A stretch of DNA of 64,000 nucleotides from Haloferax elongans ATCC BAA-1513 (GTDB lineage: Archaea > Halobacteriota > Halobacteria > Halobacteriales > Haloferacaceae). The stretch is from the NCBI RefSeq assembly GCF_000336755.1, contig NZ_AOLK01000022.1:1-64000 (forward strand). Direction: 5' to 3'. The position numbers and the translations under genes are program-made. The stretch's first letter is position 1; each line of letters starts with the position of its first letter. This document shows positions 1 to 64,000 of this stretch, one piece after another. The notes beneath the pieces are model-generated. The model made no database searches, had not been told where the DNA came from, and was given only the letters and a program-made list of their open reading frames with translations.

Positions 1-26
1 CGCTCAGAGATGTGTATAAGAGACAG
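1..26 (+). other. Nextera (Tn5 mosaic-end) adapter remnant
   Basis: Bases 8-26 read AGATGTGTATAAGAGACAG, which is the 19-base Tn5 mosaic end used in Nextera libraries. The seven bases before it (CGCTCAG) resemble, with two differences, the bases preceding the mosaic end in the read-2 adapter. Coding sequence of a minus-strand gene starts directly after base 26. The stretch is therefore library sequence left at a contig end, not genome. A natural Tn5 end is very unlikely because no transposase or second end is present. Confidence 0.93.
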
Positions 27-184
27 ATGTCTGTGAGGACGAGGAGGTCGGCCTCCTCGATACCAGCCTCGCCGAGTGAGTCGGCGGAGACCATCCCGGT
101 GATACGGACGATGGTTGCACCTTCCGATTCGAGCGCTTCGCCGAGCCCTTCTGGGTCGGTTCCAGTGACGAGTGCAGTCGTCAT
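27..184 (-). CDS. Small conserved haloarchaeal protein, 3'-truncated (DUF7126-like)
   Basis: Only the first 52 codons are present, because the gene runs into the adapter at the contig end. The reading is [20 protein letters not shown] and onward, a short Rossmann-like beta strand and helix start. Its ATG overlaps the guaAb stop as ATGA, so it is the third gene of the pyrG-guaAb operon and probably translationally coupled. I recall a haloarchaeal family (DUF7126) with this start next to guaAb, sometimes mislabelled CTP synthetase, but I cannot verify the assignment here. Its function is unknown; the position suggests a link to glutamine-dependent nucleotide synthesis. Confidence 0.7.
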
Positions 185-1098
185 TCGTATTCGATGGTCG
201 CGGGTGGTTTGTGGGTCACGTCGTAGACGACGCGGGCGACGTTCTCGTTCGTACCGGTGATACGCGATTGGATGCGCTGGAGGGTGTCCCACGGGAGTTC
301 CTGTGCGCGGGCGGTCATGCCGTCGCGCGACTCCACGGAGCGAACCGAGACAATCCAGCCGTGGACGCGGTTGTCACCCTTGACGCCGGTCCCCTTGCCG
401 ATGACGGCGGCGAACGCCTGCCACGGGTCGTGCTTTTCGGTCTCGTCTTCGACGATGTGACACGCGTCGCGCGCGACTTCGACCTTCTCGGGCGTCACTT
501 CGCCGAGGACGCGGACCGCGAGGCCCGGACCCGGGAACGGCATGCGCTCTGCGATGATGGATTCGAGACCGAGGGCGCGAGCGACTTCGCGAACCTCGTC
601 CTTGTAGAGGTCGCGGACGGGTTCGACGATGCCCTCGAAGTCGACGACGTCCGGCAGGCCGCCGACGTTGTGGTGGGACTTGATGTTGCCTTCGGACTCG
701 ATGCGGTCGGGGTAGATAGTCCCCTGAACGAGGTACTGCGCGTCGGTCTCTTTGGCCTCGCGCTCGAACTCTCGGATGAACTGCTCGCCGATGACCTTGC
801 GCTTTTCCTCGGGGTCGACGACGCCTTCGAGGGCGTCGAAGAACCGCTCTTCGGCGTCGACGACGCGGAGGCTCTCCATGAAGGAGAAGGTGTCCGCAAT
901 CTGTTCGGTCTCGCCTTTGCGCATCAGGCCGGTGTCGACGTAGACAGGAGTGAGTTGCTCGCCGACGGCCTCGTATGCGAGGGTCGCCGCGACGGAGGAG
1001 TCCACGCCGCCCGAGAGGGCGATGATGGCGTGTTCGTCGCCGATTTGGTCGCGAATCGATGCTGTTGCGTCTTCGATGAATTCGTCTACGTTTACCAT
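181..1098 (-). CDS. guaAb: GMP synthase, PPi-synthetase subunit B
   Basis: The 305-residue protein is the ATP-pyrophosphatase half of archaeal GMP synthase, which adenylates XMP and aminates it to GMP with ammonia from a separate glutaminase subunit. The PP-loop motif SGGVDSS lies at residues 29-35. The C-terminal dimerisation domain ends in KPPATIEYE, typical of GuaA. No glutaminase domain is fused and no guaAa gene lies in the window, as expected for archaea, where the two subunits are often encoded apart. Its start overlaps the pyrG stop by one base (TAATG), and its stop overlaps the next gene, so the three genes form one operon. Confidence 0.95.
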
Positions 1099-2747
1099 TA
1101 TGCTGTCACCTCTTCGTTGTCGAGTTCACGCGCGTCGAGTTCGCCGAGGACGCCACGGAGGAAGCCGAGGAACGGCGGGCTCGCGCGGTCGGGTCGGGAA
1201 CGGAATTCGGGGTGGAACTGCGTCCCGAAGAAGAACGGGTGGTCGTCCAGTTCCAGAATCTCCATGCGGTTCTCTGCGCGGCCGGAGAAGCGCAGGTCTT
1301 CGGATTCGAGCTCGTCGATGAGTTCAGGGTTCACCTCGTAGCGGTGGCGGTGACGCTCCGTACAGGAGGTGCCGTCGTAGACCTCTTCTGCGAGAGTGCC
1401 TTCGTCGATCTCAGTCTCGTGGGCACCGAGGCGCATCGTCCCGCCCATCGCGTCGACTTCGTACTGCTCGGGCAGCAGGTCGATGACCGGGTACGACGTA
1501 TCTTCGTCGAGTTCGGTCGAGTGCGCGTCTTCGTGGCCGAGGACGTTACGGGCCTGTTCGACGACGGCCATCTGGAAGCCGAGACAGAGACCGAGGAACG
1601 GAACGTCGTTCTCACGGGCGTAGCGGATGGCCTCGATTTTGCCGTCCGTCCCGCGGGAGCCGAAGCCGCCGGGGACGACGACGCCGTCTGCGCCCTTCAG
1701 TCGCTCTTCGTGCTTGTCGTGCATCTCGTCGGCGTCGACCCACAGGATGTTCACGTCGACGCCGCACTCGATACCGGCGTGCTTGAGCGCCTCGTGGATG
1801 GACATGTAAGCGTCTTCGAGGGCGTACTTGCCGACGAGCGCGATGTCGACAGAGCCGGTGCGCTCGGCCGTGACGAGTTCGCGCCAGCGGTTGTCGCGTT
1901 CGGCCTTCGGAAGCGCCTCGTCGTCGATTTCGAGGCGTTCCATCACGTACTCGTCGAGCCCTTCTTCTTCGACCATCAGGGGGACGTGGTAGATGTCCGG
2001 AACGTCGGGGTTCGAGAAGACGGCGGCGTCCGGCACGTCACAGAACTGCGCAATCTTGGTCTTCGTCTCCGGTTCGAGCTTGTCGTCCGCACGCCCGACG
2101 AGAATGTCGGGCTGGAGACCGATGCTTCGAAGCTCTTTGACGGAGTGCTGTGTGGGCTTGGTCTTCTGCTCGCCGTTCTTCGAGTAGGGGACGAGCGTGA
2201 CGTGCGTAAAGAGCACGTCGCCGTCTTCCTCTTCAGAGGCGAACTGGCGGAGGGCTTCGAGGAACGGCATCGACTCGATGTCGCCGACCGTACCGCCGAC
2301 TTCGACGATACACACGTCGGTTCCCTCGGCCGCCTCGCGAATGCGGCGCTTGATATCCTCGGTGACGTGCGGGATAATCTGGACCGTCTTCCCGAGGTAG
2401 TCGCCAGCGCGCTCCTTCTGGATGACGTGCTGGTAGGTCTTGCCCGTCGTGATGTTGTGGTCGGCGGTCATGTCGATGCCCAGGAACCGCTCGTAGTTCC
2501 CGAGGTCGAGGTCGACTTCCGCGCCGTCTTTCAGCACGTACACTTCGCCGTGCTCGTAGGGATTCATGGTCCCCGCGTCGACGTTCAGATACGGGTCGAT
2601 TTTGACTGCGGTGACGTCGAACCCGGCATTCTTCAGGAGTCGGCCTGTGCTGGCGGCCGTGATACCCTTCCCGAGGCCGGACATGACACCCCCGGTTACG
2701 AAAATGAACTTGCGCCCCATATCGGGGTCGTATTCGTCCGTCGGCAT
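1098..2747 (-). CDS. pyrG: CTP synthase
   Basis: The 549-residue enzyme makes CTP from UTP, ATP and glutamine. The N-terminal synthetase domain has the [10 protein letters not shown] nucleotide loop at residues 19-28. The class I glutaminase domain (about 300-549) carries nucleophile C388 in LGLCLGFQ and the partners H512 and E514 in FHPEF. I chose the ATG at 2747 ([10 protein letters not shown]) because the 36 extra upstream codons do not resemble the family and run into the AT-richer spacer. It heads the operon with guaAb; both enzymes aminate a nucleotide using glutamine-derived ammonia. Confidence 0.96.
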
Positions 2748-2858
2748 ACTGACCGTGTGCAAGCGTACTTCAAAACGATTTCGGAGCCAACACTGTGTGC
2801 CAGACGCCCGCACATGCCCGAAAACTGAAGAATCGACAGACAGCGAACTCCCCAACAG

Positions 2859-3416
2859 CTACTCCAGTTCTTTGACGACTCGTGCCGGATTCCCACCGAC
2901 AACCACGTTATCCGGCACGTCCTCCGTCACGACGGCCCCGGAGGCGACCACTACATCGTCACCGATTGTGACGCCGGGGTTGATGACCGCACGACCGCCA
3001 AGCCACGCGTTGTCGCCAATCGTCACCGGGTCGCCCGACTCGGGGCCTTTGATTCGCTCGGCCGCGTCGAGCGTGTGCGTCGCGGTGTAGATGTGGACGC
3101 CCGGCGCGATTTGGCAGTTGTCGCCGATGGCGATGGGACACACGTCGAGAAAGACGCAGTCGAAGTTGGCGAAGAAGTCCTCGCCGACGCGGATGTTGTA
3201 ACCGTAGTCACAGCGGAACGGCGGTTCGATTTCGAACGACTCGCCGACCGCGCCAAAGAGGTCCCGAATCAGTTCCTCGCGGCGCTCTGTCTCGGTTTCG
3301 TCGGTGTCGTTGAACAGGCGCGTGAGTCGGCGCGCGCGTTTTCGCTCGGCGACGAGTTCCGGGTCGCTCGCGTCGTACAACTCGCCCGCGAGCATCTTTT
3401 CTTTCTCGGAGGGCAT
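2859..3416 (-). CDS. Maltose/galactoside O-acetyltransferase family protein
   Basis: A 185-residue left-handed beta-helix acetyltransferase. The N-terminal helical Mac domain ([14 protein letters not shown]) is followed by hexapeptide repeats from about residue 75 to the end, including [18 protein letters not shown], which holds the family's catalytic His, and the closing [15 protein letters not shown]. Such enzymes move acetyl from acetyl-CoA to sugar hydroxyls in the cytoplasm; the acceptor here cannot be told. It lies 111 bases upstream of pyrG on the same strand. Another hexapeptide acyltransferase is divergently transcribed 193 bases away. Confidence 0.9.
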
Positions 3417-3608
3417 CGGTTACGTTCTGGCGGAGAAGCAATGTGACTTTTGCTGAGTCATCACCCGGTACTGTGGTTTTTGATACCTACCTGTGTCATA
3501 AATAACAAGTCTACTAAAAATCATGCATGAGAAACATGTATGTCTAGAATAAATTAAAATTCTACAATAACCAGAATATAATTATGGTGCCTCTGACAAG
3601 GTGAGTGC
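3417..3608. promoter_or_regulatory. AT-rich divergent promoter region between two acyltransferase genes
   Basis: This 192-base spacer is far richer in A and T than its surroundings. It holds TATA-like stretches such as AATAAATTAAAA near 3548 and AATATAATTATGG near 3573, the latter about 27-35 bases before the plus-strand start at 3609. No ORF of note is present. It most likely carries promoters for both divergent genes; the low GC may also mark a recombination junction. Confidence 0.55.
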
Positions 3609-4307
3609 ATGGTTACCGTCGGCGAACTCGCAACGAATCGGTTTCAGGGTGTTGACCGACGGTTTCTTTCGGAAATGGTCGAGAACGTCGGCATCCGTGG
3701 GAGTATCAAATCTGTTTATCACTCCCTTCGTCACACCGGGTCACCAGTCGGGTTGATTTTAGGAAAGCGGACTAGTGTCCGCATCCACTCTGACTCCACG
3801 GTTGAGCTATCTCGTCCCCTCTTAATTGATGCAAAGAACACTCGGATGATTCACCAATCTATTGGCGGTTCTCGTCTCTTTGTCAGTCGTTCAGGGACAC
3901 TCAGGACAACTGGCCAAGGGAGCTCTCGGATTGGCTCCGGGACGATGCTCAATATTCAGGGTGAGTTCGAGATGGGGGACAGTTACATAAACGGTTCATC
4001 CCGGATATTCTGCCGAGAAAAGGTCAAAATTGGTGACAACTGTGCTATCGCATGGAACATCGACATCATGGATACCGACGCACATACTCTGATTCACCCA
4101 GACACGTCAAAATCACCGGGCAGCTCGCCTGTCGTTATCGGTGACGGCGTGTGGGTTGGACACGGTGCAACTATCCAGAAAGGCGTCCACGTTGGCGATG
4201 GAGCGGTAATCGCTGCGGGGGCCGTCGTAACAAACGATGTGCCCCAGAATGCGCTCGTCGGTGGTGTCCCAGCGAAGGTAATCAAGGAAGACGTTAGCTG
4301 GGAGTGA
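3609..4307 (+). CDS. Hexapeptide-repeat acyltransferase (LbH), probably for surface polysaccharide
   Basis: A 232-residue protein whose C-terminal half is a left-handed beta-helix: [21 protein letters not shown], then [20 protein letters not shown] and [15 protein letters not shown]. The His after DTD matches the catalytic position of serine or sugar O-acetyltransferases. The N-terminal 100 residues look like a weaker beta-helix of the type found in capsule or cell-wall acetyltransferases. Base composition is lower in GC than in neighbouring genes (AAA, ATT and TTT are used more), so horizontal acquisition is plausible. No glycosyltransferase lies nearby to name the acceptor. Confidence 0.85.
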
Positions 4308-4435
4308 CGTCGCGAAATAACACCGGTCGAAACTACAGATTTTAACCCCTCTCCCGAGTTCACTCGCACTCGCAGCACTTTTTGAATATCGGCTTTGCGT
4401 CGTACAACCTTTCTTAAAAACGAGGGTCGGGAGCG

Positions 4436-5782
4436 TTACTCTTCGCTCTCAGCCGACACAGTCACACCGAATGCTTCGGGAGTGGCGTCGGCGACTGCGG
4501 GAAGCCGTCGGAGTCGCGGACGCGCGAGAAGGTACAGCCCCGTAAACCCGAATCCGAACGCGGCGACTGCCATGGTCGTGGTGGTGCCGAGACTCTCTGC
4601 GACGACACCGCCGATAAGCGACCCGAGCGGGAGCGTCGCGCCGGATGCCGTGCCCTTGATAGTGGACAGGCGTCCGAGGAGGTCCTTCGGGAACACGGTC
4701 TGGTTCAGGGTCGACGTGAGCACGCCGGAGATACCAATCGGAACCCACGCGAGGCCGAATAGGACGACCGTGAGTGCTGCCGTCGGCGCGTACACGGAAG
4801 CGAACCAGAAGCACGCTCCGACCGCGTTGCCGACGAATAGCAGCCGACCGTACGACACGTGTTCGAACCGCGGGGCGACGAGCGACCCGAGGAACCGACC
4901 GATACCGAGTGCGCCGAGCAGCAGGCCGTAGACGGCAGGACCGCCAAGGCTGTCGCCGAACGACGGGAGGATTGCGAGCGTCACGCCGGTTGCGAGGTTG
5001 GCCACCGCCGTCATGAGCATGAATTCGACGAAGACGGTCCCGCGGAGGGTCGAGATGCCCACACGCAAGTCCGAGACGTACGAGCGGAGTATCGAGTCAC
5101 CATCCGTCTCGTCAGACTCCGTTGTCGGCGAGTCACTGGTCTGCTCGGAGTCGCTGGGTTCACTCGTCTTCGACAGCGAAATCCCGGCGAACAGCAGGCC
5201 AGCGATGGCAAACGTGACCGAGTCGAACAGGAACAGCGCCGTCGCACCGAAGACGGCGATGAACGCGCCGCCGAGTGCGTCGAACACCATGTCCAGTCCG
5301 AGCGTGACGGTTGCGAGCGCGGAGTTCGCTTGGGATAACCGCTCGTCGCTCACGAGACGCGGGACGAGAGCGGCCTCCATCGGCGTCATCAACAGCGCTG
5401 CGAGCATCAACACGGGGACGACTGCGAGCAGGAGTTCGACGCTCAGATGCCCCGTCACCGCGGCCAGCGGAAGCACGAGGACGACGACACCCTGAGCGAC
5501 CTGCGACCCGACGAGGACGGGCCGAATCGGGAGTCGGTCGACGATTGGCCCGGCGAATATCTGCAAGAGCCACGGGAGCAGCAGTATCGAGTTCGCGATG
5601 CCTGTGAGGACGGTCGAGCCGCTGAGGTCGAAGACGAGCCACAGCACGGCGACGGTGTAGAGGCTGTCCCCGGCGTTCGTCACGAACTGTCCGGCGAAGA
5701 ACCGCCGGAAATCGCGGTTCCGCCACAGCGACGAGCGACCAGTGGGTGAATCAGTTTTCTCGGCTACCTCGGCCGCAGTCAT
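4436..5782 (-). CDS. MFS transporter, 12 TM
   Basis: A 448-residue major facilitator protein of the MFS_3 (enterobactin-exporter-like) type: FRRFFAGQFVTNAGDSLYTVAVLWLVFDLSGS at residues about 28-60 is the characteristic first helix of this clade. A hydrophilic Ser/Asp/Glu-rich loop near residues 205-230 separates two six-helix halves. Members export small molecules such as siderophores or drugs; no substrate can be named. It stands alone, reading away from a 471-base gap and convergent with the acyltransferase at 3609. Confidence 0.9.
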   Translation of the reverse strand: MTAAEVAEKTDSPTGRSSLWRNRDFRRFFAGQFVTNAGDSLYTVAVLWLVFDLSGSTVLTGIANSILLLPWLLQIFAGPIVDRLPIRPVLVGSQVAQGVVVLVLPLAAVTGHLSVELLLAVVPVLMLAALLMTPMEAALVPRLVSDERLSQANSALATVTLGLDMVFDALGGAFIAVFGATALFLFDSVTFAIAGLLFAGISLSKTSEPSDSEQTSDSPTTESDETDGDSILRSYVSDLRVGISTLRGTVFVEFMLMTAVANLATGVTLAILPSFGDSLGGPAVYGLLLGALGIGRFLGSLVAPRFEHVSYGRLLFVGNAVGACFWFASVYAPTAALTVVLFGLAWVPIGISGVLTSTLNQTVFPKDLLGRLSTIKGTASGATLPLGSLIGGVVAESLGTTTTMAVAAFGFGFTGLYLLARPRLRRLPAVADATPEAFGVTVSAESEE

Positions 5783-6253
5783 CGACGACCACCTCCAGCA
5801 GTCGGCGCGAGGCGGTCACTCGGCCTGCACGGTTGCGAGCGATACGGCTGGTGTTTGGAAAGCGAACGACTATCGAACGAGCCCCGGCTGTCCGCCGAGG
5901 GCTCAGCGACTATCTGCATTGACGTGTGTGTTCGGTCAGTGTACTTCGGCTACAGAACGTAGCGGCGCGAACCCGAGTGCTGCGGCTATCGGGTCCCTCA
6001 CGCGGCAGTGCGCGTGAGCGGGTCGTACACTGAGCGAATCGCACGCCAGCAGGTCATAGAACGGTTCAGTCGGAGTATCTGCGAATTCCCACTTAGTATT
6101 TTTGGTGGTTGACACGTCATCCGTTTCAGTAACGGCCCACCAGCCCCGACTCGCGGAGTTTGTCGCCAACGGAGTGCTATATGTTCCAAGAAAGCGGCGG
6201 AGACCTGTTCCGCAATCGCAGGCTTTGAAGCGTCCCATCGAGTGTACTCGCGT
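5783..6253. other. 471-base intergenic gap with a perfect 8-bp hairpin
   Basis: No ORF here has haloarchaeal coding character; those that cross it are short or are shadows. The only structure I see is an inverted repeat at 5997-6018: CTCACGCG, loop GCAGTG, CGCGTGAG. AT-richer bases near 6090-6110 (CACTTAGTATTTTT) could be promoter material for either divergent neighbour. A small untranslated RNA or a decayed gene cannot be ruled out. Confidence 0.4.
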
Positions 6254-7054
6254 ATGAAGGAATTCCCGCAACTCGGCTTCGGGACGTACAAACTCGAAGA
6301 CCGCGACGAGTGTGTCGAGGCCGTCACGAAGGCCCTCGACGTGGGCTACCGCCACATCGACACGGCCCAGATGTACGACAACGAGGAGTTCGTCGGCGAA
6401 GCCCTCGCCGAATCCGATGTCGACATCGACGACATCTTCGTGGCGACGAAACTCGACACCGACAACCTCGGCTCCGACGACGTGCTGGAGACCGCCCGCG
6501 AATCGGCCGAGAAACTCGGCGTCGAGACTATCGACCTCTTGTACGTCCACTGGCCGCTGGATTCCTACGACCCCGACGAGACGCTCGCGGCGCTCGACGA
6601 ACTCGTCGAGGAGGGCGTCGTCGCAAACGTCGGCCTCAGTAACTTCCGCCCCGACCAACTCGAAGAGGCCATCGACCGCCTCGACACGCCGCTTTTCGCC
6701 CATCAGGTCGAGATGCACCCGCTGCTTCAGCAGGACGAACTCCTCGCGATGGCCGAGGAAGACGGCCACCATCTGGTCGCGTACTCGCCAATCGCGCGTA
6801 ACGAGGTCGCCGACAACGACACGCTCGTCGACATTGCCGAGAAACACGAGGCCTCGCCCGCGCAGGTGTCGCTGGCGTGGCTCATCGAGAAGGGCGCAAC
6901 GCCGATTCCGAAGGCCGCCTCGCCCGAACACATCCGCGACAACCTCGCCGCACTCGATATCGAACTCTCCGACGACGATATCGCTGCCATCGACGCGCTC
7001 GACGCACACCACCGCATCGTCGACTTCGACGAAGCGCCGTGGAATCAGGTCTAA
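6254..7054 (+). CDS. Aldo/keto reductase
   Basis: A 266-residue NAD(P)H-dependent aldo/keto reductase of the 2,5-diketo-gluconate reductase type. The catalytic tetrad is visible as D36, Y41, K66 and H99 (HIDTAQMYDNE, ATKLD, YVHWP). The signature LGVETIDLLYVHWPL and the cofactor-binding end IPKAASPEHIRDN are intact. The start at 6254 (MKEFPQLGFG) is preferred to 6242 because it matches family N-termini. Substrates of such enzymes are aldehydes or sugars; none can be named from context. Confidence 0.94.
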   Translation: MKEFPQLGFGTYKLEDRDECVEAVTKALDVGYRHIDTAQMYDNEEFVGEALAESDVDIDDIFVATKLDTDNLGSDDVLETARESAEKLGVETIDLLYVHWPLDSYDPDETLAALDELVEEGVVANVGLSNFRPDQLEEAIDRLDTPLFAHQVEMHPLLQQDELLAMAEEDGHHLVAYSPIARNEVADNDTLVDIAEKHEASPAQVSLAWLIEKGATPIPKAASPEHIRDNLAALDIELSDDDIAAIDALDAHHRIVDFDEAPWNQV

Positions 7055-7169
7055 CTCTCGGATATATTATTTTCAGAGTATAGCTGTCTGGGGGAATCAT
7101 TCGCCCCCTTATGGAACCCTTTCGCAATCCGGGTTAATGTATATGATAGATACGCTCGTAGACTCTCGT

Positions 7170-7337
7170 ATGGCGACAGTGGTGGTGGCCTGTCCGCACT
7201 GCGGGCAGCACGTCGAACCGAGTTACGAGGGTGGCGCCGATTTCGACGGTGTCAGAGAGGGTATCAAGCCAGAGTACCGCCTCACGCGCGAAACGTGCCC
7301 TGTCTGTTCGAATCCGTACGACCTTCGGCGGGCCTGA
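7170..7337 (+). CDS. Small two-CxxC zinc-ribbon-like protein
   Basis: A 55-residue protein starting MATVVVACPHCGQHV and ending CPVCSNPYDLRRA. Two CPxC knuckles 37 residues apart suggest one bound zinc. In-frame ATGs at 7137 and 7143 would add 9-11 residues (MYMIDTLVDSR); I prefer 7170 because the zinc knuckle then begins close to the N-terminus as in other haloarchaeal zinc microproteins. Function unknown. It follows the aldo/keto reductase by 115 bases with its own AT-rich upstream stretch (TATATTATTTTCAG, 7062-7076). Confidence 0.65.
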   Translation: MATVVVACPHCGQHVEPSYEGGADFDGVREGIKPEYRLTRETCPVCSNPYDLRRA

Positions 7338-7465
7338 CCTGACGCGGCTGAAGGCCGACAACCGAGGTGGCGATTCCGGTGGGTGGCCGGGACCACGCCG
7401 CGGCCCGTGAGCGACTGCCGAAGGCAGCCGAGTCGCTGGCGTGGCCCTTATCCGGCGTTGGTATC

Positions 7466-10159
7466 CTACCCGGTATTCTTCATCCCGGCAGCGATGCCTT
7501 TGACGGTGAGCCGCAGGGTTCGTTCTTCTTCGTCGGTTCGGTGGTTCTGTGCGAGCAGGTGCGTCTGCAAGAGGTTCAGCGGGTCGACGTAGGGGTTGCG
7601 ACGCCGAAGGCTGTCTTCGAGCCACTCCCGCTTCAGGAGGCTTTGGCGGCCGATGATATCGAGCATGAGTCCCTCTGCAGACTCGTATTCGGCTTGGAGA
7701 CGCGGGAAGAACGTCTCTCGAAGCTCTTCGTCGGCGAGGTCCGCGTAGTCCGACGCGATTTCGAGGTCGGTACGGGCGATAGCCATCGCGGCGTTGTCGA
7801 GCGTGCTTCGGAAGAACGGCCACTCGTCGTACATCTCACGGAGCGTGTCGAGGTCGCCGCCATCGTCGAGGTAGGCTTCGACACCTGCGGCCAGCGAGTA
7901 CCAACCGGGGAGGATACACCGCGACTGCGTCCACGAGAACACCCACGGGATGGCGCGGAGGTCTTCGACACTGCGTTCGTCCGACCGCGAGGCCGGGCGC
8001 GACCCGAGGTTGAGTTCCTCGATGACAGTGATTGGCGTCGCCTGCTCGAAGTAGGAGACGAAGCCCTCGGATTCGAGAAGGTCACGGTACTCTGCGCGGG
8101 CGGTCGCGGCCATCGTATCCATGGCGTCGACCCACTCTTCCGGCACGTGCTCTTCGGGTTGGCGAATCGCGTTCAGACGCGCCCGAATCTGCGCGTTGAG
8201 CATCTGTTCGAGGTTGCGCTCGGCGACGCGCGGGTTAGCGTACTTCTCGGCGATGGCTTCGCCCTGCTCGGTGAACTTGATTTGGCCGGTGATGGTCTCG
8301 TTCGGGAGCGCCAGCATGGCCTCGTTCATCGGGCCGCCACCGCGCGAGATAGACCCGCCGCGACCGTGGAACAACCGCATCGTCACGTCGAAGTCGTCGC
8401 AGATGTCGGCGAGGCGGCGCTGGTTCTTGTAGAGGTCCCAGTTGGCCGCGAGGAAGCCGTTTTCCTTGTTCGAGTCGGAGTAGCCCAGCATAATCTCCTG
8501 GACGTTGTTTCGGGCGGCCAGCGCCTTCTCGTAGGCCTCGTTTTCGAACAGCGTCCCCATGATACGGCGTGCGCCGTTCAGCGCCGACTCGGTTTCGAGG
8601 AGGGGAACCACGTCGAGACCGCAGTGGTCCGGAAGCGAGACGACACCCGCTTGGTCGGCGAGGAAGAGGACTTCGAGGACGTGCGACGGCTCTTCGGTCA
8701 TCGAGATACAGTAGGTGTCGATGGCGCTGACGCCGTACTCACGCTGCCACTCGCCAAGTTTCTGGAAGCGTCGGAGGACGCGCTGGGCCGTCTCGGACAC
8801 GTCGCCCGGTTCGTCGAGGTCGATGATAGGCTCTTCTTGGAGCATCGCGTCGGTGAGGAGCTCGACGCGCTCGTCTTCGGGGTGACCCTGATAGTCGATT
8901 CCCTCGTGAGCCAGTGCCTCGTGGACTGCCTCGGTGTGGTTCTCTTGGTGGTCGCGAAGGTCGAGGCTGGCGAGCGTGAAGCCGAACGTGTCGACCTGTC
9001 GCATCAGGGGTTCGACGTACACGTCCGCGACTTTCCCGGCACCGGTTCCGCGGAGGCTGGCGTCGATGACTGCGAGGTCGTCCATCAGTTCCTGCGGTTC
9101 GCGGTAGCCGTTGGGCCGAACGTCCTCGATACGGCGCAGGCGCTCGCGCATCAACTTCAGCTTCTGGCGGTACGGTTCGTCGGGGTACCGTTCGTCGACT
9201 TCGTCGGCGACGACCGGGAGCAGTTCGCGGTCGGCCTTCAGCGACCGCTCCAGTTCGGGACCGAGGTCGATTCGTGTGGCGTCCTGACTGAGCACACCAG
9301 AGAGTCGTTTCAGGGCGTCACTGTATTTCTCTAAGACGACGCTGCGCTGTCGTTCGAGCGTCTCTTCTGTCACTTCGGGCGTGACGAAGGGGTTGCCGTC
9401 GCGGTCCGACCCGGCCCACGACCGGAACTCGAAGAGCTTCGGCACGTCGAGGTCGGGATACTCGTCGTGGAACTCCTCTTCGAGCTCTTCGTACACTTCG
9501 CCGACCACGTCGAACAGGATGTTCTCCAGATACCACTGGACGTTCCGTGCCTCGTCGGTCGGCTCAGGGCGGCGATTGCGGACTTGCGAGGTCTGCCAGA
9601 GACTTGTTACTTCGGCGATGATGTGTCGCCACTCTTGGTCGTGCTCGAGGTCCGTGAGGCGGCGTTCGTCGATGCCTTCCAGTCGGTTGGCGATGGAGCG
9701 AAGCTTTGCTTTCACCGTCTTGCGACGTGCCTCGGTCGGGTGTGCCGTGAACGTCGGCTCGATGAGTACGTCTTCGAGCACGCGCCCGAGGAGGTCTTCG
9801 TCGACATCTTCGTCGCGGAGGGCGTCGAGTGTGTCTAAGATGCCGTCTTCGAGCGTTCCTTCCTGCGAGGCTTCTCTGATGACACGCACGCGCTCGCGCT
9901 CCTCTGCGAGGTTGATGAGTTCGAAGTAGGTCGTAAAGGCGCGGGCGACGACGCTTTCGGTCTCTGGGTCCAGGTCGGCGACGACGTCGTAGAGCGCTTC
10001 GCGGGAGCCCGTCTCGCCTTTTCGGTAGGCGATGGCGGACTGTCGAAGTTCTTCTACCGTCTCGAACGACGCCGTGGAGGTTTGGGCTTCCAGAACGTCC
10101 CCGAGCAGAGTCCCCAGCTCGCGAACGTCCTGTCTGACGTCTCTGGTGTGCAGTTGCAT
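7466..10159 (-). CDS. ppc: Phosphoenolpyruvate carboxylase
   Basis: An 897-residue PEP carboxylase that adds bicarbonate to PEP to make oxaloacetate, feeding the TCA cycle. The FTAHPTEA motif places catalytic His at residue 140; GYSDSNKENG and GRGGSISRGGGP are intact, and the C-terminus TVKGIAAGMKNTG matches the family's closing signature. The ATG at 10159 is chosen because a TATA-like TTTTACAA box lies 26 bases upstream and the 58 upstream codons are not conserved-looking. It is a single-gene unit, divergent from the Rieske gene. Confidence 0.97.
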   Translation of the reverse strand: MQLHTRDVRQDVRELGTLLGDVLEAQTSTASFETVEELRQSAIAYRKGETGSREALYDVVADLDPETESVVARAFTTYFELINLAEERERVRVIREASQEGTLEDGILDTLDALRDEDVDEDLLGRVLEDVLIEPTFTAHPTEARRKTVKAKLRSIANRLEGIDERRLTDLEHDQEWRHIIAEVTSLWQTSQVRNRRPEPTDEARNVQWYLENILFDVVGEVYEELEEEFHDEYPDLDVPKLFEFRSWAGSDRDGNPFVTPEVTEETLERQRSVVLEKYSDALKRLSGVLSQDATRIDLGPELERSLKADRELLPVVADEVDERYPDEPYRQKLKLMRERLRRIEDVRPNGYREPQELMDDLAVIDASLRGTGAGKVADVYVEPLMRQVDTFGFTLASLDLRDHQENHTEAVHEALAHEGIDYQGHPEDERVELLTDAMLQEEPIIDLDEPGDVSETAQRVLRRFQKLGEWQREYGVSAIDTYCISMTEEPSHVLEVLFLADQAGVVSLPDHCGLDVVPLLETESALNGARRIMGTLFENEAYEKALAARNNVQEIMLGYSDSNKENGFLAANWDLYKNQRRLADICDDFDVTMRLFHGRGGSISRGGGPMNEAMLALPNETITGQIKFTEQGEAIAEKYANPRVAERNLEQMLNAQIRARLNAIRQPEEHVPEEWVDAMDTMAATARAEYRDLLESEGFVSYFEQATPITVIEELNLGSRPASRSDERSVEDLRAIPWVFSWTQSRCILPGWYSLAAGVEAYLDDGGDLDTLREMYDEWPFFRSTLDNAAMAIARTDLEIASDYADLADEELRETFFPRLQAEYESAEGLMLDIIGRQSLLKREWLEDSLRRRNPYVDPLNLLQTHLLAQNHRTDEEERTLRLTVKGIAAGMKNTG

Positions 10160-10192
10160 CTCGTACTCAAATACGAGTACCACATTGTAAAA
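10160..10192 (-). promoter_or_regulatory. ppc promoter with overlapping inverted repeats
   Basis: On the minus strand TTTTACAA (10192-10185) sits 25 bases before the ppc ATG, the spacing expected for a leaderless haloarchaeal transcript. Between box and start lie two overlapping perfect inverted repeats: GTACTC-6-GAGTAC (10163-10180) and CTCGTA-6-TACGAG (10160-10177). A repressor bound there would cover the transcription start. The same TTTTACAA octamer stands at the same distance before icd. Confidence 0.55.
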
Positions 10193-10383
10193 GGGCAGGC
10201 GTAGCGCCGAAAAATTGCCCGAAATGCCCCTCCAAACAAACGTTAGTAAACGACTGGCAGATTCCATCAAAATCCGAGAATCGTAGTATTTAGTGGCCCA
10301 AAGTATTGAGGACGACGATTTCGTGCGTCTCACTCACACAGGGGATTCGTCACGCTTTTACTGGACGGGGCGAAGTTCCTGAT

Positions 10384-11226
10384 ATGAGCGATAGCGACAA
10401 GTACCCCGACGACTCGGGTCGCCGTCGGTTCGTCAAAGGCGTCGTTGGGGGAGCGGCGCTCGCGGGCGTGGGAACGACTGGTGCGGCCGCCATCAATTCC
10501 GCCACTACCTCCCCAGGTGCGGGTGGCGGTCCGACACAGGCGTACGCCATCGAGAACACCGCAGGGCCTGCCCCGCGCGGGATGCCCCAGATTCCTATCG
10601 AAATCGACAGCGATGGGTTCATCAAGGGTGTCTGGCCGGAAGTCAAGACGGTTACACAGAACGGTATCGACGTTAAAATCGCCGAGACTGACGACTACAA
10701 AGGGTCCGGCGTCACCTACTCCTCGGCGTGGTTCCAGTACTGCGGTGTGCAGTCCTACGGCGGTCTCGCACCGGACTACGAGTCTGACAACTACTTCCGC
10801 GCCGACTCCGGCGGGTACGATTGGCAACAAGACGCCTACAGCGCCGGCGACAAGCTGAACATCGAAGACTTCGGCGACTACAAGGAATGGGGCAACGGCA
10901 TCGGACGAGCCGGCCTCGGGAAGCCCGCCACCGGAACGTGGCGCTCGCAGGACGCCGAAGACACGATGCCGATTCAGATCCTCCGCTCTGAGCGCATCGA
11001 AGAGGCCGCCCAGGACAACGACTGGCTCGCCGCTTCGACGGACCAGGGTGTCATCGCGTGGCTCAACAAGTGTACGCACTTCTGCTGTGTCCCTGGCTAC
11101 AAGCAGGCTGCCGACGCCGCCAAGTTCAACGCAGAAGACGGCGTCTACTGTCAGTGCCACCAGTCCGTCTACGACCCGTTCTCTATCGTCCAGACCCTCT
11201 TTACCGCACTGCCGCGGCCCGACTAG
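10384..11226 (+). CDS. Rieske 2Fe-2S protein, Tat-exported
   Basis: A 280-residue protein with a twin-arginine signal (RRRFVKG at residues 13-19 and a hydrophobic helix to about 36). The Rieske boxes are C230-T-H232-F-C-C235 and C256-Q-C258-H259: cluster ligands C230, H232, C256 and H259, with C235-C258 as the stabilising disulfide. C234 replaces the usual Gly in box I. It would transfer electrons outside the membrane in a quinol-oxidising complex. No cytochrome b gene is adjacent, unlike typical petABC-type loci. Start chosen at the ATG just before the Tat signal. Confidence 0.9.
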   Translation: MSDSDKYPDDSGRRRFVKGVVGGAALAGVGTTGAAAINSATTSPGAGGGPTQAYAIENTAGPAPRGMPQIPIEIDSDGFIKGVWPEVKTVTQNGIDVKIAETDDYKGSGVTYSSAWFQYCGVQSYGGLAPDYESDNYFRADSGGYDWQQDAYSAGDKLNIEDFGDYKEWGNGIGRAGLGKPATGTWRSQDAEDTMPIQILRSERIEEAAQDNDWLAASTDQGVIAWLNKCTHFCCVPGYKQAADAAKFNAEDGVYCQCHQSVYDPFSIVQTLFTALPRPD

Positions 11227-11302
11227 TAAGGCCCCGAAATCAGCTCTCCGTTCTCTGTTTCGTCCCACGCTGGTTAGTAGCCTCGCGCCCAATGGGGTGT
11301 GT

Positions 11303-12868
11303 ATGGCCGACGCCCCTTCCTCCCCGGTCGCCCGCGAGCGGTTCGACGCGCTCGCAGGTCTCGCTTTCCCCCCGACGAACCGCGACTCACTCCCAGTTCG
11401 TGCACCGTACGACGACAGCGTCGTCGGCGACGTCCCCCTATCGACGCCCGACGACGTTCGAACTGCCGTCGAAGACGCCCGAGCGGCCGCAGACGAATGG
11501 GCGTCGTGGCCGGTCGAAGACCGCGTCGCCGTAATTCGCCGGTTCCACGACGCGCTGCTCGACCGCCGGGAGTCGATTCTCGACGTCATCCAGACCGAAA
11601 CTGGAAAGGCTCGCGTGGACGCGCTCGAAGAATTTCTCGACGCCGCGACCGCTGCACGGTATTACGGAAACCACGCCAAACAGGTGCTCACTCCCACCCG
11701 TCGCGGTGGTGCGATTCCGCTCTTGACCAAGACCGTCGAACACCATCATCCCGTCGGCGTCGTCGGCATCATCTCACCGTGGAACTATCCGCTGTCACTG
11801 TCCATCTCCGAGGCGATTCCCGCGTTGCTCGCTGGCAACGGCGTCGTCATCAAGCCAGACGAGGGAACACCGTTTACGCCGCTGTGGGGACTCGAACTCC
11901 TCCACGAGTGCGGCCTCCCAGAAGGTGTCCTGCAGGTCGTCACCGGTGAGGGACCGACACTCGGCGAACCGCTCGTCGAGGCGGTCGACCACGTCAGTTT
12001 CACCGGCAGCACCGAAGTCGGTCGCATCGTCGCCGAGGCGGCGGGACGCCACCTCACAGAGTGTTCGCTCGAACTCGGCGGGAAGAACGCGCTTCTCGTC
12101 CTCGACGACGCTGACGTCGAAAAGGCGGCTCGCGGCGCTGTCAGGGGCAGCTTCGCTAACGCCGGACAGCTCTGTATCTCTATCGAACGAATCTACGTCC
12201 ACGAGTCCGTCGCCGACGACTTCCGTGACGCCTTCCTCCGCAAGGCACGCGCACTCGCGCTCGACGCGGGCTACGACTACGACCACGACGTAGGGTCACT
12301 GCTCGACGGTGAGTTGCTCGCGAAAGTCGAAGCCCACGTCGAGGACGCTGTCGAGCAGGGTGCGACGGTTCTCACGGGGGGACGCGCCCGACCCAACCTC
12401 GGGCCGTACTTCTACGAGCCAACGGTCCTCACCGACGTGACGCCCGAGATGACGCTCGCCGACGAGGAGACGTTCGGCCCGGTCGTCTCACTCTACGAAG
12501 TCGAGAGCGTCTCGGAAGCCATCGAGCGAACGAACGACTCGGCGTACGGGTTGAACGCGAGCGTCTGGACGAAAAACGAAGACAGAGGCGAGCAAGTCGC
12601 GACGCGACTGGAAGCCGGGACCGTCAACGTCAACGACGCCTATCTCGCCGCGTGGGGCTCGTTCGACGCCCCGATGGGCGGGATGAAAAACTCTGGAATC
12701 GGTCGTCGTCACGGTCGGCGTGGCATGCGAAAGTACACGGAGTCACAGACAGTCGCGACCCAGCGAGTCGTGTCGTTCTCGCCACCCAAACGCGGGAAGC
12801 GACTCTGGGCTGAGGCCGCGACGGTCGGCGTTCGACTCTGGAAGCGCATCTCCGAGTTGGGGCCGTGA
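11303..12868 (+). CDS. Aldehyde dehydrogenase (succinate-semialdehyde type)
   Basis: A 521-residue NAD(P)-dependent aldehyde dehydrogenase. Visible features are N161 in ISPWNYP, K184 in IKPDE, FTGSTEVG at 233-240, general base E257 in ELGGKN and nucleophile C291 in NAGQLCIS. The nearest recognisable type is succinate-semialdehyde dehydrogenase (GabD), but haloarchaeal genomes carry many paralogues and the substrate is not certain. The next gene starts within its stop codon (GTGA overlap), so the two proteins probably act in one pathway. Confidence 0.9.
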   Translation: MADAPSSPVARERFDALAGLAFPPTNRDSLPVRAPYDDSVVGDVPLSTPDDVRTAVEDARAAADEWASWPVEDRVAVIRRFHDALLDRRESILDVIQTETGKARVDALEEFLDAATAARYYGNHAKQVLTPTRRGGAIPLLTKTVEHHHPVGVVGIISPWNYPLSLSISEAIPALLAGNGVVIKPDEGTPFTPLWGLELLHECGLPEGVLQVVTGEGPTLGEPLVEAVDHVSFTGSTEVGRIVAEAAGRHLTECSLELGGKNALLVLDDADVEKAARGAVRGSFANAGQLCISIERIYVHESVADDFRDAFLRKARALALDAGYDYDHDVGSLLDGELLAKVEAHVEDAVEQGATVLTGGRARPNLGPYFYEPTVLTDVTPEMTLADEETFGPVVSLYEVESVSEAIERTNDSAYGLNASVWTKNEDRGEQVATRLEAGTVNVNDAYLAAWGSFDAPMGGMKNSGIGRRHGRRGMRKYTESQTVATQRVVSFSPPKRGKRLWAEAATVGVRLWKRISELGP

Positions 12869-13938
12869 GCGTCTTCCTCACCGGCTTCCCGGGATTCCTC
12901 GGGAGCGCGCTGGTCGGCCGACTCAGCGACCGAACCGACGAACTCGTCTGTCTCGTGCAACCGCGGTACTACGACCGTGCTGTGTCGCGGGCGACGGACA
13001 TCTTCGGGTCGGACTGGCGCGAGTCCCTCACGCTCGTCGAAGGCGACATCACCGACCCGGAACTCGGCCTCGACGCCGAGACGTACTCGGCGCTCGAATC
13101 ACGGACCACGACGGTGTACCACCTCGCCGCCGTCTACGACCTCGGCGTCGAGGCCGAAGTCGGGCAAGCGGTCAACGTCGACGGAACGCGCCACGTCCTC
13201 GACTTCGCCGAGTCGGCCGGTGTCGACAGACTGCACTACGTCAGCACCTGTTACGTCAGCGGTCGGTACGACGGCGTCTTCACCGAGCCCGACCTCGACG
13301 TCGGACAGTCGTTCAACAACCACTACGAGGAGACGAAGTTCCGCGCGGAAGTGCTGGTCCGCGAGCGAATGGACGCGGTTCCCGCGACGGTGTACCGCCC
13401 GGCAATCGTCGTCGGCGACAGCAGGACCGGCGAGACCCAGAAGTACGACGGGCCATACTACCTCGTTCGCTGGCTCCTTCGACAACCGTCTATCGCGGTC
13501 GTCCCACGACTTGGCGACCCGGACGCGGCCGAGTTGAACGTCGTCCCGCGCGACTACGTCGTCGAGGCCATCGACTACCTCTCTCGACTCGACCGCGCCG
13601 AGAACACCACCTACCAGTTGTGCGACCCGAATCCACCGACGATTCGCCAGTTCGTGTCGGCGCTCCTCGACGCGGCGGACAGGAACGGTCTCGCACTTCC
13701 ACTCCCCCGTCGCGTTGCGCAGTCTGCACTCGAACGGTGGGACACACTCGAATCATTCGTCGGTATCGAACCGGAGACGCTCGCGTACTTTACGCACCCG
13801 ACGCAGTACGTCGGTGCGAACGCCCGGGCACACTTGGCGGGGTCCGGTATCGCCCCGCCAGCGTTCGAGTCCTACGCCGACCAACTGGTTCAGTTCGTCC
13901 GCGAGAACCCGAATCTTCGGTCTGACGCGATGACCTAA
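12865..13938 (+). CDS. NAD-dependent epimerase / acyl-thioester-reductase-like SDR
   Basis: A 357-residue extended short-chain dehydrogenase with N-terminal TGFPGFLG (residues 6-13, dinucleotide binding) and catalytic S127, Y154 and K158 (VSTCYVSG, HYEETKF). The LxGFPGFLG start and the YVSTCYV motif are closer to the Male-sterility/thioester-reductase branch than to sugar epimerases. The GTG start overlaps the aldehyde dehydrogenase stop by four bases. One reading is that this enzyme and the dehydrogenase interconvert an acyl group, aldehyde and acid; this is inference. Confidence 0.82.
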   Translation: MSVFLTGFPGFLGSALVGRLSDRTDELVCLVQPRYYDRAVSRATDIFGSDWRESLTLVEGDITDPELGLDAETYSALESRTTTVYHLAAVYDLGVEAEVGQAVNVDGTRHVLDFAESAGVDRLHYVSTCYVSGRYDGVFTEPDLDVGQSFNNHYEETKFRAEVLVRERMDAVPATVYRPAIVVGDSRTGETQKYDGPYYLVRWLLRQPSIAVVPRLGDPDAAELNVVPRDYVVEAIDYLSRLDRAENTTYQLCDPNPPTIRQFVSALLDAADRNGLALPLPRRVAQSALERWDTLESFVGIEPETLAYFTHPTQYVGANARAHLAGSGIAPPAFESYADQLVQFVRENPNLRSDAMT

Positions 13939-13947
13939 ACCTGGTGA

Positions 13948-14211
13948 CTAGCCCCCGCTGACCGGCGGGAAAAGGGCGAGTTCGTCGCCGACTTCGACTG
14001 CTGCGTCGAGCGCCGCAGGCTCGCCGTTTCGAAGGACGTTGATATGCTCGTAGAGCCCGCCGTCGTCGGCGAACACGCGGGGTTCGAGCGGCGGATGTCT
14101 CCCGACGAGCGCGTCGAGGGCGTCGCCGACGGTCGCGTGGCTTTCGACTTCGACTTCGACCGTTCGGGACCCGGCGACCTCCGCGAGGTCGGCGAATAAC
14201 TTCCACTCCAT
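13948..14211 (-). CDS. samp1: Ubiquitin-like small archaeal modifier protein 1 (SAMP1/MoaD family)
   Basis: An 87-residue beta-grasp protein, MEWKLFADLAEVAGSRTV to LALFPPVSGG, ending in the diglycine needed for activation by the E1-like UbaA. In Haloferax, SAMP1 is attached to lysines of target proteins and also serves as the sulfur carrier for molybdopterin synthase. The start at 14211 gives the length known for SAMP1; the nine upstream residues are not part of it. It follows two TrkA-C membrane proteins on the same strand by 23 bases, so all three may share a transcript. Confidence 0.94.
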   Translation of the reverse strand: MEWKLFADLAEVAGSRTVEVEVESHATVGDALDALVGRHPPLEPRVFADDGGLYEHINVLRNGEPAALDAAVEVGDELALFPPVSGG

Positions 14212-14234
14212 ACCCCCGTCTCCACGCTCGGGGC

Positions 14235-15623
14235 TCATGAGGGTTGCGCCGACGGGTCTGTGTCGTCTCCCGCCGCCGACTCGTCCGATGTGTCACCGGT
14301 ATCGTCGTCTCCCCCATCAGTTGCAGCCTCGTCGTCTCCCCCGTCCGTCTCCGTCCCCTCGGTTGCCTGTCGCTCCACCTGCCGCAAGAGTTCCGGTCTC
14401 CCCACGATGTACAGCATCTCGCCGGACGCGACCTCGCGGCCGCGGGCAGGGATAGCCTCGACCGGTCTGTTCGGGGTACGAATCGCGACGACGGTCGTCT
14501 CGACGTCGGCGACCGTTCCCCCATCGAGTGCCGAGTCCTCGCCGACTGTGACGACGGCCATCGTCTCGTCTGCGGTCCGAAGCAGTGACGCGAACTCGCG
14601 GTCGACGTGGGGGCTCGCCGGGAGCGTGACGAGATGGTACGAGTCGGCCCCAGAGAGCCGTTCGGCGTCGACCTCGTCGAGCGCGACTGTCGAAACACCG
14701 TCCGTAACGCCACGGAGTTCGCCGAACGCGACTCGATTCGGACCGTCGGACCCGGCGGTCTCCGATTCGGCCGCGGCAGACGGAGGTGCGGACGTCCCAG
14801 CGCCGTCGGTGGCGTTGTCCTGTTCTGTCACCGCTTCGTCGTCCGAATCGGGGACTGCCCACACTTGAACTGGGTCGCCAGCGGCCGCACCCGGACCGGG
14901 GTCACCACGGATTGCAACCGCGACGGTTCCGGGACCGAGTGTTGGCCCGAGTCCAGCGGCCCGACTGCCGAGCGCGAGGTACGAGACTGTCCCGTCGTCT
15001 GCGATTTCCACGTCGACGTGGCCGACGCCGTGGTCGTCTTTGATTCGGCTGACGAGTCGGTCACGAAGTTCGGGGACCGAGAGCCTACGCGGGAACAAGA
15101 GCGTCTTCTCGCGCAGTTGCGCTTTGACCGTCTCGGGGACGGGGTCGTACGCCTCGATATCGTCGATGTCTTCGGGGAGCGTGACGGTCGTCACGCGGCC
15201 GACCGTTCGAACCAGCCTGCTCACGTCGGCGTCAAGTTCCTTCGCTCCGGCGACGGCGAACACGTCCGTAGCGATTCTGTCGCCGACGATGCGGCCGACC
15301 GGGGAGACGAGTGCGCCACCGGCCAGCACACCGCCGTTGTACAGCACCGTCTCCGGTTCGAAGACGGCCGAGTTGGTGCCGGCGGCGAACTCACCGAACA
15401 GGCCGATAGTGTTGAGATACAGCGCGACAAGCGCCGCTCCGAAGAGCACTGCGAGCGACTGCGGGATGGCCTCGCGGGTGTACCAGCGATAGAGGATGGC
15501 GGCGACGCTGGAAGCGACGAACGCGCCCACGACGAGGCCGACGAATCGGAGGGCCGACCTCACGAGCGGGTCGCCAGCGGACGGGACAGCGACTTGTCCG
15601 AGTAGCACGAGTGGGTCGCTCAT
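14235..15623 (-). CDS. Membrane protein with TrkA-C (RCK_C) domain, copy 2
   Basis: A 462-residue protein with hydrophobic helices at about 24-48, 55-76 and 92-112, then cytosolic segments and a C-terminal TrkA-C-like domain (about 370-415) ending EMLYIVGRPELLRQVE. The last 45 residues are a low-complexity acidic Gly/Asp/Thr tail. RCK_C domains bind ligands (nucleotides or Ca) to gate K+ transport. It overlaps the upstream paralogue by four bases (ATGA). No ion-conducting pore is seen, so a regulatory role for the nearby channel is possible but unproven. Confidence 0.8.
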   Translation of the reverse strand: MSDPLVLLGQVAVPSAGDPLVRSALRFVGLVVGAFVASSVAAILYRWYTREAIPQSLAVLFGAALVALYLNTIGLFGEFAAGTNSAVFEPETVLYNGGVLAGGALVSPVGRIVGDRIATDVFAVAGAKELDADVSRLVRTVGRVTTVTLPEDIDDIEAYDPVPETVKAQLREKTLLFPRRLSVPELRDRLVSRIKDDHGVGHVDVEIADDGTVSYLALGSRAAGLGPTLGPGTVAVAIRGDPGPGAAAGDPVQVWAVPDSDDEAVTEQDNATDGAGTSAPPSAAAESETAGSDGPNRVAFGELRGVTDGVSTVALDEVDAERLSGADSYHLVTLPASPHVDREFASLLRTADETMAVVTVGEDSALDGGTVADVETTVVAIRTPNRPVEAIPARGREVASGEMLYIVGRPELLRQVERQATEGTETDGGDDEAATDGGDDDTGDTSDESAAGDDTDPSAQPS

Positions 15624-16831
15624 GCGACCGCCTCCTCGAACGCGGTGAGGTCAGAGCGAGTGCCAACAGCGAACACCGTATCCCCCGCGCTCACCAGTTG
15701 GTCGCCGCGCGGAGCCATCGTCCACGCCCCACCGTGGCGAACCGCGAGGACGGCGACGTTGTAGGTGTCGCGGACAGCGGCGTCTCTGAGGGTCACGTCG
15801 TCGAGCGGCCCATCTGCGCCGACCGAGAGCCGAGAGAATCGCTTGCCTGCGCGCCGGAGCAACGACACGAGTTCGAACTCCCGCCGGACACCGCGCGAGA
15901 GCACGACGAGTCGGTCAGGGGTCGTTCCGACGAGCGAATCGACGGCTTGCCGAGAGACGGCAAGCGTCACGCTTCCGTCGCCACCCGCGGCAGTGGGAGC
16001 GCGGGGCGCTGGTTTCGGCGCGTCCGACTCGTCGTCCTCGCCGCTCTCGACGATGGGTGCTTCGACCGGGTTGTCGATGCCGATGACCGTCGCGGTGACC
16101 GTCTCGTCGCCAGCGACGACCGAGACTTCGTCGCCCACTGCGAGACCAGTTGGAATCAGCGCGTCGATGGAAACAGCGCGTTTCCCGGGTGGGAGGCGCT
16201 TCGAGAGCCCGCCGAAGGGGGCGGCGGCGGCGACAGTCGCCCGAGCGCGCTCGTCGAGTGTCACCTCGACCGCCGCGAGGTCGAATTCGGTCTGGAGGCG
16301 GTCGGCGAACCGGGATTCGAGTTCGATAAGCGGGATGTCGGCCGGGAACGTCCACTCCCCATCGCGGATGGCCGCCCGAATCTCGTGTGGCACCGGTGGG
16401 TAACCCTCCACGTCGGCCACGTCTCCAGAGACGGAGATACTGACCTGTCCGCGCCCGCCGACGAGTTCAACCACGTCTGTCGAGAGCGTTCGCTCGGTTA
16501 ACTTCCGAAGCGACATCTTCCGTGGAATCTCGTTGGCGAAGGCGTCGCCGCGGTTGTGGGCGTACAGCGACGCCATCAACACGACCAGGAGCGCGACCGT
16601 GAGCCGAACCTGATTGACAGACTGCGTAATCGACGGGTCGGCGAGGGCCATGAGACCACCGCTCGCCCCGGCGATGGCGACGCCGAGGACGACGACGGCG
16701 AGTCCGGGAACCGTCACGCCGGTCAGGTACCGAAATCCGAAGCCCAAGAGCCACGCGACGGCGGCGGGGACGAGGCCCGTCAAGATGCCGAAGTAGAGTC
16801 CGTAAACGACTTCGACGGGGAGTGAAGCCAT
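15620..16831 (-). CDS. Membrane protein with TrkA-C (RCK_C) domain, copy 1
   Basis: A 403-residue protein with three N-terminal membrane helices (about 8-32, 40-62, 72-92), a central region and a C-terminal TrkA-C domain near 320-403 ending DQLVSAGDTVFAVGTRSDL. It shares design with the following gene, and the two look like an old tandem duplication (VEGYPPVP against IEAYDPVP after a similar helix). It heads the operon ending in samp1 and is divergent from a K+ channel gene 110 bases away, which supports a role in potassium homeostasis. Confidence 0.8.
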   Translation of the reverse strand: MASLPVEVVYGLYFGILTGLVPAAVAWLLGFGFRYLTGVTVPGLAVVVLGVAIAGASGGLMALADPSITQSVNQVRLTVALLVVLMASLYAHNRGDAFANEIPRKMSLRKLTERTLSTDVVELVGGRGQVSISVSGDVADVEGYPPVPHEIRAAIRDGEWTFPADIPLIELESRFADRLQTEFDLAAVEVTLDERARATVAAAAPFGGLSKRLPPGKRAVSIDALIPTGLAVGDEVSVVAGDETVTATVIGIDNPVEAPIVESGEDDESDAPKPAPRAPTAAGGDGSVTLAVSRQAVDSLVGTTPDRLVVLSRGVRREFELVSLLRRAGKRFSRLSVGADGPLDDVTLRDAAVRDTYNVAVLAVRHGGAWTMAPRGDQLVSAGDTVFAVGTRSDLTAFEEAVA

Positions 16832-16941
16832 AGCCCAGCCAACTCACCGGCGAAATAAATGCGTGCCGGGGACGTGACTCACCGCAGTCGCCTTCGGATA
16901 CCCAATTCCTTATCTACGATTGGGCCACACTTTCGGGAGAC

Positions 16942-18168
16942 ATGGTGTCGGTACGCGACTGGTTCGGTGCTCGGACGGCGATAGGCGTGGTGTTCGTCGT
17001 CGCCGTCCTCTCGGCTGTGACCGGGCTTGTCAACATCAGCCTGCCAGCGACCGGTGGACTGCTCGGTCCGTACATTCCAGACACTATCCGAACCGCCGCG
17101 GGGTTCACCGGCACCTTGACCGGCTTTCTGCTCCTCGCGAGCGCGTTCGGTCTGCGTCGTCGCCTCCGCGCCGCGTGGTACTCGACGATAATCTTGCTGC
17201 CGGTGTCTGCCGCGCAGGGACTCATCCAGTCACCCGACCGGCTTGAGCCACTCGTCACCCTCACGCTCCTCGTCAGCCTCTCGGTCGTCGGTCTCGGACT
17301 CCTCTTGTTCAATCGCCGGGCGTTCGACCGCGACCTCGACCTGACGGTGACGCAACTCTCGGCACTCCTCGCCATCGCCGGCGCACAGACCTACGCGACC
17401 GCCGGCGCGTACGCGCTCAGAGAGGACTTCAACGGCGTCGACACGCTGTTCGACGCGTTCTACTTCGCGCTCGTCACCGGGAGCACCGTCGGCTACGGTG
17501 ACATTACGCCGCGAACGCCCGTCGCAAAACTGTTCGGGATGTCGGCGCTGCTCGTGACCGTCGCGAGTTTCGCGGTGGCGCTCGGTGTCCTGCTCACACC
17601 CGCAATCGAAGCACGACTCACCAAAGCACTCGGACGCATGACCGAATCACAACTCGACATTCTGGAGAATCACGTCCTCGTCCTCGGCCACGGGGAACTG
17701 ACCGAACCGATACTCGAAGAACTCGACGGGCGGGCAGACGTGCTCATCATCACGCCCAACGCGGAGCGCGCTCAGCGCCTCACGGAACGCGGCTACGACG
17801 TGCTCACGGCCGACCCGAGCGACGAGGAATCGCTGAAACGCGGCCGTGTCGATACGGCGCGGTCTGTCGTCGTCGCCACCAGCAACGACGCCGAAGACGC
17901 GCTTGCTATCCTCACCGCCCGACAGCTCAACCCCGACGTACACATCGTCGCCTCGGCGAGCCAGCGAGAGAACGAGCGAAAACTGCGGCGCGCCGGGGCG
18001 AACACGGTCATCAGCCCCGCCGCACTCGGCGGCCACTTCCTCGCCGAGTCCGCCATCGGTGGTGGTGGACTGGAGCCTATCGAAGACCGACTCCTCGACG
18101 AAGAGCCGGACACTCAGCCAGCAGAGAGCGACGATGGTGGGAGCGGGAGCGACGAAGGAGCCGACTAA
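16942..18168 (+). CDS. K+ channel with RCK/TrkA-N domain
   Basis: A 408-residue potassium channel. Three N-terminal helices precede a two-helix pore with the selectivity filter TVGYGD at residues 182-187. A cytosolic Rossmann RCK domain follows from about 242 (HVLVLGHGELT) to 365. The third Gly of the usual GxGxxG is Thr here (GHGELT), as happens in some RCK domains that no longer bind NAD tightly. An acidic, Gly/Ser-rich tail ends the protein. Context: divergent TrkA-C operon upstream, HPP/Usp protein convergent downstream. Confidence 0.93.
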   Translation: MVSVRDWFGARTAIGVVFVVAVLSAVTGLVNISLPATGGLLGPYIPDTIRTAAGFTGTLTGFLLLASAFGLRRRLRAAWYSTIILLPVSAAQGLIQSPDRLEPLVTLTLLVSLSVVGLGLLLFNRRAFDRDLDLTVTQLSALLAIAGAQTYATAGAYALREDFNGVDTLFDAFYFALVTGSTVGYGDITPRTPVAKLFGMSALLVTVASFAVALGVLLTPAIEARLTKALGRMTESQLDILENHVLVLGHGELTEPILEELDGRADVLIITPNAERAQRLTERGYDVLTADPSDEESLKRGRVDTARSVVVATSNDAEDALAILTARQLNPDVHIVASASQRENERKLRRAGANTVISPAALGGHFLAESAIGGGGLEPIEDRLLDEEPDTQPAESDDGGSGSDEGAD

Positions 18169-18193
18169 CGGTTCGTTAGGAAGCGAATCAGTC

Positions 18194-19642
18194 CTACAGC
18201 CCGCGGTCGAAGACAGCCACGTCGCAGTCGATTTCTCTGATTCGTTCGAACGTCGGCGGCGAGATGAATCGCGACGCTGCCGACCGGTCGCCACTCGACC
18301 CGAGGACGACGAGGTCGTAGCTCGCCGCGTTGGCGTCGATAAACGCCGTCACATCTGATTTCGATACTCGTGTCTCGACGTTTCCATTGACCGTCTCGAC
18401 GAGGTTCGCGAGCTTCGTCTCTGCCGGTCGGCGTTCGACCTCCGCCGAGATGCAGGTCGTCACGCTCACGCTGCCGGTTTCACCCGCGAGTCGGCTGGCG
18501 AAGTCTATCATCGCATGTGCGGAATCACCGGGACGAGCCACGAGCACGAGGACGCGACGCCAGCAGTACTCGCTCCCGACCGACCGAAACGCGACGGTGT
18601 CGTACTCGCCGCCGAAGAGTCCCCGAACGTAGTCCGAGAGGAAGCCGCGGTCTTCCTCGTACGGCGTCACGATGAGGTCGGAGTTGGTGTTCGCGGCCGC
18701 CTCCGTGGTCGCCGGAAGTGAGTCGCCACTGGCGACGACGACTTCGACGGGGATGCCCACGTGGGTTCGAAGCTGATGGGCCGTGGATTCGAGACGTTCG
18801 ACCGCCGCGTCGGCTGCCGGGTTTCCGGTTGTCTCCGAGACGGGGACGTTCGGTGTCGAGTCGGAACCCGCTGCCTCGCCATCGACCACCTCACCAGGTG
18901 GCAAGACATCGAGGAGGACGACTTTCCCGGCGGCGTGCGCGGCGGCGAGGCGGGCGGCGAAGAACGCGGTTCGCGTCGCCACCTCGCCGTCGCCTCGCAT
19001 TGGGACGAGAACGTGGTCGTCGCCGCGGACCGTCTCGTAGAGATATTCGGCGCGGCGCTCGTAGAACTCCTCGCGCCAAAGTGCGAACACCCCGGCGATG
19101 ACGAGACTCGCGGCGAAGATGCTCACGACGTATTCGACGGGTTCCACATCGCCAGTGACGAGCGTCAAGAGCGCCGTCGAAAACGCAGACGGCGCTTCCA
19201 CGTCGAGTGCCCACGTCGCCCCGCCAGCGAGAAAGATTGCCAGCGCTGCCGACGAGGGATGGACGATTGCCATGTCGGTCGGGCCGTGGACCCACGCCGT
19301 AAAGCCGTAAGCGACGAGGCCACAGAGGGCACCCACCGTGAGTGCGAGGATGAATCGATACGGTGAGGCGTAGCGTCCTTCAGGGTCCGAAAACAGCGTG
19401 TACGTCCCCGATGCGAGCGGTGGAAACAGGAGGAACGAAAGCGTGTCGATGGCGTTGGAGACGAACGTCACCGCCCCGATGAGAACCGGAATGAGAAGCA
19501 GGACGGTGAGATGCAGCAGATTACTCGTGTGTTCTATCCAGCGTCGGAACGCGACCATCTCGCGCCGCTCTCTGCGCCGAATCCGTCCCCAGAGCGTCCG
19601 GGTGCGTGCGGCCAGTCTGGCCGCGAAACGACGGAGGCGCAT
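18194..19642 (-). CDS. HPP-family membrane protein fused to universal stress domains
   Basis: A 482-residue protein with four or five membrane helices of the HPP family (about 38-185; VHPSSAALAIFLAG carries the HP(S)S signature) followed by two UspA-like domains (about 205-330, DHVLVPMRGDG, and 345-482, RRVLVLVARPGDS). It starts nine bases after the uridine phosphorylase stop, so both are probably one transcription unit. HPP proteins have been linked to nitrite transport and stress; the substrate here is unknown. Confidence 0.85.
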   Translation of the reverse strand: MRLRRFAARLAARTRTLWGRIRRRERREMVAFRRWIEHTSNLLHLTVLLLIPVLIGAVTFVSNAIDTLSFLLFPPLASGTYTLFSDPEGRYASPYRFILALTVGALCGLVAYGFTAWVHGPTDMAIVHPSSAALAIFLAGGATWALDVEAPSAFSTALLTLVTGDVEPVEYVVSIFAASLVIAGVFALWREEFYERRAEYLYETVRGDDHVLVPMRGDGEVATRTAFFAARLAAAHAAGKVVLLDVLPPGEVVDGEAAGSDSTPNVPVSETTGNPAADAAVERLESTAHQLRTHVGIPVEVVVASGDSLPATTEAAANTNSDLIVTPYEEDRGFLSDYVRGLFGGEYDTVAFRSVGSEYCWRRVLVLVARPGDSAHAMIDFASRLAGETGSVSVTTCISAEVERRPAETKLANLVETVNGNVETRVSKSDVTAFIDANAASYDLVVLGSSGDRSAASRFISPPTFERIREIDCDVAVFDRGL

Positions 19643-19651
19643 GCGAGTGCC

Positions 19652-20380
19652 TTACGCGAGGTCGGTGACGGCGTCGAGAGTGATGGAGATTGCGCGTTCG
19701 ACGTTGTTCTTGGCCTTCTCCGGGAGTTCGTCGTCGGAGTCAGCACCCTTCTGCGTTCCGGCGACGAGGTTGCCGTCGACCGTACAGATAGCACCAGCAC
19801 GGAGACCCTTGCGGCGGGCGAGCGAGAACACCGTCGCTGCCTCCATCTCGATAGCCAGCAGGCCAGCGTCGTTCCAGTCGTGGACGTACTCATCGGACTC
19901 GTTGTAGAACGCGTCGTCGGAGACGATGGGGCCGACGTGGACCTCTTCGTCGTTGGCCTCTGCGGCGTCGACGAGGGACGTGAGGACGTCGTAGTCAGGG
20001 ACGGCCGGGTAGACTTCAGATTCGTAGCGCTTGGAGGTGCCTTCTTCCTTGGCGGCACCGGTCGCGACAATCATGTCACCGATTTCGATGTCTTCCTGCA
20101 GCGCGCCGATGGTGCCGACGCGGATGAACGTCTCGACGCCGACGCGCGACAGTTCCTCGATAGCGATTGCGGCCGACGGGCAGCCGATTCCGGTCGAGGA
20201 GATGGTCAGCGGGACGCCCTTGTACTCCGCGTTGACGACCTTGTACTCTCGGTTCTGTGCGACCTCCTCGACGTTCTCACACTGCTTGGCGATACGGTCG
20301 ACGCGACCGGGGTCGCCGGGGATGAGTGCGATATCGTTCACGTCGCCTTCTTCGACGAGGAGATGGGGCTGTTTCGCCAT
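19652..20380 (-). CDS. udp: Uridine phosphorylase family protein
   Basis: A 242-residue nucleoside phosphorylase of the PNP/UDP family: IALIPGDPGRVDRIA at residues 16-30 binds phosphate, and GLLAIEMEAATVFSLA holds the family's nucleoside-binding Glu-Met-Glu. It splits uridine (or another nucleoside) with phosphate into base and ribose-1-phosphate. The start at 20380 gives MAKQPHLLVEEGDV; longer starts run into AT-rich promoter DNA. The downstream HPP/Usp gene follows by nine bases. DeoC and a PfkB kinase within 4 kb make a loose salvage neighbourhood. Confidence 0.92.
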   Translation of the reverse strand: MAKQPHLLVEEGDVNDIALIPGDPGRVDRIAKQCENVEEVAQNREYKVVNAEYKGVPLTISSTGIGCPSAAIAIEELSRVGVETFIRVGTIGALQEDIEIGDMIVATGAAKEEGTSKRYESEVYPAVPDYDVLTSLVDAAEANDEEVHVGPIVSDDAFYNESDEYVHDWNDAGLLAIEMEAATVFSLARRKGLRAGAICTVDGNLVAGTQKGADSDDELPEKAKNNVERAISITLDAVTDLA

Positions 20381-20481
20381 ATCCGAACGTCTCGCGTCGT
20401 GGTGAAAAACGACGCGGTTCGCCGGATTCGACCACGCGGTGAGCGCGGGGCTAGTACCCTCGTTTCCGACTCGGGAAAAAC

Positions 20482-20499
20482 AATTCAAATATATGAATT
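20482..20499. promoter_or_regulatory. Inverted repeat AATTCA-6-TGAATT in the udp divergent promoter
   Basis: Perfect six-base arms AATTCA and TGAATT flank AATATA at the middle of the spacer between udp (start 20380) and the membrane protein gene (start 20604), 102 and 105 bases from the two starts. It lies in the most AT-rich part (20470-20525). The shape suits an HTH dimer, but no regulator gene adjoins it. Confidence 0.4.
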
Positions 20500-20603
20500 A
20501 TCATCATATAATATTCATTAATGGAGATATTCAGGCCATTTGGCGGCCTAACCGTAATATCACAGATGAGTAACTAACCGATTTACTCCCGTCTCTTTTG
20601 GTA

Positions 20604-21047
20604 ATGGCTACTCGGCCGGGCTCGCACCTGTTTTCAACCTCCTCGTCCACCACGCACGACGCACCGAACGGGACGTGGCGTTTTTGGGCCGGTACCGCAG
20701 CGACGAACCCACGGGTACTGACATTTGCCACGCTCGCCGTCGTGAGCCTGGGACTCCTCCCGTTGTACGAGTCCATCTGGTGGTGGGACATCGTCATGCA
20801 CGTCGCCTGTAGCGCCGCGCTCGTGGTGTGGCTGTACCGTATCAGGGTCAGCCCTGTCGTGGCGCTGGTGTTCCTCTTCAGTATCGGCGTCGCTTGGGAG
20901 GTACTCGAAGCAGCGACACCGCACTACGTCCTCATGGCTGGTGGATGGACGGATACGGTTGGTGACGTTGTCTCCAATACATCGGGGTGGGTGATTGCCA
21001 CTGTCGCCCAGCGCTGGATTAGCGGAGTCGACGATACGCTGGATTAG
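20604..21047 (+). CDS. IWWWD-motif integral membrane protein, copy 1
   Basis: A 147-residue membrane protein with four likely helices. IWWWDIVMH lies at residues 58-66, and WEVLEAA and DTVGDVVSNTSGW follow, the same motif order as two other proteins in this window (44260 and 44983). The order W-W-D, H, E and D with terminal helix resembles DUF2238/VanZ-like proteins. The ATG at 20604 is preferred to the TTG at 20598. Function unknown; the conserved acidic and His residues in membrane helices could bind metal or form an active site. Confidence 0.75.
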   Translation: MATRPGSHLFSTSSSTTHDAPNGTWRFWAGTAATNPRVLTFATLAVVSLGLLPLYESIWWWDIVMHVACSAALVVWLYRIRVSPVVALVFLFSIGVAWEVLEAATPHYVLMAGGWTDTVGDVVSNTSGWVIATVAQRWISGVDDTLD

Positions 21048-21130
21048 CCGGTTCGACGCGTGAGCTTGGGTAGGTGAGTCGTCGCGTGAGTTAGCTTAGC
21101 GAACTCGACGCACTGCCCTCACGAACGCTT

Positions 21131-21655
21131 TCACTGAATGCCAGCGAACAGTGCTGGCCCGAGAACGAGCAGTGTCACTCCGAAGACGAGCGCCGAGCGG
21201 AGCCACTGCCCGCGGACGGCGGTCGCCCGTTCTTCGTAGATTGCTCGCCCTGCCCGCGGGAGGACGAAGTACGAAAACAGCGCATAGATACTGGGCACGA
21301 CGACGGCGACGGCGACGACGTGTGGGAAGATGTCGAGCCCGAAGATGGGCACGTCAGGAACGACGAAGTCAGCGGCGAGGTGGACGAGCGCGTAGAGGAC
21401 GCCAGCTAACGCACCGGCGACGTGGTGGACGACGTTCGCGTCGATGAACGAAACCTCGTTCGGGCTGGCCCGCCGGAGCACAGACGCGGCGACGTACGCG
21501 GGCGTATAGCCCTCTTCTTGTCGCCACATCGGGATGTCCATCACGACTGCCGCCGCGAGTCCGGCGAACGCCCCGAGTAGCAGCCGCCCGGAGAGGGGGC
21601 CGATACCCGCGGCCGCGCCGACGGCGGCAACCACGGACAACACGTGCTGTAGCAT
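21131..21655 (-). CDS. Four-helix integral membrane protein, unknown function
   Basis: A 174-residue protein with helices at about 5-45, 77-98, 106-132 and 150-172. It begins MLQHVLSVVAAVGAAAGIG and contains MDIPMWRQEEGYTPAYVAASVLRRA, and a paired His (VVHHVAG) in the third helix region. I do not recognise the family beyond a haloarchaeal conserved membrane protein. It follows the PfkB kinase by 76 bases on the same strand and may be cotranscribed. The much longer ORF reading upstream overlaps the kinase gene and is a shadow. Confidence 0.75.
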   Translation of the reverse strand: MLQHVLSVVAAVGAAAGIGPLSGRLLLGAFAGLAAAVVMDIPMWRQEEGYTPAYVAASVLRRASPNEVSFIDANVVHHVAGALAGVLYALVHLAADFVVPDVPIFGLDIFPHVVAVAVVVPSIYALFSYFVLPRAGRAIYEERATAVRGQWLRSALVFGVTLLVLGPALFAGIQ

Positions 21656-21731
21656 CGTCCCGAGCGATGCAAGGGAGGGATAAAATTGATTGGGTCGTCG
21701 ACTGCGACCGGTTGTGTGGTTTACACCATGC

Positions 21732-22622
21732 TCAAATCGCCTCGACCAAATCGTCGAGTCGTCGCCACGATAGCTGTGTCCGCGCCCCGGGTTCGGCAGC
21801 CGTGAGCGCACCGCAGGCGTTGGCGATAGCCAGCGCGCGCTCGTACGTCGCACCGTCGATTCGAGACGCGATGAATCCGGCCGCGAAGGCGTCTCCCGCA
21901 CCGGTCGTGTCGATGGCGTCGACCGGGTACCCCGGATGGACGTGCGTGTCGTCGCCGTCGCGGACTTCTGCACCCTTCGGCCCGTGTTTGAGGACGAGTG
22001 TCGCGTTGTCGAGGGCATCACCGACGGACCCACCGTTTCCAGAGTCTCCCAGTGCCGTCGCTGCCTCGCGGTCGTTGAGAAAGACGAAATCGACCTGTCG
22101 AAGTGCCTCGGTGTAGCCGCGGTCGCCGATTCTCCGGCCGGGGTCGAAGCTGACTGTCGTTCCGACCTCGGACGCCCGGCGGGCGAGTTCGGCGGCTGTC
22201 GTCGGGGCCTGACTCGTAAGGTGGAGATGGTCGGCCTCGGCGAGTGCAGATTTCGGGAGGGCTGATGCCTCAAACACTTCGTTCACGCCCGGAGAGCCGA
22301 GGACGAACACTTCGCCCTTCGCATCGACGACGACGTACTTGACCGTCGTCGGGCCGTCGTCAGTACTGACGACGTGCCGGCAATCGACGCCCTTCGAGGC
22401 GAGTTCCGCGATAGCCGCGTGGCCGTGTTCGTCGTCGCCGACGCTTCCGAGGAGTGTCGCAGGGACATCTAATCCGACGAGACCGCTGGCCACGTTGGCG
22501 GCGCTGCCACCGCCCGCACCGACGCGGGACTCGACGGTCGCCTCGCCGTCGGGGTCGGGGAGAGAATCGACCCGGAGTGTGACGTCCCAGTTGACGTGAC
22601 CGGCGCAGATAACTCGGGACAT
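21732..22622 (-). CDS. PfkB-family sugar kinase
   Basis: A 296-residue ribokinase-like kinase. The N-terminal substrate signature GAGGGSAANVASGLVGLG-like stretch is at residues 35-51 and the ATP/anion-hole motif DTTGAGDAFAAGF at 238-250 places the catalytic base at D244. The substrate cannot be fixed; ribose, a nucleoside or 2-keto-3-deoxy sugars are possible. The start at 22622 (MSRVICAGHVNWD) is standard for the family. It reads toward the membrane protein at 21131. Confidence 0.9.
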   Translation of the reverse strand: MSRVICAGHVNWDVTLRVDSLPDPDGEATVESRVGAGGGSAANVASGLVGLDVPATLLGSVGDDEHGHAAIAELASKGVDCRHVVSTDDGPTTVKYVVVDAKGEVFVLGSPGVNEVFEASALPKSALAEADHLHLTSQAPTTAAELARRASEVGTTVSFDPGRRIGDRGYTEALRQVDFVFLNDREAATALGDSGNGGSVGDALDNATLVLKHGPKGAEVRDGDDTHVHPGYPVDAIDTTGAGDAFAAGFIASRIDGATYERALAIANACGALTAAEPGARTQLSWRRLDDLVEAI

Positions 22623-22728
22623 ACGTCCCCAAGACTCGGTCCGCCGATTAGATAACTCTCCCGGATATCCCATTCTTCTGAAAAATCTGACAGTTTGGCG
22701 GTTCGAGTTATCCGTCGGCTGACTCGGT

Positions 22729-22773
22729 CACTCCTACCACTCCTGCAACTCCCACCACTCCCGTCACTCCCGC
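22729..22773. repeat. Five degenerate 9-bp tandem units (CACTCCYAC)
   Basis: Units are CACTCCTAC, CACTCCTGC, AACTCCCAC, CACTCCCGT and CACTCCCGC. They lie just after the DUF63 stop. Read on the minus strand in the DUF63 frame they encode a Gly-Val-x repeat within a 29-codon open stretch ending in TAA, as if the gene once continued. Confidence 0.75.
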
Positions 22774-22797
22774 AGCTGAGTTTCGGCTCCCGACCGG

Positions 22798-23610
22798 TCA
22801 GACGCCCGAGACGGCGAACAACAGCAGATTGTGGACGCCCGGACCGAGACCGACGGCCGCGACGAGACCCAAGAGCAGCGCCCCCTCGGTCGGTTCCTCA
22901 CGGACGTAGTCCGCGAGCAGCGTCACGACGGCCCCGGCGACGATGAGTTTGACGAGGACGAACAACCAGCCGACTCCGATGACCTCGGCGGTCGGGAGCG
23001 CGGCAGCGGCTTCGAGGATGACTTGCGAGAGCGGCGTTCGTTCGCCGAACCCGAGCACGTCGATACCGACGGCAGTCGAGATGGCGTCGAGCGTGTGGCC
23101 GAAGATGGTGAGTGCGCCCAATCGCCCCGCATCGGTCGCCTCCGGGGCGATGTGGGTGACGGCGACCCACGCCGCGGGACCGACGAGAAGCGAGAGGACG
23201 AGCGCGATACCGGGCCACAGCGGGGCGAGCGTCCCGCCAGCGAGACCGACAAAGAGCGCGAACCCGACGAGCAGGCCCGCGAGAGCGACCCCTGGAACCG
23301 CCAGATTTCGCGGTGTGTCAACGTCGCCGACGTGGAGACCGAGCCACGTCGCGCCCGCAAGAACAGCCACCGTCGCGTAGACGGCGGGCGTCCCGGCGAG
23401 TGGGCGGAGCGCCGGGGGAAGAAAGTCGAGGACGTAGAAGACGTGTAGCGCAGACCCGGACACCATCCACGGGACGAGGGCGAGGATATGACCCTCCGAG
23501 ACCGGGGGCCGGGTTCGAACGAGTCCGACACCCACACCGACGAGTCCCGCGACGAGGACGGCGAGATACGGCAGTGGGGGCAGCGCGAATCCTTCGGGGA
23601 GGATGGCCAT
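22798..23610 (-). CDS. DUF63 family membrane protein
   Basis: A 270-residue archaeal membrane protein of the DUF63 family with seven or eight helices. Family marks are [22 protein letters not shown] near residue 45 and [25 protein letters not shown] near 185, whose His and Asp residues lie in or next to membrane helices. Function is unknown in the literature I recall. It is divergent from deoC (66 bases between starts). The TGA stop is followed in frame by 29 more open codons that include the 9-bp tandem repeat. Confidence 0.88.
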
Positions 23611-23676
23611 GCAAGATGCCTAACGGGGCGGCGTGAAAGCCTTACGTTCTTTAGGTCCCCGTCGCCACCTCGGGGT

Positions 23677-24315
23677 ATGAACCGAGACGACCTCGCCGCC
23701 CGAATCGACCACACGGTACTCGGACCCGAGACGACGCTCGCCGACGTGCAATCCATCCTCGACGACGCCGACGAGTGGGGGATGAACGCCTGTATTCCAC
23801 CGTGCTACGTCGCCGAAGCCAGCGAGTACGCACCTGACGTGCTCCTCGCGACGGTCGTCGGGTTCCCGCACGGCCAGAATACGACCGTCGCCAAGCGCGA
23901 AGAGGCAGTCGACGCGTGGCAGGCCGGTGCCGACGAACTGGATATGGTCATCAACATCGGTCGCCTCAAAGCCGGTGACGACGAGGCCGTCACCGAGGAC
24001 ATCTCGGAAGTCGTCGCTGCCGTCCCCATCCCGGTGAAGGTCATCATCGAGACAGCGCTTCTCACCGAAGAAGAAAAGCACCGCGCCTGCGAGGCGGCCG
24101 CCGAGGCCGACGCCGCGTTCGTCAAGACCTCGACTGGCTTCGCCGATGGCGGTGCCACGGTCGAAGACGTCGAACTCATGGCCGAGTACCTGCCCGTGAA
24201 GGCCTCCGGCGGCGTCGGGTCGTACGACGAGGCGCTGGCGATGTTCGAAGCTGGTGCAGAGCGCATCGGCGCGTCTTCCGGCGTCGAAATCGTCTCCGGC
24301 GCGCCGGAAGCATAG
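23677..24315 (+). CDS. deoC: Deoxyribose-phosphate aldolase
   Basis: A 212-residue class I aldolase cleaving 2-deoxyribose-5-phosphate to glyceraldehyde-3-phosphate and acetaldehyde. The Schiff-base lysine is K150 in VKTSTGF, with K175 in PVKASGG and D90 in ELDMVINIG completing the active site. The ATG at 23677 gives the family length; the longer upstream reading crosses the divergent DUF63 gene. Together with uridine phosphorylase and the PfkB kinase it fits nucleoside catabolism. Confidence 0.95.
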
Positions 24316-24365
24316 TCGTCTGTTTCGCTCCTCGTTGGAGTCGTCTTCTCCCGCCGTTTTCCTTC

Positions 24366-25577
24366 TCACTCGGACCGTAACGCGACCAGCCTCGCAGGAC
24401 CACTCTCGCCGCCCGACTCGACGACAAACACCGAGTCGTGGGCGGGCGTCGGCCCGGTTACCGCTCCGCCCGTGAGTGAGTACTTCCAGCGATGGTTCCC
24501 GAGTCGAACGTCACCGACGCCAATGCCACCCGAGCGGTCGTAGGCGACGACACCACCATCGTCGCTCGTGTCAGACGCGAAGATAGTGTCCCCGGCACCT
24601 GCTGGTGGCGCGAAGAAATCGCCGTCGGACTCCCACGTGAGCGTCCCTTCCCGTTCGTCGTAGGCGTGAATGCCACTGCCGTCTGTCGAAAAGATACGGC
24701 CGGGACCGACGACGAGAGAGCGGTGCGGCGACGAGTCCGGTTGGTGCCAGTCGGTTTTTCCGGCTCGCAGCCCGCCGCGAAGACGGGCGACACCGCCACC
24801 GAACATCCCGACGAAGACATCGTCGTTGACGGTCGCGAGCGCCTGTACCCCACCGGGAACCTTCGTCCGCCACAGTCCGGTCGGTTCGTGTCCGGCTCCG
24901 TTGTCCAAGAACGCGACGACTTCGCCGCCTTCGGTTCCGACGACGGGCTCGCCGAAGTGCGTGGCCAGTGCACGGGCGGGACCGAACACCTTCGTCCGCC
25001 ACTCTATGGTCCCGTCGTCTGTTCGGATTCGGAAGACGTAGCCGTCGGCATCGGCAGCGTAGACGTAGCCAGAACTCCGTTCCGGCCGGACGAGTGGCGC
25101 GCGGACACTCGATTCGGTCGGCGCGTGCCATACTTCCTCGCCGTCGTGGGTGAACGCGAGAACACCTGTTCTCGTCCCCGTCTTTCCGACGTACACGTGG
25201 TCTGAATCGACCGTCACCGGCGACCTGAAGCCGCTTTTAGATTCGACTTCGACCGACCACTTTTCAGTGCCGTCCTCGACGGCGAACGCCCGCAGTCGCT
25301 CGCCTGTCGCGTAGTAGACAGTCTCCTCGAAGACGACGGGACGACCGAGGGCCAGTCCGCCGACCTCGATGCCCCACGCCTCGCTCGGCTTCGACTCGGG
25401 ACCGGTCGCGCGGGGGTTGTAACTCGTTCCTCGTGGGGAGAAGTGCGGCTGCGGCCAATCGGGACGGCCCGCTCCGGTCGAGCCGGTATCGTCGCCGAGG
25501 CATCCGGCGAGACTTGCAATCCCGAGTGCTGAGCCCGCCCCTCCCGACTTCAGTACGTCACGCCGCGTCAGTTTCAC
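24366..25577 (-). CDS. Tat lipoprotein with PQQ-like beta-propeller, B
   Basis: A 403-residue secreted protein. The N-terminus MKLTRRDVLKSGGAG has a Tat motif, and LAGC at 24-27 is the lipobox, so it is probably a lipid-anchored outer-surface protein. The rest is a PQQ-like beta-propeller with repeated blades such as TVYYATGERLRAFAVEDGTEKWS and DHVYVGKTGTRTGVLAF. The GTG start overlaps the stop of its paralogue upstream (GTGA). No quinoprotein dehydrogenase residues are evident; a scaffold or assembly (BamB-like) role is as likely as enzymatic activity. Confidence 0.85.
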   Translation of the reverse strand: MKLTRRDVLKSGGAGSALGIASLAGCLGDDTGSTGAGRPDWPQPHFSPRGTSYNPRATGPESKPSEAWGIEVGGLALGRPVVFEETVYYATGERLRAFAVEDGTEKWSVEVESKSGFRSPVTVDSDHVYVGKTGTRTGVLAFTHDGEEVWHAPTESSVRAPLVRPERSSGYVYAADADGYVFRIRTDDGTIEWRTKVFGPARALATHFGEPVVGTEGGEVVAFLDNGAGHEPTGLWRTKVPGGVQALATVNDDVFVGMFGGGVARLRGGLRAGKTDWHQPDSSPHRSLVVGPGRIFSTDGSGIHAYDEREGTLTWESDGDFFAPPAGAGDTIFASDTSDDGGVVAYDRSGGIGVGDVRLGNHRWKYSLTGGAVTGPTPAHDSVFVVESGGESGPARLVALRSE

Positions 25578-26830
25578 GCGTCATCACCTCCTGCTGCCGC
25601 CGCCGTTCCCGACACGTTCGGTCCGGCAATCGAGTCGTCGGCGACGACGGTCAGACTCATCAGGCCATCAGCTCGCGTTACGGGGCAGAACACGCGGTTG
25701 TCGGTGGCAGCGAGCGAGTGGCCGACGTAGTCTCCGAGCAATATGGACCACCGCTCCCGGCCGTCAAGCGGGCCGGTCCCACCTCGCTTCAGTGCGACCA
25801 GATTGCCTTCGTCGGTGCCGACGTAGACGGTGTCGCCAGCCACAGTCGGAGCCGAGTCGGCGGACGAGTAGGACCACTGTTCGTCGCCCGTCGCGGTATC
25901 GAGCGCGCGAAGGTCGCCTTTCGAACAATACAATCGCTCGCCGTCGAAGGCCAGCCGTTTGTGGACGCCGCGGTCGTCCTCCCAGACGACGCTCCCGTTT
26001 CGCTTCTCCAGCGCGGCGATGCGGTCCCAACCGGCGACGTAGACGCGCTCGTCGCCGACGACGGGCGCGACGGGATTGGCGGTGTTGAGCGACACCTGCC
26101 AGTAGCCGCTACCGTCAGTGCCGAGACAGTAGAGCCGCTGCCCCTCGGTGACGACGAAGACGAGTCCGAGATTGACCGCGAGCGGGTTACGAACCGCGCC
26201 GAAGAGGTCGCGGGTCCACCTCACTTCGCCGGAGTCGAGGTCGACTGCGCAGATGCGTTCGTCCGTGAGACCGACGAACATCGTCCTGCGCTGGTTGGAG
26301 AAGGCGGGTGCGGTGGTCGGAGAACCGGGAAGTTCGATACTCCGAATCTCGCGGCCACTGCGGGCATCGTACACCAGTAGCTCAGTGGAGCGCTGGACCG
26401 TTTGGGTGGGCGTATACAGCGCCCCATCGAGGACGACTGGCGTCGTCCAACTGTCGCCGAGGCCCTCCGAAATGACCTCGCCACCGGTGACATCGACGAT
26501 TTGCAGCGGGTCGTTGGCCGTGTAAGCTAGCGCTCCAATTGCTGCGGGTTCAGCCAGCGGCATCCCGAAGTCGGCTTCGTACTCGACGATGGGGTCCGAA
26601 ACAGCGCCCCCCTCGCGGAGGTACGCGCTGTTGGCGTCGTCGTGGGCGTAAGTGGGCCAGTCGGTGTCGAATTGGACGCCTTCGGGAAAGTCGTCGTCGG
26701 CCGGTGAGTCGTCGCCGAGACAGCCAGCAGTGCCGACTGTCGACAGCGACACGAGCGTCGTCCCGGCCACACCAGAGAGAAATCGTCGCCGGGTCGAGCG
26801 CGGAGAGTCAGACGACGAGCGGGGGGACAT
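25574..26830 (-). CDS. Tat lipoprotein with PQQ-like beta-propeller, A
   Basis: A 418-residue secreted protein starting MSPRSSSDSPRSTRRRFLSG, with Tat motif RRRFLSG and lipobox TAGC near residue 35-38, followed by the same CLGDD lipoprotein linker as its neighbour. Propeller blades are visible, for example RLYCSKGDLRALDTATGDEQWSY and TVYVGTDEGNLVALKRGG. The ATG at 26830 is preferred to a TTG five codons upstream. It is the first gene of a two-gene unit with the similar propeller downstream, pointing to an ancient duplication and joint function at the cell surface. Confidence 0.86.
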   Translation of the reverse strand: MSPRSSSDSPRSTRRRFLSGVAGTTLVSLSTVGTAGCLGDDSPADDDFPEGVQFDTDWPTYAHDDANSAYLREGGAVSDPIVEYEADFGMPLAEPAAIGALAYTANDPLQIVDVTGGEVISEGLGDSWTTPVVLDGALYTPTQTVQRSTELLVYDARSGREIRSIELPGSPTTAPAFSNQRRTMFVGLTDERICAVDLDSGEVRWTRDLFGAVRNPLAVNLGLVFVVTEGQRLYCLGTDGSGYWQVSLNTANPVAPVVGDERVYVAGWDRIAALEKRNGSVVWEDDRGVHKRLAFDGERLYCSKGDLRALDTATGDEQWSYSSADSAPTVAGDTVYVGTDEGNLVALKRGGTGPLDGRERWSILLGDYVGHSLAATDNRVFCPVTRADGLMSLTVVADDSIAGPNVSGTAAAAGGDDA

Positions 26831-26928
26831 ATGCTGGTTGTTCAATATAATCTGTCAAGATTCTTGTGGGCAGGACCGGCTGAGACCGCGTCTCTTTTGC
26901 CCGCGGACCCAATATGTGGGATAACCGA

Positions 26929-28209
26929 ATGGCCCGATACCACATCGAGACGTACGGCTGTACCTCGAACCGCGGTGAGAGCCGCGCCATCGAGTCCGCG
27001 CTCCGCGACGCTGGTCACTACCGCGTCGATGGTCCCGAGGAAGCCGACGTCGCCATCATGAACACCTGTACGGTCGTGGAGAAGACGGAGCGGAACATGC
27101 TCCGTCGGGCCAAAGAACTCGAACAGGAAACTGCCGACCTCATCGTCACCGGTTGTATGGCGCTCGCACAGGGCGACGACTTCCGCGACGAGGGCGTCGA
27201 CGCCCAGATTCTCCACTGGGACGACGTTCCGACCGCCGTCACCAACGGCGAGTGCCCGACGCCCGGCCCCGGCGTCGAGCCGGTGTTAGACGGCATCGTC
27301 GGCATCCTCCCCATCGCCCGCGGGTGCATGTCGAACTGCTCGTACTGCATCACGAAGTTCGCGACCGGCCGCGTTGACTCGCCGTCGGTCCAAGAGAACG
27401 TCGAGAAAGCTCGCGCGCTCGTCCACGCCGGGGCGAAGGAACTCCGAATCACCGGCCAAGACACCGGCGTCTACGGCTGGGACAAAGGCGACCGGAAGCT
27501 CCCCGAACTGCTCGACCGCATCTGCTCGGAAATCGAGGGCGACTTCCGCGTCCGCGTCGGCATGGCCAACCCCGGTGGCGTCCACGGTATCCGGCAGGAA
27601 CTCGCCGACGTGTTCGCGAAGCACGACAAGCTCTACAACTTCATCCACGCGCCCGTCCAGTCGGGTTCCGACGAGGTGCTCGAACACATGCGCCGCCAGC
27701 ACCGCGTGGACAAGTTCCGCGACATCGTCGAGACGTTCGACGAGACGCTCGACTACTGGACGCTCTCGACGGACTTCATCGTCGGCTATCCGACCGAGAC
27801 CGACGAGGACCACGAGCGGTCGATGGACCTCCTGCGCGAGATTCGCCCGGAGAAGGTCAACGTCACGCGGTTCTCGAAGCGCCCCGGCACCGACGCGGCC
27901 AACCTGAAGGGACTCGGCGGGACCATCAAGAAGGAGCGCTCGAAGGAGATGTCCGAAGCGAAGATGGACATCGTCGCCGAGGCCTACGAAGAGATGGTCG
28001 GCACCGAACAGGAGGTACTCGTCGTCCAAGAGGGAACCGGCGACTCCGTGAAGTGCCGCGACGCGGCGTACCGCCAGATTATCGTCCAGAACGCCTCCGA
28101 ACACGGTCTCGAACCAGGCGACTTCACTCACGTCGAGGTCACTGCACACCAGACGGTGTACGCCTTCGGCGAACCTGTCGAGAAGCGCGCCGAACCGAAA
28201 GCCGCCTGA
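26929..28209 (+). CDS. tRNA N6-threonylcarbamoyladenosine (t6A37) methylthiotransferase
   Basis: A 426-residue methylthiotransferase of the archaeal e-MtaB/CDKAL1 type that converts t6A37 to ms2t6A in tRNA. The N-terminal UPF0004 domain holds cluster cysteines C11, C47 and C76. The radical-SAM motif is C133-MSN-C137-SY-C140. A TRAM RNA-binding domain closes the protein (about 365-420). The ATG at 26929 is chosen over 26914 because TTTTG near 26898 sits about 27 bases upstream, as for a leaderless message, and MARYHIETYGC matches the family. Confidence 0.94.
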   Translation: MARYHIETYGCTSNRGESRAIESALRDAGHYRVDGPEEADVAIMNTCTVVEKTERNMLRRAKELEQETADLIVTGCMALAQGDDFRDEGVDAQILHWDDVPTAVTNGECPTPGPGVEPVLDGIVGILPIARGCMSNCSYCITKFATGRVDSPSVQENVEKARALVHAGAKELRITGQDTGVYGWDKGDRKLPELLDRICSEIEGDFRVRVGMANPGGVHGIRQELADVFAKHDKLYNFIHAPVQSGSDEVLEHMRRQHRVDKFRDIVETFDETLDYWTLSTDFIVGYPTETDEDHERSMDLLREIRPEKVNVTRFSKRPGTDAANLKGLGGTIKKERSKEMSEAKMDIVAEAYEEMVGTEQEVLVVQEGTGDSVKCRDAAYRQIIVQNASEHGLEPGDFTHVEVTAHQTVYAFGEPVEKRAEPKAA

Positions 28210-28216
28210 GCCGCGA

Positions 28217-28224
28217 CGCTTTTT
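28217..28224 (+). terminator. T-run between convergent genes
   Basis: CGCTTTTTTC follows the methylthiotransferase stop by seven bases and ends at the stop of the convergent methyltransferase gene. U-rich tracts terminate haloarchaeal transcripts; there is no clear hairpin. Confidence 0.45.
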
Positions 28225-28974
28225 TCAGGGCGTTATCGACCAGACGAGTTCGTCTTCGACCGATTGGACCGGCTCTCCGTCGAGATTCGTGAGTCGCCAC
28301 GACGACGCGCCGGCGAGTCGCAACAGGAGTTCGAACTCGCGTTTCGTAAGCGACGCGACGCGGTAGGTCTCGGAGACGACCACCTCGTCGTGCTGGTCGA
28401 ACAGGACTTTCTCGCCTTTGACGATGCCCTCGACTTCGTCCTCGAAGTCGGCGCGGTGGAGCACTCGATAGCTCTCGTCACCGATTTCGACCTGCTCGGT
28501 CTCTTCGATACCGTAGTTCTCGATGATGAACTCACAGTCGTGAGCGTAGAAGTTCACCACCAACTCCCCGTCGTCGGCAGTGGCGGCGAGGAGTGACCGG
28601 AGTGCGGCCAGTTGGTCGTCGATGGTCAGATTGTGGAGAAACGCCCGAAACGGGACGATGACGAGGTCGTAGGGCTCTTCGACGGTGAATTCGCGCATGT
28701 CTGCACGCCGGACGTCAGGTTCGAGTCCCTCGGCGTACGCTTTCGTCTTGAGTCGGTCGAGCATCCCCGACGAGAGGTCGATACCGGACGCGTCGATTCC
28801 TTCCCGCAGGAGTTCGAGATAGATACGGCCAGTCCCACAGCCGACCTCTAACACCCGCCCGTCGACGTCGCGGGCGCGGTCGAGATAGTACTGGACATCG
28901 TCAGTCGGCGTCTGCTCCGCATCGTACACGGTGGCCCACGCGTCGTAGAACCCAGCGACGCCATCCGAATCCAT
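28225..28974 (-). CDS. Class I SAM-dependent methyltransferase
   Basis: A 249-residue methyltransferase. Motif I is VLEVGCGTGR at residues 41-50; the acidic post-I motif IDLSSGML follows, then DLVIVPFRAFLHN as motif IV. The C-terminal third carries a beta-rich cap of a kind seen in small-molecule methyltransferases. The substrate is unknown. It is convergent with the tRNA methylthiotransferase, which says nothing about a shared role. Confidence 0.86.
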   Translation of the reverse strand: MDSDGVAGFYDAWATVYDAEQTPTDDVQYYLDRARDVDGRVLEVGCGTGRIYLELLREGIDASGIDLSSGMLDRLKTKAYAEGLEPDVRRADMREFTVEEPYDLVIVPFRAFLHNLTIDDQLAALRSLLAATADDGELVVNFYAHDCEFIIENYGIEETEQVEIGDESYRVLHRADFEDEVEGIVKGEKVLFDQHDEVVVSETYRVASLTKREFELLLRLAGASSWRLTNLDGEPVQSVEDELVWSITP

Positions 28975-29092
28975 AGCTGTTTTGCGTCCGATTCGCCCAT
29001 AAACCTTCGCTCGGTGTCACGAGGGGTTTGAAAACAGAGTGGGTGGCCGAACACCACGGCACTCGATTACTCGTCGCGGTGAGGGCAGTCCG

Positions 29093-29566
29093 TTACTCGT
29101 CGCGGCCAGACACACCACCGCCACCGACTCGGAGGAACATCCCCTTCGAGGCCGGGGCGGTCGGTTCGAACCCCCATCGGTCGTAAAACCCGTCCACGTC
29201 GGCGAGGAGGTTCACGAATGCAGTCGGCGGTGCCTCCCGGTCGAGGTAGTCGACGAGGGCGTCCATGATGCGAGTTCCGAGTCCCTGTCCCTGATGGTCG
29301 GGGTGAACCGCCACGTCGACGACCTGATAGACTGTGCCGCCGTCGCCGACGAGTCGGCCCATGCCGACGATTTCCTCGGATTCGTCCCCACCAGTGCCGT
29401 CTTCGCCCGCTCTGTTCTCGGCGACGACGCTCACGCCGAACGTCGTGTTCGGGAGGCCGCGCTTCGCTGCGTCGAGCGACCGAGGTGCCATATCGGCGGC
29501 ATCGCGGAGGGCGACGTACGTCTCGGGGTCGGGGAACTCGGCAACAATATCGTACGAGAGAGCCAT
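29093..29566 (-). CDS. GNAT-family N-acetyltransferase
   Basis: A 157-residue acetyltransferase. The acetyl-CoA pyrophosphate loop is VHPDHQGQGLGTRIM near residues 91-105, preceded by the beta strand VYQVVDVAV. The closing FYDRWGFEPT is the common GNAT C-terminal motif. A polar insert (NRAGEDGTGGDESEE) sits in the beta2-beta3 turn. Substrate unknown. It is divergent from the signal peptidase gene 84 bases away. Confidence 0.9.
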   Translation of the reverse strand: MALSYDIVAEFPDPETYVALRDAADMAPRSLDAAKRGLPNTTFGVSVVAENRAGEDGTGGDESEEIVGMGRLVGDGGTVYQVVDVAVHPDHQGQGLGTRIMDALVDYLDREAPPTAFVNLLADVDGFYDRWGFEPTAPASKGMFLRVGGGGVSGRDE

Positions 29567-29649
29567 ACGGGTAGTGAGACAACAGTCGGTCGTAACCGTT
29601 CTGCCCGCAAAACCAACAAATTATTGTCATTTATTCCCGTCTATTCGTT

Positions 29650-30240
29650 GTGTCCTCCGACAGCCCGTCACTCTGGCGTCTCTTCGCTGGAGATGTCCTC
29701 CAGACGCTCGCTGCAGTCGCTCTCGTCGCTGTCCTCCTCTTTGCCGTCACCGGTGTCTGGCCGCCGATGGTCGCGATAGAAAGCCCTAGTATGGAACCGC
29801 ATCTCGAACGCGGAGACCTCGTCATCGTCTCCGAAGAGGGGCGATACGCAGGCCCCGCAGCAGACGAGCATGGTGTCGTCACGGCCAACGAGAGCAATGG
29901 ATACGGCCGAATCGGGGAGACAGGGGATGTGATAATTTTCTCCCCACCGTCGAGAGAGGAGTCACCGATAATCCACCGGGCGGTGTTCTACGTCGAGAAG
30001 GGCGAAAACTGGTACGACGAGGCGAACCACTCGTACGTCGACGGTGCCGACTCCTGTGCGGAGTTGTGGCACTGTCCCGCGCCGCATTCGGGGTACATCA
30101 CCCGCGGCGACAACAACGAGTACTACGACCAGGCGAAGGACATCGCACCGCCGGTTCGTCCGTCGTGGGTTCGCTCGAAAGCGCAGTTCCACGCGCCGTA
30201 TCTCGGGTCGCTCCGACTGGAGTTCAAGGCCTTCTTTTGA
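29650..30240 (+). CDS. S26 family (Sec11-type) signal peptidase
   Basis: A 196-residue membrane peptidase. One N-terminal helix spans about 17-36. Box B is IESPSMEPHL with nucleophile S47; H109 in PIIHRAV takes the place of the bacterial general-base Lys, which is the archaeal/ER Sec11 pattern, and D154/D160 in TRGDNNEYYD complete the active site. It removes Sec (and perhaps Tat) signal peptides. GTG start at 29650. A loop with two Cys (DSCAELWHCP) may form an extracellular disulfide. Confidence 0.93.
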   Translation: MSSDSPSLWRLFAGDVLQTLAAVALVAVLLFAVTGVWPPMVAIESPSMEPHLERGDLVIVSEEGRYAGPAADEHGVVTANESNGYGRIGETGDVIIFSPPSREESPIIHRAVFYVEKGENWYDEANHSYVDGADSCAELWHCPAPHSGYITRGDNNEYYDQAKDIAPPVRPSWVRSKAQFHAPYLGSLRLEFKAFF

Positions 30241-30267
30241 CCACCGAGAGGATAGTCGCCGCGACGG

Positions 30268-31203
30268 TTATCGGTCGCCGCCGTCCGGAGAGAACGCGGT
30301 AAAGCGCTCCGTGTCGGTGTCGTCTTCTTTCCACTCGCCGAGTTCTCTGGGGTCGACGTGGACGAACACGTCGTCGACCTCGTCGATTTCCTGAATCGCA
30401 CCGACGACCCACGACTCGATGTCGTGGGCCTCGGCGAGCGTCATGTCGCCTTCGACTTCGATGTGGAGACTCACGTCGATTTCCGGGCCGACGTAGTGCG
30501 CGACGACGTCGTGTGCCCCGTAGACGTCAGGGTGTGAGAGCGCCGTCTGCACGATGAGCGCGCGGAGGTACTCCGGCGGCGCGGCACCGACGAGGTAGCT
30601 CACGTTGTCGCGGACGATTTCGAACCCCGTGTAGATGACACCGAGGGAGACAACCATCGCGGCGAGTGGGTCAAGGACGGGATACCCCGCCTGACTGCCG
30701 AGAACACCGACGAGCGCGGCGGCGGCGGTGAGGATGTCGTTTCGGTTGTCCAGACCGGCGGCGACGAGGGCCGGAGAGTTCCGTTCGCGGCCGACACGGT
30801 CGCAGTAGCGATAGAGGCCGTATTTGAACACCGCGGCAGCGACGAGGACTAATACACCGAGTGTCCCTGCAGAGCCGCCGTAGGTGTCGTTGAGGATGCT
30901 CGTCGTACTCTGCCAGAGAATCGCACCCCCCGCCGCGAAGACACCCACAGCGACGAAAAGCGAGACGAACGGTTCGATTCGCTCGTGACCGTGGGGGTGT
31001 TCGAAGTCCGGCGGCTTCGTCGTGAGATACAGCCCGGCGAGGATAATCGTACTGTAGACGGTGTCTGCGAGGCTGTTCACCGCCTCGGACCCGACCGCCA
31101 AGCTCCCCGTCGACCACCACACTGCCCCTTTCCCGAGGACGAGTAGCAGGTTCGCCACGAGGACGACGACACCGACCCGACGGATGGCCCGTTTCCGCTC
31201 CAT
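30268..31203 (-). CDS. Cation diffusion facilitator, possibly Mn-type
   Basis: A 311-residue CDF transporter with six helices and a cytosolic metal-binding C-terminal domain (about 210-290) containing HDVVAHYVGPEIDVSLHIEVEG-like strands. Site A residues read N43xxxD47 in TM2 (EAVNSLADT) and D152xxxD156 in TM5 (GLDNRNDIL). Zinc CDFs usually have His at one of these positions; the Asn/Asp set is closer to what I recall for manganese exporters. The HPHGH loop is present. Substrate specificity is therefore inferred, not shown. It is convergent with the signal peptidase gene. Confidence 0.88.
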   Translation of the reverse strand: MERKRAIRRVGVVVLVANLLLVLGKGAVWWSTGSLAVGSEAVNSLADTVYSTIILAGLYLTTKPPDFEHPHGHERIEPFVSLFVAVGVFAAGGAILWQSTTSILNDTYGGSAGTLGVLVLVAAAVFKYGLYRYCDRVGRERNSPALVAAGLDNRNDILTAAAALVGVLGSQAGYPVLDPLAAMVVSLGVIYTGFEIVRDNVSYLVGAAPPEYLRALIVQTALSHPDVYGAHDVVAHYVGPEIDVSLHIEVEGDMTLAEAHDIESWVVGAIQEIDEVDDVFVHVDPRELGEWKEDDTDTERFTAFSPDGGDR

Positions 31204-31284
31204 TACCGTGGCTTTCGAACGGGGGGTTAAAATCAGCTTCGGGCTATTGAGGCCTTTTAGACGAGCTTCACGAGAGTTTTAGAT

Positions 31285-31845
31285 TCAGTCTAAATCAAGA
31301 AAGGCGGCTTCGCCGTCGTCGCCGACGACCGCCTCGTCGAGGTCGGCAAAGGCGTCGTGGAGTTGGTCGTAGGAGTCGTCCAACGCCTGTACGAGCACTT
31401 TCGTGTCCGAGATGACGGGCATGAAGTTGGTGTCGCCGTTCCAGCGCGGGACGACGTGGGTGTGGAGGTGGTCGTCGATAGACCCACCCGCAGCCGAACT
31501 GCCGAGGTTCTCGCCCGCGTTGAAGCCGTGGGGGTCGAACGCGGCGTCGAGCGCGTCGAGCGTCCGTGACTTGAGGCGGGCGTGGTCGAGGAGTTCTTCG
31601 TCGGAGAGCTCAGTGAAGTCGCCGGTGTGTCGGTACGGGATGACCATCACGTGACCGGGCGCGTAAGGGGAGTTGTTGAGGATGACGAACGAGTGTTCCG
31701 AGCGCGCGACGATTTTGCTCTCGGCGTCGTCGTCGCGCTCGGGGAGTGCACAGAAGGGACAGAAGTCCTCGTCCGCATCTTCGGCGCCTTGGTCGCCGTC
31801 CCGCGTCACCCACTCGATACGCCACGGTGCGAACAGTTGGTCCAT
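31285..31845 (-). CDS. HIT-family hydrolase
   Basis: A 186-residue histidine-triad protein with the active-site motif H126-L-H128-T-H130-VV and a C29-PF-C32 pair that, with a His, probably binds zinc as in many archaeal HIT proteins. Members hydrolyse nucleotide conjugates such as AMP-lysine or diadenosine polyphosphates. It follows map by 51 bases on the same strand, so both may share a transcript. Confidence 0.92.
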   Translation of the reverse strand: MDQLFAPWRIEWVTRDGDQGAEDADEDFCPFCALPERDDDAESKIVARSEHSFVILNNSPYAPGHVMVIPYRHTGDFTELSDEELLDHARLKSRTLDALDAAFDPHGFNAGENLGSSAAGGSIDDHLHTHVVPRWNGDTNFMPVISDTKVLVQALDDSYDQLHDAFADLDEAVVGDDGEAAFLDLD

Positions 31846-31896
31846 GAGGGGGTGAAGGGACGGGGGGATGCAAGCGGTTTCGGTCTCTGAACGCGA

Positions 31897-32787
31897 CTAC
31901 TTGGTGATGTTCTCGTAGCCGTCTTCGGTGACGATGACGGTGTGTTCGGCCTGCCCGACCAGCGCACCGTCTTCTTCCTTCAGGACGGGGTAGCCACGGA
32001 AGACGCCCTGCTGTTCGAGACGACGAATCGCCATCTCGGAGCGGCCGCCGTCGAACCAGCGAGCCGCGAAGGGAAGCAGTTTGTAGTCCTCGCGGACCTC
32101 ATCGAGGAGTTTGCGCGACATCCGGTCGCGGACCGAGCGATCGTTGACGAGGCTGTAAATCTCGTTTTTCGAGCCTTCGGTGACTTTACCGGAGCCGTCG
32201 GTGGCGAAGGGTTCGATTGCGATGACGTCGCCGACTTCGAGTTCCGTGCCGCGTTCTGCGCCGCGGTTCGGGATGGTCGGGTCGGTGTGGGCGTCCCACC
32301 GCTCGACGCCGTGCCCGGAGAGGTTGAGAACCGGCGTGTAGCCGTAGCCGCGGATGACGTCCTCGATTTCGGCACCGATGTGAGCCGTGTCTGCACCCGC
32401 CTCGACCATGTCGAGGGCGGCGTCGAGCGCCTCTTCGGCGGCCTCGGGAATCTCCGGGTTGCCGGAGAGGTCGATGGTCACTGCCGCGTCGGCGATGTAG
32501 CCGTCGATGTGAACGCCGAGGTCGAGACAGACCATGTCCTCACCGAAGACGGTGTCGTCGTCCCGGCCGGGGCTCGCGTGCGACGCCTCTTCGTTGACGC
32601 TGATGTTGGCAGGGAACGCACAGCCGTCTGCGAGTTCGCGGATGCGCCCTTCGGCGTACTCCGCGACTTCGAGGTGGGTGACCCCGGGTTCGACCATCTC
32701 GGCCGCCTCGTCCATCACCGTGCGGAGTACCTCCCCCGCTTCCTGATACTTTTCGACCGTCTCGTCGTCGAGGGGTCCGATACTCAT
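31897..32787 (-). CDS. map: Methionine aminopeptidase, type II
   Basis: A 296-residue archaeal methionine aminopeptidase that removes initiator Met. The dinuclear metal ligands lie in LDLGVHIDGYIADAAVTIDL (two Asp), NLSGHGV (His) and AIEPFATDGSGKV (Glu), with the closing QAEHTVIV (Glu). The 60-residue helical insert typical of type II is present (about 190-250). The start at 32787 gives MSIGPLDDETVEKY; longer starts enter the promoter region. Confidence 0.96.
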   Translation of the reverse strand: MSIGPLDDETVEKYQEAGEVLRTVMDEAAEMVEPGVTHLEVAEYAEGRIRELADGCAFPANISVNEEASHASPGRDDDTVFGEDMVCLDLGVHIDGYIADAAVTIDLSGNPEIPEAAEEALDAALDMVEAGADTAHIGAEIEDVIRGYGYTPVLNLSGHGVERWDAHTDPTIPNRGAERGTELEVGDVIAIEPFATDGSGKVTEGSKNEIYSLVNDRSVRDRMSRKLLDEVREDYKLLPFAARWFDGGRSEMAIRRLEQQGVFRGYPVLKEEDGALVGQAEHTVIVTEDGYENITK

Positions 32788-32934
32788 GTCCGCGACTTCG
32801 GGACGCCGTGGGAAAGCGATTGCGGGACGAAATCGGAGTCTGCCACACACTGTCGTATGACTATATAGCTCAAATTTCCACAACTAGCAAACCTTTCTTA
32901 ACCCCAGAGCATTCGTATCGGAAGACAGACCCAC
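32788..32934. promoter_or_regulatory. Divergent promoter region of map and the PPP phosphatase
   Basis: A 147-base spacer with two TATA-like stretches: ACTATATAG near 32858-32866 and CTTTCTTAAC near 32892-32901. The first is placed for map (minus), the second about 35-40 bases before the plus-strand ATG. Confidence 0.4.
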
Positions 32935-33636
32935 ATGAGCGCACTTTCCTTCCATCCCGACGTCGCCGAGCAGCACCTTCGAGTGGATATCGACGACTGG
33001 AACGACGTGTACGTCGTCGGCGACGTTCACGGGTGCCTGTCCGCGCTTGAACGCTTAGTCGACCGCCTCGACCCCTCCGACGACGACCTCGTCGTCTTCG
33101 TCGGCGACCTCGTTCGGAAAGGCCCGGACAGCAAGGGCGTCGTCGACTACGTTCGCGAGCGCGACAACTTCCTCACGGTCCGCGGGAACAACGAAGAGAA
33201 ACTCATCCGCGGAACGAAAGAAATCGACGCGCTCACCGACGAGGACCTCGACTGGATGGAGTCGCTGCCGGTCGCAATCTCGTGGGAAGACACGCTCGTC
33301 GTCCACGGCGGCGTCCACCCCGAAGTCCCGCTCGAAGAACACGACGTGGACAAGTTACAGAACACGCGGGCGATGAACCCCGGTGACAGCTACGACGGCC
33401 CGTTCTGGTTCGAACACTACGACGGCCCCGAGCGCGTCTTCTTCGGCCACACCGTCATGGCTCACCCAGCGGTCTTCCAGCACGCCATGGGTCTCGACAC
33501 CGGCGCGGTCTACGGCGGCACGCTCACCGCCTACGACTTCTACGACGACGACCTCGTCAGCATCGACGTAGACATGACCCACGAGTCGCGCAAGGACTCG
33601 AAGATTCTCGAACCCCGGCAGCCCGCGCTGGTCTGA
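32935..33636 (+). CDS. Metallophosphoesterase, PPP-family phosphatase
   Basis: A 233-residue calcineurin-like phosphatase with all three PPP motifs: GDVHG (29-33), GDLVRKGPDS (57-66) and RGNNE (83-87), where Asn-Asn replaces the usual Asn-His, plus LVVHGGVHP near 120 and FGHT later. These hold two metal ions. The family covers Ser/Thr protein phosphatases and ApaH-like dinucleotide hydrolases; the short length and RGNNE fit the bacterial/archaeal PPP group. No context decides the substrate. Confidence 0.9.
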   Translation: MSALSFHPDVAEQHLRVDIDDWNDVYVVGDVHGCLSALERLVDRLDPSDDDLVVFVGDLVRKGPDSKGVVDYVRERDNFLTVRGNNEEKLIRGTKEIDALTDEDLDWMESLPVAISWEDTLVVHGGVHPEVPLEEHDVDKLQNTRAMNPGDSYDGPFWFEHYDGPERVFFGHTVMAHPAVFQHAMGLDTGAVYGGTLTAYDFYDDDLVSIDVDMTHESRKDSKILEPRQPALV

Positions 33637-33702
33637 GGTCGCTCCAGCGACGTGCCAAAAGAATAGTGCCGCCGAGTCAGGGTCGGCTTCCCCGACTCCT
33701 GC

Positions 33703-33963
33703 TCACGCACTCGGCCGAATTCGAGCGAGGATGTCACCGTGGTCGAAGTCGGCACCTTCGCCGACGACGATTTCGCTGACGGTGCCCGAAACGGGCGCGG
33801 TCACGTCGATACTCACTTTCTCGACTTGCATCTCACAGAGCGTCTCGCCTTGGTCGACCGGCGAGCCCTCGCGGACGAACCAGTTGGCGAGGTACGCCTC
33901 GGTGACATCCTCCGCGTCTTCGGGCCAGACGGTCGCCGAGTCCACGTCGACCGTCTCAGCCAT
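33703..33963 (-). CDS. Free-standing lipoyl domain protein
   Basis: An 86-residue lipoyl/biotinyl domain with nothing else attached. The modified lysine is K49 in QVEKVSIDV at the beta hairpin; ETLCEM and SGTVSEIVVGEGADFDHGDILARI frame it. It follows E1 beta by 30 bases and would act as swinging arm for the oxoacid dehydrogenase. No peripheral-subunit-binding or acyltransferase domain is present, and no full E2 gene is nearby. Confidence 0.92.
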   Translation of the reverse strand: MAETVDVDSATVWPEDAEDVTEAYLANWFVREGSPVDQGETLCEMQVEKVSIDVTAPVSGTVSEIVVGEGADFDHGDILARIRPSA

Positions 33964-33993
33964 GGGCGGCCCCCACTCGTCGGTCGCGCTGGC

Positions 33994-35034
33994 TCATTCG
34001 TGGAGTTCGCGGATTGCCTCGGCGATGCCTTCGGTGCCGGGAATGACCTCGTCTTCCAGCGGCCGGGCGTAGGGTAGCGGCACGTCCGGGATTGCGAGGC
34101 GCTTGACCGCCGAGAGGTCGTCGAGCGCGCCTTCGGCGGCCCGCGCGATAATCTCGCCCGTCACACCGAACGACTGGTAGTCCTCGTCGACGACGAGGAG
34201 TTTCCCCGTCTTGCGCACCGAGTCGAGGATAGTGTCGGTGTCGAGCGGGACGAGGGTTCGCAGGTCGACGACTTCGGCGTCGATACCGTCGTCTTCGAGC
34301 CTGCTCGCGGCGTCGAGCGCCCGGTGGACGTGGAGTCCGAGCGTGACGACCGTCACGTCGTCGCCGGGGCGTTTGATGTCCGCTTCACCGAACGGAATCG
34401 TGTAGTCTTCTTTCGGGACGGACGTCTTCGGCCCGGATGGTGACGGCATCCAGCCGAGACCCATCAGGCGCTTGTGGAACATGTACACCACGGGGTCGTC
34501 GTCGCGGATGGCGCTGTGCATCAGGCCCTTGGCGTCGTAGGCGTTGCTCGGAACGACGACTTTCATCCCCGGCAGGTGGGCGAAGGTCCCGTAGAGCGTC
34601 TGGGAGTGTTGCCCCGCGTCGTTGTAGGTGCCGCCGACTGCCGTGGTCAGCACCATCGGGACGGAGAACGACCCCCCGCTCATGTAGGTGTTCTTCGCCA
34701 TGTTGTTGTAGATCTGGTCCATGGCGACGCCGAAGAAGTCGACGAACATCAGTTCGGCAATCGGGCGCATTCCGGCCTGTGCCGCGCCGACGGCCGCGCC
34801 GATGTAGGCCGTCTCGCTGATGGGAACGTCCATCACGCGGTCCCGGCCGAACTCGTCGAGGAGACCGGTCGTACTGGAGAAGATACCGCCGTAGTCGGCG
34901 ACGTCCTCGCCCATGAGGAATACGTCCTCGTCGTTTCGCATCTCCCAGGCGACGGCTTCGACCATCGCCCTGCTCATCGTCAGTTCCCGCTCTGTCTCGG
35001 TCGCTTCGGTAACGTCTCGTGATTCAGTCGCCAT
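33994..35034 (-). CDS. 2-oxoacid dehydrogenase E1 beta subunit
   Basis: A 346-residue transketolase-like E1 beta, similar to acetoin, branched-chain and pyruvate dehydrogenase beta chains: MGEDVADYGGIFSSTTGLLDEFG near residue 42 and ETAYIGAAVGAAQAGMRPIAELMFVDFFGVAMDQIYNN follow family order. It completes the thiamine-diphosphate site with E1 alpha, whose stop lies two bases upstream of this start. Substrate specificity cannot be read from the sequence. Confidence 0.93.
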   Translation of the reverse strand: MATESRDVTEATETERELTMSRAMVEAVAWEMRNDEDVFLMGEDVADYGGIFSSTTGLLDEFGRDRVMDVPISETAYIGAAVGAAQAGMRPIAELMFVDFFGVAMDQIYNNMAKNTYMSGGSFSVPMVLTTAVGGTYNDAGQHSQTLYGTFAHLPGMKVVVPSNAYDAKGLMHSAIRDDDPVVYMFHKRLMGLGWMPSPSGPKTSVPKEDYTIPFGEADIKRPGDDVTVVTLGLHVHRALDAASRLEDDGIDAEVVDLRTLVPLDTDTILDSVRKTGKLLVVDEDYQSFGVTGEIIARAAEGALDDLSAVKRLAIPDVPLPYARPLEDEVIPGTEGIAEAIRELHE

Positions 35035-35036
35035 GC

Positions 35037-36065
35037 TCAGTCACCTCCCTGGTTCCCGCCGTCGGTCGCCGCCTTCGCTGGCGGGTTGGTAAACACGTTC
35101 TCGTACGCCTCCTCTGGAGACGGCTCTGGCTGTTCTTTCGCCCACGAGATTGCGTCGTCGACGCGCTCGTGTGCGCGCTCGCGAATCTCGTCGAGTTCGT
35201 CGTCCTCGACGCCGTGCGAGCGCAGGTCGTCCGCGATGCGCTCGATGGAATCGAGTTGTTTCGCCCGTTCGATGTCGGCTTCGGGGCGATACGCCTCCGC
35301 GTCGCCCATGAAGTGACCCATCCGGCGGTGGACCTGCACTTCGAGGAGCGTCGGGCCGTTCCCGTCGCGGGCGCGAGCGATTGCCTTCCCCGCCGCTTCG
35401 GCGACGGCGACGGCGTCGTCCGAATCGACTCGCTCGCCGGGCAGGTCGAATCCCCACGCGCGCCGGGAGCCGTCTTCGACGTCGGTCACGCGGTCTTTCG
35501 GCATGCTAATCGCCCAGTCGTTGTCCTCGATGACGAACACGACCGGCAGGTCGTGGACGCTCGCGAGGTTGAGCGATTCGAGGAATCCACCTTGGTCGAT
35601 GGCTCCGTCGCCGAGGAACGCAACGGCGACAGAGTCGGTGTTGCGCTTCTTCGCAGCCATCGCCGCGCCGACAGCGGGCGGGCAGCCCTGCGCGATGATG
35701 CCCGAACACGCGAAGTTTACGTCCGGGTCGAACAGGTGCATGTGACCGCCTTTCCCGCGGCACAGCCCCGTCTTTCGGCCGAAAATCTCGGCTGTCATCT
35801 TCTTCAGGTCGACGCCTTTCGCGATAGCGACGTGGTGCGGTCGGTGGGGTGCTGTGACCGTGTCGTCGTCGCGAAGATGAAGGCACACGCCCGCACTAGA
35901 CGCCTCGTGTCCGGCAGCGAGGTGTAACTCGCCCGGAATCGGCCCCGCCGAGATGTCGAACGCGGGTTGCTTGCCGACGAGATATTCTTCCTGTAGCTGT
36001 TCTTCGTAGTACCGAGCAGTCACCATCTGCTCGTACATCGTTCGAAGTTCGTTGACACTCACCAT
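35037..36065 (-). CDS. 2-oxoacid dehydrogenase E1 alpha subunit
   Basis: A 342-residue E1 alpha. The thiamine-diphosphate motif starts at GDGAIDQGGFLESLNLA (near 165-181) and ends in VIEDN; GHEASSAGV, the usual N-terminal active-site region, is intact. It decarboxylates a 2-oxo acid or acetoin and hands the acyl unit to lipoate. It heads a three-gene operon with E1 beta and a single lipoyl domain. AT-rich DNA at 36086-36116 holds a likely TATA box. I recall an operon of this composition from Haloferax, with a role not fully settled. Confidence 0.93.
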   Translation of the reverse strand: MVSVNELRTMYEQMVTARYYEEQLQEEYLVGKQPAFDISAGPIPGELHLAAGHEASSAGVCLHLRDDDTVTAPHRPHHVAIAKGVDLKKMTAEIFGRKTGLCRGKGGHMHLFDPDVNFACSGIIAQGCPPAVGAAMAAKKRNTDSVAVAFLGDGAIDQGGFLESLNLASVHDLPVVFVIEDNDWAISMPKDRVTDVEDGSRRAWGFDLPGERVDSDDAVAVAEAAGKAIARARDGNGPTLLEVQVHRRMGHFMGDAEAYRPEADIERAKQLDSIERIADDLRSHGVEDDELDEIRERAHERVDDAISWAKEQPEPSPEEAYENVFTNPPAKAATDGGNQGGD

Positions 36066-36203
36066 ACCCAGTAGTCGTACATTCGAAAATCTATTAACAT
36101 TAATTATGTAAAAACAGACCGTCAGACTCTGTGGAATTCGAAATCATCACGGAAAACGACTGAGTGCGTGCATTACTAACTCCGACGGCGACAATTCGTG
36201 TGC

Positions 36204-36845
36204 ATGAGTAGCACGACACCGACTCCGGTGACGATACCTGCCGACGGCGTCGAACTCGAAGGGGACCTCGCGGTTCCGTCGGGGGCGTCAGGCCTCGTCG
36301 TCTTCGCGCACGGCAGCGGCAGTAGTCGCAAGAGCCCGCGAAACAACTTCGTCGCGGAGGTCATCCGCGAGCGGGGTCTCGGAACGCTGCTTTTCGACCT
36401 CCTGACCGAGGAGGAAGACCAGACCTACGAGACTCGGTTCGATATCTCGCTTCTGACACAGCGCCTCCTCGCGGCGACCGAGTGGGTCCGGAGCAGAGAC
36501 GACACCGCCGACCTCGATATCGGCTATTTCGGGTCGAGTACGGGTGCAGCCGCGGCCCTTCTCGGGGCGGCCGAACTCTACGACCAGACCGGTGCGGTGG
36601 TCTCCCGCGGCGGCCGCGTCGACCTCGCGGAAGAACGTCTCGACGAGGTGACTGCTCCGACGCTGTTCATCGTCGGTGGCGCGGACGACACCGTACTCGA
36701 ATTCAACCGCGACGCGTTCGGCGAGCTCCACTGCGAGAAATCACTCGAAGTCGTCGAAGGTGCTGGCCACCTGTTCGAAGGTTCCGGCGAACTGGAGGAA
36801 GTCGCCGACCTCGCGGCCGACTGGTTCGAGACGCATCTTGGGTAA
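36204..36845 (+). CDS. Alpha/beta hydrolase, dienelactone-hydrolase-like
   Basis: A 213-residue serine hydrolase. The oxyanion region is VVFAHGSGSSRKSPRN at residues 32-47, nucleophile S112 lies in GSSTG, acid Asp in GGADDTV and His in GAGHLFEG near the end. Such single-domain enzymes hydrolyse esters or lactones. The start at 36204 (ATG) is preferred to the GTG six bases earlier. It is divergent from the E1 alpha operon. Confidence 0.87.
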   Translation: MSSTTPTPVTIPADGVELEGDLAVPSGASGLVVFAHGSGSSRKSPRNNFVAEVIRERGLGTLLFDLLTEEEDQTYETRFDISLLTQRLLAATEWVRSRDDTADLDIGYFGSSTGAAAALLGAAELYDQTGAVVSRGGRVDLAEERLDEVTAPTLFIVGGADDTVLEFNRDAFGELHCEKSLEVVEGAGHLFEGSGELEEVADLAADWFETHLG

Positions 36846-36873
36846 CACGCGTAGCTGGGTGGTGTGGCCCGCC

Positions 36874-37029
36874 TCACCGCGAGAACTGGAGGTCTTTCGC
36901 GGGGTCCTCGACGACGACCCACCAGCGAAGGTCGTCTTTCGGGTGCCGTCTCTCGACGTATTCTTCGAGCTGTGCACCGATGTCGAAGTCGCGCCCGCAG
37001 AGGTTGCAGCGGTGGTGTCGCTTTCCCAT
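36874..37029 (-). CDS. 51-residue Cys/His microprotein
   Basis: A short minus-strand ORF reading MGKRHHRCNLCGRDFDIGAQ and onward through LEEYVERRHPKDDLRWWVVV to DLQFSR. C8-NL-C11 and the ERRH segment (His 29) form a C2H2-like zinc finger; R-W-W-V-V-V follows as a beta strand. Third-position GC is haloarchaeal, unlike the AT-rich island next to it. A perfect inverted repeat lies 10-24 bases before its ATG. Function unknown. Confidence 0.72.
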   Translation of the reverse strand: MGKRHHRCNLCGRDFDIGAQLEEYVERRHPKDDLRWWVVVEDPAKDLQFSR

Positions 37030-37038
37030 GTGAATATA

Positions 37039-37053
37039 TAACAATGGTTGTTA
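37039..37053. promoter_or_regulatory. Inverted repeat TAACAA-3-TTGTTA before the microprotein gene
   Basis: Perfect six-base arms flank TGG, 10-24 bases upstream of the minus-strand ATG at 37029 and next to ATATATA (37034-37040). The place suits an operator over the transcription start. Confidence 0.5.
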
Positions 37054-37293
37054 CGAAGTATGTTAGCTCTAGGTTTAATAGTACGACTTGACTTTCACGC
37101 CCCCAAAGCTCCTTATGTCTATCATCCGCGCGCCCACCAGACCTTAGACTATCCACTCAGCACAATTCTCTGGGCTGTTAACTCCTTAGTTCGAATATAT
37201 GTGGCACGACATATCCTATCATCATTTACCTCTACTAGAACGGTAGTGTCAATTAGAAATAATTAAATATTTTATCATAATCTGGTCGAATGT
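37054..37293. promoter_or_regulatory. AT-rich spacer and promoter of the protease gene
   Basis: About 240 bases with low GC and no convincing gene. ATTAAATATTTTA (37262-37274) lies about 27 bases before the protease ATG, which fits a leaderless haloarchaeal promoter. A 72-codon ORF across 37048-37266 lacks coding character. Confidence 0.5.
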
Positions 37294-38460
37294 ATGTCCC
37301 CAAAGAAAGTTGGTGGATTAGAGTTGACTCGTCGAAAGGCCCTCTCGACACTTGGTGCTGCAGTTACGATGTCCGGGCTAGGAACTACGGTACAAGCCTC
37401 GGAAAGTAAGGTTGACCACCCTATGTTGGTCTCAGGTGATAATGTCGTTAAATGGCTATCTGTGCCAGCAGATTGGGAACAACATCGAAAACATGCAATA
37501 GAGGCTCTTGGAACTGCGAGAGACAGGCTCGGGACGACACCGAAGGTCGTTGGAACGGAGTTAGAGCAGTCCCGAGACCGTTATGGCGGCCACAATGGAT
37601 TCCAGATCTCTGTAATCCTTGACAAAGATGACAAATCTGTACAGCGCGAAAGAGTTCGCAATAACTTACCTGAGGAGGTTGATGACATTCCGATTTCTAG
37701 TAGAGACAGTGCAGAGTCTTTTGCGGGTTCTTGTGATGATCAAGATACTGTTGATGACAACTGTACGAATAATGAATCGACAGATACCGTCCAAGGAGGA
37801 CAAAATGTCGGTTGGGTCGAACAGGGGAATGGAACCTCGTGTTGTGGTGTGAAATATAATGGAGAACAATGTCTCCTCACTGCAGCACACAACTTCTATA
37901 ACCCTGGTAATTGCAGTAGCAGTGATGAAAATGATCTTATTGGTCGAGTAGCAGATGCTGCGGAAGAAGAAATTGGAGAAGTTATTGAGGCGGATATTAA
38001 GGGTGATTGGGCTCTCATCGACGATAGCCGTGGAGGCGATTACCCCAACGAGATTGATGACAACGACGAGTTCCCTTCCGTCAAAGGGCATGTTACTAAA
38101 CCCACATTAGATCATTGGGCAAGTGATTCATCGAACTCGCCCTGTGTATACAATATGGGTCGGCAAACTGGTCTCACATCTGGTAAAATCATGAATACAA
38201 ATGCGAATTGGACTGCTATTTGTTCTAATATGAGAAACCATGGTGTGAGATCACGCGCGAATTTTGCGGATGGTGATTCTGGTTCACCAACGTACCACTT
38301 GGAGGATGGAGATGCTTATATTATTAGCGTGACCGGATACGGATATGACCCGTACGGATTTGCATGTGGCCAGAAAAAATCAGACAAATCTGGAGGAATT
38401 GGTGCATACTGGTTAGCTGAGAATAAGAATGTCAAGTTCGGGGAGAACAGCACAGTATAG
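37294..38460 (+). CDS. Tat-exported trypsin-like serine protease, AT-rich gene
   Basis: A 388-residue protein with a Tat signal (LTRRKALSTLGAAVTMSGLG, residues 11-30) and a chymotrypsin-fold triad: H199 in LLTAAHNF, D238 in GDWALID and S329 in ADGDSGSP. Residues 40-165 look like a propeptide region rich in Asp and Asn. Nine Cys (for example CC at 183-184, C193, C207, C358) suggest extracellular disulfides. Codon use (AAT, ATT, GAT, AGA) differs sharply from all neighbours, a sign of recent transfer. It probably cleaves proteins outside the cell; no inhibitor or immunity gene is recognised beside the following small membrane protein. Confidence 0.85.
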   Translation: MSPKKVGGLELTRRKALSTLGAAVTMSGLGTTVQASESKVDHPMLVSGDNVVKWLSVPADWEQHRKHAIEALGTARDRLGTTPKVVGTELEQSRDRYGGHNGFQISVILDKDDKSVQRERVRNNLPEEVDDIPISSRDSAESFAGSCDDQDTVDDNCTNNESTDTVQGGQNVGWVEQGNGTSCCGVKYNGEQCLLTAAHNFYNPGNCSSSDENDLIGRVADAAEEEIGEVIEADIKGDWALIDDSRGGDYPNEIDDNDEFPSVKGHVTKPTLDHWASDSSNSPCVYNMGRQTGLTSGKIMNTNANWTAICSNMRNHGVRSRANFADGDSGSPTYHLEDGDAYIISVTGYGYDPYGFACGQKKSDKSGGIGAYWLAENKNVKFGENSTV

Positions 38461-38475
38461 TTCCCAAACCGACAA

Positions 38476-38643
38476 ATGAATAAAATTAAATGGGTGACAC
38501 GGCTTCTGTTTGCCGCTCTGGTAGTGGCATCGGTATATGTTTCAATATATCATCCACTCGTCAAGGAGATACACATCCTCATCACGCTCGTTTCGATTGG
38601 GATCATTATCTTCCTAATTGAACGGTTTCTAGTTGAGGTCTAA
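38476..38643 (+). CDS. 55-residue two-helix membrane protein beside the protease
   Basis: A short AT-rich ORF starting 15 bases after the protease stop. It reads MNKIKWVTRLLFAALVVASV, then YVSIYHPLVKEIHILITLVS and a second hydrophobic stretch ending ERFLVEV. Two membrane helices (about 7-27 and 33-50) flank a short loop. Its base composition matches the protease gene and not the flanks, so the two probably arrived together. A role in protease anchoring or self-protection is possible but only inferred. Confidence 0.7.
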   Translation: MNKIKWVTRLLFAALVVASVYVSIYHPLVKEIHILITLVSIGIIIFLIERFLVEV

Positions 38644-38700
38644 ACTCGGTCCAATCGAGTTTCATTGTTGTCATAATATTTGAAATTGATATATTCAACT

Positions 38701-38717
38701 TTTGTAACTGGTACAAA
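38701..38717. promoter_or_regulatory. Inverted repeat TTTGTA-5-TACAAA before the DsbA-like gene
   Basis: Perfect six-base arms with spacer ACTGG end 10 bases before the ATG at 38728. The position overlaps the expected transcription start, so a repressor or redox regulator may bind here. Confidence 0.55.
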
Positions 38718-38727
38718 TACAAATCCC

Positions 38728-39360
38728 ATGACCAACGACGAAGCCGGTCGAATCACCATCTACTCCGACTACGTCTGTCCGTTCTGTTACCTCGGTCGCC
38801 AGTCGCTCTCGCAGTATCAAGCGACCCGAGACGAGGAACTCGACATCGACTGGCATCCCTTCGACTTGCGAAGCCACAAGCGCCGCCCCGATGGCAGTAT
38901 CGACTCGTCCGTCGAGGACGGGAAAGACGACGAGTACTACGAGCAGGCCAAAGAGGGCGTTCGCCGCCTCCAAGAGAAGTACGGTGTCGAGATGACGCTC
39001 GACATCTCGATGGACATCGACTCGCTTCCAGCCCAAGTGGTCTCGTACTATCTGAAGGAGCATTACGACTACGAGACGTGGCTTGCCTTCGACGAATCGG
39101 TCTTCGAGGCGCTCTGGCAGGACGGCAAGGACATCGGCGACGAAGCACTGCTCGTCGACCTCGCCGAATCTGTCGGTGTCGATGGCGGCGAAGTCGAATC
39201 GGCATTGGACGACGAGACGCTCCGGGCCGAAGTACGAGAGAAGTTCACCGAAGCGCAGCGCCACGGGGTGACGGGCGTGCCGACGTTTGCGTACGATGGA
39301 TACGCTGCTCGGGGTGCGGTTCCGCCGGAGCAGTTAGAGCGACTCGTCGAGGGCGTGTAA
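38728..39360 (+). CDS. DsbA/FrnE-family thiol oxidoreductase
   Basis: A 210-residue thioredoxin-fold protein of the FrnE/2-hydroxychromene isomerase-like DsbA group. The active-site motif is C17-PF-C20 (SDYVCPFCYLGRQ). The inserted helical domain spans about 60-165, and the cis-Pro loop is GVTGVPTF near 186-193. No signal peptide, so it acts in the cytoplasm, probably in thiol or oxidative-stress chemistry. The ATG at 38728 is chosen over 38680, which lies in AT-rich promoter DNA. Confidence 0.9.
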   Translation: MTNDEAGRITIYSDYVCPFCYLGRQSLSQYQATRDEELDIDWHPFDLRSHKRRPDGSIDSSVEDGKDDEYYEQAKEGVRRLQEKYGVEMTLDISMDIDSLPAQVVSYYLKEHYDYETWLAFDESVFEALWQDGKDIGDEALLVDLAESVGVDGGEVESALDDETLRAEVREKFTEAQRHGVTGVPTFAYDGYAARGAVPPEQLERLVEGV

Positions 39361-39434
39361 CCGAGCCCACAAGTTCCGGAAAGAAGTTCCATATATAGTA
39401 ACATATATATCAAAATGGGTTTTGTATAAGGTCT

Positions 39435-39623
39435 ATGCCCTTCAAAACCAGCTGTCTCTCCGATTGCGATGCGACCATCACGGCCGGTTCGCCAGAAGAA
39501 GTCGGCGTGCTGTTGATGGAACACATGGACGACCAACACAACACTCCTGTCGACCCAACCGAAGTGAGTAAATTTGCGATTCAAACGAGGGGCGAAGTCC
39601 TCGTGGCCGGACCGTCGTCGTAG
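39435..39623 (+). CDS. 62-residue DUF1059-like Cys/His microprotein
   Basis: Reads MPFKTSCLSDCDATITAGSP, then a helix with LLMEHMDDQH, ending in LVAGPSS. C7, C11, H29 and H34 could bind one zinc; the order C-x3-C, beta hairpin, helix with two His is the plan of DUF1059 proteins. It has its own AT-rich promoter (CATATATAGTAACATATATAT near 39390). It is convergent with another Cys/His microprotein, four bases between the stops. Confidence 0.72.
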   Translation: MPFKTSCLSDCDATITAGSPEEVGVLLMEHMDDQHNTPVDPTEVSKFAIQTRGEVLVAGPSS

Positions 39624-39627
39624 CCAG

Positions 39628-39795
39628 CTATTCCGACGAAGAATAGACGACCTTATCGGTCGTCGTGTTTCGAATTGATACCGCGTGGTTCGTTCTGTCT
39701 TGATGCTTGTCCGCAGTCCACTGTGCGAAATCGTCGCCAATCATCACTTTCTCGAAGTCACAGTCGTGGCACTCGACGAGGTACGACGAAGACAT
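39628..39795 (-). CDS. 55-residue Cys/His microprotein
   Basis: Reads MSSSYLVECHDCDFEKVMIG, then DDFAQWTADKHQDRTNHAVS and ends VVYSSSE. C9-HD-C12 and H30/H36 form a C2H2-type site, the same plan as the convergent 62-residue protein. An inverted repeat ATTAACA-14-TGTTAAT (39804-39831) lies 9-36 bases before its ATG. Function unknown. Confidence 0.7.
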   Translation of the reverse strand: MSSSYLVECHDCDFEKVMIGDDFAQWTADKHQDRTNHAVSIRNTTTDKVVYSSSE

Positions 39796-39803
39796 GTTCT
39801 TCC

Positions 39804-39831
39804 ATTAACAACAGAGCATAATAATGTTAAT
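39804..39831. promoter_or_regulatory. Inverted repeat ATTAACA-14-TGTTAAT
   Basis: Seven-base perfect arms in the AT-rich region before the microprotein gene at 39795; the outer bases CC and GG nearly extend it. It may be an operator or simply promoter composition. Confidence 0.35.
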
Positions 39832-39895
39832 TGGTTGATTTAAAGATTGCTGACACAGGGAGAAACGTGGTGGTCTCTCGGACCCTCGCTGAGTG

Positions 39896-40327
39896 TTATG
39901 CCTCCCAATTATCTTCGAGTATTCGGCCGAGGGCGACTTCCATCTCTTCGAACTCACTCAGTTCGAGTTCGTCGGTCGTGACGATGACGCCGTGGTCGCC
40001 GACGACGACGCGGCCGATGAAGCCCTCCGAGAACACGCGGAGTGTGAACTCGTACTCACCGAATTCGGGGTTCGACTCTCTGTCGGTCTCTCGTCCGTAC
40101 GACTCTTGAGGGCCGAAGCCCGTTCGTTCGCTTTCGACGAGTCCAGCCTTCGCTGTGCGAGCCTTCTCTTCGTCACCACCGTAGAGGTCTTGTCGAACGT
40201 AGAGCAGGTCGAAGTCATCCCGCGTGAAGTAGATGACACTCCGCAGTGCGTCTCCGAGTGTGGGTCGGCAAGTCGAGACGATGCTGTCGGCAAAGGCTGT
40301 CGCTGCGTCACCAGACGTCTGTTCCAT
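39896..40327 (-). CDS. Conserved haloarchaeal protein (DUF7522-like)
   Basis: A 143-residue soluble alpha/beta protein: GDALRSVIYFTRDDFDLLYVRQDLYGG, then a charged helix, then EYEFTLRVFSEGFIGRVVVGDHGVIVTTDELELSEFEEM. I recall similar short proteins in haloarchaea under DUF7522, sometimes next to signalling genes. The ATG at 40327 is preferred to the GTG two codons before. It lies 58 bases downstream of, and on the same strand as, the chemoreceptor-like gene. Confidence 0.75.
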   Translation of the reverse strand: MEQTSGDAATAFADSIVSTCRPTLGDALRSVIYFTRDDFDLLYVRQDLYGGDEEKARTAKAGLVESERTGFGPQESYGRETDRESNPEFGEYEFTLRVFSEGFIGRVVVGDHGVIVTTDELELSEFEEMEVALGRILEDNWEA

Positions 40328-40385
40328 GAGCACATATGGCGCTCTAACGTATTTCTGCTTCTCGCCTACCTACCCTGTTGCGAAT

Positions 40386-41669
40386 TCAGTCCTCGATGGC
40401 GTCGGTCTGTACCGTCACCGAATCGGTGTTGACATCGACAGCGTCGATATCGGCGGACTCGTCGTCGTCGAGTTTGAAGCTATCGACGAGCTCGTAAATC
40501 GTCTCACTCGCGTCGCTGAGGTCGATAGTCACGGTTGCGACGTCGTCCATCGCGGCAGTCTGTTCGTCAAGTCCGGCGGCGATTTGTTCGAGTGACGCGC
40601 TCATCTGCTCTGCGCGCGCGGACAGGTCGTCGACGTTTCCACTCACTTTCTGGGTACTTTCGGCTTGCTGCTCGACGGCTCGGTGAATCTCTGTAACGCC
40701 GTCGTTCGTCGAGTCGATGCGTTCTTGAATCTTCTCGAAGACGTCGACCGTCTGTTCTACTGCCTCGACTCCCACACGAACGTCTGCGTTGGCTTCACGG
40801 ATACCGTCCACAACTTCGTCTGTTTGTTTTTGGAGAGTGTCGATAATTTCCGATATCTCTCCGGTCGACTCCTGTGAGTCCGCCGCGAGCGACTTCACCT
40901 CGTTTGCGACAACGGCGAAGCCATCGCCGGCTTCCCCGGCACGCGCCGCTTCGATGTTTGCGTTCAAAGCGAGTAGCCCAGTTTGGTCCGCAACGTCTGC
41001 GATGATCTCTACGATTTCTTCGACGTCGTGCATCTGCGACTCGAGTTTATCTATCTCAGCAGCGACCTGTCCCGACGTCTCGGTCGCCGCCCGTATTCGA
41101 GTCAACGCCTCTTCGACCTCATCTGCACCATCTGCGGCGATGACCGTCGCCTCTTCTGTACGGTTTTGTATCTCGTCGGTCGACGCGGTAACCTCCTCGA
41201 TTGACGCAGACAGGTCGCCGAGCGTCCCCGTTACCGACGTCGTCTGGTGGGCGAGCGCTTCGACGCCCTCGGAGACCTCTCTCGCGGAGGCGTCAATCTC
41301 TTCGACAGAGTTCGTAACTTCCTCTGCCACGGACCCGACCTGCTGTCCCGCCGCAGAGACGTCTTCCGATAGCTCGGCCGAACTGTCGACGACACGGCCG
41401 ATTCTATCGACTGCGAGCGAAAGCTCGTTTGCAGCCTCCAGAAATGCGTCGTGAGCCTCGTGCATCTCTGCAGTGTCTGACGGAGGCTCTGGAATCGTGG
41501 GGTCGACGGTTAAATCACCCTCTGCAAGACGAGACAGGGACTCTGTCAGTGACTGTAGCGATTCAGTCTGGTATTCTGATAAATCCTGACACGATTGCAA
41601 CTCGTTGTCGACCGTTCGTGGCTCAGCTTCGTCTTCCCCCAAAGCCACTGCCATGATGTTTGATAACAT
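40386..41669 (-). CDS. Soluble methyl-accepting chemotaxis-like transducer
   Basis: A 427-residue protein with no membrane helix. Residues 37-95 look like a HAMP-like helical segment (LTESLSRLAEGDLTVDP). The rest is one long coiled coil with the highly conserved signalling hairpin at 224-262 (ADQTGLLALNANIEAARAGE) that contacts CheA and CheW. No sensor domain is recognisable N-terminally, so it may sense through a partner. ATG at 41669, or 41654. No che or fla genes are nearby. Confidence 0.85.
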   Translation of the reverse strand: MLSNIMAVALGEDEAEPRTVDNELQSCQDLSEYQTESLQSLTESLSRLAEGDLTVDPTIPEPPSDTAEMHEAHDAFLEAANELSLAVDRIGRVVDSSAELSEDVSAAGQQVGSVAEEVTNSVEEIDASAREVSEGVEALAHQTTSVTGTLGDLSASIEEVTASTDEIQNRTEEATVIAADGADEVEEALTRIRAATETSGQVAAEIDKLESQMHDVEEIVEIIADVADQTGLLALNANIEAARAGEAGDGFAVVANEVKSLAADSQESTGEISEIIDTLQKQTDEVVDGIREANADVRVGVEAVEQTVDVFEKIQERIDSTNDGVTEIHRAVEQQAESTQKVSGNVDDLSARAEQMSASLEQIAAGLDEQTAAMDDVATVTIDLSDASETIYELVDSFKLDDDESADIDAVDVNTDSVTVQTDAIED

Positions 41670-41812
41670 TGGTCTCTCTCCATCCAGTCGTCTTGACCAA
41701 ATTGCTATAAGTGGTGCCGTCCAAATATCAGGACCGATAACCACTGTGTATTCATGAATAAACAGAAAATCCCTACAATCCGATAGTATCTAGGAGAGCT
41801 CTTTACTAGCTT

Positions 41813-42733
41813 TCAGTGCGACGATGCCGTACTAATCTGCATGTCTTCTGAGTTGAACGCGGAGCCGACCCCCTCGTCGTCGAGGAGAATAACCCCCGCA
41901 GACGACCCGGTGAGTTCGTCGAACTCCTCGATAGCGAGGTCGGCAGCCGTCTGTGCGTCACAGCCGCGTTCGAGATGCCCGACTGCCCGCCGAGCGAGCG
42001 TCACGCGGGCGATGTCCTCACCAGCGCCAGTGGTCGACGCGCCTCCCACAGGTGACGCGTAGAACCCGGAGCCGAGTTGTGGAACGTCGCCGACGCGCCC
42101 GGCGAGGGCGAACCACCGGCCACCCGTCGAGGTTGCGGACGCGAACGTCTCACCGTCGGTGGCGACTGCGCCGACCGTGTCGTGACCCGGAAGGTCGGCG
42201 TTGCTGGCGGCGAGATGCCCGTCGCTCACCTGTGCGGTCGGGTCGCTCGTACTCCCACCGAAGCGTTCGGTGAGCCACGTGAGGTGCTCCGACGGCGACC
42301 CCTCGGGTGCATTCGCTGCGTCCCAGCGCTCGCGTGTTTCCTCGGTGAAGAGGTCGACACCGGTTTCGACACCGATGTCTGCCGCGAAGTCGACCGCCGG
42401 GTCGCCAGCGAGACAGATGTGCGGCGTCTCTTCGAGGACTCCTCGGGCGACTGAGACGGCGTGTTCGACGCCTTCCATTCCGGTCGCTGCGCCAGCACGG
42501 CGGTCGCTCAGCATCACGCCAGCGTCGGTTCGGACGACGCCGTCTGACTGCACCGCGCCACCGACACCAGCGTTGAACCGGCGGTCTGATTCGAGGATTC
42601 GAACTGCCGTCTCGACCGCCGAAAGCGGGTCTGACTCTGCGACACCTGCCGCAGCCGCTTCGTCGAGAACTTCCTGCCGAGGCTCTGGTTCGTCGGGAGC
42701 GTCACCTGCACCGCCGTGAAGGACGATTCGCAT
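41813..42733 (-). CDS. Isoaspartyl peptidase / plant-type L-asparaginase (Ntn hydrolase)
   Basis: A 306-residue precursor. Autocleavage before T186 in GHD-TVGAVA gives alpha and beta chains, with Thr as N-terminal nucleophile. MRIVLHGGAG at the start, FNAGVGGAVQSDG near 53-65 and GRVGDVPQLGSGFYA after the nucleophile are family marks, although the usual GDSP is GDVP here. It hydrolyses beta-aspartyl peptides or asparagine. Stand-alone gene, divergent from icd. Confidence 0.92.
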   Translation of the reverse strand: MRIVLHGGAGDAPDEPEPRQEVLDEAAAAGVAESDPLSAVETAVRILESDRRFNAGVGGAVQSDGVVRTDAGVMLSDRRAGAATGMEGVEHAVSVARGVLEETPHICLAGDPAVDFAADIGVETGVDLFTEETRERWDAANAPEGSPSEHLTWLTERFGGSTSDPTAQVSDGHLAASNADLPGHDTVGAVATDGETFASATSTGGRWFALAGRVGDVPQLGSGFYASPVGGASTTGAGEDIARVTLARRAVGHLERGCDAQTAADLAIEEFDELTGSSAGVILLDDEGVGSAFNSEDMQISTASSH

Positions 42734-42823
42734 ACCAGAGTGCAGTTGGAGGGGTCCGGTAAACGTATCGACAGCGACCGACTTGCGGAGATATTTACGA
42801 ATTCACGGGGAGAACGGCAGGAC

Positions 42824-42831
42824 TTTTACAA
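42824..42831 (+). promoter_or_regulatory. icd TATA-like box TTTTACAA
   Basis: Ends 24 bases before the icd ATG at 42856, matching a leaderless transcript. The same octamer at nearly the same distance precedes ppc. Confidence 0.55.
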
Positions 42832-42855
42832 CGCACTCAAAACCCCTGATTGTTC

Positions 42856-44115
42856 ATGAGTTACGACCAGATTGAGGTTCCTGCAGACGGCGAGAAGATC
42901 ACGGTCGACGAGGAGACGGGCGAACTCTCTGTTCCCGACAACCCGATTATCCCGATTATCCACGGCGACGGTATCGGAACCGACGTCGGTCCTGCTGCAC
43001 AGAAGGTCCTCGACGCTGCCGCAGAGGCGACAGGACGCTCTGTATCTTGGATGCGCGTCTACGCCGGCGCATCCGCCCGCGACAAATATGACGAGAACCT
43101 TCCTGTCGACACCGTCAGCGCCATTCGCGACCACCGTGTCGCCATCAAGGGTCCGCTCACGACGCCTGTCGGTGCCGGCTTCCGTTCGCTGAACGTTGCG
43201 CTCCGCAAGAAGCTCGACCTCTACGCGAACGTCCGTCCGACCTACCACCTCGACGGTGTCCCGTCGCCCGTCAAGAACCCCGCGGCGATGGACATGGTCA
43301 CGTTCCGTGAGAACACCGAAGACGTCTACGCCGGCATCGAGTGGGAAGCCGGTACCGACGAAGTCCAGAAGGTCAAGGAGTTCGTCGAAGAGGAGATGGG
43401 TCACGACGACGTCATCCACGACGGTCCCGTCGGCATCGGCATCAAGCCCATCACCGAGTTCGGTACCAAGCGTCTCGTCCGCGAGGCAATCGAGTACGCC
43501 ATCGAGAACGACCGCGACTCCGTCACCCTCGTCCACAAGGGTAACATCATGAAGTTCACCGAGGGTGCCTTCCGTGACTGGGGCTACGAACTCGCAGAAG
43601 AGGAGTTCGGCGACGTCACCATCACCGAGGACGAACTCTGGGAAGAATACGACGGCGAGAAGCCCGAGGACAAGATTGTCGTCAAGGACCGCATCGCCGA
43701 CAACATGCTCCAGCAGCTTCTCACCCGCACCGCCGACTACGACGTCATCGCCACGATGAACCTCAACGGCGACTACATGTCCGACGCCGCCGGCGCACAG
43801 ATTGGCGGTCTCGGCATCGCACCCGGTGCGAACTTCGGTGAAGGTCTCTGTCTCGCAGAACCCGTCCACGGCTCCGCACCCAAGTACGCGGGCGAGGACA
43901 AGGTCAACCCGACCGCGATGATTCTCTCCGGCCGTCTCATGTTCGAGTACATGGGCTGGAAGGACGCCGGCAAGCTCATCCGCGACGCCGTCGAGAAGAC
44001 CATCTCCGAGGGCGACGTCACGTACGACCTCCACCGCCAGATCGAAGGCGGAAACAAGCTCGCCACCAGCGAGTACGCCGAGAAGGTCGTCGAGAACATT
44101 CACGAATTGGCGTAA
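42856..44115 (+). CDS. icd: Isocitrate dehydrogenase (NADP)
   Basis: A 419-residue TCA-cycle enzyme converting isocitrate to 2-oxoglutarate. IPIIHGDGIGTDVG opens the fold. The substrate segment RSLNVALRKKLDLYANVRP holds the phosphate-regulated Ser region and binding Arg residues; RENTEDVYAGIEW and GDYMSDAAGAQIGGLGIAPGAN follow as usual. ATG at 42856 is preferred to the TTG at 42850. The last codons IHELA-stop are repeated 60 bases downstream in the same frame, see findings. Confidence 0.97.
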   Translation: MSYDQIEVPADGEKITVDEETGELSVPDNPIIPIIHGDGIGTDVGPAAQKVLDAAAEATGRSVSWMRVYAGASARDKYDENLPVDTVSAIRDHRVAIKGPLTTPVGAGFRSLNVALRKKLDLYANVRPTYHLDGVPSPVKNPAAMDMVTFRENTEDVYAGIEWEAGTDEVQKVKEFVEEEMGHDDVIHDGPVGIGIKPITEFGTKRLVREAIEYAIENDRDSVTLVHKGNIMKFTEGAFRDWGYELAEEEFGDVTITEDELWEEYDGEKPEDKIVVKDRIADNMLQQLLTRTADYDVIATMNLNGDYMSDAAGAQIGGLGIAPGANFGEGLCLAEPVHGSAPKYAGEDKVNPTAMILSGRLMFEYMGWKDAGKLIRDAVEKTISEGDVTYDLHRQIEGGNKLATSEYAEKVVENIHELA

Positions 44116-44177
44116 GCCAGCTCGTTGAGCAGCCAGAAATCTCCGATTTCTGGATACATTCACGAACTCGCGTAAGC
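44096..44177 (+). repeat. Duplicated icd 3' end with hairpin between copies
   Basis: ACATTCACGAATTGGCGTAAGC (icd end, 44096-44117) recurs as ACATTCACGAACTCGCGTAAGC (44156-44177), differing at three bases; both encode IHELA-stop in the same frame exactly 60 bases apart. Between them a perfect nine-base stem CCAGAAATC-TCC-GATTTCTGG spans 44133-44153. Confidence 0.85.
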
Positions 44178-44199
44178 GAACCTCTCACAACGCCTTTTT
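44133..44199 (+). terminator. Hairpin and T-run after icd
   Basis: The nine-base stem at 44133-44153 is followed at 44195-44199 by a run of five T. Either or both may end the icd transcript; the hairpin lacks an immediate T tract. Confidence 0.4.
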
Positions 44200-44259
44200 A
44201 TTGACACTGCCTCCGCGAGCCGTGTGGCCGCTGCGAGAAGCGGAGAAATTAGGGCCGCA

Positions 44260-44718
44260 TTACAGCCGGTTCGGGTCCCGCCGCAACGTCGTAACTCGGT
44301 CCCACAGCGGCCGCACGATACCGAAGACTACTGCACCGGCGGTGTCGGCCACGATGTCGATAGCGGTGTCTTCCAGATAGAACGCGAGCGACCAGTTGAC
44401 CCAGAAGTCCGTGAAGAGACGTTCGTACACTTCGAACCACGTCCCGATAGCGGCGACAGCCATCGGGAGGACGAGGAACAACGCGACGGGCGAACGCAAC
44501 AGTCGCGGCTTGAGGACGAAGAGTATCGCGGCGACGCCGAACCCGGAGGCCGCGTGGACGAAGATGTCCCACCACCAGATGCGTGAGTAAAGAAACAGTG
44601 CCATACTGGTGAAATGCGTCACGGTGACCGCAGCACCCCAGACTCCGACGGCCGCCATCTCGCCCGGGCGCTCTTCCCACCGAGGGAGCACCAGTTGTTG
44701 CCACGTTCGCTTCAGCAT
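44260..44718 (-). CDS. IWWWD-motif integral membrane protein, copy 2
   Basis: A 152-residue membrane protein with four helices. Motif order: IWWWDIFVHAASGFG (47-61), FEVYERLFTDFW (near 92-103), then LEDTAIDIVADTAGA. The same layout is seen in copies at 44983 and 20604. A start at 44718 is chosen; longer in-frame starts add Arg-rich sequence without clear coding sense. The DUF2238/VanZ-like superfamily is the nearest I can suggest. It lies downstream of copy 3 on the same strand, 264 bases apart. Confidence 0.75.
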   Translation of the reverse strand: MLKRTWQQLVLPRWEERPGEMAAVGVWGAAVTVTHFTSMALFLYSRIWWWDIFVHAASGFGVAAILFVLKPRLLRSPVALFLVLPMAVAAIGTWFEVYERLFTDFWVNWSLAFYLEDTAIDIVADTAGAVVFGIVRPLWDRVTTLRRDPNRL

Positions 44719-44982
44719 TCGTAGTGGGAGTGACGCGGTGCGTCGAAGGGCTCGGATGGCTGACGCGGTGCGTCGATAGTGTCTCTTGGCTGTTCGAAAT
44801 GCGGGGGTCCCCGTTGTCGCATGGAGGATACAATGAGAATCGCCGGTATGTACGTTTTCCCGACGGCGTGACACCTACCGAGTTAATTTAATGACTGCTT
44901 ACTGGGTGTGAGATGTGGGGTACTGTGACGTTTTATTCCCAGACGAGGTGGGAGACTGGCCGACGTGAGCCGGTCTGTGGTT

Positions 44983-45549
44983 TCAGTTGGTCTGCTCTTC
45001 GTTCGTGGAGGTCCGGTCGCCACCGTCTGAGCGGAGAGTTGCAGGGTGCTGCCGGTGCTCAGTGCCCGAGTGGGACGTCGTGGAAGTCGGGCCACGCCGA
45101 GTGAGCACGTTCACGAGGGCGACGAATCCGAGCGCTCCGACAGCGTCGACGACGAGGTCGACAATCGTGTCTTCGATGTAGTAGGCCGTCGACCACCCGT
45201 ACCAGAAGTCCTTGAACAGGTACTCGTACACCTCGAATCCGGAACCGATAGCGAGGACGATGCCAGCGACGACCACGGGTGCACGGTGACGAACGAACGT
45301 CTTCGGAAAGACGAGGAACAACACGCCAGCGACGCCGAATCCCGAAAGCGAGTGGGTGAGTAGGTCCCACCACCAGATTTTCGTGTAGATGTTGTACGCC
45401 AGCCCACCGAAGTGGAGCACGCTGACGAACACCGCCCACACGCCGACGAACACCCAGAGCCACGGCTGGCGGGCGAGAGCGACTCGTCGCATTAGTGACT
45501 CTGACCCGTCTGTGGGTGTGGCGTTCGGCTCGGGCGGTGCGCTTTCCAT
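44983..45549 (-). CDS. IWWWD-motif integral membrane protein, copy 3
   Basis: A 188-residue membrane protein: a polar N-terminus, four helices, and a hydrophilic tail (about 150-188) rich in Thr, Ser and His. IWWWDLLTHSLSGFGVAG lies at 58-75, then FEVYEYLFKDFWYGWSTAYYIEDTIVDLVVDAVGALG. It is clearly paralogous to the protein at 44260 (FEVYExLFxDFW is shared). Function unknown; shared H, E and D positions inside helices suggest a catalytic or metal-binding membrane site. Confidence 0.77.
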   Translation of the reverse strand: MESAPPEPNATPTDGSESLMRRVALARQPWLWVFVGVWAVFVSVLHFGGLAYNIYTKIWWWDLLTHSLSGFGVAGVLFLVFPKTFVRHRAPVVVAGIVLAIGSGFEVYEYLFKDFWYGWSTAYYIEDTIVDLVVDAVGALGFVALVNVLTRRGPTSTTSHSGTEHRQHPATLRSDGGDRTSTNEEQTN

Positions 45550-45679
45550 AGAGGAAGTACGCGAGGGGAGGGCATAGTTAGGGACAAGTGTATCGTGATA
45601 CTCGCTTGATAAATGCTTTCTCCCCTGTCGCCGCGTGCTGATTAACGAGACAGAAATGGTGAGACCGAACGTAAGTGGA

Positions 45680-46021
45680 CTAGTCTCGCCAGGGGGCGTC
45701 GTCCCGAGGTGGTGAAAACACGTCGATGCCGACGACTGGTTCGTCACCACGGTTCTCCGCGCCGTGTGCTTCACCACCGGCAAGAGAGTACGAATCACCG
45801 GGGGCCACCACGACCTCGTCGCCGTCGTCGAGAACGAACGTCAGTTCACCGGCCACGATGTAGCCGACCTGTTCGTGCGGGTGCTCGTGAACCGGCACCG
45901 TCGCGCCGGGTTCGATGCGGAAGTGCTGTACGTTCATCTTCTCGCCGCCGGCGAGGATAGCCAGGTGAACGTCTTCGACCGCCTCGGTCGGGGACACGTC
46001 GTCGATGGAAATTCGTTCCAT
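45680..46021 (-). CDS. Cupin-domain protein
   Basis: A 113-residue single cupin. Motif 1 is GATVPVHEHPHEQVGYIVAGE (His, His, Glu-like metal ligands) and motif 2 is PGDSYSLAGGEAHGAENRG with the last His ligand. Such small cupins bind a metal and may be isomerases, dioxygenases or sensors. It is divergent from the DUF5817-like gene, 78 bases between starts. Confidence 0.88.
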   Translation of the reverse strand: MERISIDDVSPTEAVEDVHLAILAGGEKMNVQHFRIEPGATVPVHEHPHEQVGYIVAGELTFVLDDGDEVVVAPGDSYSLAGGEAHGAENRGDEPVVGIDVFSPPRDDAPWRD

Positions 46022-46099
46022 GGTACCAACTCACGTTCAGAGGGAGTAAACCCGCCGCCCGTCCGAAGGTTCAAATCGGAATACGAGGAAGTGACGACT

Positions 46100-46639
46100 A
46101 TGTACGCGGTCGTGGGCTGTACGGAGTGTGCGAACATGTGGTTGCTATCGGACCCTGACAGGTCGGAGACGGCGACGTGTTCGCGGTGCGGTCGGCGTCA
46201 TCAGACGAAGAAGTTGCGGCGGTTCTTCGAGACCGAGGACCGCGACGCTGCGAGACAGGCACGGGCGGCGCTCTTGGCGAAGAAACACGGCGACAGCGAG
46301 GCGTTCTCGCAGGTTGCACACGTCTCCGAACTCGACAGACAGGTCGAGCAGTCGGGTGTCGACGACCGGGAATACCTCGAAGGGTTCGGTCTCGACGCCG
46401 ACGAGGTATTCGACGCGGGAGAGCGCGCCGAGCGTGGCCGTGCGTCGTCGTCCGGGGCCACCGACCGACTGACTGCGATTAAGAACGCCATCCGAGCAGG
46501 AGACCGGCCAACGGAAGACGAAATCGTCGCGACCGCGACCGAGAACGGTGTCCCGGAGGACAAGGCTCGCGACCTCTTGGAAAAACTTCGCCGACGAGGC
46601 GAGGTTTCGGAGTCCGGCGGTCGATACCGACTTCTCTAA
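46100..46639 (+). CDS. Zinc-ribbon and winged-helix protein (DUF5817-like)
   Basis: A 179-residue protein. The N-terminal zinc ribbon has C7-x2-C10 and C27-x2-C30 (VGCTECANMW, ATCSRCGRRHQ). A charged helical middle follows, and the last 60 residues form a winged-helix-like module (PTEDEIVATATENGVPEDKARDLLEKLRRRGEVSESGG), as in replication or transcription accessory factors. I recall it as DUF5817 in haloarchaea. It may bind nucleic acid; the role is unknown. Confidence 0.8.
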   Translation: MYAVVGCTECANMWLLSDPDRSETATCSRCGRRHQTKKLRRFFETEDRDAARQARAALLAKKHGDSEAFSQVAHVSELDRQVEQSGVDDREYLEGFGLDADEVFDAGERAERGRASSSGATDRLTAIKNAIRAGDRPTEDEIVATATENGVPEDKARDLLEKLRRRGEVSESGGRYRLL

Positions 46640-46666
46640 CTCGCAGTCGGGGGAGTCGCCCGCGAC

Positions 46667-46816
46667 TCAGAGGAAGCCCAAGAGCTTCGCGATAGTGAGT
46701 GTGGATGCGACGACGCCGAGTGCCAACTTCAGGAGCCGCAAGGCTACCGCGACGCGACGGACCTCGTCGTGGTCGTCGTTCGATTCGGAGTCGAAACTGG
46801 CGGGAGGGTCGAACAT
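46667..46816 (-). CDS. 49-residue single-helix membrane protein
   Basis: Reads MFDPPASFDSESNDDHDEVR, then RVAVALRLLKLALGVVASTL and ends AKLLGFL. An acidic N-terminus precedes one hydrophobic helix (about 22-48). High third-position GC supports coding. An inverted repeat CTCGCCGG-20-CCGGCGAG (46852-46887) lies upstream. It is convergent with the DUF5817-like gene. Function unknown. Confidence 0.6.
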   Translation of the reverse strand: MFDPPASFDSESNDDHDEVRRVAVALRLLKLALGVVASTLTIAKLLGFL

Positions 46817-47081
46817 GGGAGGGGATGGGAGTGTGGATACGCCCGCCGGTACTCGCCGGACGGACGCGTTTGAATCCTACCGGCGAGCGGAGAATAAAAT
46901 CGAGCCACGGAAGCGGAGTGAAAGTAAAACACGATGCCATCTCGCATGTCGGTACTTCGGCAGTGTCTGACGGTGGAATAGAGACAGTTCGAGGTGTTTA
47001 AGTAAAGTGAAAGTGAAACCGAATTTCTGTCACACTGTAACCACCGTGGTCCGCTGTTTTGCCGAGCACTCGGGGAATGTG

Positions 47082-47315
47082 CTACTCGGGCGACGTGAAA
47101 GACGACAGAACCCGCGTCCGTTTGGCTGCGGCGACCAGTGCTGCCACCAGTAGCGAGTCACCAGTCCCGAACGCGATGGCAAAGAGCGCGATTCCCACGA
47201 CTGCCGAGAACGAAGTGAGCAGGTCGCCTCCGAAGAGAAGGTCGAAGACGACGATGTCACCCATCTCCAACATCCCCGAGAGCAGTCGCCGAGTGAAGGC
47301 GGTGCCTCCACTCAT
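47082..47315 (-). CDS. 77-residue small membrane protein
   Basis: One or two hydrophobic helices: MGDIVVFDLLFGGDLLTSFS and VVGIALFAIAFGTGDSLLVAALVAAAKRT. The ATG at 47315 overlaps the stop of the upstream DUF2892-like gene (ATGA), so the two are coupled. Function unknown. Confidence 0.68.
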   Translation of the reverse strand: MSGGTAFTRRLLSGMLEMGDIVVFDLLFGGDLLTSFSAVVGIALFAIAFGTGDSLLVAALVAAAKRTRVLSSFTSPE

Positions 47316-47527
47316 CGGCGGCACGCTCCGTCACCGTCGCACGTCGTGTCGATGCTGAACAACCAATTGCAGCCACAGAATCCCGTGACGGCGTTCTGGA
47401 CCAGTCCCAGACCCGCAATTCCGGTCGTTGCCGCCATCGCCCGCCGCCCAACTCGGAAAGCGGAGACGGCAACGGCGAGTAGCCAGAGTCCGAGGATTCG
47501 GTCGGATGTTCCAACGTTTTGTCGCAT
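47312..47527 (-). CDS. DUF2892-like small membrane protein with Cys-rich end
   Basis: A 71-residue protein beginning MRQNVGTSDRILGLWLLAVA. Two helices (11-28, 31-50) and a Cys-rich tail (GFCGCNWLFS and TCDGDGACRR) resemble the YgaP/DUF2892 inner-membrane family, often linked to sulfur or rhodanese functions. It overlaps the next gene by four bases and is divergent from a Bat-type regulator 135 bases away, its likely controller. Confidence 0.72.
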   Translation of the reverse strand: MRQNVGTSDRILGLWLLAVAVSAFRVGRRAMAATTGIAGLGLVQNAVTGFCGCNWLFSIDTTCDGDGACRR

Positions 47528-47662
47528 GTGTAGACGACGGTGCGCAGAGCGGAAGTCGATACAGCCGAATCTGTTTGAGGGGTTTAACTCAAGCACCTGG
47601 GGTGTGAGGACGGTCGGCACTCCCCGACGCTGTTTTGTGGCCGCGTGTTGGGGTGTGTTCGT

Positions 47663-48319
47663 ATGAAGCGGGTCCGAATCACGCTCTCTCCGCCCGAGGC
47701 ATATCTCCCTCCGGTTTACCGTCTTCTCACCCGAGAGACGACCTACCTCTCGGACGTCGCCATCGTCAACTGGAACGTCACGGAACCGCCGGTCGGGTTC
47801 CTTCTTCTGGTCCGCGGGGACTATCACCGCCTCGGCGACGCACTCGAAACAGCCGAGAACGTGCGCGACTTCGAACTCTTCCCGAACGGCGACGAGGAAG
47901 CGTACTGCTTTCTCGCCGCTGCGGGTGTCACGGCAGGCCGCGTGTTGTTCGAGAACTTCACGCGCGAAGACGTCCTCACCGTCCCGCCTATCGAGTGTCA
48001 CGACGACGGTAGCAGCACGTTCACGCTCGTCGGGACAGACAGCGCGATTCAAGCCGCAGTCGAAGGGGTTCCGAACGACGTACCGGTGACTGTCGATGCG
48101 GTTGGGTCGGGACCAGTCGCCGCGGGCGACCCCAGGCGGTCGCTCTCCCCGCGACAGCGAGAGGCAGTACAGACGGCACTTCGGCTCGGCTATTACGACG
48201 TTCCGCGCGCGGTGACCACCGCCGATGTCGCCGAGGAGCTTGGCTGTTCGACTGCGACGGCCTCGGAACACCTGCGACGGGCGGAGTTGCGAATCGTCTC
48301 GTCGCTCTTCGGCGAGTAG
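47663..48319 (+). CDS. Bat-type HTH_10 transcriptional regulator
   Basis: A 218-residue regulator. The C-terminal HTH is LSPRQREAVQTALRLGYYDVPRAVTTADVAEELGCSTATASEHLRRAELRI, the haloarchaeal bacterio-opsin activator (HTH_10) signature. The N-terminal 150 residues are the usual alpha/beta Bat-associated ligand or partner domain. The ATG at 47663 gives MKRVRITLSPPEA. It is divergent from the two-gene DUF2892 unit and convergent with hmgA. Confidence 0.9.
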   Translation: MKRVRITLSPPEAYLPPVYRLLTRETTYLSDVAIVNWNVTEPPVGFLLLVRGDYHRLGDALETAENVRDFELFPNGDEEAYCFLAAAGVTAGRVLFENFTREDVLTVPPIECHDDGSSTFTLVGTDSAIQAAVEGVPNDVPVTVDAVGSGPVAAGDPRRSLSPRQREAVQTALRLGYYDVPRAVTTADVAEELGCSTATASEHLRRAELRIVSSLFGE

Positions 48320-48352
48320 CGAAATCGAGAAAACCGGTTCGTTGGGGCTGTT

Positions 48353-49564
48353 CTATCGACCGAGTTCGGCGTGCGCGCTGGAGAGGTTTCGCGAGGCGAG
48401 CGCGGAGAGAAGCGAGAGTTCGCCCGCGAGGGAACCGACGGCGATTGCCTCCGCGAGAGCGTCGGCGTTCGACCCCGCCGGGTCGCCGCCGCCGCGGACG
48501 CCGAGGATGCCGAGGCCTTCAGACTGCGTCGGCAGTTTGGTGCCGCCACCGACGGTGCCGACTTCCAGTGAGGCGATCGAGACCGAGACGTAGAGGTCGC
48601 CGTCCTGCACTTCGGCGGTGGTGATGGCGTTCGCCCCCTCGACGACCTGCGCTTCGTCCTGCCCGGTCGCGAGGAACATCGCGGCGACGACGTTCGCGAC
48701 GTGGGCGTTGAAGCCGAAGCTAGCGGCTTTCGCCGACCCGATGAGGTTCTTTCGCGTGTTGAGTTCCGCAATCGCTTCGGGCGTCGTGTGGAGTCGGTCT
48801 TCGACGATTTCCCGCGGGATGCGAACGTCGGCCGTGACGCTGCGGCCGCGGCCTTCGACAGCGTTGATAGCGGCAGGCTTCTTGTCGGTACAGAGGTTCC
48901 CCGAGACGGCGACGAGAGAGGCGGTGGTCTCCTCTTCGATGACTTGGCAGGCCGCTTCGGTTGCGATGGTAACCATGTTCATCCCCATCGCGTCTTTGGT
49001 GTCGTAGCGGAAGCGCAGGAAGACCGAGTTGCCGACGGCGTACGGAGTCACGTCAAGCAGTTCGCCGTGGTTCGTCGTCTCCTCGGCCGCGTCTTTGAGC
49101 GTCTGGAAGTTCTCGCGGGCCCACGAGACGAGCGCTTCGGCCTCGGCGACGTCGTCCACGCGGAAGACGGGTGCGCGGGTCATGCCCGACTTGAGGACGC
49201 GAGCGGTCGCGCCACCAGCGCTGTTGATGACCGAACACCCGCGGTTGACCGACGCGAGGAGCGCGCCCTCGGTGGTCGCAAGCGGGAGGTACTTCTCGCC
49301 GTCGACGGAGCCACCGTCGATTTCGACGGGGCCGGCGACGCCCATCGGCACCTGAATGGCACCGACCATGTTCTCGATGGCCGTATCGGCGGCTTCGGCG
49401 GGGAAGCCGTAGTTACCGACCGAATCGAGGGACGCACCCGACTGGGATTCGACGAGGAGGCGACGTGCCTCGGCGGCGGTGTCGGCGTCGGCGTGTGCTT
49501 CGAGTTCGTGGAGGCGGAGTTCACCCTCCCGAACGCGGTCGGCGAGGGACGCGGCGTCTGTCAT
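48353..49564 (-). CDS. hmgA: HMG-CoA reductase, class I
   Basis: A 403-residue enzyme reducing HMG-CoA to mevalonate with NADPH, the committed step to archaeal isoprenoid lipids. ENMVGAIQVPMGVAGP binds substrate; catalytic E99 lies in TTEGALLAS, Lys in NLCTDKKPAAIN, Asp in GQDEAQVVE, with DAMGMNM for NADPH. The start at 49564 gives the length known for Haloferax HMGR. Statins inhibit it, and up-promoter alleles are the mevinolin-resistance marker in Haloferax genetics. It is divergent from an amidohydrolase gene, 105 bases apart. Confidence 0.96.
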   Translation of the reverse strand: MTDAASLADRVREGELRLHELEAHADADTAAEARRLLVESQSGASLDSVGNYGFPAEAADTAIENMVGAIQVPMGVAGPVEIDGGSVDGEKYLPLATTEGALLASVNRGCSVINSAGGATARVLKSGMTRAPVFRVDDVAEAEALVSWARENFQTLKDAAEETTNHGELLDVTPYAVGNSVFLRFRYDTKDAMGMNMVTIATEAACQVIEEETTASLVAVSGNLCTDKKPAAINAVEGRGRSVTADVRIPREIVEDRLHTTPEAIAELNTRKNLIGSAKAASFGFNAHVANVVAAMFLATGQDEAQVVEGANAITTAEVQDGDLYVSVSIASLEVGTVGGGTKLPTQSEGLGILGVRGGGDPAGSNADALAEAIAVGSLAGELSLLSALASRNLSSAHAELGR

Positions 49565-49669
49565 GCTCCGACGTTTTCGGCCCCGGCCCAAACGGGTTCC
49601 GGTTTTCCCACTCTCGGTAGGACCGCGAACGCCCGAACGACTTTGGCTTCCCGCCTCGGGGTCACACGT

Positions 49670-51211
49670 ATGACTGCGGCAGCGGACCTCGTCCTCACGA
49701 ACGCCGAGGTACATACCCTCGAATCGCCCGACGAGACCCACGAGGCGGTGGCTATCCGAGACGGTCGAATCGTCCGCGTGGGTCGCGCGTACGACATCGA
49801 ACTCCTCGCTGGTGTCGAGACACGCGTCGTCGACTGCGGCGGGAAGGTCGTCCTCCCCGGCTTTATCGACGCCCACACGCACCTCCCGATGGTCGGGCGG
49901 TCACTCGTCCACGCCGACCTCTCGGAGGCTGATTCGGTCGCCGATGCACTCGATGTGCTCCGCGAGCGGGCGGCCGAAGTAGACGACGGAGACTGGGTTC
50001 TCGGCTTTGGCTACGACGAGAGCACGTGGGACGAGACTCGCTATCTCACCCGCGACGACCTCGACGCCGTCTCCGACTCCGCTCCCGTCGTCGCCTTCCG
50101 CGAAGACATGCACACCGCTGGCGTCAACTCGGTCGTGCTCGACCGCTTCGGCGACGAGATGCCCGACGACTGCATCCAGACCTCGGGTACCGACGACAGG
50201 GCCACGGGCGTCATCGTCGAGGAGGCCATCGACGTACTCTGGGACGTGACCGAACCCGACCGCGAGGAGATGGCCGAACTCGTCCACGCCGCACAGGACT
50301 ATGCGACTGCCCACGGCGTCACCGGCATTCACGACATGGTTCGCGGGTCACGCGCACCCGAGGTCTACCGCGACCTCGACCTCGCGGGCGAGTTGGACCT
50401 GCGCGTCCGAATCAACTACTGGTCGGACCACCTCGACGCCCTCCGCGAGGTCGGCCTACGGTCGAATCACGGTAGGGGTCTCGTCACCACTGGTGCAATC
50501 AAGACGTTCACCGACGGGAGTTTCGGCGGGCGGACCGCGAAGCTCTCGAACCCATACACTGACGCTCCCGAGGAGACAGGCCAGTGGGTCGTAGACCCCG
50601 ACGAGGTACACGAACTCGTCGCCGACGCGGCCGCGGCAGGGTATCAACTCTCTGCCCACGCAATCGGCGACCTCGCAATCGACACCGTCCTCGACGCCTA
50701 CGAGGCGACCGACGACCCGCGGGGCGCTCGCCATCGCGTCGAACACGTCGAACTCGCATCCGACGAGGCAATCGAACGCTTCGCCGACCTCGGTGTCGTC
50801 GCCTCGGTGCAACCGAACTTCCTGAAGTGGGCCGACGACGACGGCCTCTACGCTGACCGATTGGGCGAGCGCCGCCTCCAGACCAACCGCTACCGCGACC
50901 TCCTCGACGCCGGTGTCGACCTCGCGTTCGGAAGTGACTGCATGCCACTGGACCCGCTTCTCGGCGTCGACCTCGCGACGAACCATCCCGACCCGGAACA
51001 GTCGCTTACCGTCACCGAAGCGCTCCGAGCCTACACGTCCGGAAGTGCCTACGCCGGATTCGACGAGAACCGACTGGGGACAGTTACACCGTGGAAAGAA
51101 GCCGACGTGGTCGTCCTCGACGAGTCGCCGTGGGAGGCAGAGTCGATTCGCGACATCGACGTGGCGATGACTATCGTCGCCGGCCGGGTCGTCTTCGAGC
51201 GCGACGCCTGA
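49670..51211 (+). CDS. Amidohydrolase, YtcJ-like
   Basis: A 513-residue metal-dependent hydrolase of the YtcJ/amidohydrolase_3 family. Metal ligands H69 and H71 lie in GFIDAHTH; later SAHAIGD and HRVEHVEL supply His, and FGSDCMPLDP the Asp. The N-terminal beta sandwich carries ADLVLTNAEVHTL. Relatives cleave N-acyl or cyclic amides; the substrate is unknown. No operon partner. Convergent and divergent neighbours give no hint. Confidence 0.9.
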   Translation: MTAAADLVLTNAEVHTLESPDETHEAVAIRDGRIVRVGRAYDIELLAGVETRVVDCGGKVVLPGFIDAHTHLPMVGRSLVHADLSEADSVADALDVLRERAAEVDDGDWVLGFGYDESTWDETRYLTRDDLDAVSDSAPVVAFREDMHTAGVNSVVLDRFGDEMPDDCIQTSGTDDRATGVIVEEAIDVLWDVTEPDREEMAELVHAAQDYATAHGVTGIHDMVRGSRAPEVYRDLDLAGELDLRVRINYWSDHLDALREVGLRSNHGRGLVTTGAIKTFTDGSFGGRTAKLSNPYTDAPEETGQWVVDPDEVHELVADAAAAGYQLSAHAIGDLAIDTVLDAYEATDDPRGARHRVEHVELASDEAIERFADLGVVASVQPNFLKWADDDGLYADRLGERRLQTNRYRDLLDAGVDLAFGSDCMPLDPLLGVDLATNHPDPEQSLTVTEALRAYTSGSAYAGFDENRLGTVTPWKEADVVVLDESPWEAESIRDIDVAMTIVAGRVVFERDA

Positions 51212-51549
51212 GACCGAACGAGCGACAGAACCGCCGTACTGAACCTTCTTCGAACAAAAATCGACTCGAACGCTGTCAGCGGAACGATTCTTCGAGCGTT
51301 CGCCGATAGCGAGTACTTCGTCAATAGGAGTGCTGGAACCATCACCGATTATCCATGCGTCTTCATTCAGTAGCAATTTTACAGTATTGAGTGCTCATAG
51401 CAGGATTTTTCGTCGAAGTGAGAGCAATTAGTGGCAACTATTCTCCCGTAGTAGCCATTGAGATAGAGTATTCACCCCGCCACTGGCGACATTGAAGAAA
51501 TATATTTTTCAATGATGCGCTCTGACGCTTATCGTATCGAACTATAATC
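51212..51549. other. 338-base spacer upstream of nadABC, AT-rich right half
   Basis: I see no convincing gene. The left part (51212-51360) resembles the flanking GC-rich DNA; from 51360 to 51549 it is AT-rich and carries the palindromic nad promoter. The long minus-strand ORF entering it is an antisense shadow of the amidohydrolase. Confidence 0.6.
51491..51513. promoter_or_regulatory. 23-bp near-perfect palindrome in the nadABC promoter
   Basis: The arms are ATTGAA and TTCAAT around a centre AAATATATTT; only one base pair, at the inner edge of the arms, breaks the symmetry. The centre also reads as a TATA box, 37-59 bases before the nadA ATG. Binding there would block transcription factor B or TBP, which suits repression of NAD synthesis. 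Confidence 0.6.
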
Positions 51550-52683
51550 ATGGTCACTTTGGAATCGGTCGGCTTCGAGTCCGACCTGAGCCTGTTCAAG
51601 TACGACACGTTCGAGCAGCTCCCCGAGAGCCACCGCGAACTCGACGAAGAAGAGCGGTCTCGACGTATCGAGGCTGCTCGCGAGGCCCTCGGCGACGACG
51701 TCATCGTCCTCGGCCACAACTACCAGCGCCGGGAAATCGTCGAGCACGCCGACTTCATCGGCGACTCGTACGAACTCTCGAAGCGCGCGGCCGAGTCTGA
51801 CGCGGAGTACGTGGTCTTCGCCGGTGTGACGTTCATGGCCGAGAGCGCCGACATCATCACCGACGACGACCAGACGGTTATCCTCCCGTCGATGGAGGCG
51901 TCGTGTCCGATGGCCGGGATGGCTGAGGCGGTGCAGGTCGATTCCGCGTGGGAAGACCTCGTTTCCGGAACCGGCGGGAAGGACGTGATTCCGGTGACGT
52001 ACATGAACTCCTACGCCGACCTGAAGGCCTTTTGTGCCTCCCACGGCGGCCTTATCTGTACCTCCTCGAACGCCGCCGACGCCTTCGAGTGGGCCTTCGA
52101 GCGCGGTGACGTCGTTCTCTTCCTCCCCGACAAGCACCTCGGCCGCAACACGGCGAACGACCTCGGTATCGACGAGGTCGTCGAGTGGGACCCGTGGGCA
52201 GGCGGCGTCGCCGAAGGGGAAGCCACCTCCGAACTCGAAGACGCGGAAGTCGTCCTCTGGGATGGCTACTGCCAAGTTCACGAGCGGTTCCGCGTCAGCC
52301 ACGTCGAGGAAGCACAGGAAGACGGCGCACAGGTCGTCGTCCACCCCGAGTGCCGCCCGGAAGTCGTCGCGGCCGCCGACGAAGTCGGCTCGACGAGCCA
52401 CATCTGCGACGTTATCGAGAACGCGGAACCGGGCGAACACTGGGCCATCGGGACCGAAGTCCACCTCGCGCGACACCTCGCGCGCTGGCATCCCGAGGTC
52501 AACGTTGACCCGCTCTGCGGTGACGCCTGTATGGACTGCAACGCCATGCGGCAAATCGACCCGAACTACCTGACGTGGGTCCTCGAAGAACTGGCCGACG
52601 GGCGTGAGCCGAACGTCGTCTCGGTCGCGCCCGAAGAGAAGGAACTGGCCGAAGTCGCCCTCGAACGGATGTTAGAGCTATGA
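51550..52683 (+). CDS. nadA: Quinolinate synthase A
   Basis: A 377-residue 4Fe-4S enzyme condensing iminoaspartate with dihydroxyacetone phosphate to quinolinate. By position the likely cluster ligands are C119 (MEASCPMAG), C241 (WDGYCQVHERF) and one of C323, C327 and C330 (LCGDACMDCNAM). GHNYQRREIVEHADFIGDSYELS is the family's opening motif. It starts the nadABC operon; nadB begins within its stop (ATGA). Confidence 0.96.
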   Translation: MVTLESVGFESDLSLFKYDTFEQLPESHRELDEEERSRRIEAAREALGDDVIVLGHNYQRREIVEHADFIGDSYELSKRAAESDAEYVVFAGVTFMAESADIITDDDQTVILPSMEASCPMAGMAEAVQVDSAWEDLVSGTGGKDVIPVTYMNSYADLKAFCASHGGLICTSSNAADAFEWAFERGDVVLFLPDKHLGRNTANDLGIDEVVEWDPWAGGVAEGEATSELEDAEVVLWDGYCQVHERFRVSHVEEAQEDGAQVVVHPECRPEVVAAADEVGSTSHICDVIENAEPGEHWAIGTEVHLARHLARWHPEVNVDPLCGDACMDCNAMRQIDPNYLTWVLEELADGREPNVVSVAPEEKELAEVALERMLEL

Positions 52684-54230
52684 AGACGGACGTACTCGTC
52701 GTCGGGTCCGGAATCGCCGGGTGCGCCGCCGCGCTCACCGCCGCACGCGAGGGTGCGGACGTGCTCGTAGTGACGAAAGCGAGCGAACCCGAGGACGCGA
52801 ACACCGACTGGGCGCAGGGCGGCATCGCCGTCACGCAGTCCGACCCCAAATCGTTCGCGGCCGACGTGTGCCGCGCCAGCGACGATACCGCCGACCCCGA
52901 CGCGGTCGACGTACTCGTCTCCGAGGCCGCGGACGTCGTGAACGACGTCCTCGTGGACACCCTCGACGTAGACTTCGACAGAGCAGGCACATCGAGTTCC
53001 GAGGACGACGATTTTGCACTCGCCCGCGAAGCGGGCCACTCCGAGCGCCGCATCCTCCACGTGGACGCCAGCACCGGCGAGCACATCCTCCGGCCGTTCC
53101 TCGCGTACCTCTCGGACCACGAGGGCGTCACCATCCGCGACGACACCGCCGCACTCTCGCTGTTGACGGAGGAGGGCGTCGTTCGCGGAGCGGTTACGCT
53201 CCGCGACGGCGAGGTCGAACCGGTCTTCGCCGGAACGACGATTCTCGCGACGGGCGGCATCGGTGCCTGTTACGAGACATCGACCAACCCGCCGGGTGCG
53301 ACCGGCGACGGCATCGCCATGGCCGCGCTCGCCGGAGCCACCGTCTCGGACATGCAGTACGTGCAGTTCCACCCGACCGCTTACGACCCGCGTTCGGACC
53401 CGAACGCCGCCGCCGCCGAGGCTGACGACGCGCCCGAACCCTTCCTCGTGAGCGAGGCAGTCCGCGGCGAAGGGGCAGTCCTCAGAAATGCCGACGGCGA
53501 GCGATTCATGCCCGATGTCCACGAGGACGCCGAACTCGCACCCCGAGACGTGGTCGCCCGCACCGTCGCCAGCGAGCGAGACGCAACTGGGCGTGTCGTG
53601 CTCGACGTGTCGCCACTCGACTTCCGCGACGAGTTCCCTGACCTCGCCGACCTCTGCGACGACCGGGGTGTGGACCCCGACGACGGGATTCCTGTCGCAC
53701 CTAGCGAACACTTCCTCTGCGGCGGCGTCGCCGTGGACGACCGCGGGCGAACCACGCTGGACCGACTCTTCGCAGTCGGCGAGTGCGCCCGAACCGGCGT
53801 CCACGGAGCCAACCGACTCGCCTCGACGAGCCTCCTCGAAGGGCTTGTCTGGGGGACTCGCGCTGGCGAGGCTGCGGCCGAACAGGGCCGGGGAGCGGCG
53901 CGGGAAATCGAATACGTCGCGCCCGACGACCGCGACCCCGCGCTTCCGAAGGAATTCACCGAAAAGAAGTTCGACCGCCTCGGCGAGACGATGGACCAGT
54001 ACGTGAGCGTCGAACGAACACCGGACGGCCTGCGTTCCGCCCGAGCGCGCATCCGGCGACTGAAGGGCGAAGCCGACGCGTACGCCCGAACACGTGTGTC
54101 GCGGTCGCTGTTCGAACTCAGAAACGCGTGTATCTGTTCACTCCTCGTCGCCCGCGCCGCCTCAGAAGCACCGTCCGCCGGATGCCATCGCCTGACCGAG
54201 TCTGAAGAGGCCATCCATGCTGACGACTGA
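52680..54230 (+). CDS. nadB: L-aspartate oxidase
   Basis: A 516-residue FAD flavoprotein oxidising aspartate to iminoaspartate, the NadA substrate. FAD binding: VVGSGIAGCAAALTAA (residues 7-22). The active-site stretch ATGGIGACYETSTNPPGATGDGIAMA and HPTAYDP are intact, as is CGGVAVDDRGRTTLDRLFAVGECARTGVHGANRLASTSLLEG. It overlaps nadA by four bases and nadC by 14, so the three are translated together. Confidence 0.96.
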   Translation: MKTDVLVVGSGIAGCAAALTAAREGADVLVVTKASEPEDANTDWAQGGIAVTQSDPKSFAADVCRASDDTADPDAVDVLVSEAADVVNDVLVDTLDVDFDRAGTSSSEDDDFALAREAGHSERRILHVDASTGEHILRPFLAYLSDHEGVTIRDDTAALSLLTEEGVVRGAVTLRDGEVEPVFAGTTILATGGIGACYETSTNPPGATGDGIAMAALAGATVSDMQYVQFHPTAYDPRSDPNAAAAEADDAPEPFLVSEAVRGEGAVLRNADGERFMPDVHEDAELAPRDVVARTVASERDATGRVVLDVSPLDFRDEFPDLADLCDDRGVDPDDGIPVAPSEHFLCGGVAVDDRGRTTLDRLFAVGECARTGVHGANRLASTSLLEGLVWGTRAGEAAAEQGRGAAREIEYVAPDDRDPALPKEFTEKKFDRLGETMDQYVSVERTPDGLRSARARIRRLKGEADAYARTRVSRSLFELRNACICSLLVARAASEAPSAGCHRLTESEEAIHADD

Positions 54231-55032
54231 GACGATAGAACACTGGCTCGCAGAGGACGTGGGCCACCACGACGTGACGAACCACGTCCCCGGCGAGACG
54301 ACCGGGAGGCTCGTCTCCCGCGAGTCTGGCGTCGCCGCCGGTCTCGACGCTGCTGTCGCCGTCTTCGACTACCTCGACGTGGAGGCGGAAGCGATGGTCG
54401 AGGATGGTGCTCGGATCGAACCTGACGACGTGGTGCTCCGCGTCGAGGGACCTGCACAGGACGTGCTTCGCGGCGAACGCGTCGCGGTGAACGTGGCCGG
54501 TCACGCGTCGGGAATCGCCACGGTGACGCGCGATGCGGTCGACCGCGCTCACGAAGTCGACGATTCGGTTCGAGTCGCAGCGACGCGAAAGACCACGCCC
54601 GGGCTTCGAGGCATCGAGAAGCGCGCAGTCGTCGCTGGCGGCGGCGACACACACCGACTCACTCTCTCGGGGATGGTCATGGTCAAGGACAACCACATCA
54701 CCGAACTCGGCATCGAGGAAGCCGTCTCCCGCTTCAGAGAACGCGCCTCGTTCGCGACGAAGATAGAAGTCGAAGCCGAGTCGCCGGAGATGGGCGCACG
54801 CGCTGCCGAGGCCGGAGCCGACATCGTCATGTTCGACAATCTCCCGCCGGAGCGCGTGGCCGAAGGCGTCGAACTCCTCCCGGAGGGAACCCTCTCGGAA
54901 GCCAGTGGCGGCATCACGCTCGAAACCCTTCCTGACTACGCCGCGACCGGTGTCGACGTCGTCTCGATGGGGTGGCTGACCCACAGCGCGCCGAGTCTGG
55001 ACTTCTCCTTCCGAACGGGCGAAAACGAGTAG
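54217..55032 (+). CDS. nadC: Nicotinate-nucleotide pyrophosphorylase (carboxylating)
   Basis: A 271-residue quinolinate phosphoribosyltransferase giving nicotinate mononucleotide. ATRKTTPGLRGIEKRAVVAGGG and HRLTLSGMVMVKDNHI hold the phosphoribosyl and quinolinate binding residues; FDNLPPE and ASGGITLETLPDYAATGVDVVSMG are family marks. It starts 14 bases inside nadB. Thus NAD synthesis from aspartate to NaMN is complete in this operon. Confidence 0.96.
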   Translation: MLTTETIEHWLAEDVGHHDVTNHVPGETTGRLVSRESGVAAGLDAAVAVFDYLDVEAEAMVEDGARIEPDDVVLRVEGPAQDVLRGERVAVNVAGHASGIATVTRDAVDRAHEVDDSVRVAATRKTTPGLRGIEKRAVVAGGGDTHRLTLSGMVMVKDNHITELGIEEAVSRFRERASFATKIEVEAESPEMGARAAEAGADIVMFDNLPPERVAEGVELLPEGTLSEASGGITLETLPDYAATGVDVVSMGWLTHSAPSLDFSFRTGENE

Positions 55033-55069
55033 CGTCGCACTGCGTCGCATCGCGTCGACCGGTTCGGGC

Positions 55070-55094
55070 GGCCGACCGCGTCGGTCGGTCGGCC
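55070..55094 (+). terminator. Nine-base hairpin after nadC
   Basis: GGCCGACCG-7-CGGTCGGCC forms a perfect GC-rich stem 38 bases after the nadC stop. There is no T tract, so its role as terminator of the nad operon is uncertain; it may instead protect the 3' end. Confidence 0.35.
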
Positions 55095-55158
55095 GTCCGC
55101 ATTGGCCAGTCGCCCGCAGTCCGGCAGTTTCATTCCTTCGGCGGGCGCGGTGAGGGCA

Positions 55159-56352
55159 ATGGACGTGCTCCGGCGAGGGCGGCTTGCGACTCCTATCGCC
55201 AAATACTACGCCTACAAATCGACCGAGTTCGTCTCCTTTACCGCCGCTATCTGGATTCTGTTCGTTCGCTCGAACGGGCTCTCGTTCGCCGAGGTCGGCG
55301 CGCTCAACAGCATCTGGTGGCTCGCCCTCGTCGGTGGCGAGATTCCGACCGGCTATCTCGGTGATAGGCTCGGTCGGCGGAACGCGATGGCACTCGGCAC
55401 GGGAATTATCGCCGTCTCGACGGTCGCGATGGGCCTCTCGGAGACGTTCCTCCAGTTCGCCGTCGTCTACGCAACCTGGGCAGTCGGCCAGACGTTCCGC
55501 TCCGGGAGTGGCGACGCCTGGCTTTACGACCTGCTCGACGAGACGAACGAAACGCACGAGTTCGCCAACGTACGTGGCCGCGCGACCGGCATTGGGCTTG
55601 CAATCGGGGCCGTGACGACCCTCGCCGGAGGCGTCGTCGCCGACGCGACGAACTACTCGGTTCCCTTCTTCGCCACTGCGGTGGTGACGGCGCTCGGGGT
55701 TCCGATTCTCCTCTCGGTCCCGGAATCGGGCGGCAGTGACGATGGGTTCACCCCACGGACGGCCCTCCGCGTCATCCGGGAGAAACTGACGCGTCCGCCA
55801 CTCCGCGGCTTCGTGGTCTACTTCGCGCTCCTGTTCGGCGTCGTCAACATGGTCTATATCTTCGACCAGCCGATTCTCCGCGACGTGGCGCTCGAACTCG
55901 GAGTTCCGAGTTCGGCGACGAACACGGCAGTCAGTGCCTCCTACGCCGTCTTCTCGCTCGTCGCGGCCGCGGCGACCTACCGTGCAGGCTGGATTGGCGA
56001 CCGTCTCGGTGTCCGCCGGTGGTTTCTCCTCGCGCCGGTCGTCGTGGCTGCCTCGTACGCGGTGCTGCCGATTTTCGGCCCGCTCGCGTTCCCCGCGTTC
56101 GCCCTCGCCCGCGGCGTGACGAACGTCTCCGGCGTTCTCGGGAATCAGTACGTGAACGACCGCGTCGATTCTGTCGGCCGGGCAACCGTCCTCTCGGCAG
56201 CGGGGATGCTCTACTCGCTCGCAGTCGTCCCCTTCGAACTCGCGGGCGGCGTCGTCGCCGACATCGTCTCACCGACCGGCGCGCTCGCGGCTTTCGGCGG
56301 GGTGCTGGTCGTCGGTGCGGGGATTCTGTGGGTCGTGGACCGGCCGGTGTGA
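55159..56352 (+). CDS. MFS transporter
   Basis: A 397-residue, 12-helix major facilitator. The loop GYLGDRLGRRNAMALG (residues 74-89) is the MFS motif A, repeated in the second half as AGWIGDRLGVRRWFL. SAVIAKYYAYKSTEF-like residues at the N-terminus precede the first helix. It follows nadC by 126 bases and a hairpin, so cotranscription is doubtful. Substrate unknown; a link to nicotinate or another NAD precursor is only a guess from position. Confidence 0.88.
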   Translation: MDVLRRGRLATPIAKYYAYKSTEFVSFTAAIWILFVRSNGLSFAEVGALNSIWWLALVGGEIPTGYLGDRLGRRNAMALGTGIIAVSTVAMGLSETFLQFAVVYATWAVGQTFRSGSGDAWLYDLLDETNETHEFANVRGRATGIGLAIGAVTTLAGGVVADATNYSVPFFATAVVTALGVPILLSVPESGGSDDGFTPRTALRVIREKLTRPPLRGFVVYFALLFGVVNMVYIFDQPILRDVALELGVPSSATNTAVSASYAVFSLVAAAATYRAGWIGDRLGVRRWFLLAPVVVAASYAVLPIFGPLAFPAFALARGVTNVSGVLGNQYVNDRVDSVGRATVLSAAGMLYSLAVVPFELAGGVVADIVSPTGALAAFGGVLVVGAGILWVVDRPV

Positions 56353-56410
56353 AGGGCGTCCCAGCGCCGAAGGGAAAACCCCTTACTCCCCGTCGTCGCA
56401 CTCGGTTTCA

Positions 56411-57208
56411 ATGGGCTTCTTCGACGACCTTCGGTCCCGAATCGAGCAGGTAGACAGCGTCGTCTCCGTCGGCCTCGACGCCGACCTCGACCGTCTTCCG
56501 GAGCACCTTCTGGACAAGGACCTCCCGCGGTGGGCGTTCAACCGCCGCATCATCGACGCGACGCACGAACACGCGGCGGCGTACAAGCCGAACGCGGCGT
56601 TCTACGAGGACGCCGACGGCTGGCGCGCCCTCCGCGAGACGATTGCCTACGCACACGGCAAGGGCGTGCCCGTCCTCTTGGACGCCAAGCGCGCCGACAT
56701 CGGCAACACGACGCGCAAGTACGCGAACCTGCTGGACGAGGCGGACGCCATCACCGTCAACCCCTACATGGGTCGCGACTCGATTCAGCCGTTCCTCGCC
56801 CGCGAGGACAAGGGTGTGTTCGTCCTCTGTCGCACCTCGAACCCCGGCGGTGCAGACCTCCAGTCGCTCGAACTCGAATCCGGCGAACCCCTCTACGAGC
56901 GCGTCGCCGCGCTCTGTGACCTCTGGAACGAAAACGGAAACGTCGGCCTCGTCGTTGGCGCGACCGGTCCCGACGAACTCGAACACATCCGCGAACAGGT
57001 TCCCGACCTCCCGTTCCTCGTCCCCGGCGTGGGTGCACAGGGCGGCGACGCCGAGGCGGCCGTCGAATTCGGTCTCGCCGACGGCGTCGGTCTCGTGAAC
57101 TCCTCGCGGGGTATCATCTTCGCTGGCGAGGACCAAGGCGAGGACTTCGACAAAGCCGCCGGACAGGCGGCGAAGCGTCTCAAGAACCGACTGAATCAGT
57201 ACCGGTAA
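56411..57208 (+). CDS. pyrF: Orotidine 5'-phosphate decarboxylase
   Basis: A 265-residue enzyme making UMP from OMP. The catalytic D-K-D-type motif is LLDAKRADIGNTTRKYA near residues 89-105, typical of the longer (type 2-like) PyrF group; SVGLDADLDRLP near 18-29 and VVGATGPDELEHIR near 178-191 are substrate-binding regions. ATG at 56411 gives MGFFDDLRSRI. The classic pyrimidine auxotrophy marker of haloarchaeal genetics is a different or the same gene depending on species; here the other pyr genes are not adjacent except pyrG at the other end. Confidence 0.93.
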   Translation: MGFFDDLRSRIEQVDSVVSVGLDADLDRLPEHLLDKDLPRWAFNRRIIDATHEHAAAYKPNAAFYEDADGWRALRETIAYAHGKGVPVLLDAKRADIGNTTRKYANLLDEADAITVNPYMGRDSIQPFLAREDKGVFVLCRTSNPGGADLQSLELESGEPLYERVAALCDLWNENGNVGLVVGATGPDELEHIREQVPDLPFLVPGVGAQGGDAEAAVEFGLADGVGLVNSSRGIIFAGEDQGEDFDKAAGQAAKRLKNRLNQYR

Positions 57209-57254
57209 GCTGGCGTCTCGGTCGACGCCGATATTGCTGCTGTCGCCGATTCCG

Positions 57255-57371
57255 TCAGTCGACTAGCCCCTCCGACCGGAGGTGCGCTTCTCGTTCTTCG
57301 ACCGTCTCGAACGCTCGCCCGCACACGTCACAGACGAATTCGTCGTCTGTGTCAGATTCGACCTTGCCCAT
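57255..57371 (-). CDS. 38-residue zinc microprotein
   Basis: Reads MGKVESDTDDEFVCDVCGRA and then FETVEEREAHLRSEGLVD. C14-DV-C17 with H31 and perhaps one acidic ligand form a C2H2-like finger (CDVCGRAFETVEEREAHL). It is convergent with pyrF, 46 bases from its stop, and divergent from the DnaJ-like gene. The microproteins at 36874 and 39628 have the same C-x2-C-helix-His plan. Confidence 0.65.
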   Translation of the reverse strand: MGKVESDTDDEFVCDVCGRAFETVEEREAHLRSEGLVD

Positions 57372-57462
57372 AATTCACACACGGGGGCGAACCCTATGAC
57401 TGTACCTCGAACTGACCCTGTCCCAGCGAGACGTTTACCAGCGTGCGCCACCAACTACGAGC

Positions 57463-58008
57463 GTGGACCGGGAACGACTCGTCTTGGGCCTCGCGGCGGT
57501 GTTCGCGGGCCTCACGATGCTGCTCGTGGTGTTGGCGTTCGTCTACCAACCGGTCTTGCTCCTCGTTGCCCTCCCGTTCGGCGCGACGACGTACTTCATG
57601 TACTCACACGCAAGCGGCCGACTCAAAGAGCGCTACCGCGGAAAACGTGTCCGCGCCGACGCCGCCGGGTTCGGATTTCGCTCCGCGAGCGGGCGACAAC
57701 AGCGTGCGACTGGTGGATTTGGTGCTGGTCCTCGCGGAGACCCGCAGGAAGGCCCCCGAGCAGGTCGATTCAGTGGCGCAGGCGGGGGACAGAACGGCCG
57801 ACAGGGAGGCCCGCGCGTTCGACCACCTCGGTCGGGACTGAGCCGAAGCGAAGCACTTCGAACTCTCGGCCTCGACGAAGATGCCTCACAGGCCGACGTC
57901 AAGGAGGCGTATCGCGAGCGCGTGAAGGAGACACACCCAGACGCAAAATCGGGAGACGAGAAGGCGTTCAAGCGCGTCACGCGGGCTTACGAACGCCTCT
58001 CGGAGTGA
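57463..58008 (+). CDS. Membrane-anchored J-domain protein
   Basis: A 181-residue protein with GTG start. Two N-terminal helices (about 6-26, 29-47) are followed by a Gly/Arg/Gln-rich linker (about 70-125) and a short J domain at the C-terminus (EALRTLGLDEDASQADVKEAYRERVKETHPDAKSGDEKAFKRVTRAYERL) with the essential HPD at about 157-159. It would stimulate DnaK ATPase at the membrane. It is not a full DnaJ, as no Cys-rich or C-terminal client domains are present. Confidence 0.86.
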   Translation: MDRERLVLGLAAVFAGLTMLLVVLAFVYQPVLLLVALPFGATTYFMYSHASGRLKERYRGKRVRADAAGFGFRSASGRQQRATGGFGAGPRGDPQEGPRAGRFSGAGGGQNGRQGGPRVRPPRSGLSRSEALRTLGLDEDASQADVKEAYRERVKETHPDAKSGDEKAFKRVTRAYERLSE

Positions 58009-58135
58009 TCTCACTGGGCGGTATCAAACTGCTGGCGGAAGCTTCGGAAATCAATAGACCACTTGATTGCTAAATTGTCTCACGGTAAGTGATACCGCGG
58101 AAAGGGTTTTCACGGTCGGTTTCCTACGGCTTTCC

Positions 58136-59740
58136 ATGAGCGCGGATCGGGCCCCCCTCGAAGCGGCCCTCGAGCGCGGTGAGGAAGAAGGCGGAAACGT
58201 CGAATTCAAAGAACGCCTCACTCGCGCCGTTCACCTGTCTGATGGTCGGATGGAGTCGCTTGCTGCTCAGCTCCGTCACCGAGTGCTCTCCGGCGATGGC
58301 GTCGCCACCTACGTCGTTGGTGTCACCGACGACGGCGGTATCGCTGGCATTTCGCCGGACGACTTCTCCGAAACGATGGACGTGCTTTCCCTACTCGCCG
58401 AAGAGGCGGGTGCGCACATCGAAGACGTCGAGACGTGGGGGGTCGGCGAGAGTGCCGAACGCGGCCTCGTCGGCGTCGCCACCATCCGCGAAGGCGCGAT
58501 GCTCGACGTAGACGACGACCACATCGTCGTCGGCACCGCCGGCCACGTCGACCACGGGAAGTCGACGCTCGTCGGCTCGCTCGTCACTGGCCAGTCGGAC
58601 GATGGTGACGGTGGGACGCGTTCGTTCCTCGACGTGCAACCGCACGAGGTCGAACGCGGCCTCTCGGCGGACCTCTCGTACGCCGTCTACGGCTTTTCTG
58701 AGGATGGCCCGGTCCACATGCGCAACCCGCACCGGAAATCCGACCGCGCGCAGGTCGTCCAAGAGGCCGACAGACTCGTTTCGTTCGTCGACACTGTCGG
58801 CCACGAGCCGTGGCTTCGAACGACGATTCGCGGCCTCGTCGGCCAGCGACTCGACTACGGCCTGCTCGTCGTCGCTGCCGACGACGGCCCGACGCGAACG
58901 ACTCGCGAGCACCTCGGCATCCTCCTCGCGATGGAACTGCCGACCGTCGTCGCCATCACCAAGACCGACGCGGTCTCAGACGCCCGAAGCGCAGAAGTCG
59001 AACGCGAGGTCGAACGGCTCCTTCGCGACGTTGGTCGAACCCCGCTCCGCGTCGAGCGCCACGGTGTCGACGCCGCCGTCGACGAAATCAACGAATCTGT
59101 CGTCCCCATCGTGATGACGAGCGCAGTGACGATGGACGGACTCGACAAACTCGACCACCTCTTCGAGTCGCTACCCAAGCGAAGCGCCGCAGAAGGCGAC
59201 TTCCGCATGTACATCGACCGCACCTACTCGGTGACGGGCGTCGGGGCAGTCGCGTCGGGGACTGTCAACTCCGGCGCTGTCGAAGCTGGGGACGAACTGC
59301 TCCTCGGGCCGATGTCGGATGGGTCGTTCCGCGAGGTCGAGGTCCGGTCTATCGAGATGCACTACCACCGCGTCGACAGAGCGAATGCGGGCCGAATCGT
59401 CGGCATCGCACTCAAAGGAGTCGACGAGTCCGAAATCCAGCGCGGGATGGTGCTCCTGCCTATCGATTCGAACCCGACCGCCGTCCGAGAGTTCGAAGCC
59501 GAGGTGATGGTCCTCAACCACCCGACGCGAATCCAAGACGGCTACGAACCGGTCGTCCACCTCGAAACCGCATCCGAGGCGGCTATCTTCCATCCCGAAG
59601 GCGGCCGGCTCCTGCCGGGCGATACGGGAACGACCCGAATCGAGTTCAAGTTCCGGCCGTACTTCGTCGAGGAGGGTCAGCGATTCGTCTTCCGTGAAGG
59701 CCGGTCGAAAGGCGTCGGGACCGTGACGAAGGTCGAATAA
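58136..59740 (+). CDS. GTPBP1-type translational GTPase
   Basis: A 534-residue GTPase related to elongation factor Tu and eukaryotic GTPBP1/2. A 125-residue N-terminal domain (EALERGEEEGGNVEFKERLTRAVHL) precedes G1 GHVDHGKST (136-144), G3 DTVGHE and G4 TKTD in place of NKxD. Domains II and III follow (YSVTGVGAVASGTVNSGAVEAGD, then GTTRIEFKFRPYFVEEGQRFVFREGRSKGVGTV). Members act in ribosome rescue or mRNA turnover; haloarchaeal function is not established. Start at 58136 fits family N-termini. Confidence 0.9.
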   Translation: MSADRAPLEAALERGEEEGGNVEFKERLTRAVHLSDGRMESLAAQLRHRVLSGDGVATYVVGVTDDGGIAGISPDDFSETMDVLSLLAEEAGAHIEDVETWGVGESAERGLVGVATIREGAMLDVDDDHIVVGTAGHVDHGKSTLVGSLVTGQSDDGDGGTRSFLDVQPHEVERGLSADLSYAVYGFSEDGPVHMRNPHRKSDRAQVVQEADRLVSFVDTVGHEPWLRTTIRGLVGQRLDYGLLVVAADDGPTRTTREHLGILLAMELPTVVAITKTDAVSDARSAEVEREVERLLRDVGRTPLRVERHGVDAAVDEINESVVPIVMTSAVTMDGLDKLDHLFESLPKRSAAEGDFRMYIDRTYSVTGVGAVASGTVNSGAVEAGDELLLGPMSDGSFREVEVRSIEMHYHRVDRANAGRIVGIALKGVDESEIQRGMVLLPIDSNPTAVREFEAEVMVLNHPTRIQDGYEPVVHLETASEAAIFHPEGGRLLPGDTGTTRIEFKFRPYFVEEGQRFVFREGRSKGVGTVTKVE

Positions 59741-60226
59741 TCAGGGCTCGACCGCGACGTACCCGTCTTCTGCTCGCGTTGCCGCACCGAACAGCACCGC
59801 CCAGTCGAGCAGGCGCTCGACGCGAGTCCACCAGCGCGACTCCCAGCCTTCGGGGTCGCGGTGACGCTCCCAGTTCGGAACGGTCGGTTCGAACGCGTCG
59901 AAGACGGCGGCGGCGGACTGCGGGTGCTCGTCGAGGTCGTCAAGGACCTCCTGTGCGCCGAAGACGTGGTCGACAAAGGCGTCTCTGAGTTCCTCGTCTT
60001 CCCAGTCGTCGCGGATGCGCTCGAAGCCGCGGCTCGTCTCGCGGGCGAGGCCGAGCGACTGACAGAACACCAGCCAGTCGCGCCCCTCGTCGGGCGTCAC
60101 GTCCAGCCGTTTGGCGAGGCGACCGCAACAGTCGTCTTCCGACCCCGGAATCAGCGGGACGGCGCGGTGGGCCTCCCACAGTCGGTCCAGCGAGTCCGGG
60201 GCGGGCGGGACCGGCTTTCGCCTCAC
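59741..60226 (-). CDS. Unknown soluble protein coupled to mch
   Basis: A 161-residue acidic protein with Trp-rich helices: LDRLWEAHRAVPLIPGSEDDCCGRLAKRLDVTPDEGRDWLVFCQSLGLA, later VPNWERHRDPEGWESRWWTRVERLLDWAVLFGAATRAEDGYVAVEP. A Cys pair (D-C-C) occurs at about 33-34. I do not recognise the family. The GTG start overlaps the mch stop (GTGA), so the two are coupled, and its stop abuts the stop of the convergent GTPase gene with no spacer. Confidence 0.75.
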   Translation of the reverse strand: MRRKPVPPAPDSLDRLWEAHRAVPLIPGSEDDCCGRLAKRLDVTPDEGRDWLVFCQSLGLARETSRGFERIRDDWEDEELRDAFVDHVFGAQEVLDDLDEHPQSAAAVFDAFEPTVPNWERHRDPEGWESRWWTRVERLLDWAVLFGAATRAEDGYVAVEP

Positions 60227-61155
60227 AGCCCGAACGACTCGGCGAGCACGTCTTCGTCCGTCTCACCCAGCGTGTAGGTCGGGCCGTTGACCACGTCGAT
60301 AGTGACCTGTGCAGGGCCGAAGATGCCCGGGTCAACTTCGTTGAAGTCCCAGTCGGCGTCTTCGAACACCTGCTCGAACGGGACGCCGTACTCCTCGCCA
60401 GCGGTCGAGATGGCGCTGTCGAAGTCGTCGAAGTCCTCGTGGACGGTCATGTGGACACGCCCACCGTAGGCGACGGCGTCGTTGGTCCGACCCATCGCGA
60501 CGCTCTCGTCGTAGCTGACGGGCGCGAGCGGTGCGCTCCCGGAGACGGAGATGACGTTGTTCGGGTCGTATCCGGCTTCGAAGAGGTTGAACATCGCCAG
60601 TTCGGGTGCGCGAGCCGAGCTAGTGACGCTCCCGACGACCGAGCCGGTGGCGTAGGTCGGCAGGAACACGGCACTTGGTTCGAGGTCGGTCATGTCGGCG
60701 ACGTGTTCGGCCACCTCGTCTGTCGGGAGTTCGATGCTCTCGACAGCGAGGACCGTCAGGTCGAACTCGTCGTAGTAGCCGAGGTGGTGGAACTCTTCTT
60801 CTTCGCCGACGAGGGCGCGGGCGGGACCCGAACCGAGTCCGTCGAAGTCGTCGAAGACGAGTTCCCAGCCACCTTTCTGTGAGCAGAGAAGGGCGAGTGC
60901 GGGGCGGTCCGTCGAGAGTTCGACGTACTGGCGCGGGGTACCGGCGACCTCACCCATGCGCGTCTGCACGGTGGCGAGGCCAGCGGTCTGTATCTCGGTG
61001 AGAAGCATTCCCGCCTCGACCCCACCGTCGGCGTCGACGCCGAAGTCGATGACCGTCGTCCCGGAGTCGAGTTCGTAGCCCTCGATGCCGAGTTCACCGG
61101 CGAAGTCGAGCGCCTCGTCCACCAGTTCGATGGCCATTCGGTTGATGCTATCCAT
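60223..61155 (-). CDS. mch: Methenyltetrahydromethanopterin cyclohydrolase family
   Basis: A 310-residue Mch protein: GIEGYELDSGTTVIDFGVDADGGVEAG near the start and the middle EFHHLGYYDEFDLTVLAVESIELPTDEVAEHVAD and YATGSVVGSVTSSARAPE are family marks. In methanogens it interconverts formyl- and methenyl-H4MPT. Haloarchaea are thought to use folate-type C1 carriers, so the cofactor here is uncertain. It is the first gene of a coupled pair with the 161-residue protein, 87 bases after the thiamine-binding-like gene. Confidence 0.92.
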   Translation of the reverse strand: MDSINRMAIELVDEALDFAGELGIEGYELDSGTTVIDFGVDADGGVEAGMLLTEIQTAGLATVQTRMGEVAGTPRQYVELSTDRPALALLCSQKGGWELVFDDFDGLGSGPARALVGEEEEFHHLGYYDEFDLTVLAVESIELPTDEVAEHVADMTDLEPSAVFLPTYATGSVVGSVTSSARAPELAMFNLFEAGYDPNNVISVSGSAPLAPVSYDESVAMGRTNDAVAYGGRVHMTVHEDFDDFDSAISTAGEEYGVPFEQVFEDADWDFNEVDPGIFGPAQVTIDVVNGPTYTLGETDEDVLAESFGL

Positions 61156-61242
61156 GGACGCCGATTGTGCGCCTTCCGCTAAAGGGTTTGTCAGTCGAAT
61201 ACCGAATTCGGGCCGCGGGCGGGCCTCGACCGACGTGAAAAC

Positions 61243-61557
61243 TCACTCGCGTTCTTTCTTCGCTTCTCTCCCGAGATGGTCTTCGACGGCGGCGACTTTG
61301 TCTGCGGCGCGCTGGTCGGAGGTGCGTTTGTCGTCTATCTTCAGCACCGTGCTGATTCGGTCGCCGTCGACCGCTTTGTGGGCTGCACCGACTGCCGCGA
61401 GTAGTTCGTCGATGTCGTCGGCCTCGATGACGGTGCCCATCGGATTCGTCTCGTAGGAGACGTCGAAGTCGTCGAGGGCGGCGACCGCCTTGGCGACCTC
61501 CCCGGACATGCTCTCTTCGATTACCGGTGCGACGCTCAGCATTGCGATGACTGTCAT
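61243..61557 (-). CDS. MTH1187 family thiamine-binding-like protein
   Basis: A 104-residue ferredoxin-like alpha/beta protein of the MTH1187/YkoF-like (DUF77) family: MTVIAMLSVAPVIEESMSGE at the start, then DFDVSYETNPMGTVIEADDIDELLAAVGAAH. Relatives bind thiamine or its precursors and sit with transporters. The ATG at 61557 is used; the 18 upstream codons have no family support. It precedes mch on the same strand. Confidence 0.9.
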   Translation of the reverse strand: MTVIAMLSVAPVIEESMSGEVAKAVAALDDFDVSYETNPMGTVIEADDIDELLAAVGAAHKAVDGDRISTVLKIDDKRTSDQRAADKVAAVEDHLGREAKKERE

Positions 61558-61644
61558 ATCGGATATCTCGTCGTACTGAACTGTAAAAACGGGTGTGCTA
61601 CGCCACTGCACGACGATTTCGAACCGACGAGGCTATGCTGCAGA

Positions 61645-61830
61645 ATGGCCTCCGGTTTCGATATGGTTCGCTCCGGGCACACTCGTCGGCTTGCGGTTTT
61701 CGCCGTGAGCGTCGTCGTCTGCGTCGCCCTCGGTGCCGCTATCGGTTCCGTCGTGGGCTATGCGACCGAATGGACCGCAACGGGTGCCATCTTCGGTATC
61801 GCACTTTCGCTGTTTACTGACCAACGCTGA
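61645..61830 (+). CDS. 61-residue two-helix membrane protein
   Basis: Reads MASGFDMVRSGHTRRLAVFA and continues with a helix at about 15-36 and a second at 42-58 (GAIFGIALSLFTDQR). GxxxG-like small residues (GAAIGSVVG) favour helix packing. An ATG at 61663 is an alternative start. It reads in the same direction as yihY, 48 bases before it. Function unknown. Confidence 0.62.
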   Translation: MASGFDMVRSGHTRRLAVFAVSVVVCVALGAAIGSVVGYATEWTATGAIFGIALSLFTDQR

Positions 61831-61878
61831 CACTCGGCTGCGGCGTTCTTTTTCTCCTCTGCCGACGTATCGGATGGC

Positions 61879-62934
61879 ATGAATTCACGCGTCGAGCGGG
61901 CGCTCACGCTCGGGCGAGCAATCGTCTACGAAGTGCGCACAGAACGCCTCACGTTCATGGCCGGAAGCATCGCCTACGGGGCGTTCGTCTCGCTTCTCCC
62001 GTTGTTTCTGCTCGTCCTCGCTGCGGTTTCGGCGACAGGAGACCAGAACCTCCGCGAGAGCGTCTTCGCAGTCATCGAGTCTGTACTCACTCCTGGTGCG
62101 AGTAGCGTCATCGTCGCCGAATTAGAGGCATCGAGCCAACTCGCCAGCCTGTCTCTCATCGGGGTGCTCGTCCTCGTCTGGGGGACGCTCCGAATCTTCC
62201 GCAGCCTCGATACAGCCTTCTCGGACATCTACGAGTCGGAAGCGGCCAACACGTTCGCCGACCAGCTCTCGGACGGAATTGTCGTCTTCGCTACCGTGGC
62301 GCTCGCCGTGGTCGTCGGGGCGCTCATCGAGACTGTGCTCCCGCCGCTTGACGGGACGCTCGGGTGGGTCATCTACCGTGTCCTCCTCGTCGTCGTCCTG
62401 TTCGTGACGTTCTTCCCGATGTACTATATCTTCCCGGACGAGGACCTCGTCGCCCTCGAAGTCGTCCCCGGGACGCTCGTCGCGGCGGTCGGACTGACGA
62501 CGTTCGAATCACTCTTCCGACTCTACGTCCAGTTCAGCAGTCGCTCTCCCGATTCCAGCGTCGTCGCCGGGATTTTGGTTCTCTTGACGTGGCTCTACTT
62601 CAGCGGCCTCGTGATTCTTCTCGGTGCTGCAGTGAATGCTGTCCTCTCGAACCGCTCTCGCGACGTGAACGTCCGCCCGCTCTTCGGCGGCGTCCCGCTC
62701 GATTCGCAGTCCGGCGGGACGAACCGGCGCGAAGTCGTCGCTGCGCTCGAACAGTTCGACCACCTGTTTGCGAACGCTCCCGACGACGTCGAGGTTCGTA
62801 TCGGCGACGAACGTGTCGTGATTCCCCGTCCAGAGAAAGTGGTTCTGGATACCGACACCAGTCGGTTCCTCCCGGAAGGACCGGTCCGGTTCGAACTCAG
62901 ATGGTCGTCGTGGCCGGACACTCTCGACGAGTGA
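61879..62934 (+). CDS. YihY/virulence factor BrkB family membrane protein
   Basis: A 351-residue protein of the YihY (formerly misnamed RNase BN) family with six helices. RLTFMAGSIAYGAFVSLLPLFLLVLA near residue 23-48 is the family's opening motif; LTWLYFSGLVILLGAAVNAVL near 233-253 closes the membrane part. A polar C-terminal 95 residues follow. The family's function is not settled; polymer or lipid export has been suggested. No nuclease residues are seen. Confidence 0.92.
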   Translation: MNSRVERALTLGRAIVYEVRTERLTFMAGSIAYGAFVSLLPLFLLVLAAVSATGDQNLRESVFAVIESVLTPGASSVIVAELEASSQLASLSLIGVLVLVWGTLRIFRSLDTAFSDIYESEAANTFADQLSDGIVVFATVALAVVVGALIETVLPPLDGTLGWVIYRVLLVVVLFVTFFPMYYIFPDEDLVALEVVPGTLVAAVGLTTFESLFRLYVQFSSRSPDSSVVAGILVLLTWLYFSGLVILLGAAVNAVLSNRSRDVNVRPLFGGVPLDSQSGGTNRREVVAALEQFDHLFANAPDDVEVRIGDERVVIPRPEKVVLDTDTSRFLPEGPVRFELRWSSWPDTLDE

Positions 62935-62972
62935 CGACGAGCATTATGGTGTAAGCGCACCAATGTATGTGT

Positions 62973-63248
62973 ATGGCTACCAAAACACCTGCACAACCGG
63001 CGCGGCCGTTCGAGGGCGACCCCAAGATGTGGGAGGCGATTGAACGACGTTCGACGACCGAGTCCCGGGCCGTGAACCCGCCGTCCATCGTCGAACACCG
63101 GTCGCTCGCACACAAGGACTTCGGCGAAGCTCACCTCGTCTGGCAGTGTGACGACTGTGGCGCGGTGGGGTCGCTCACAGCGTTCCCTTCGGTGTGCCCA
63201 GACTGCAGTGCAGCGCGCGAAGCGCTCTACTACTACACCGAAGATTGA
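62973..63248 (+). CDS. Small zinc-ribbon protein (DUF7130-like)
   Basis: A 91-residue protein with a rubredoxin-like zinc ribbon near the C-terminus: QC57-DD-C60-GAVGSLTAFPSVC74-PD-C77 (numbers approximate). The N-terminal half (FEGDPKMWEAIERRSTTESRAVNPPSIVEHRSLAHKDFGE) has no motif I know. The ATG at 62973 follows AATGTATGTG; an earlier in-frame start adds two residues. Function unknown. Confidence 0.75.
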   Translation: MATKTPAQPARPFEGDPKMWEAIERRSTTESRAVNPPSIVEHRSLAHKDFGEAHLVWQCDDCGAVGSLTAFPSVCPDCSAAREALYYYTED

Positions 63249-63333
63249 GACCTCGACACCCCGGTCGACAGCCCAGTGGGGGTCGCCGTGGTCGACCGCG
63301 ACTGTTTTTTCTCGGCACTGCGGAGCAGTAGCC

Positions 63334-63588
63334 ATGTATCTCTCTCACCCCGTTCGGCGGATGCGCGACGATCCCTTCGACGACGAACTGGCTGAACTCC
63401 GAATCGAACCCACAGACGACGAGTCCCGCACCAACCTCGACGAGCGCGTCTCGGACCTCGGTGGAACGGTCGAACGAGAACTCCAGTTCGGCGGTGTCGT
63501 CGTCTCGATTCCAGAATCCGACGTCGCGTCTCTCTGCGAACTCGACGGTATCGAGCGAATCGAGACGGTGGACACGCTCGGGTATTAA
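63334..63588 (+). CDS. 84-residue I9-like (subtilisin propeptide-like) protein
   Basis: Reads MYLSHPVRRMRDDPFDDELA and ends VVVSIPESDVASLCELDGIERIETVDTLGY. The pattern V-x2-LGGTVERELQFGGVVVSIPESDVASLCELDGIERIE is the fold pattern of inhibitor I9 propeptides: a helix, a strand with phi-GG-V-V-V-S-I-P, a helix, then I-x-R-I-E. A free propeptide with no peptidase attached could inhibit a subtilase in trans. This is motif reading, not a search result. Confidence 0.55.
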   Translation: MYLSHPVRRMRDDPFDDELAELRIEPTDDESRTNLDERVSDLGGTVERELQFGGVVVSIPESDVASLCELDGIERIETVDTLGY

Positions 63589-63733
63589 CTCTCGTCCGAC
63601 TCCAATTATCTCTTCTCCGCTTGCGCACGCGAGAGTTGCGGGCGCACGCGAGGGCGGATAGACGGTGCACTCGAAGGCTGAGATGTCAAGCCGAGATGTC
63701 AATTACTTAGTATCGGACGTTCAGAGATGGAGT

Positions 63734-63955
63734 ATGGTCTCCAATTCCTCCCTCGGTGGGCGACTCGCCGGTGTCGCTGCCGCCGCCGTCGGTCTCTCTG
63801 TCGCCTTCTCTACCGGGCAGTTCGATATTGGCGTCTCTCAGAGCGCCGGTCCAATCGACTTTCTCACGTCAGTGGCGTTCACGTCGCCACTCGTCTTCGT
63901 CGCCATCGTCGCAACCGTCGCGGGACTCGTCGTCGCAGTCGGCCCATGGGACTAG
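63734..63955 (+). CDS. 73-residue two-helix membrane protein
   Basis: Reads MVSNSSLGGRLAGVAAAAVG, then a helix (about 8-28), a polar loop and a second helix near the end (SPLVFVAIVATVAGLVVAVG). The ATG at 63734 is preferred to 63665. It ends two bases before the next ATG and probably forms a unit with the cut-off gene. Function unknown. Confidence 0.6.
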   Translation: MVSNSSLGGRLAGVAAAAVGLSVAFSTGQFDIGVSQSAGPIDFLTSVAFTSPLVFVAIVATVAGLVVAVGPWD

Positions 63956-63957
63956 TT

Positions 63958-64000
63958 ATGATTCCCGAAGTCGTCGACGAGTGGTTGCTCGTCGCGTACG
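63958..64000 (+). CDS. Truncated gene at the right edge
   Basis: An ATG two bases after the previous stop opens MIPEVVDEWLLVAY, which stays open to the window end. Too short to identify. Confidence 0.4.
   Translation, partial: MIPEVVDEWLLVAY

Follow-up and report, generated by a model that had tools for sequence, protein, structure and literature searches.

A putative Tat-exported streptogrisin-like protease and a separate small membrane protein gene in an AT-rich variable locus of Haloferax elongans

Between an alpha/beta hydrolase gene (ABH) and a DsbA-like gene of Haloferax elongans lies an AT-rich stretch that encodes a predicted exported protease and, just downstream, a 55-residue membrane protein, which raises the question of whether the two genes form a unit that was imported together. 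The original prediction, made for the 64,000-nucleotide stretch of DNA analysed here (the window), had taken them for such a unit, possibly a secreted antagonist with a membrane partner for anchoring or immunity. We favour, with a probability of about two in three, a more economical reading, in which the protease would be secreted as a zymogen to digest proteins outside the cell, its gene having entered a variable locus by horizontal transfer, and the adjacent small gene would be a separate one, specific to the lineage, that forms no obligate pair with it.

An AT-rich interval in a variable locus

The sharp difference in composition that had been described for this stretch was borne out by our measurements. 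GC content is 0.438 over positions 37030-38720 against 0.627 for the whole window of this Haloferax genome, and GC3 falls to 0.392 in the protease ORF (z -8.4) and to 0.491 in the 55-aa ORF (z -6.2) when the 48 other genes of the window are taken as reference (0.783 ± 0.047), the flanking ABH and DsbA-like genes being normal in composition. Neither ORF was called by a codon model trained on haloarchaeal genes. The left part of the island (37045-37293) is non-coding. The zinc-finger ORF on its left side (L052; Table 1), which is native to the genus, is conserved in nearly all Haloferax genomes examined and absent from that of a sister species (G009), where the same interval lacks the protease.

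Relative to ABH, the DsbA-like gene (L054, L055, L062-L064) occupies the other strand in the window genome and in G009 when these are compared with other Haloferax genomes, several of which carry it in the opposite orientation, so the interval between ABH and DsbA appears to be rearranged and variable, and to have been inverted as well as filled. In these other Haloferax genomes the locus holds neither a relative of the small gene nor a close copy of the protease. A recognisable element as the agent of insertion was considered and rejected, because no tRNA was found in the 64-kb window and no direct repeats flank the island beyond short chance pairs. Additionally, a 145-aa ORF and a chemotaxis-transducer-like ORF on the minus strand at 39896-41744 have GC3 values of 0.69 and 0.63, the lowest of the window's other genes, which may mean that a foreign or relaxed composition continues beyond DsbA.

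Table 1. Coordinates of the features discussed in the text, in positions of the window
Feature	Position	Strand	Basis or context
ABH (alpha/beta hydrolase gene)	36198-36845		Left flank of AT-rich stretch
Small zinc-finger ORF	36874-37044	minus	Left flank, beside ABH
TATA-like element TTAAATATTTT, ~26 nt upstream of protease start	37263-37273	+	Sequence reading; putative archaeal promoter
Tat-exported S1 (streptogrisin-like) serine protease, predicted, 388 aa, ATG start	37294-38460	+	ORF; triad and RR in alignment; profile match to streptogrisin B
Twin-arginine signal peptide, about residues 1-34	37294-37395	+	RR13-14 invariant in alignment
N-terminal domain, residues 36-140, likely pro-region	37399-37713	+	AlphaFold model of residues 36-146
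Catalytic domain, about residues 166-388, GDSGSP at 327-332	37789-38457	+	Profile alignment to streptogrisin B; putative boundary
Two-helix membrane protein gene, 55 aa	38476-38643	+	ORF; shuffle test; 51% identical copy at same locus in G009
Terminator-like hairpin, 9-bp stem, overlapping small-gene stop	38642-38662	+	Stem reading; fold z-score only -1.6
DsbA-like gene	38728-39360		Right flank of AT-rich stretch

The protease and the spread of its family

As judged from sequence profiles, the protease is a predicted Tat-exported S1 enzyme, closest to streptogrisin B. In an alignment (A1) of the window protein with nineteen haloarchaeal relatives, aligned over their full length at 24-37% identity, the triad residues H199, D238 and S329 and the twin arginines RR13-14, which are followed by a hydrophobic stretch, are invariant in all 20 sequences, and other invariant columns include C157, G228, G289 and G330. 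The exported trypsin-like protease that had been foreseen, with an intact triad and nine cysteines (at residues 147, 157, 183, 184, 193, 207, 284, 310 and 358), was thus recovered. The NCBIfam TAT model gives 12.2 bits, under its 16.7 cut-off, and it is the invariant arginine pair that supports the Tat assignment.

Searched alone, the window protease matched no Pfam or NCBIfam protease model, and a single-sequence search of the PDB gave nothing convincing; within the family, Trypsin_2 (PF13365) was matched by 10 of the 20 members and Trypsin (PF00089) by 3 (E <= 0.01). The A1 profile matched streptogrisin B in the PDB (E 3.9e-10) over profile columns 149-314, which align with residues 1-148 of the mature enzyme, and it also matched the Glu-specific protease 1hpg and 2sfa. 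The mature N-terminus of streptogrisin B, ISGG, aligns on a conserved GG at residues 168-169 of the protease, which suggests that residues 36 to ~165 are probably a pro-region. Modelled alone by AlphaFold, residues 36-146 form a beta-beta-alpha-beta-beta-alpha-beta domain with a mean pLDDT of 88.7. A fold search with this domain against the PDB returned no match with E <= 0.001 and no solved pro-region that resembles it, and the best match among viral models was an uncharacterised mycobacteriophage protein (E 8.8e-4). The AlphaFold model of the whole protein, with only five sequences as input, reached a pLDDT of 38.4, so the catalytic fold rests on the profiles.

The protease family was found in 26 of 197 relatives by protein search and, by profile search, in 156 of the 391 genomes of the class (55 of 86 genera), with a patchy distribution; the first 20-sequence alignment was too diverse for scanning the sequence collection. 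Within Haloferax, a full close copy occurs only in the window genome and in Haloferax gibbonsii ATCC 33959 (G008; contig NZ_AOLJ01000027.1). A further Haloferax genome (G002) holds one N-domain fragment and one remote copy; its ORF L145 905-1866 (minus strand) encodes the N-terminal domain only, with neither the RR nor a catalytic portion, and a 140-aa four-helix protein is encoded after it; a pro-domain standing alone in this way might be a remnant or else act as an inhibitor. Two remote relatives (E about 1e-11) lie elsewhere in the window genome, at G000:C5:81790-82302 and G000:C6:59488-60105, and G023, of the same taxonomic family, carries five or six divergent copies (L014, L028, L105, L106, L108), several with different anchored neighbours. 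In addition, some homologues are damaged (L030 1321-2629; L013), either split in two by a stop or a frameshift or interrupted by a stop within the reading frame, and such copies suggest that the gene decays in some hosts.

Plasmid copies are present in Halorussus, Haloarcula, Salinigranum, Halobacterium and Halomontanus, most of them annotated as 'hypothetical protein' and some near transposases or toxin-antitoxin genes. Furthermore, in 23 of 29 cases the GC content of the protease gene is at least 3 points lower than that of a 20-kb stretch from its own genome (mean -9 points). The odd composition, the patchy distribution and the plasmid copies in other haloarchaea all fit the import that had been suspected from the window. 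A phage origin was rejected, as no match was found in IMG/VR viral contigs or GenBank phages and PHROG gave a weak match only (E 0.025).

The small gene and its relation to the protease

The 55-residue ORF, which starts 15 nt after the protease stop as had been stated, encodes two hydrophobic helices joined by a short loop. None of 4000 dinucleotide shuffles was both open and as hydrophobic, the same being true for the G009 copy, so the ORF is more than chance. It was found in 2 of 391 genomes, and its only clear relative, full length and 51% identical, is that of G009, where it stands 75 nt after ABH and before DsbA with neither a protease nor a zinc-finger ORF between them; the ABH and DsbA proteins of the two genomes are 94% and 97% identical, respectively. 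Since G009 keeps the small gene at the same locus without the protease, this gene belongs to the locus and not to the protease. The two genes occur together only in the window genome, and no other protease homologue was found with a relative of the small gene adjoining, findings that speak against a two-gene unit with linked homologues and against a pair that moves together. The small gene is therefore genuine, but the protease does not have it as a conserved partner.

The 75-nt intergenic sequence of G009 bears no resemblance to the island of the window genome, and either G009 lost the protease or the window genome gained it later. The differences between the two small-gene copies are spread over the codon positions without bias (20/15/17), and 27 of 55 residues are identical against 25.2 expected from random placement of the differences, a substitution pattern that gives no sign of selection on the 55-aa protein; either the gene is weakly constrained or the comparison is too short.

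According to the reading that we favour, the protease would be made as a zymogen in which a Tat signal is followed by an N-terminal pro-domain of ~105 residues and then by the streptogrisin-type catalytic domain. The zymogen would be exported in folded form and probably cleave itself near residue 166, ahead of the conserved GG, and the mature enzyme would digest proteins outside the cell or at its surface. Its gene would have reached a variable locus in a single Haloferax lineage by horizontal transfer, and the small gene would be a separate, lineage-specific membrane hairpin gene of the same locus. The two may share a transcript, given the 15-nt gap and the hairpin after the second gene, yet they would be no obligate pair. 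Three points count against this reading: the N-domain resembles no pro-region of known structure and the model of the whole protein is of low confidence; an ancestral pair could have been broken up by loss in G009, where the zinc-finger gene of other members of the genus is missing as well; and many homologues have an anchored gene downstream, which a simple stand-alone enzyme does not predict.

Downstream neighbours, rival readings and known systems

This last point comes from a survey, prompted by the protein partner that had been proposed, of the genes downstream of 64 non-redundant homologues, 34 of them close, in which an anchored neighbour was defined as a co-directional ORF with a transmembrane segment or lipobox no more than 100 nt downstream and twenty 20-kb stretches of family-bearing genomes served as baseline. 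Such a neighbour follows 15 of the 34 close homologues, compared with 45 of 328 genes in the baseline when this rule is applied to them (p 6e-5) or 41 of 385 under a stricter gene caller (p 3e-6), with the qualification that the E-value cut for 'close' was chosen post hoc, that one clade gives four of the cases and that the set includes the window itself and a doubtful ORF (L002). The looser whole set gave 22/64 against 45/328 (p 1.7e-4). Among close co-directional neighbours, 15 of 16 are anchored, compared with 41 of 133 in the baseline (p 1e-6); about half of the homologues have no close downstream gene. Anchored genes also follow other Tat-like genes in 5 of 26 cases. The neighbours are of unrelated kinds, at least about nine families without common sequence, and include two-helix proteins of ~100 aa (L014, L007), multi-helix proteins of ~300 aa (L020, L021, L028, L106), lipoproteins (L008, L017, L108, L109, L019, L023) and others; Pfam gave no informative family for them, only weak Ig-like and pilin-like matches below cut-off. 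On the protease tree the anchored-neighbour label changes 11-13 times. Of the idea of a membrane partner, what stood is that many homologues adjoin a membrane- or lipid-anchored gene, but these genes belong to unrelated families and the 55-aa protein is not conserved. The enrichment of anchored genes downstream of the protease family is suggestive, not proof.

These data could point to a general module, in which the protease family is accompanied just downstream by a surface-anchored partner (a tether, inhibitor or substrate) that is swapped for unrelated proteins, the 55-aa hairpin being one of them. The enrichment, the number of partner families and the repeated changes on the tree all argue for such a module. 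We nevertheless consider it unlikely, because about half of the homologues have no gene close downstream, the partners share no sequence, the homologues are phylogenetically non-independent, the rate at other Tat-like genes has to be set against the enrichment, and the small gene persists in G009 without any protease. The stronger proposal of a haloarchaeal module not yet described, a mobile Tat-exported S1 zymogen regularly encoded with a downstream membrane- or lipid-anchored partner whose place (membrane or outer face) is kept and whose sequence is repeatedly replaced, seems to us quite unlikely. Such a pattern would suit a partner that tethers or curbs the protease at the cell surface, or that is shielded from it there.

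The protease might instead, by analogy, activate a halocin-like precursor, whether from its own strain or from another. There is a precedent within the genus, where secreted serine proteases cut precursors into active peptides: the Haloferax mediterranei subtilase HlyR4 acts in this way on HalH4 and on the precursor HFX_0892, other halolysins can stand in for it, and the protease that processes HalC8 has yet to be identified (PMC12893001). We regard this role as very doubtful here, since the known enzymes are subtilases with a D-H-S triad and not S1 proteases, and no precursor gene adjoins the protease at this locus. The antagonist with an immunity partner that the original prediction had put forward would agree with an exported protease, a membrane neighbour and an AT-rich variable locus, and the diverse neighbours in relatives would fit immunity. 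This is highly improbable, however: the small gene is unlinked to the protease elsewhere and kept without it in G009, there is no conserved immunity gene, and HlyR4, which has been studied best among the secreted proteases of Haloferax, is not directly inhibitory on its own (PMC12893001). Neither protein gave a PADLOC match, which counts against antagonism too and led us to reject a defence system as well.

Taken alone, the window presents an ordinary acquisition at a variable locus. Streptogrisin-like proteases are classically bacterial; the present family is known in kind, but it forms a large haloarchaeal set that occurs in ~40% of the genomes sampled from the class, with most members annotated as hypothetical. 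This Tat-type family offers proteases active in salt as well as candidates for the halocin-processing enzymes still being sought and, if the enrichment of anchored neighbours holds, it would point to a recurring control of a dangerous protease at the archaeal surface.

With streptogrisin B and streptogrisin-like S1 proteases (MEROPS S1E; PDB 1cso, 1sgd), the Haloferax protease shares the H-D-S order, the GDSG[GS]P motif, a RxGxTTGxxxG-like stretch, the GG at the mature N-terminus and an N-terminal extension ahead of the catalytic domain; it differs in its Tat-type signal, its own set of cysteines, its long acidic insertions and an N-domain without match among solved structures. The family is distant from both Pfam Trypsin_2 and Trypsin, which some relatives match (weakly for Trypsin_2) and the window protein does not. 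The halolysins HlyR4 and SptA (subtilase S8) are likewise exported haloarchaeal serine proteases in which a further region precedes the catalytic core (PMC12893001, PMC6085418). Identity with them was rejected, given the His-Asp-Ser order and the lack of a match to any subtilase model, and the fold is unrelated, the triad of HlyR4 being D154-H193-S347 (PMC12893001) in contrast to H199-D238-S329 in the Haloferax elongans protease.
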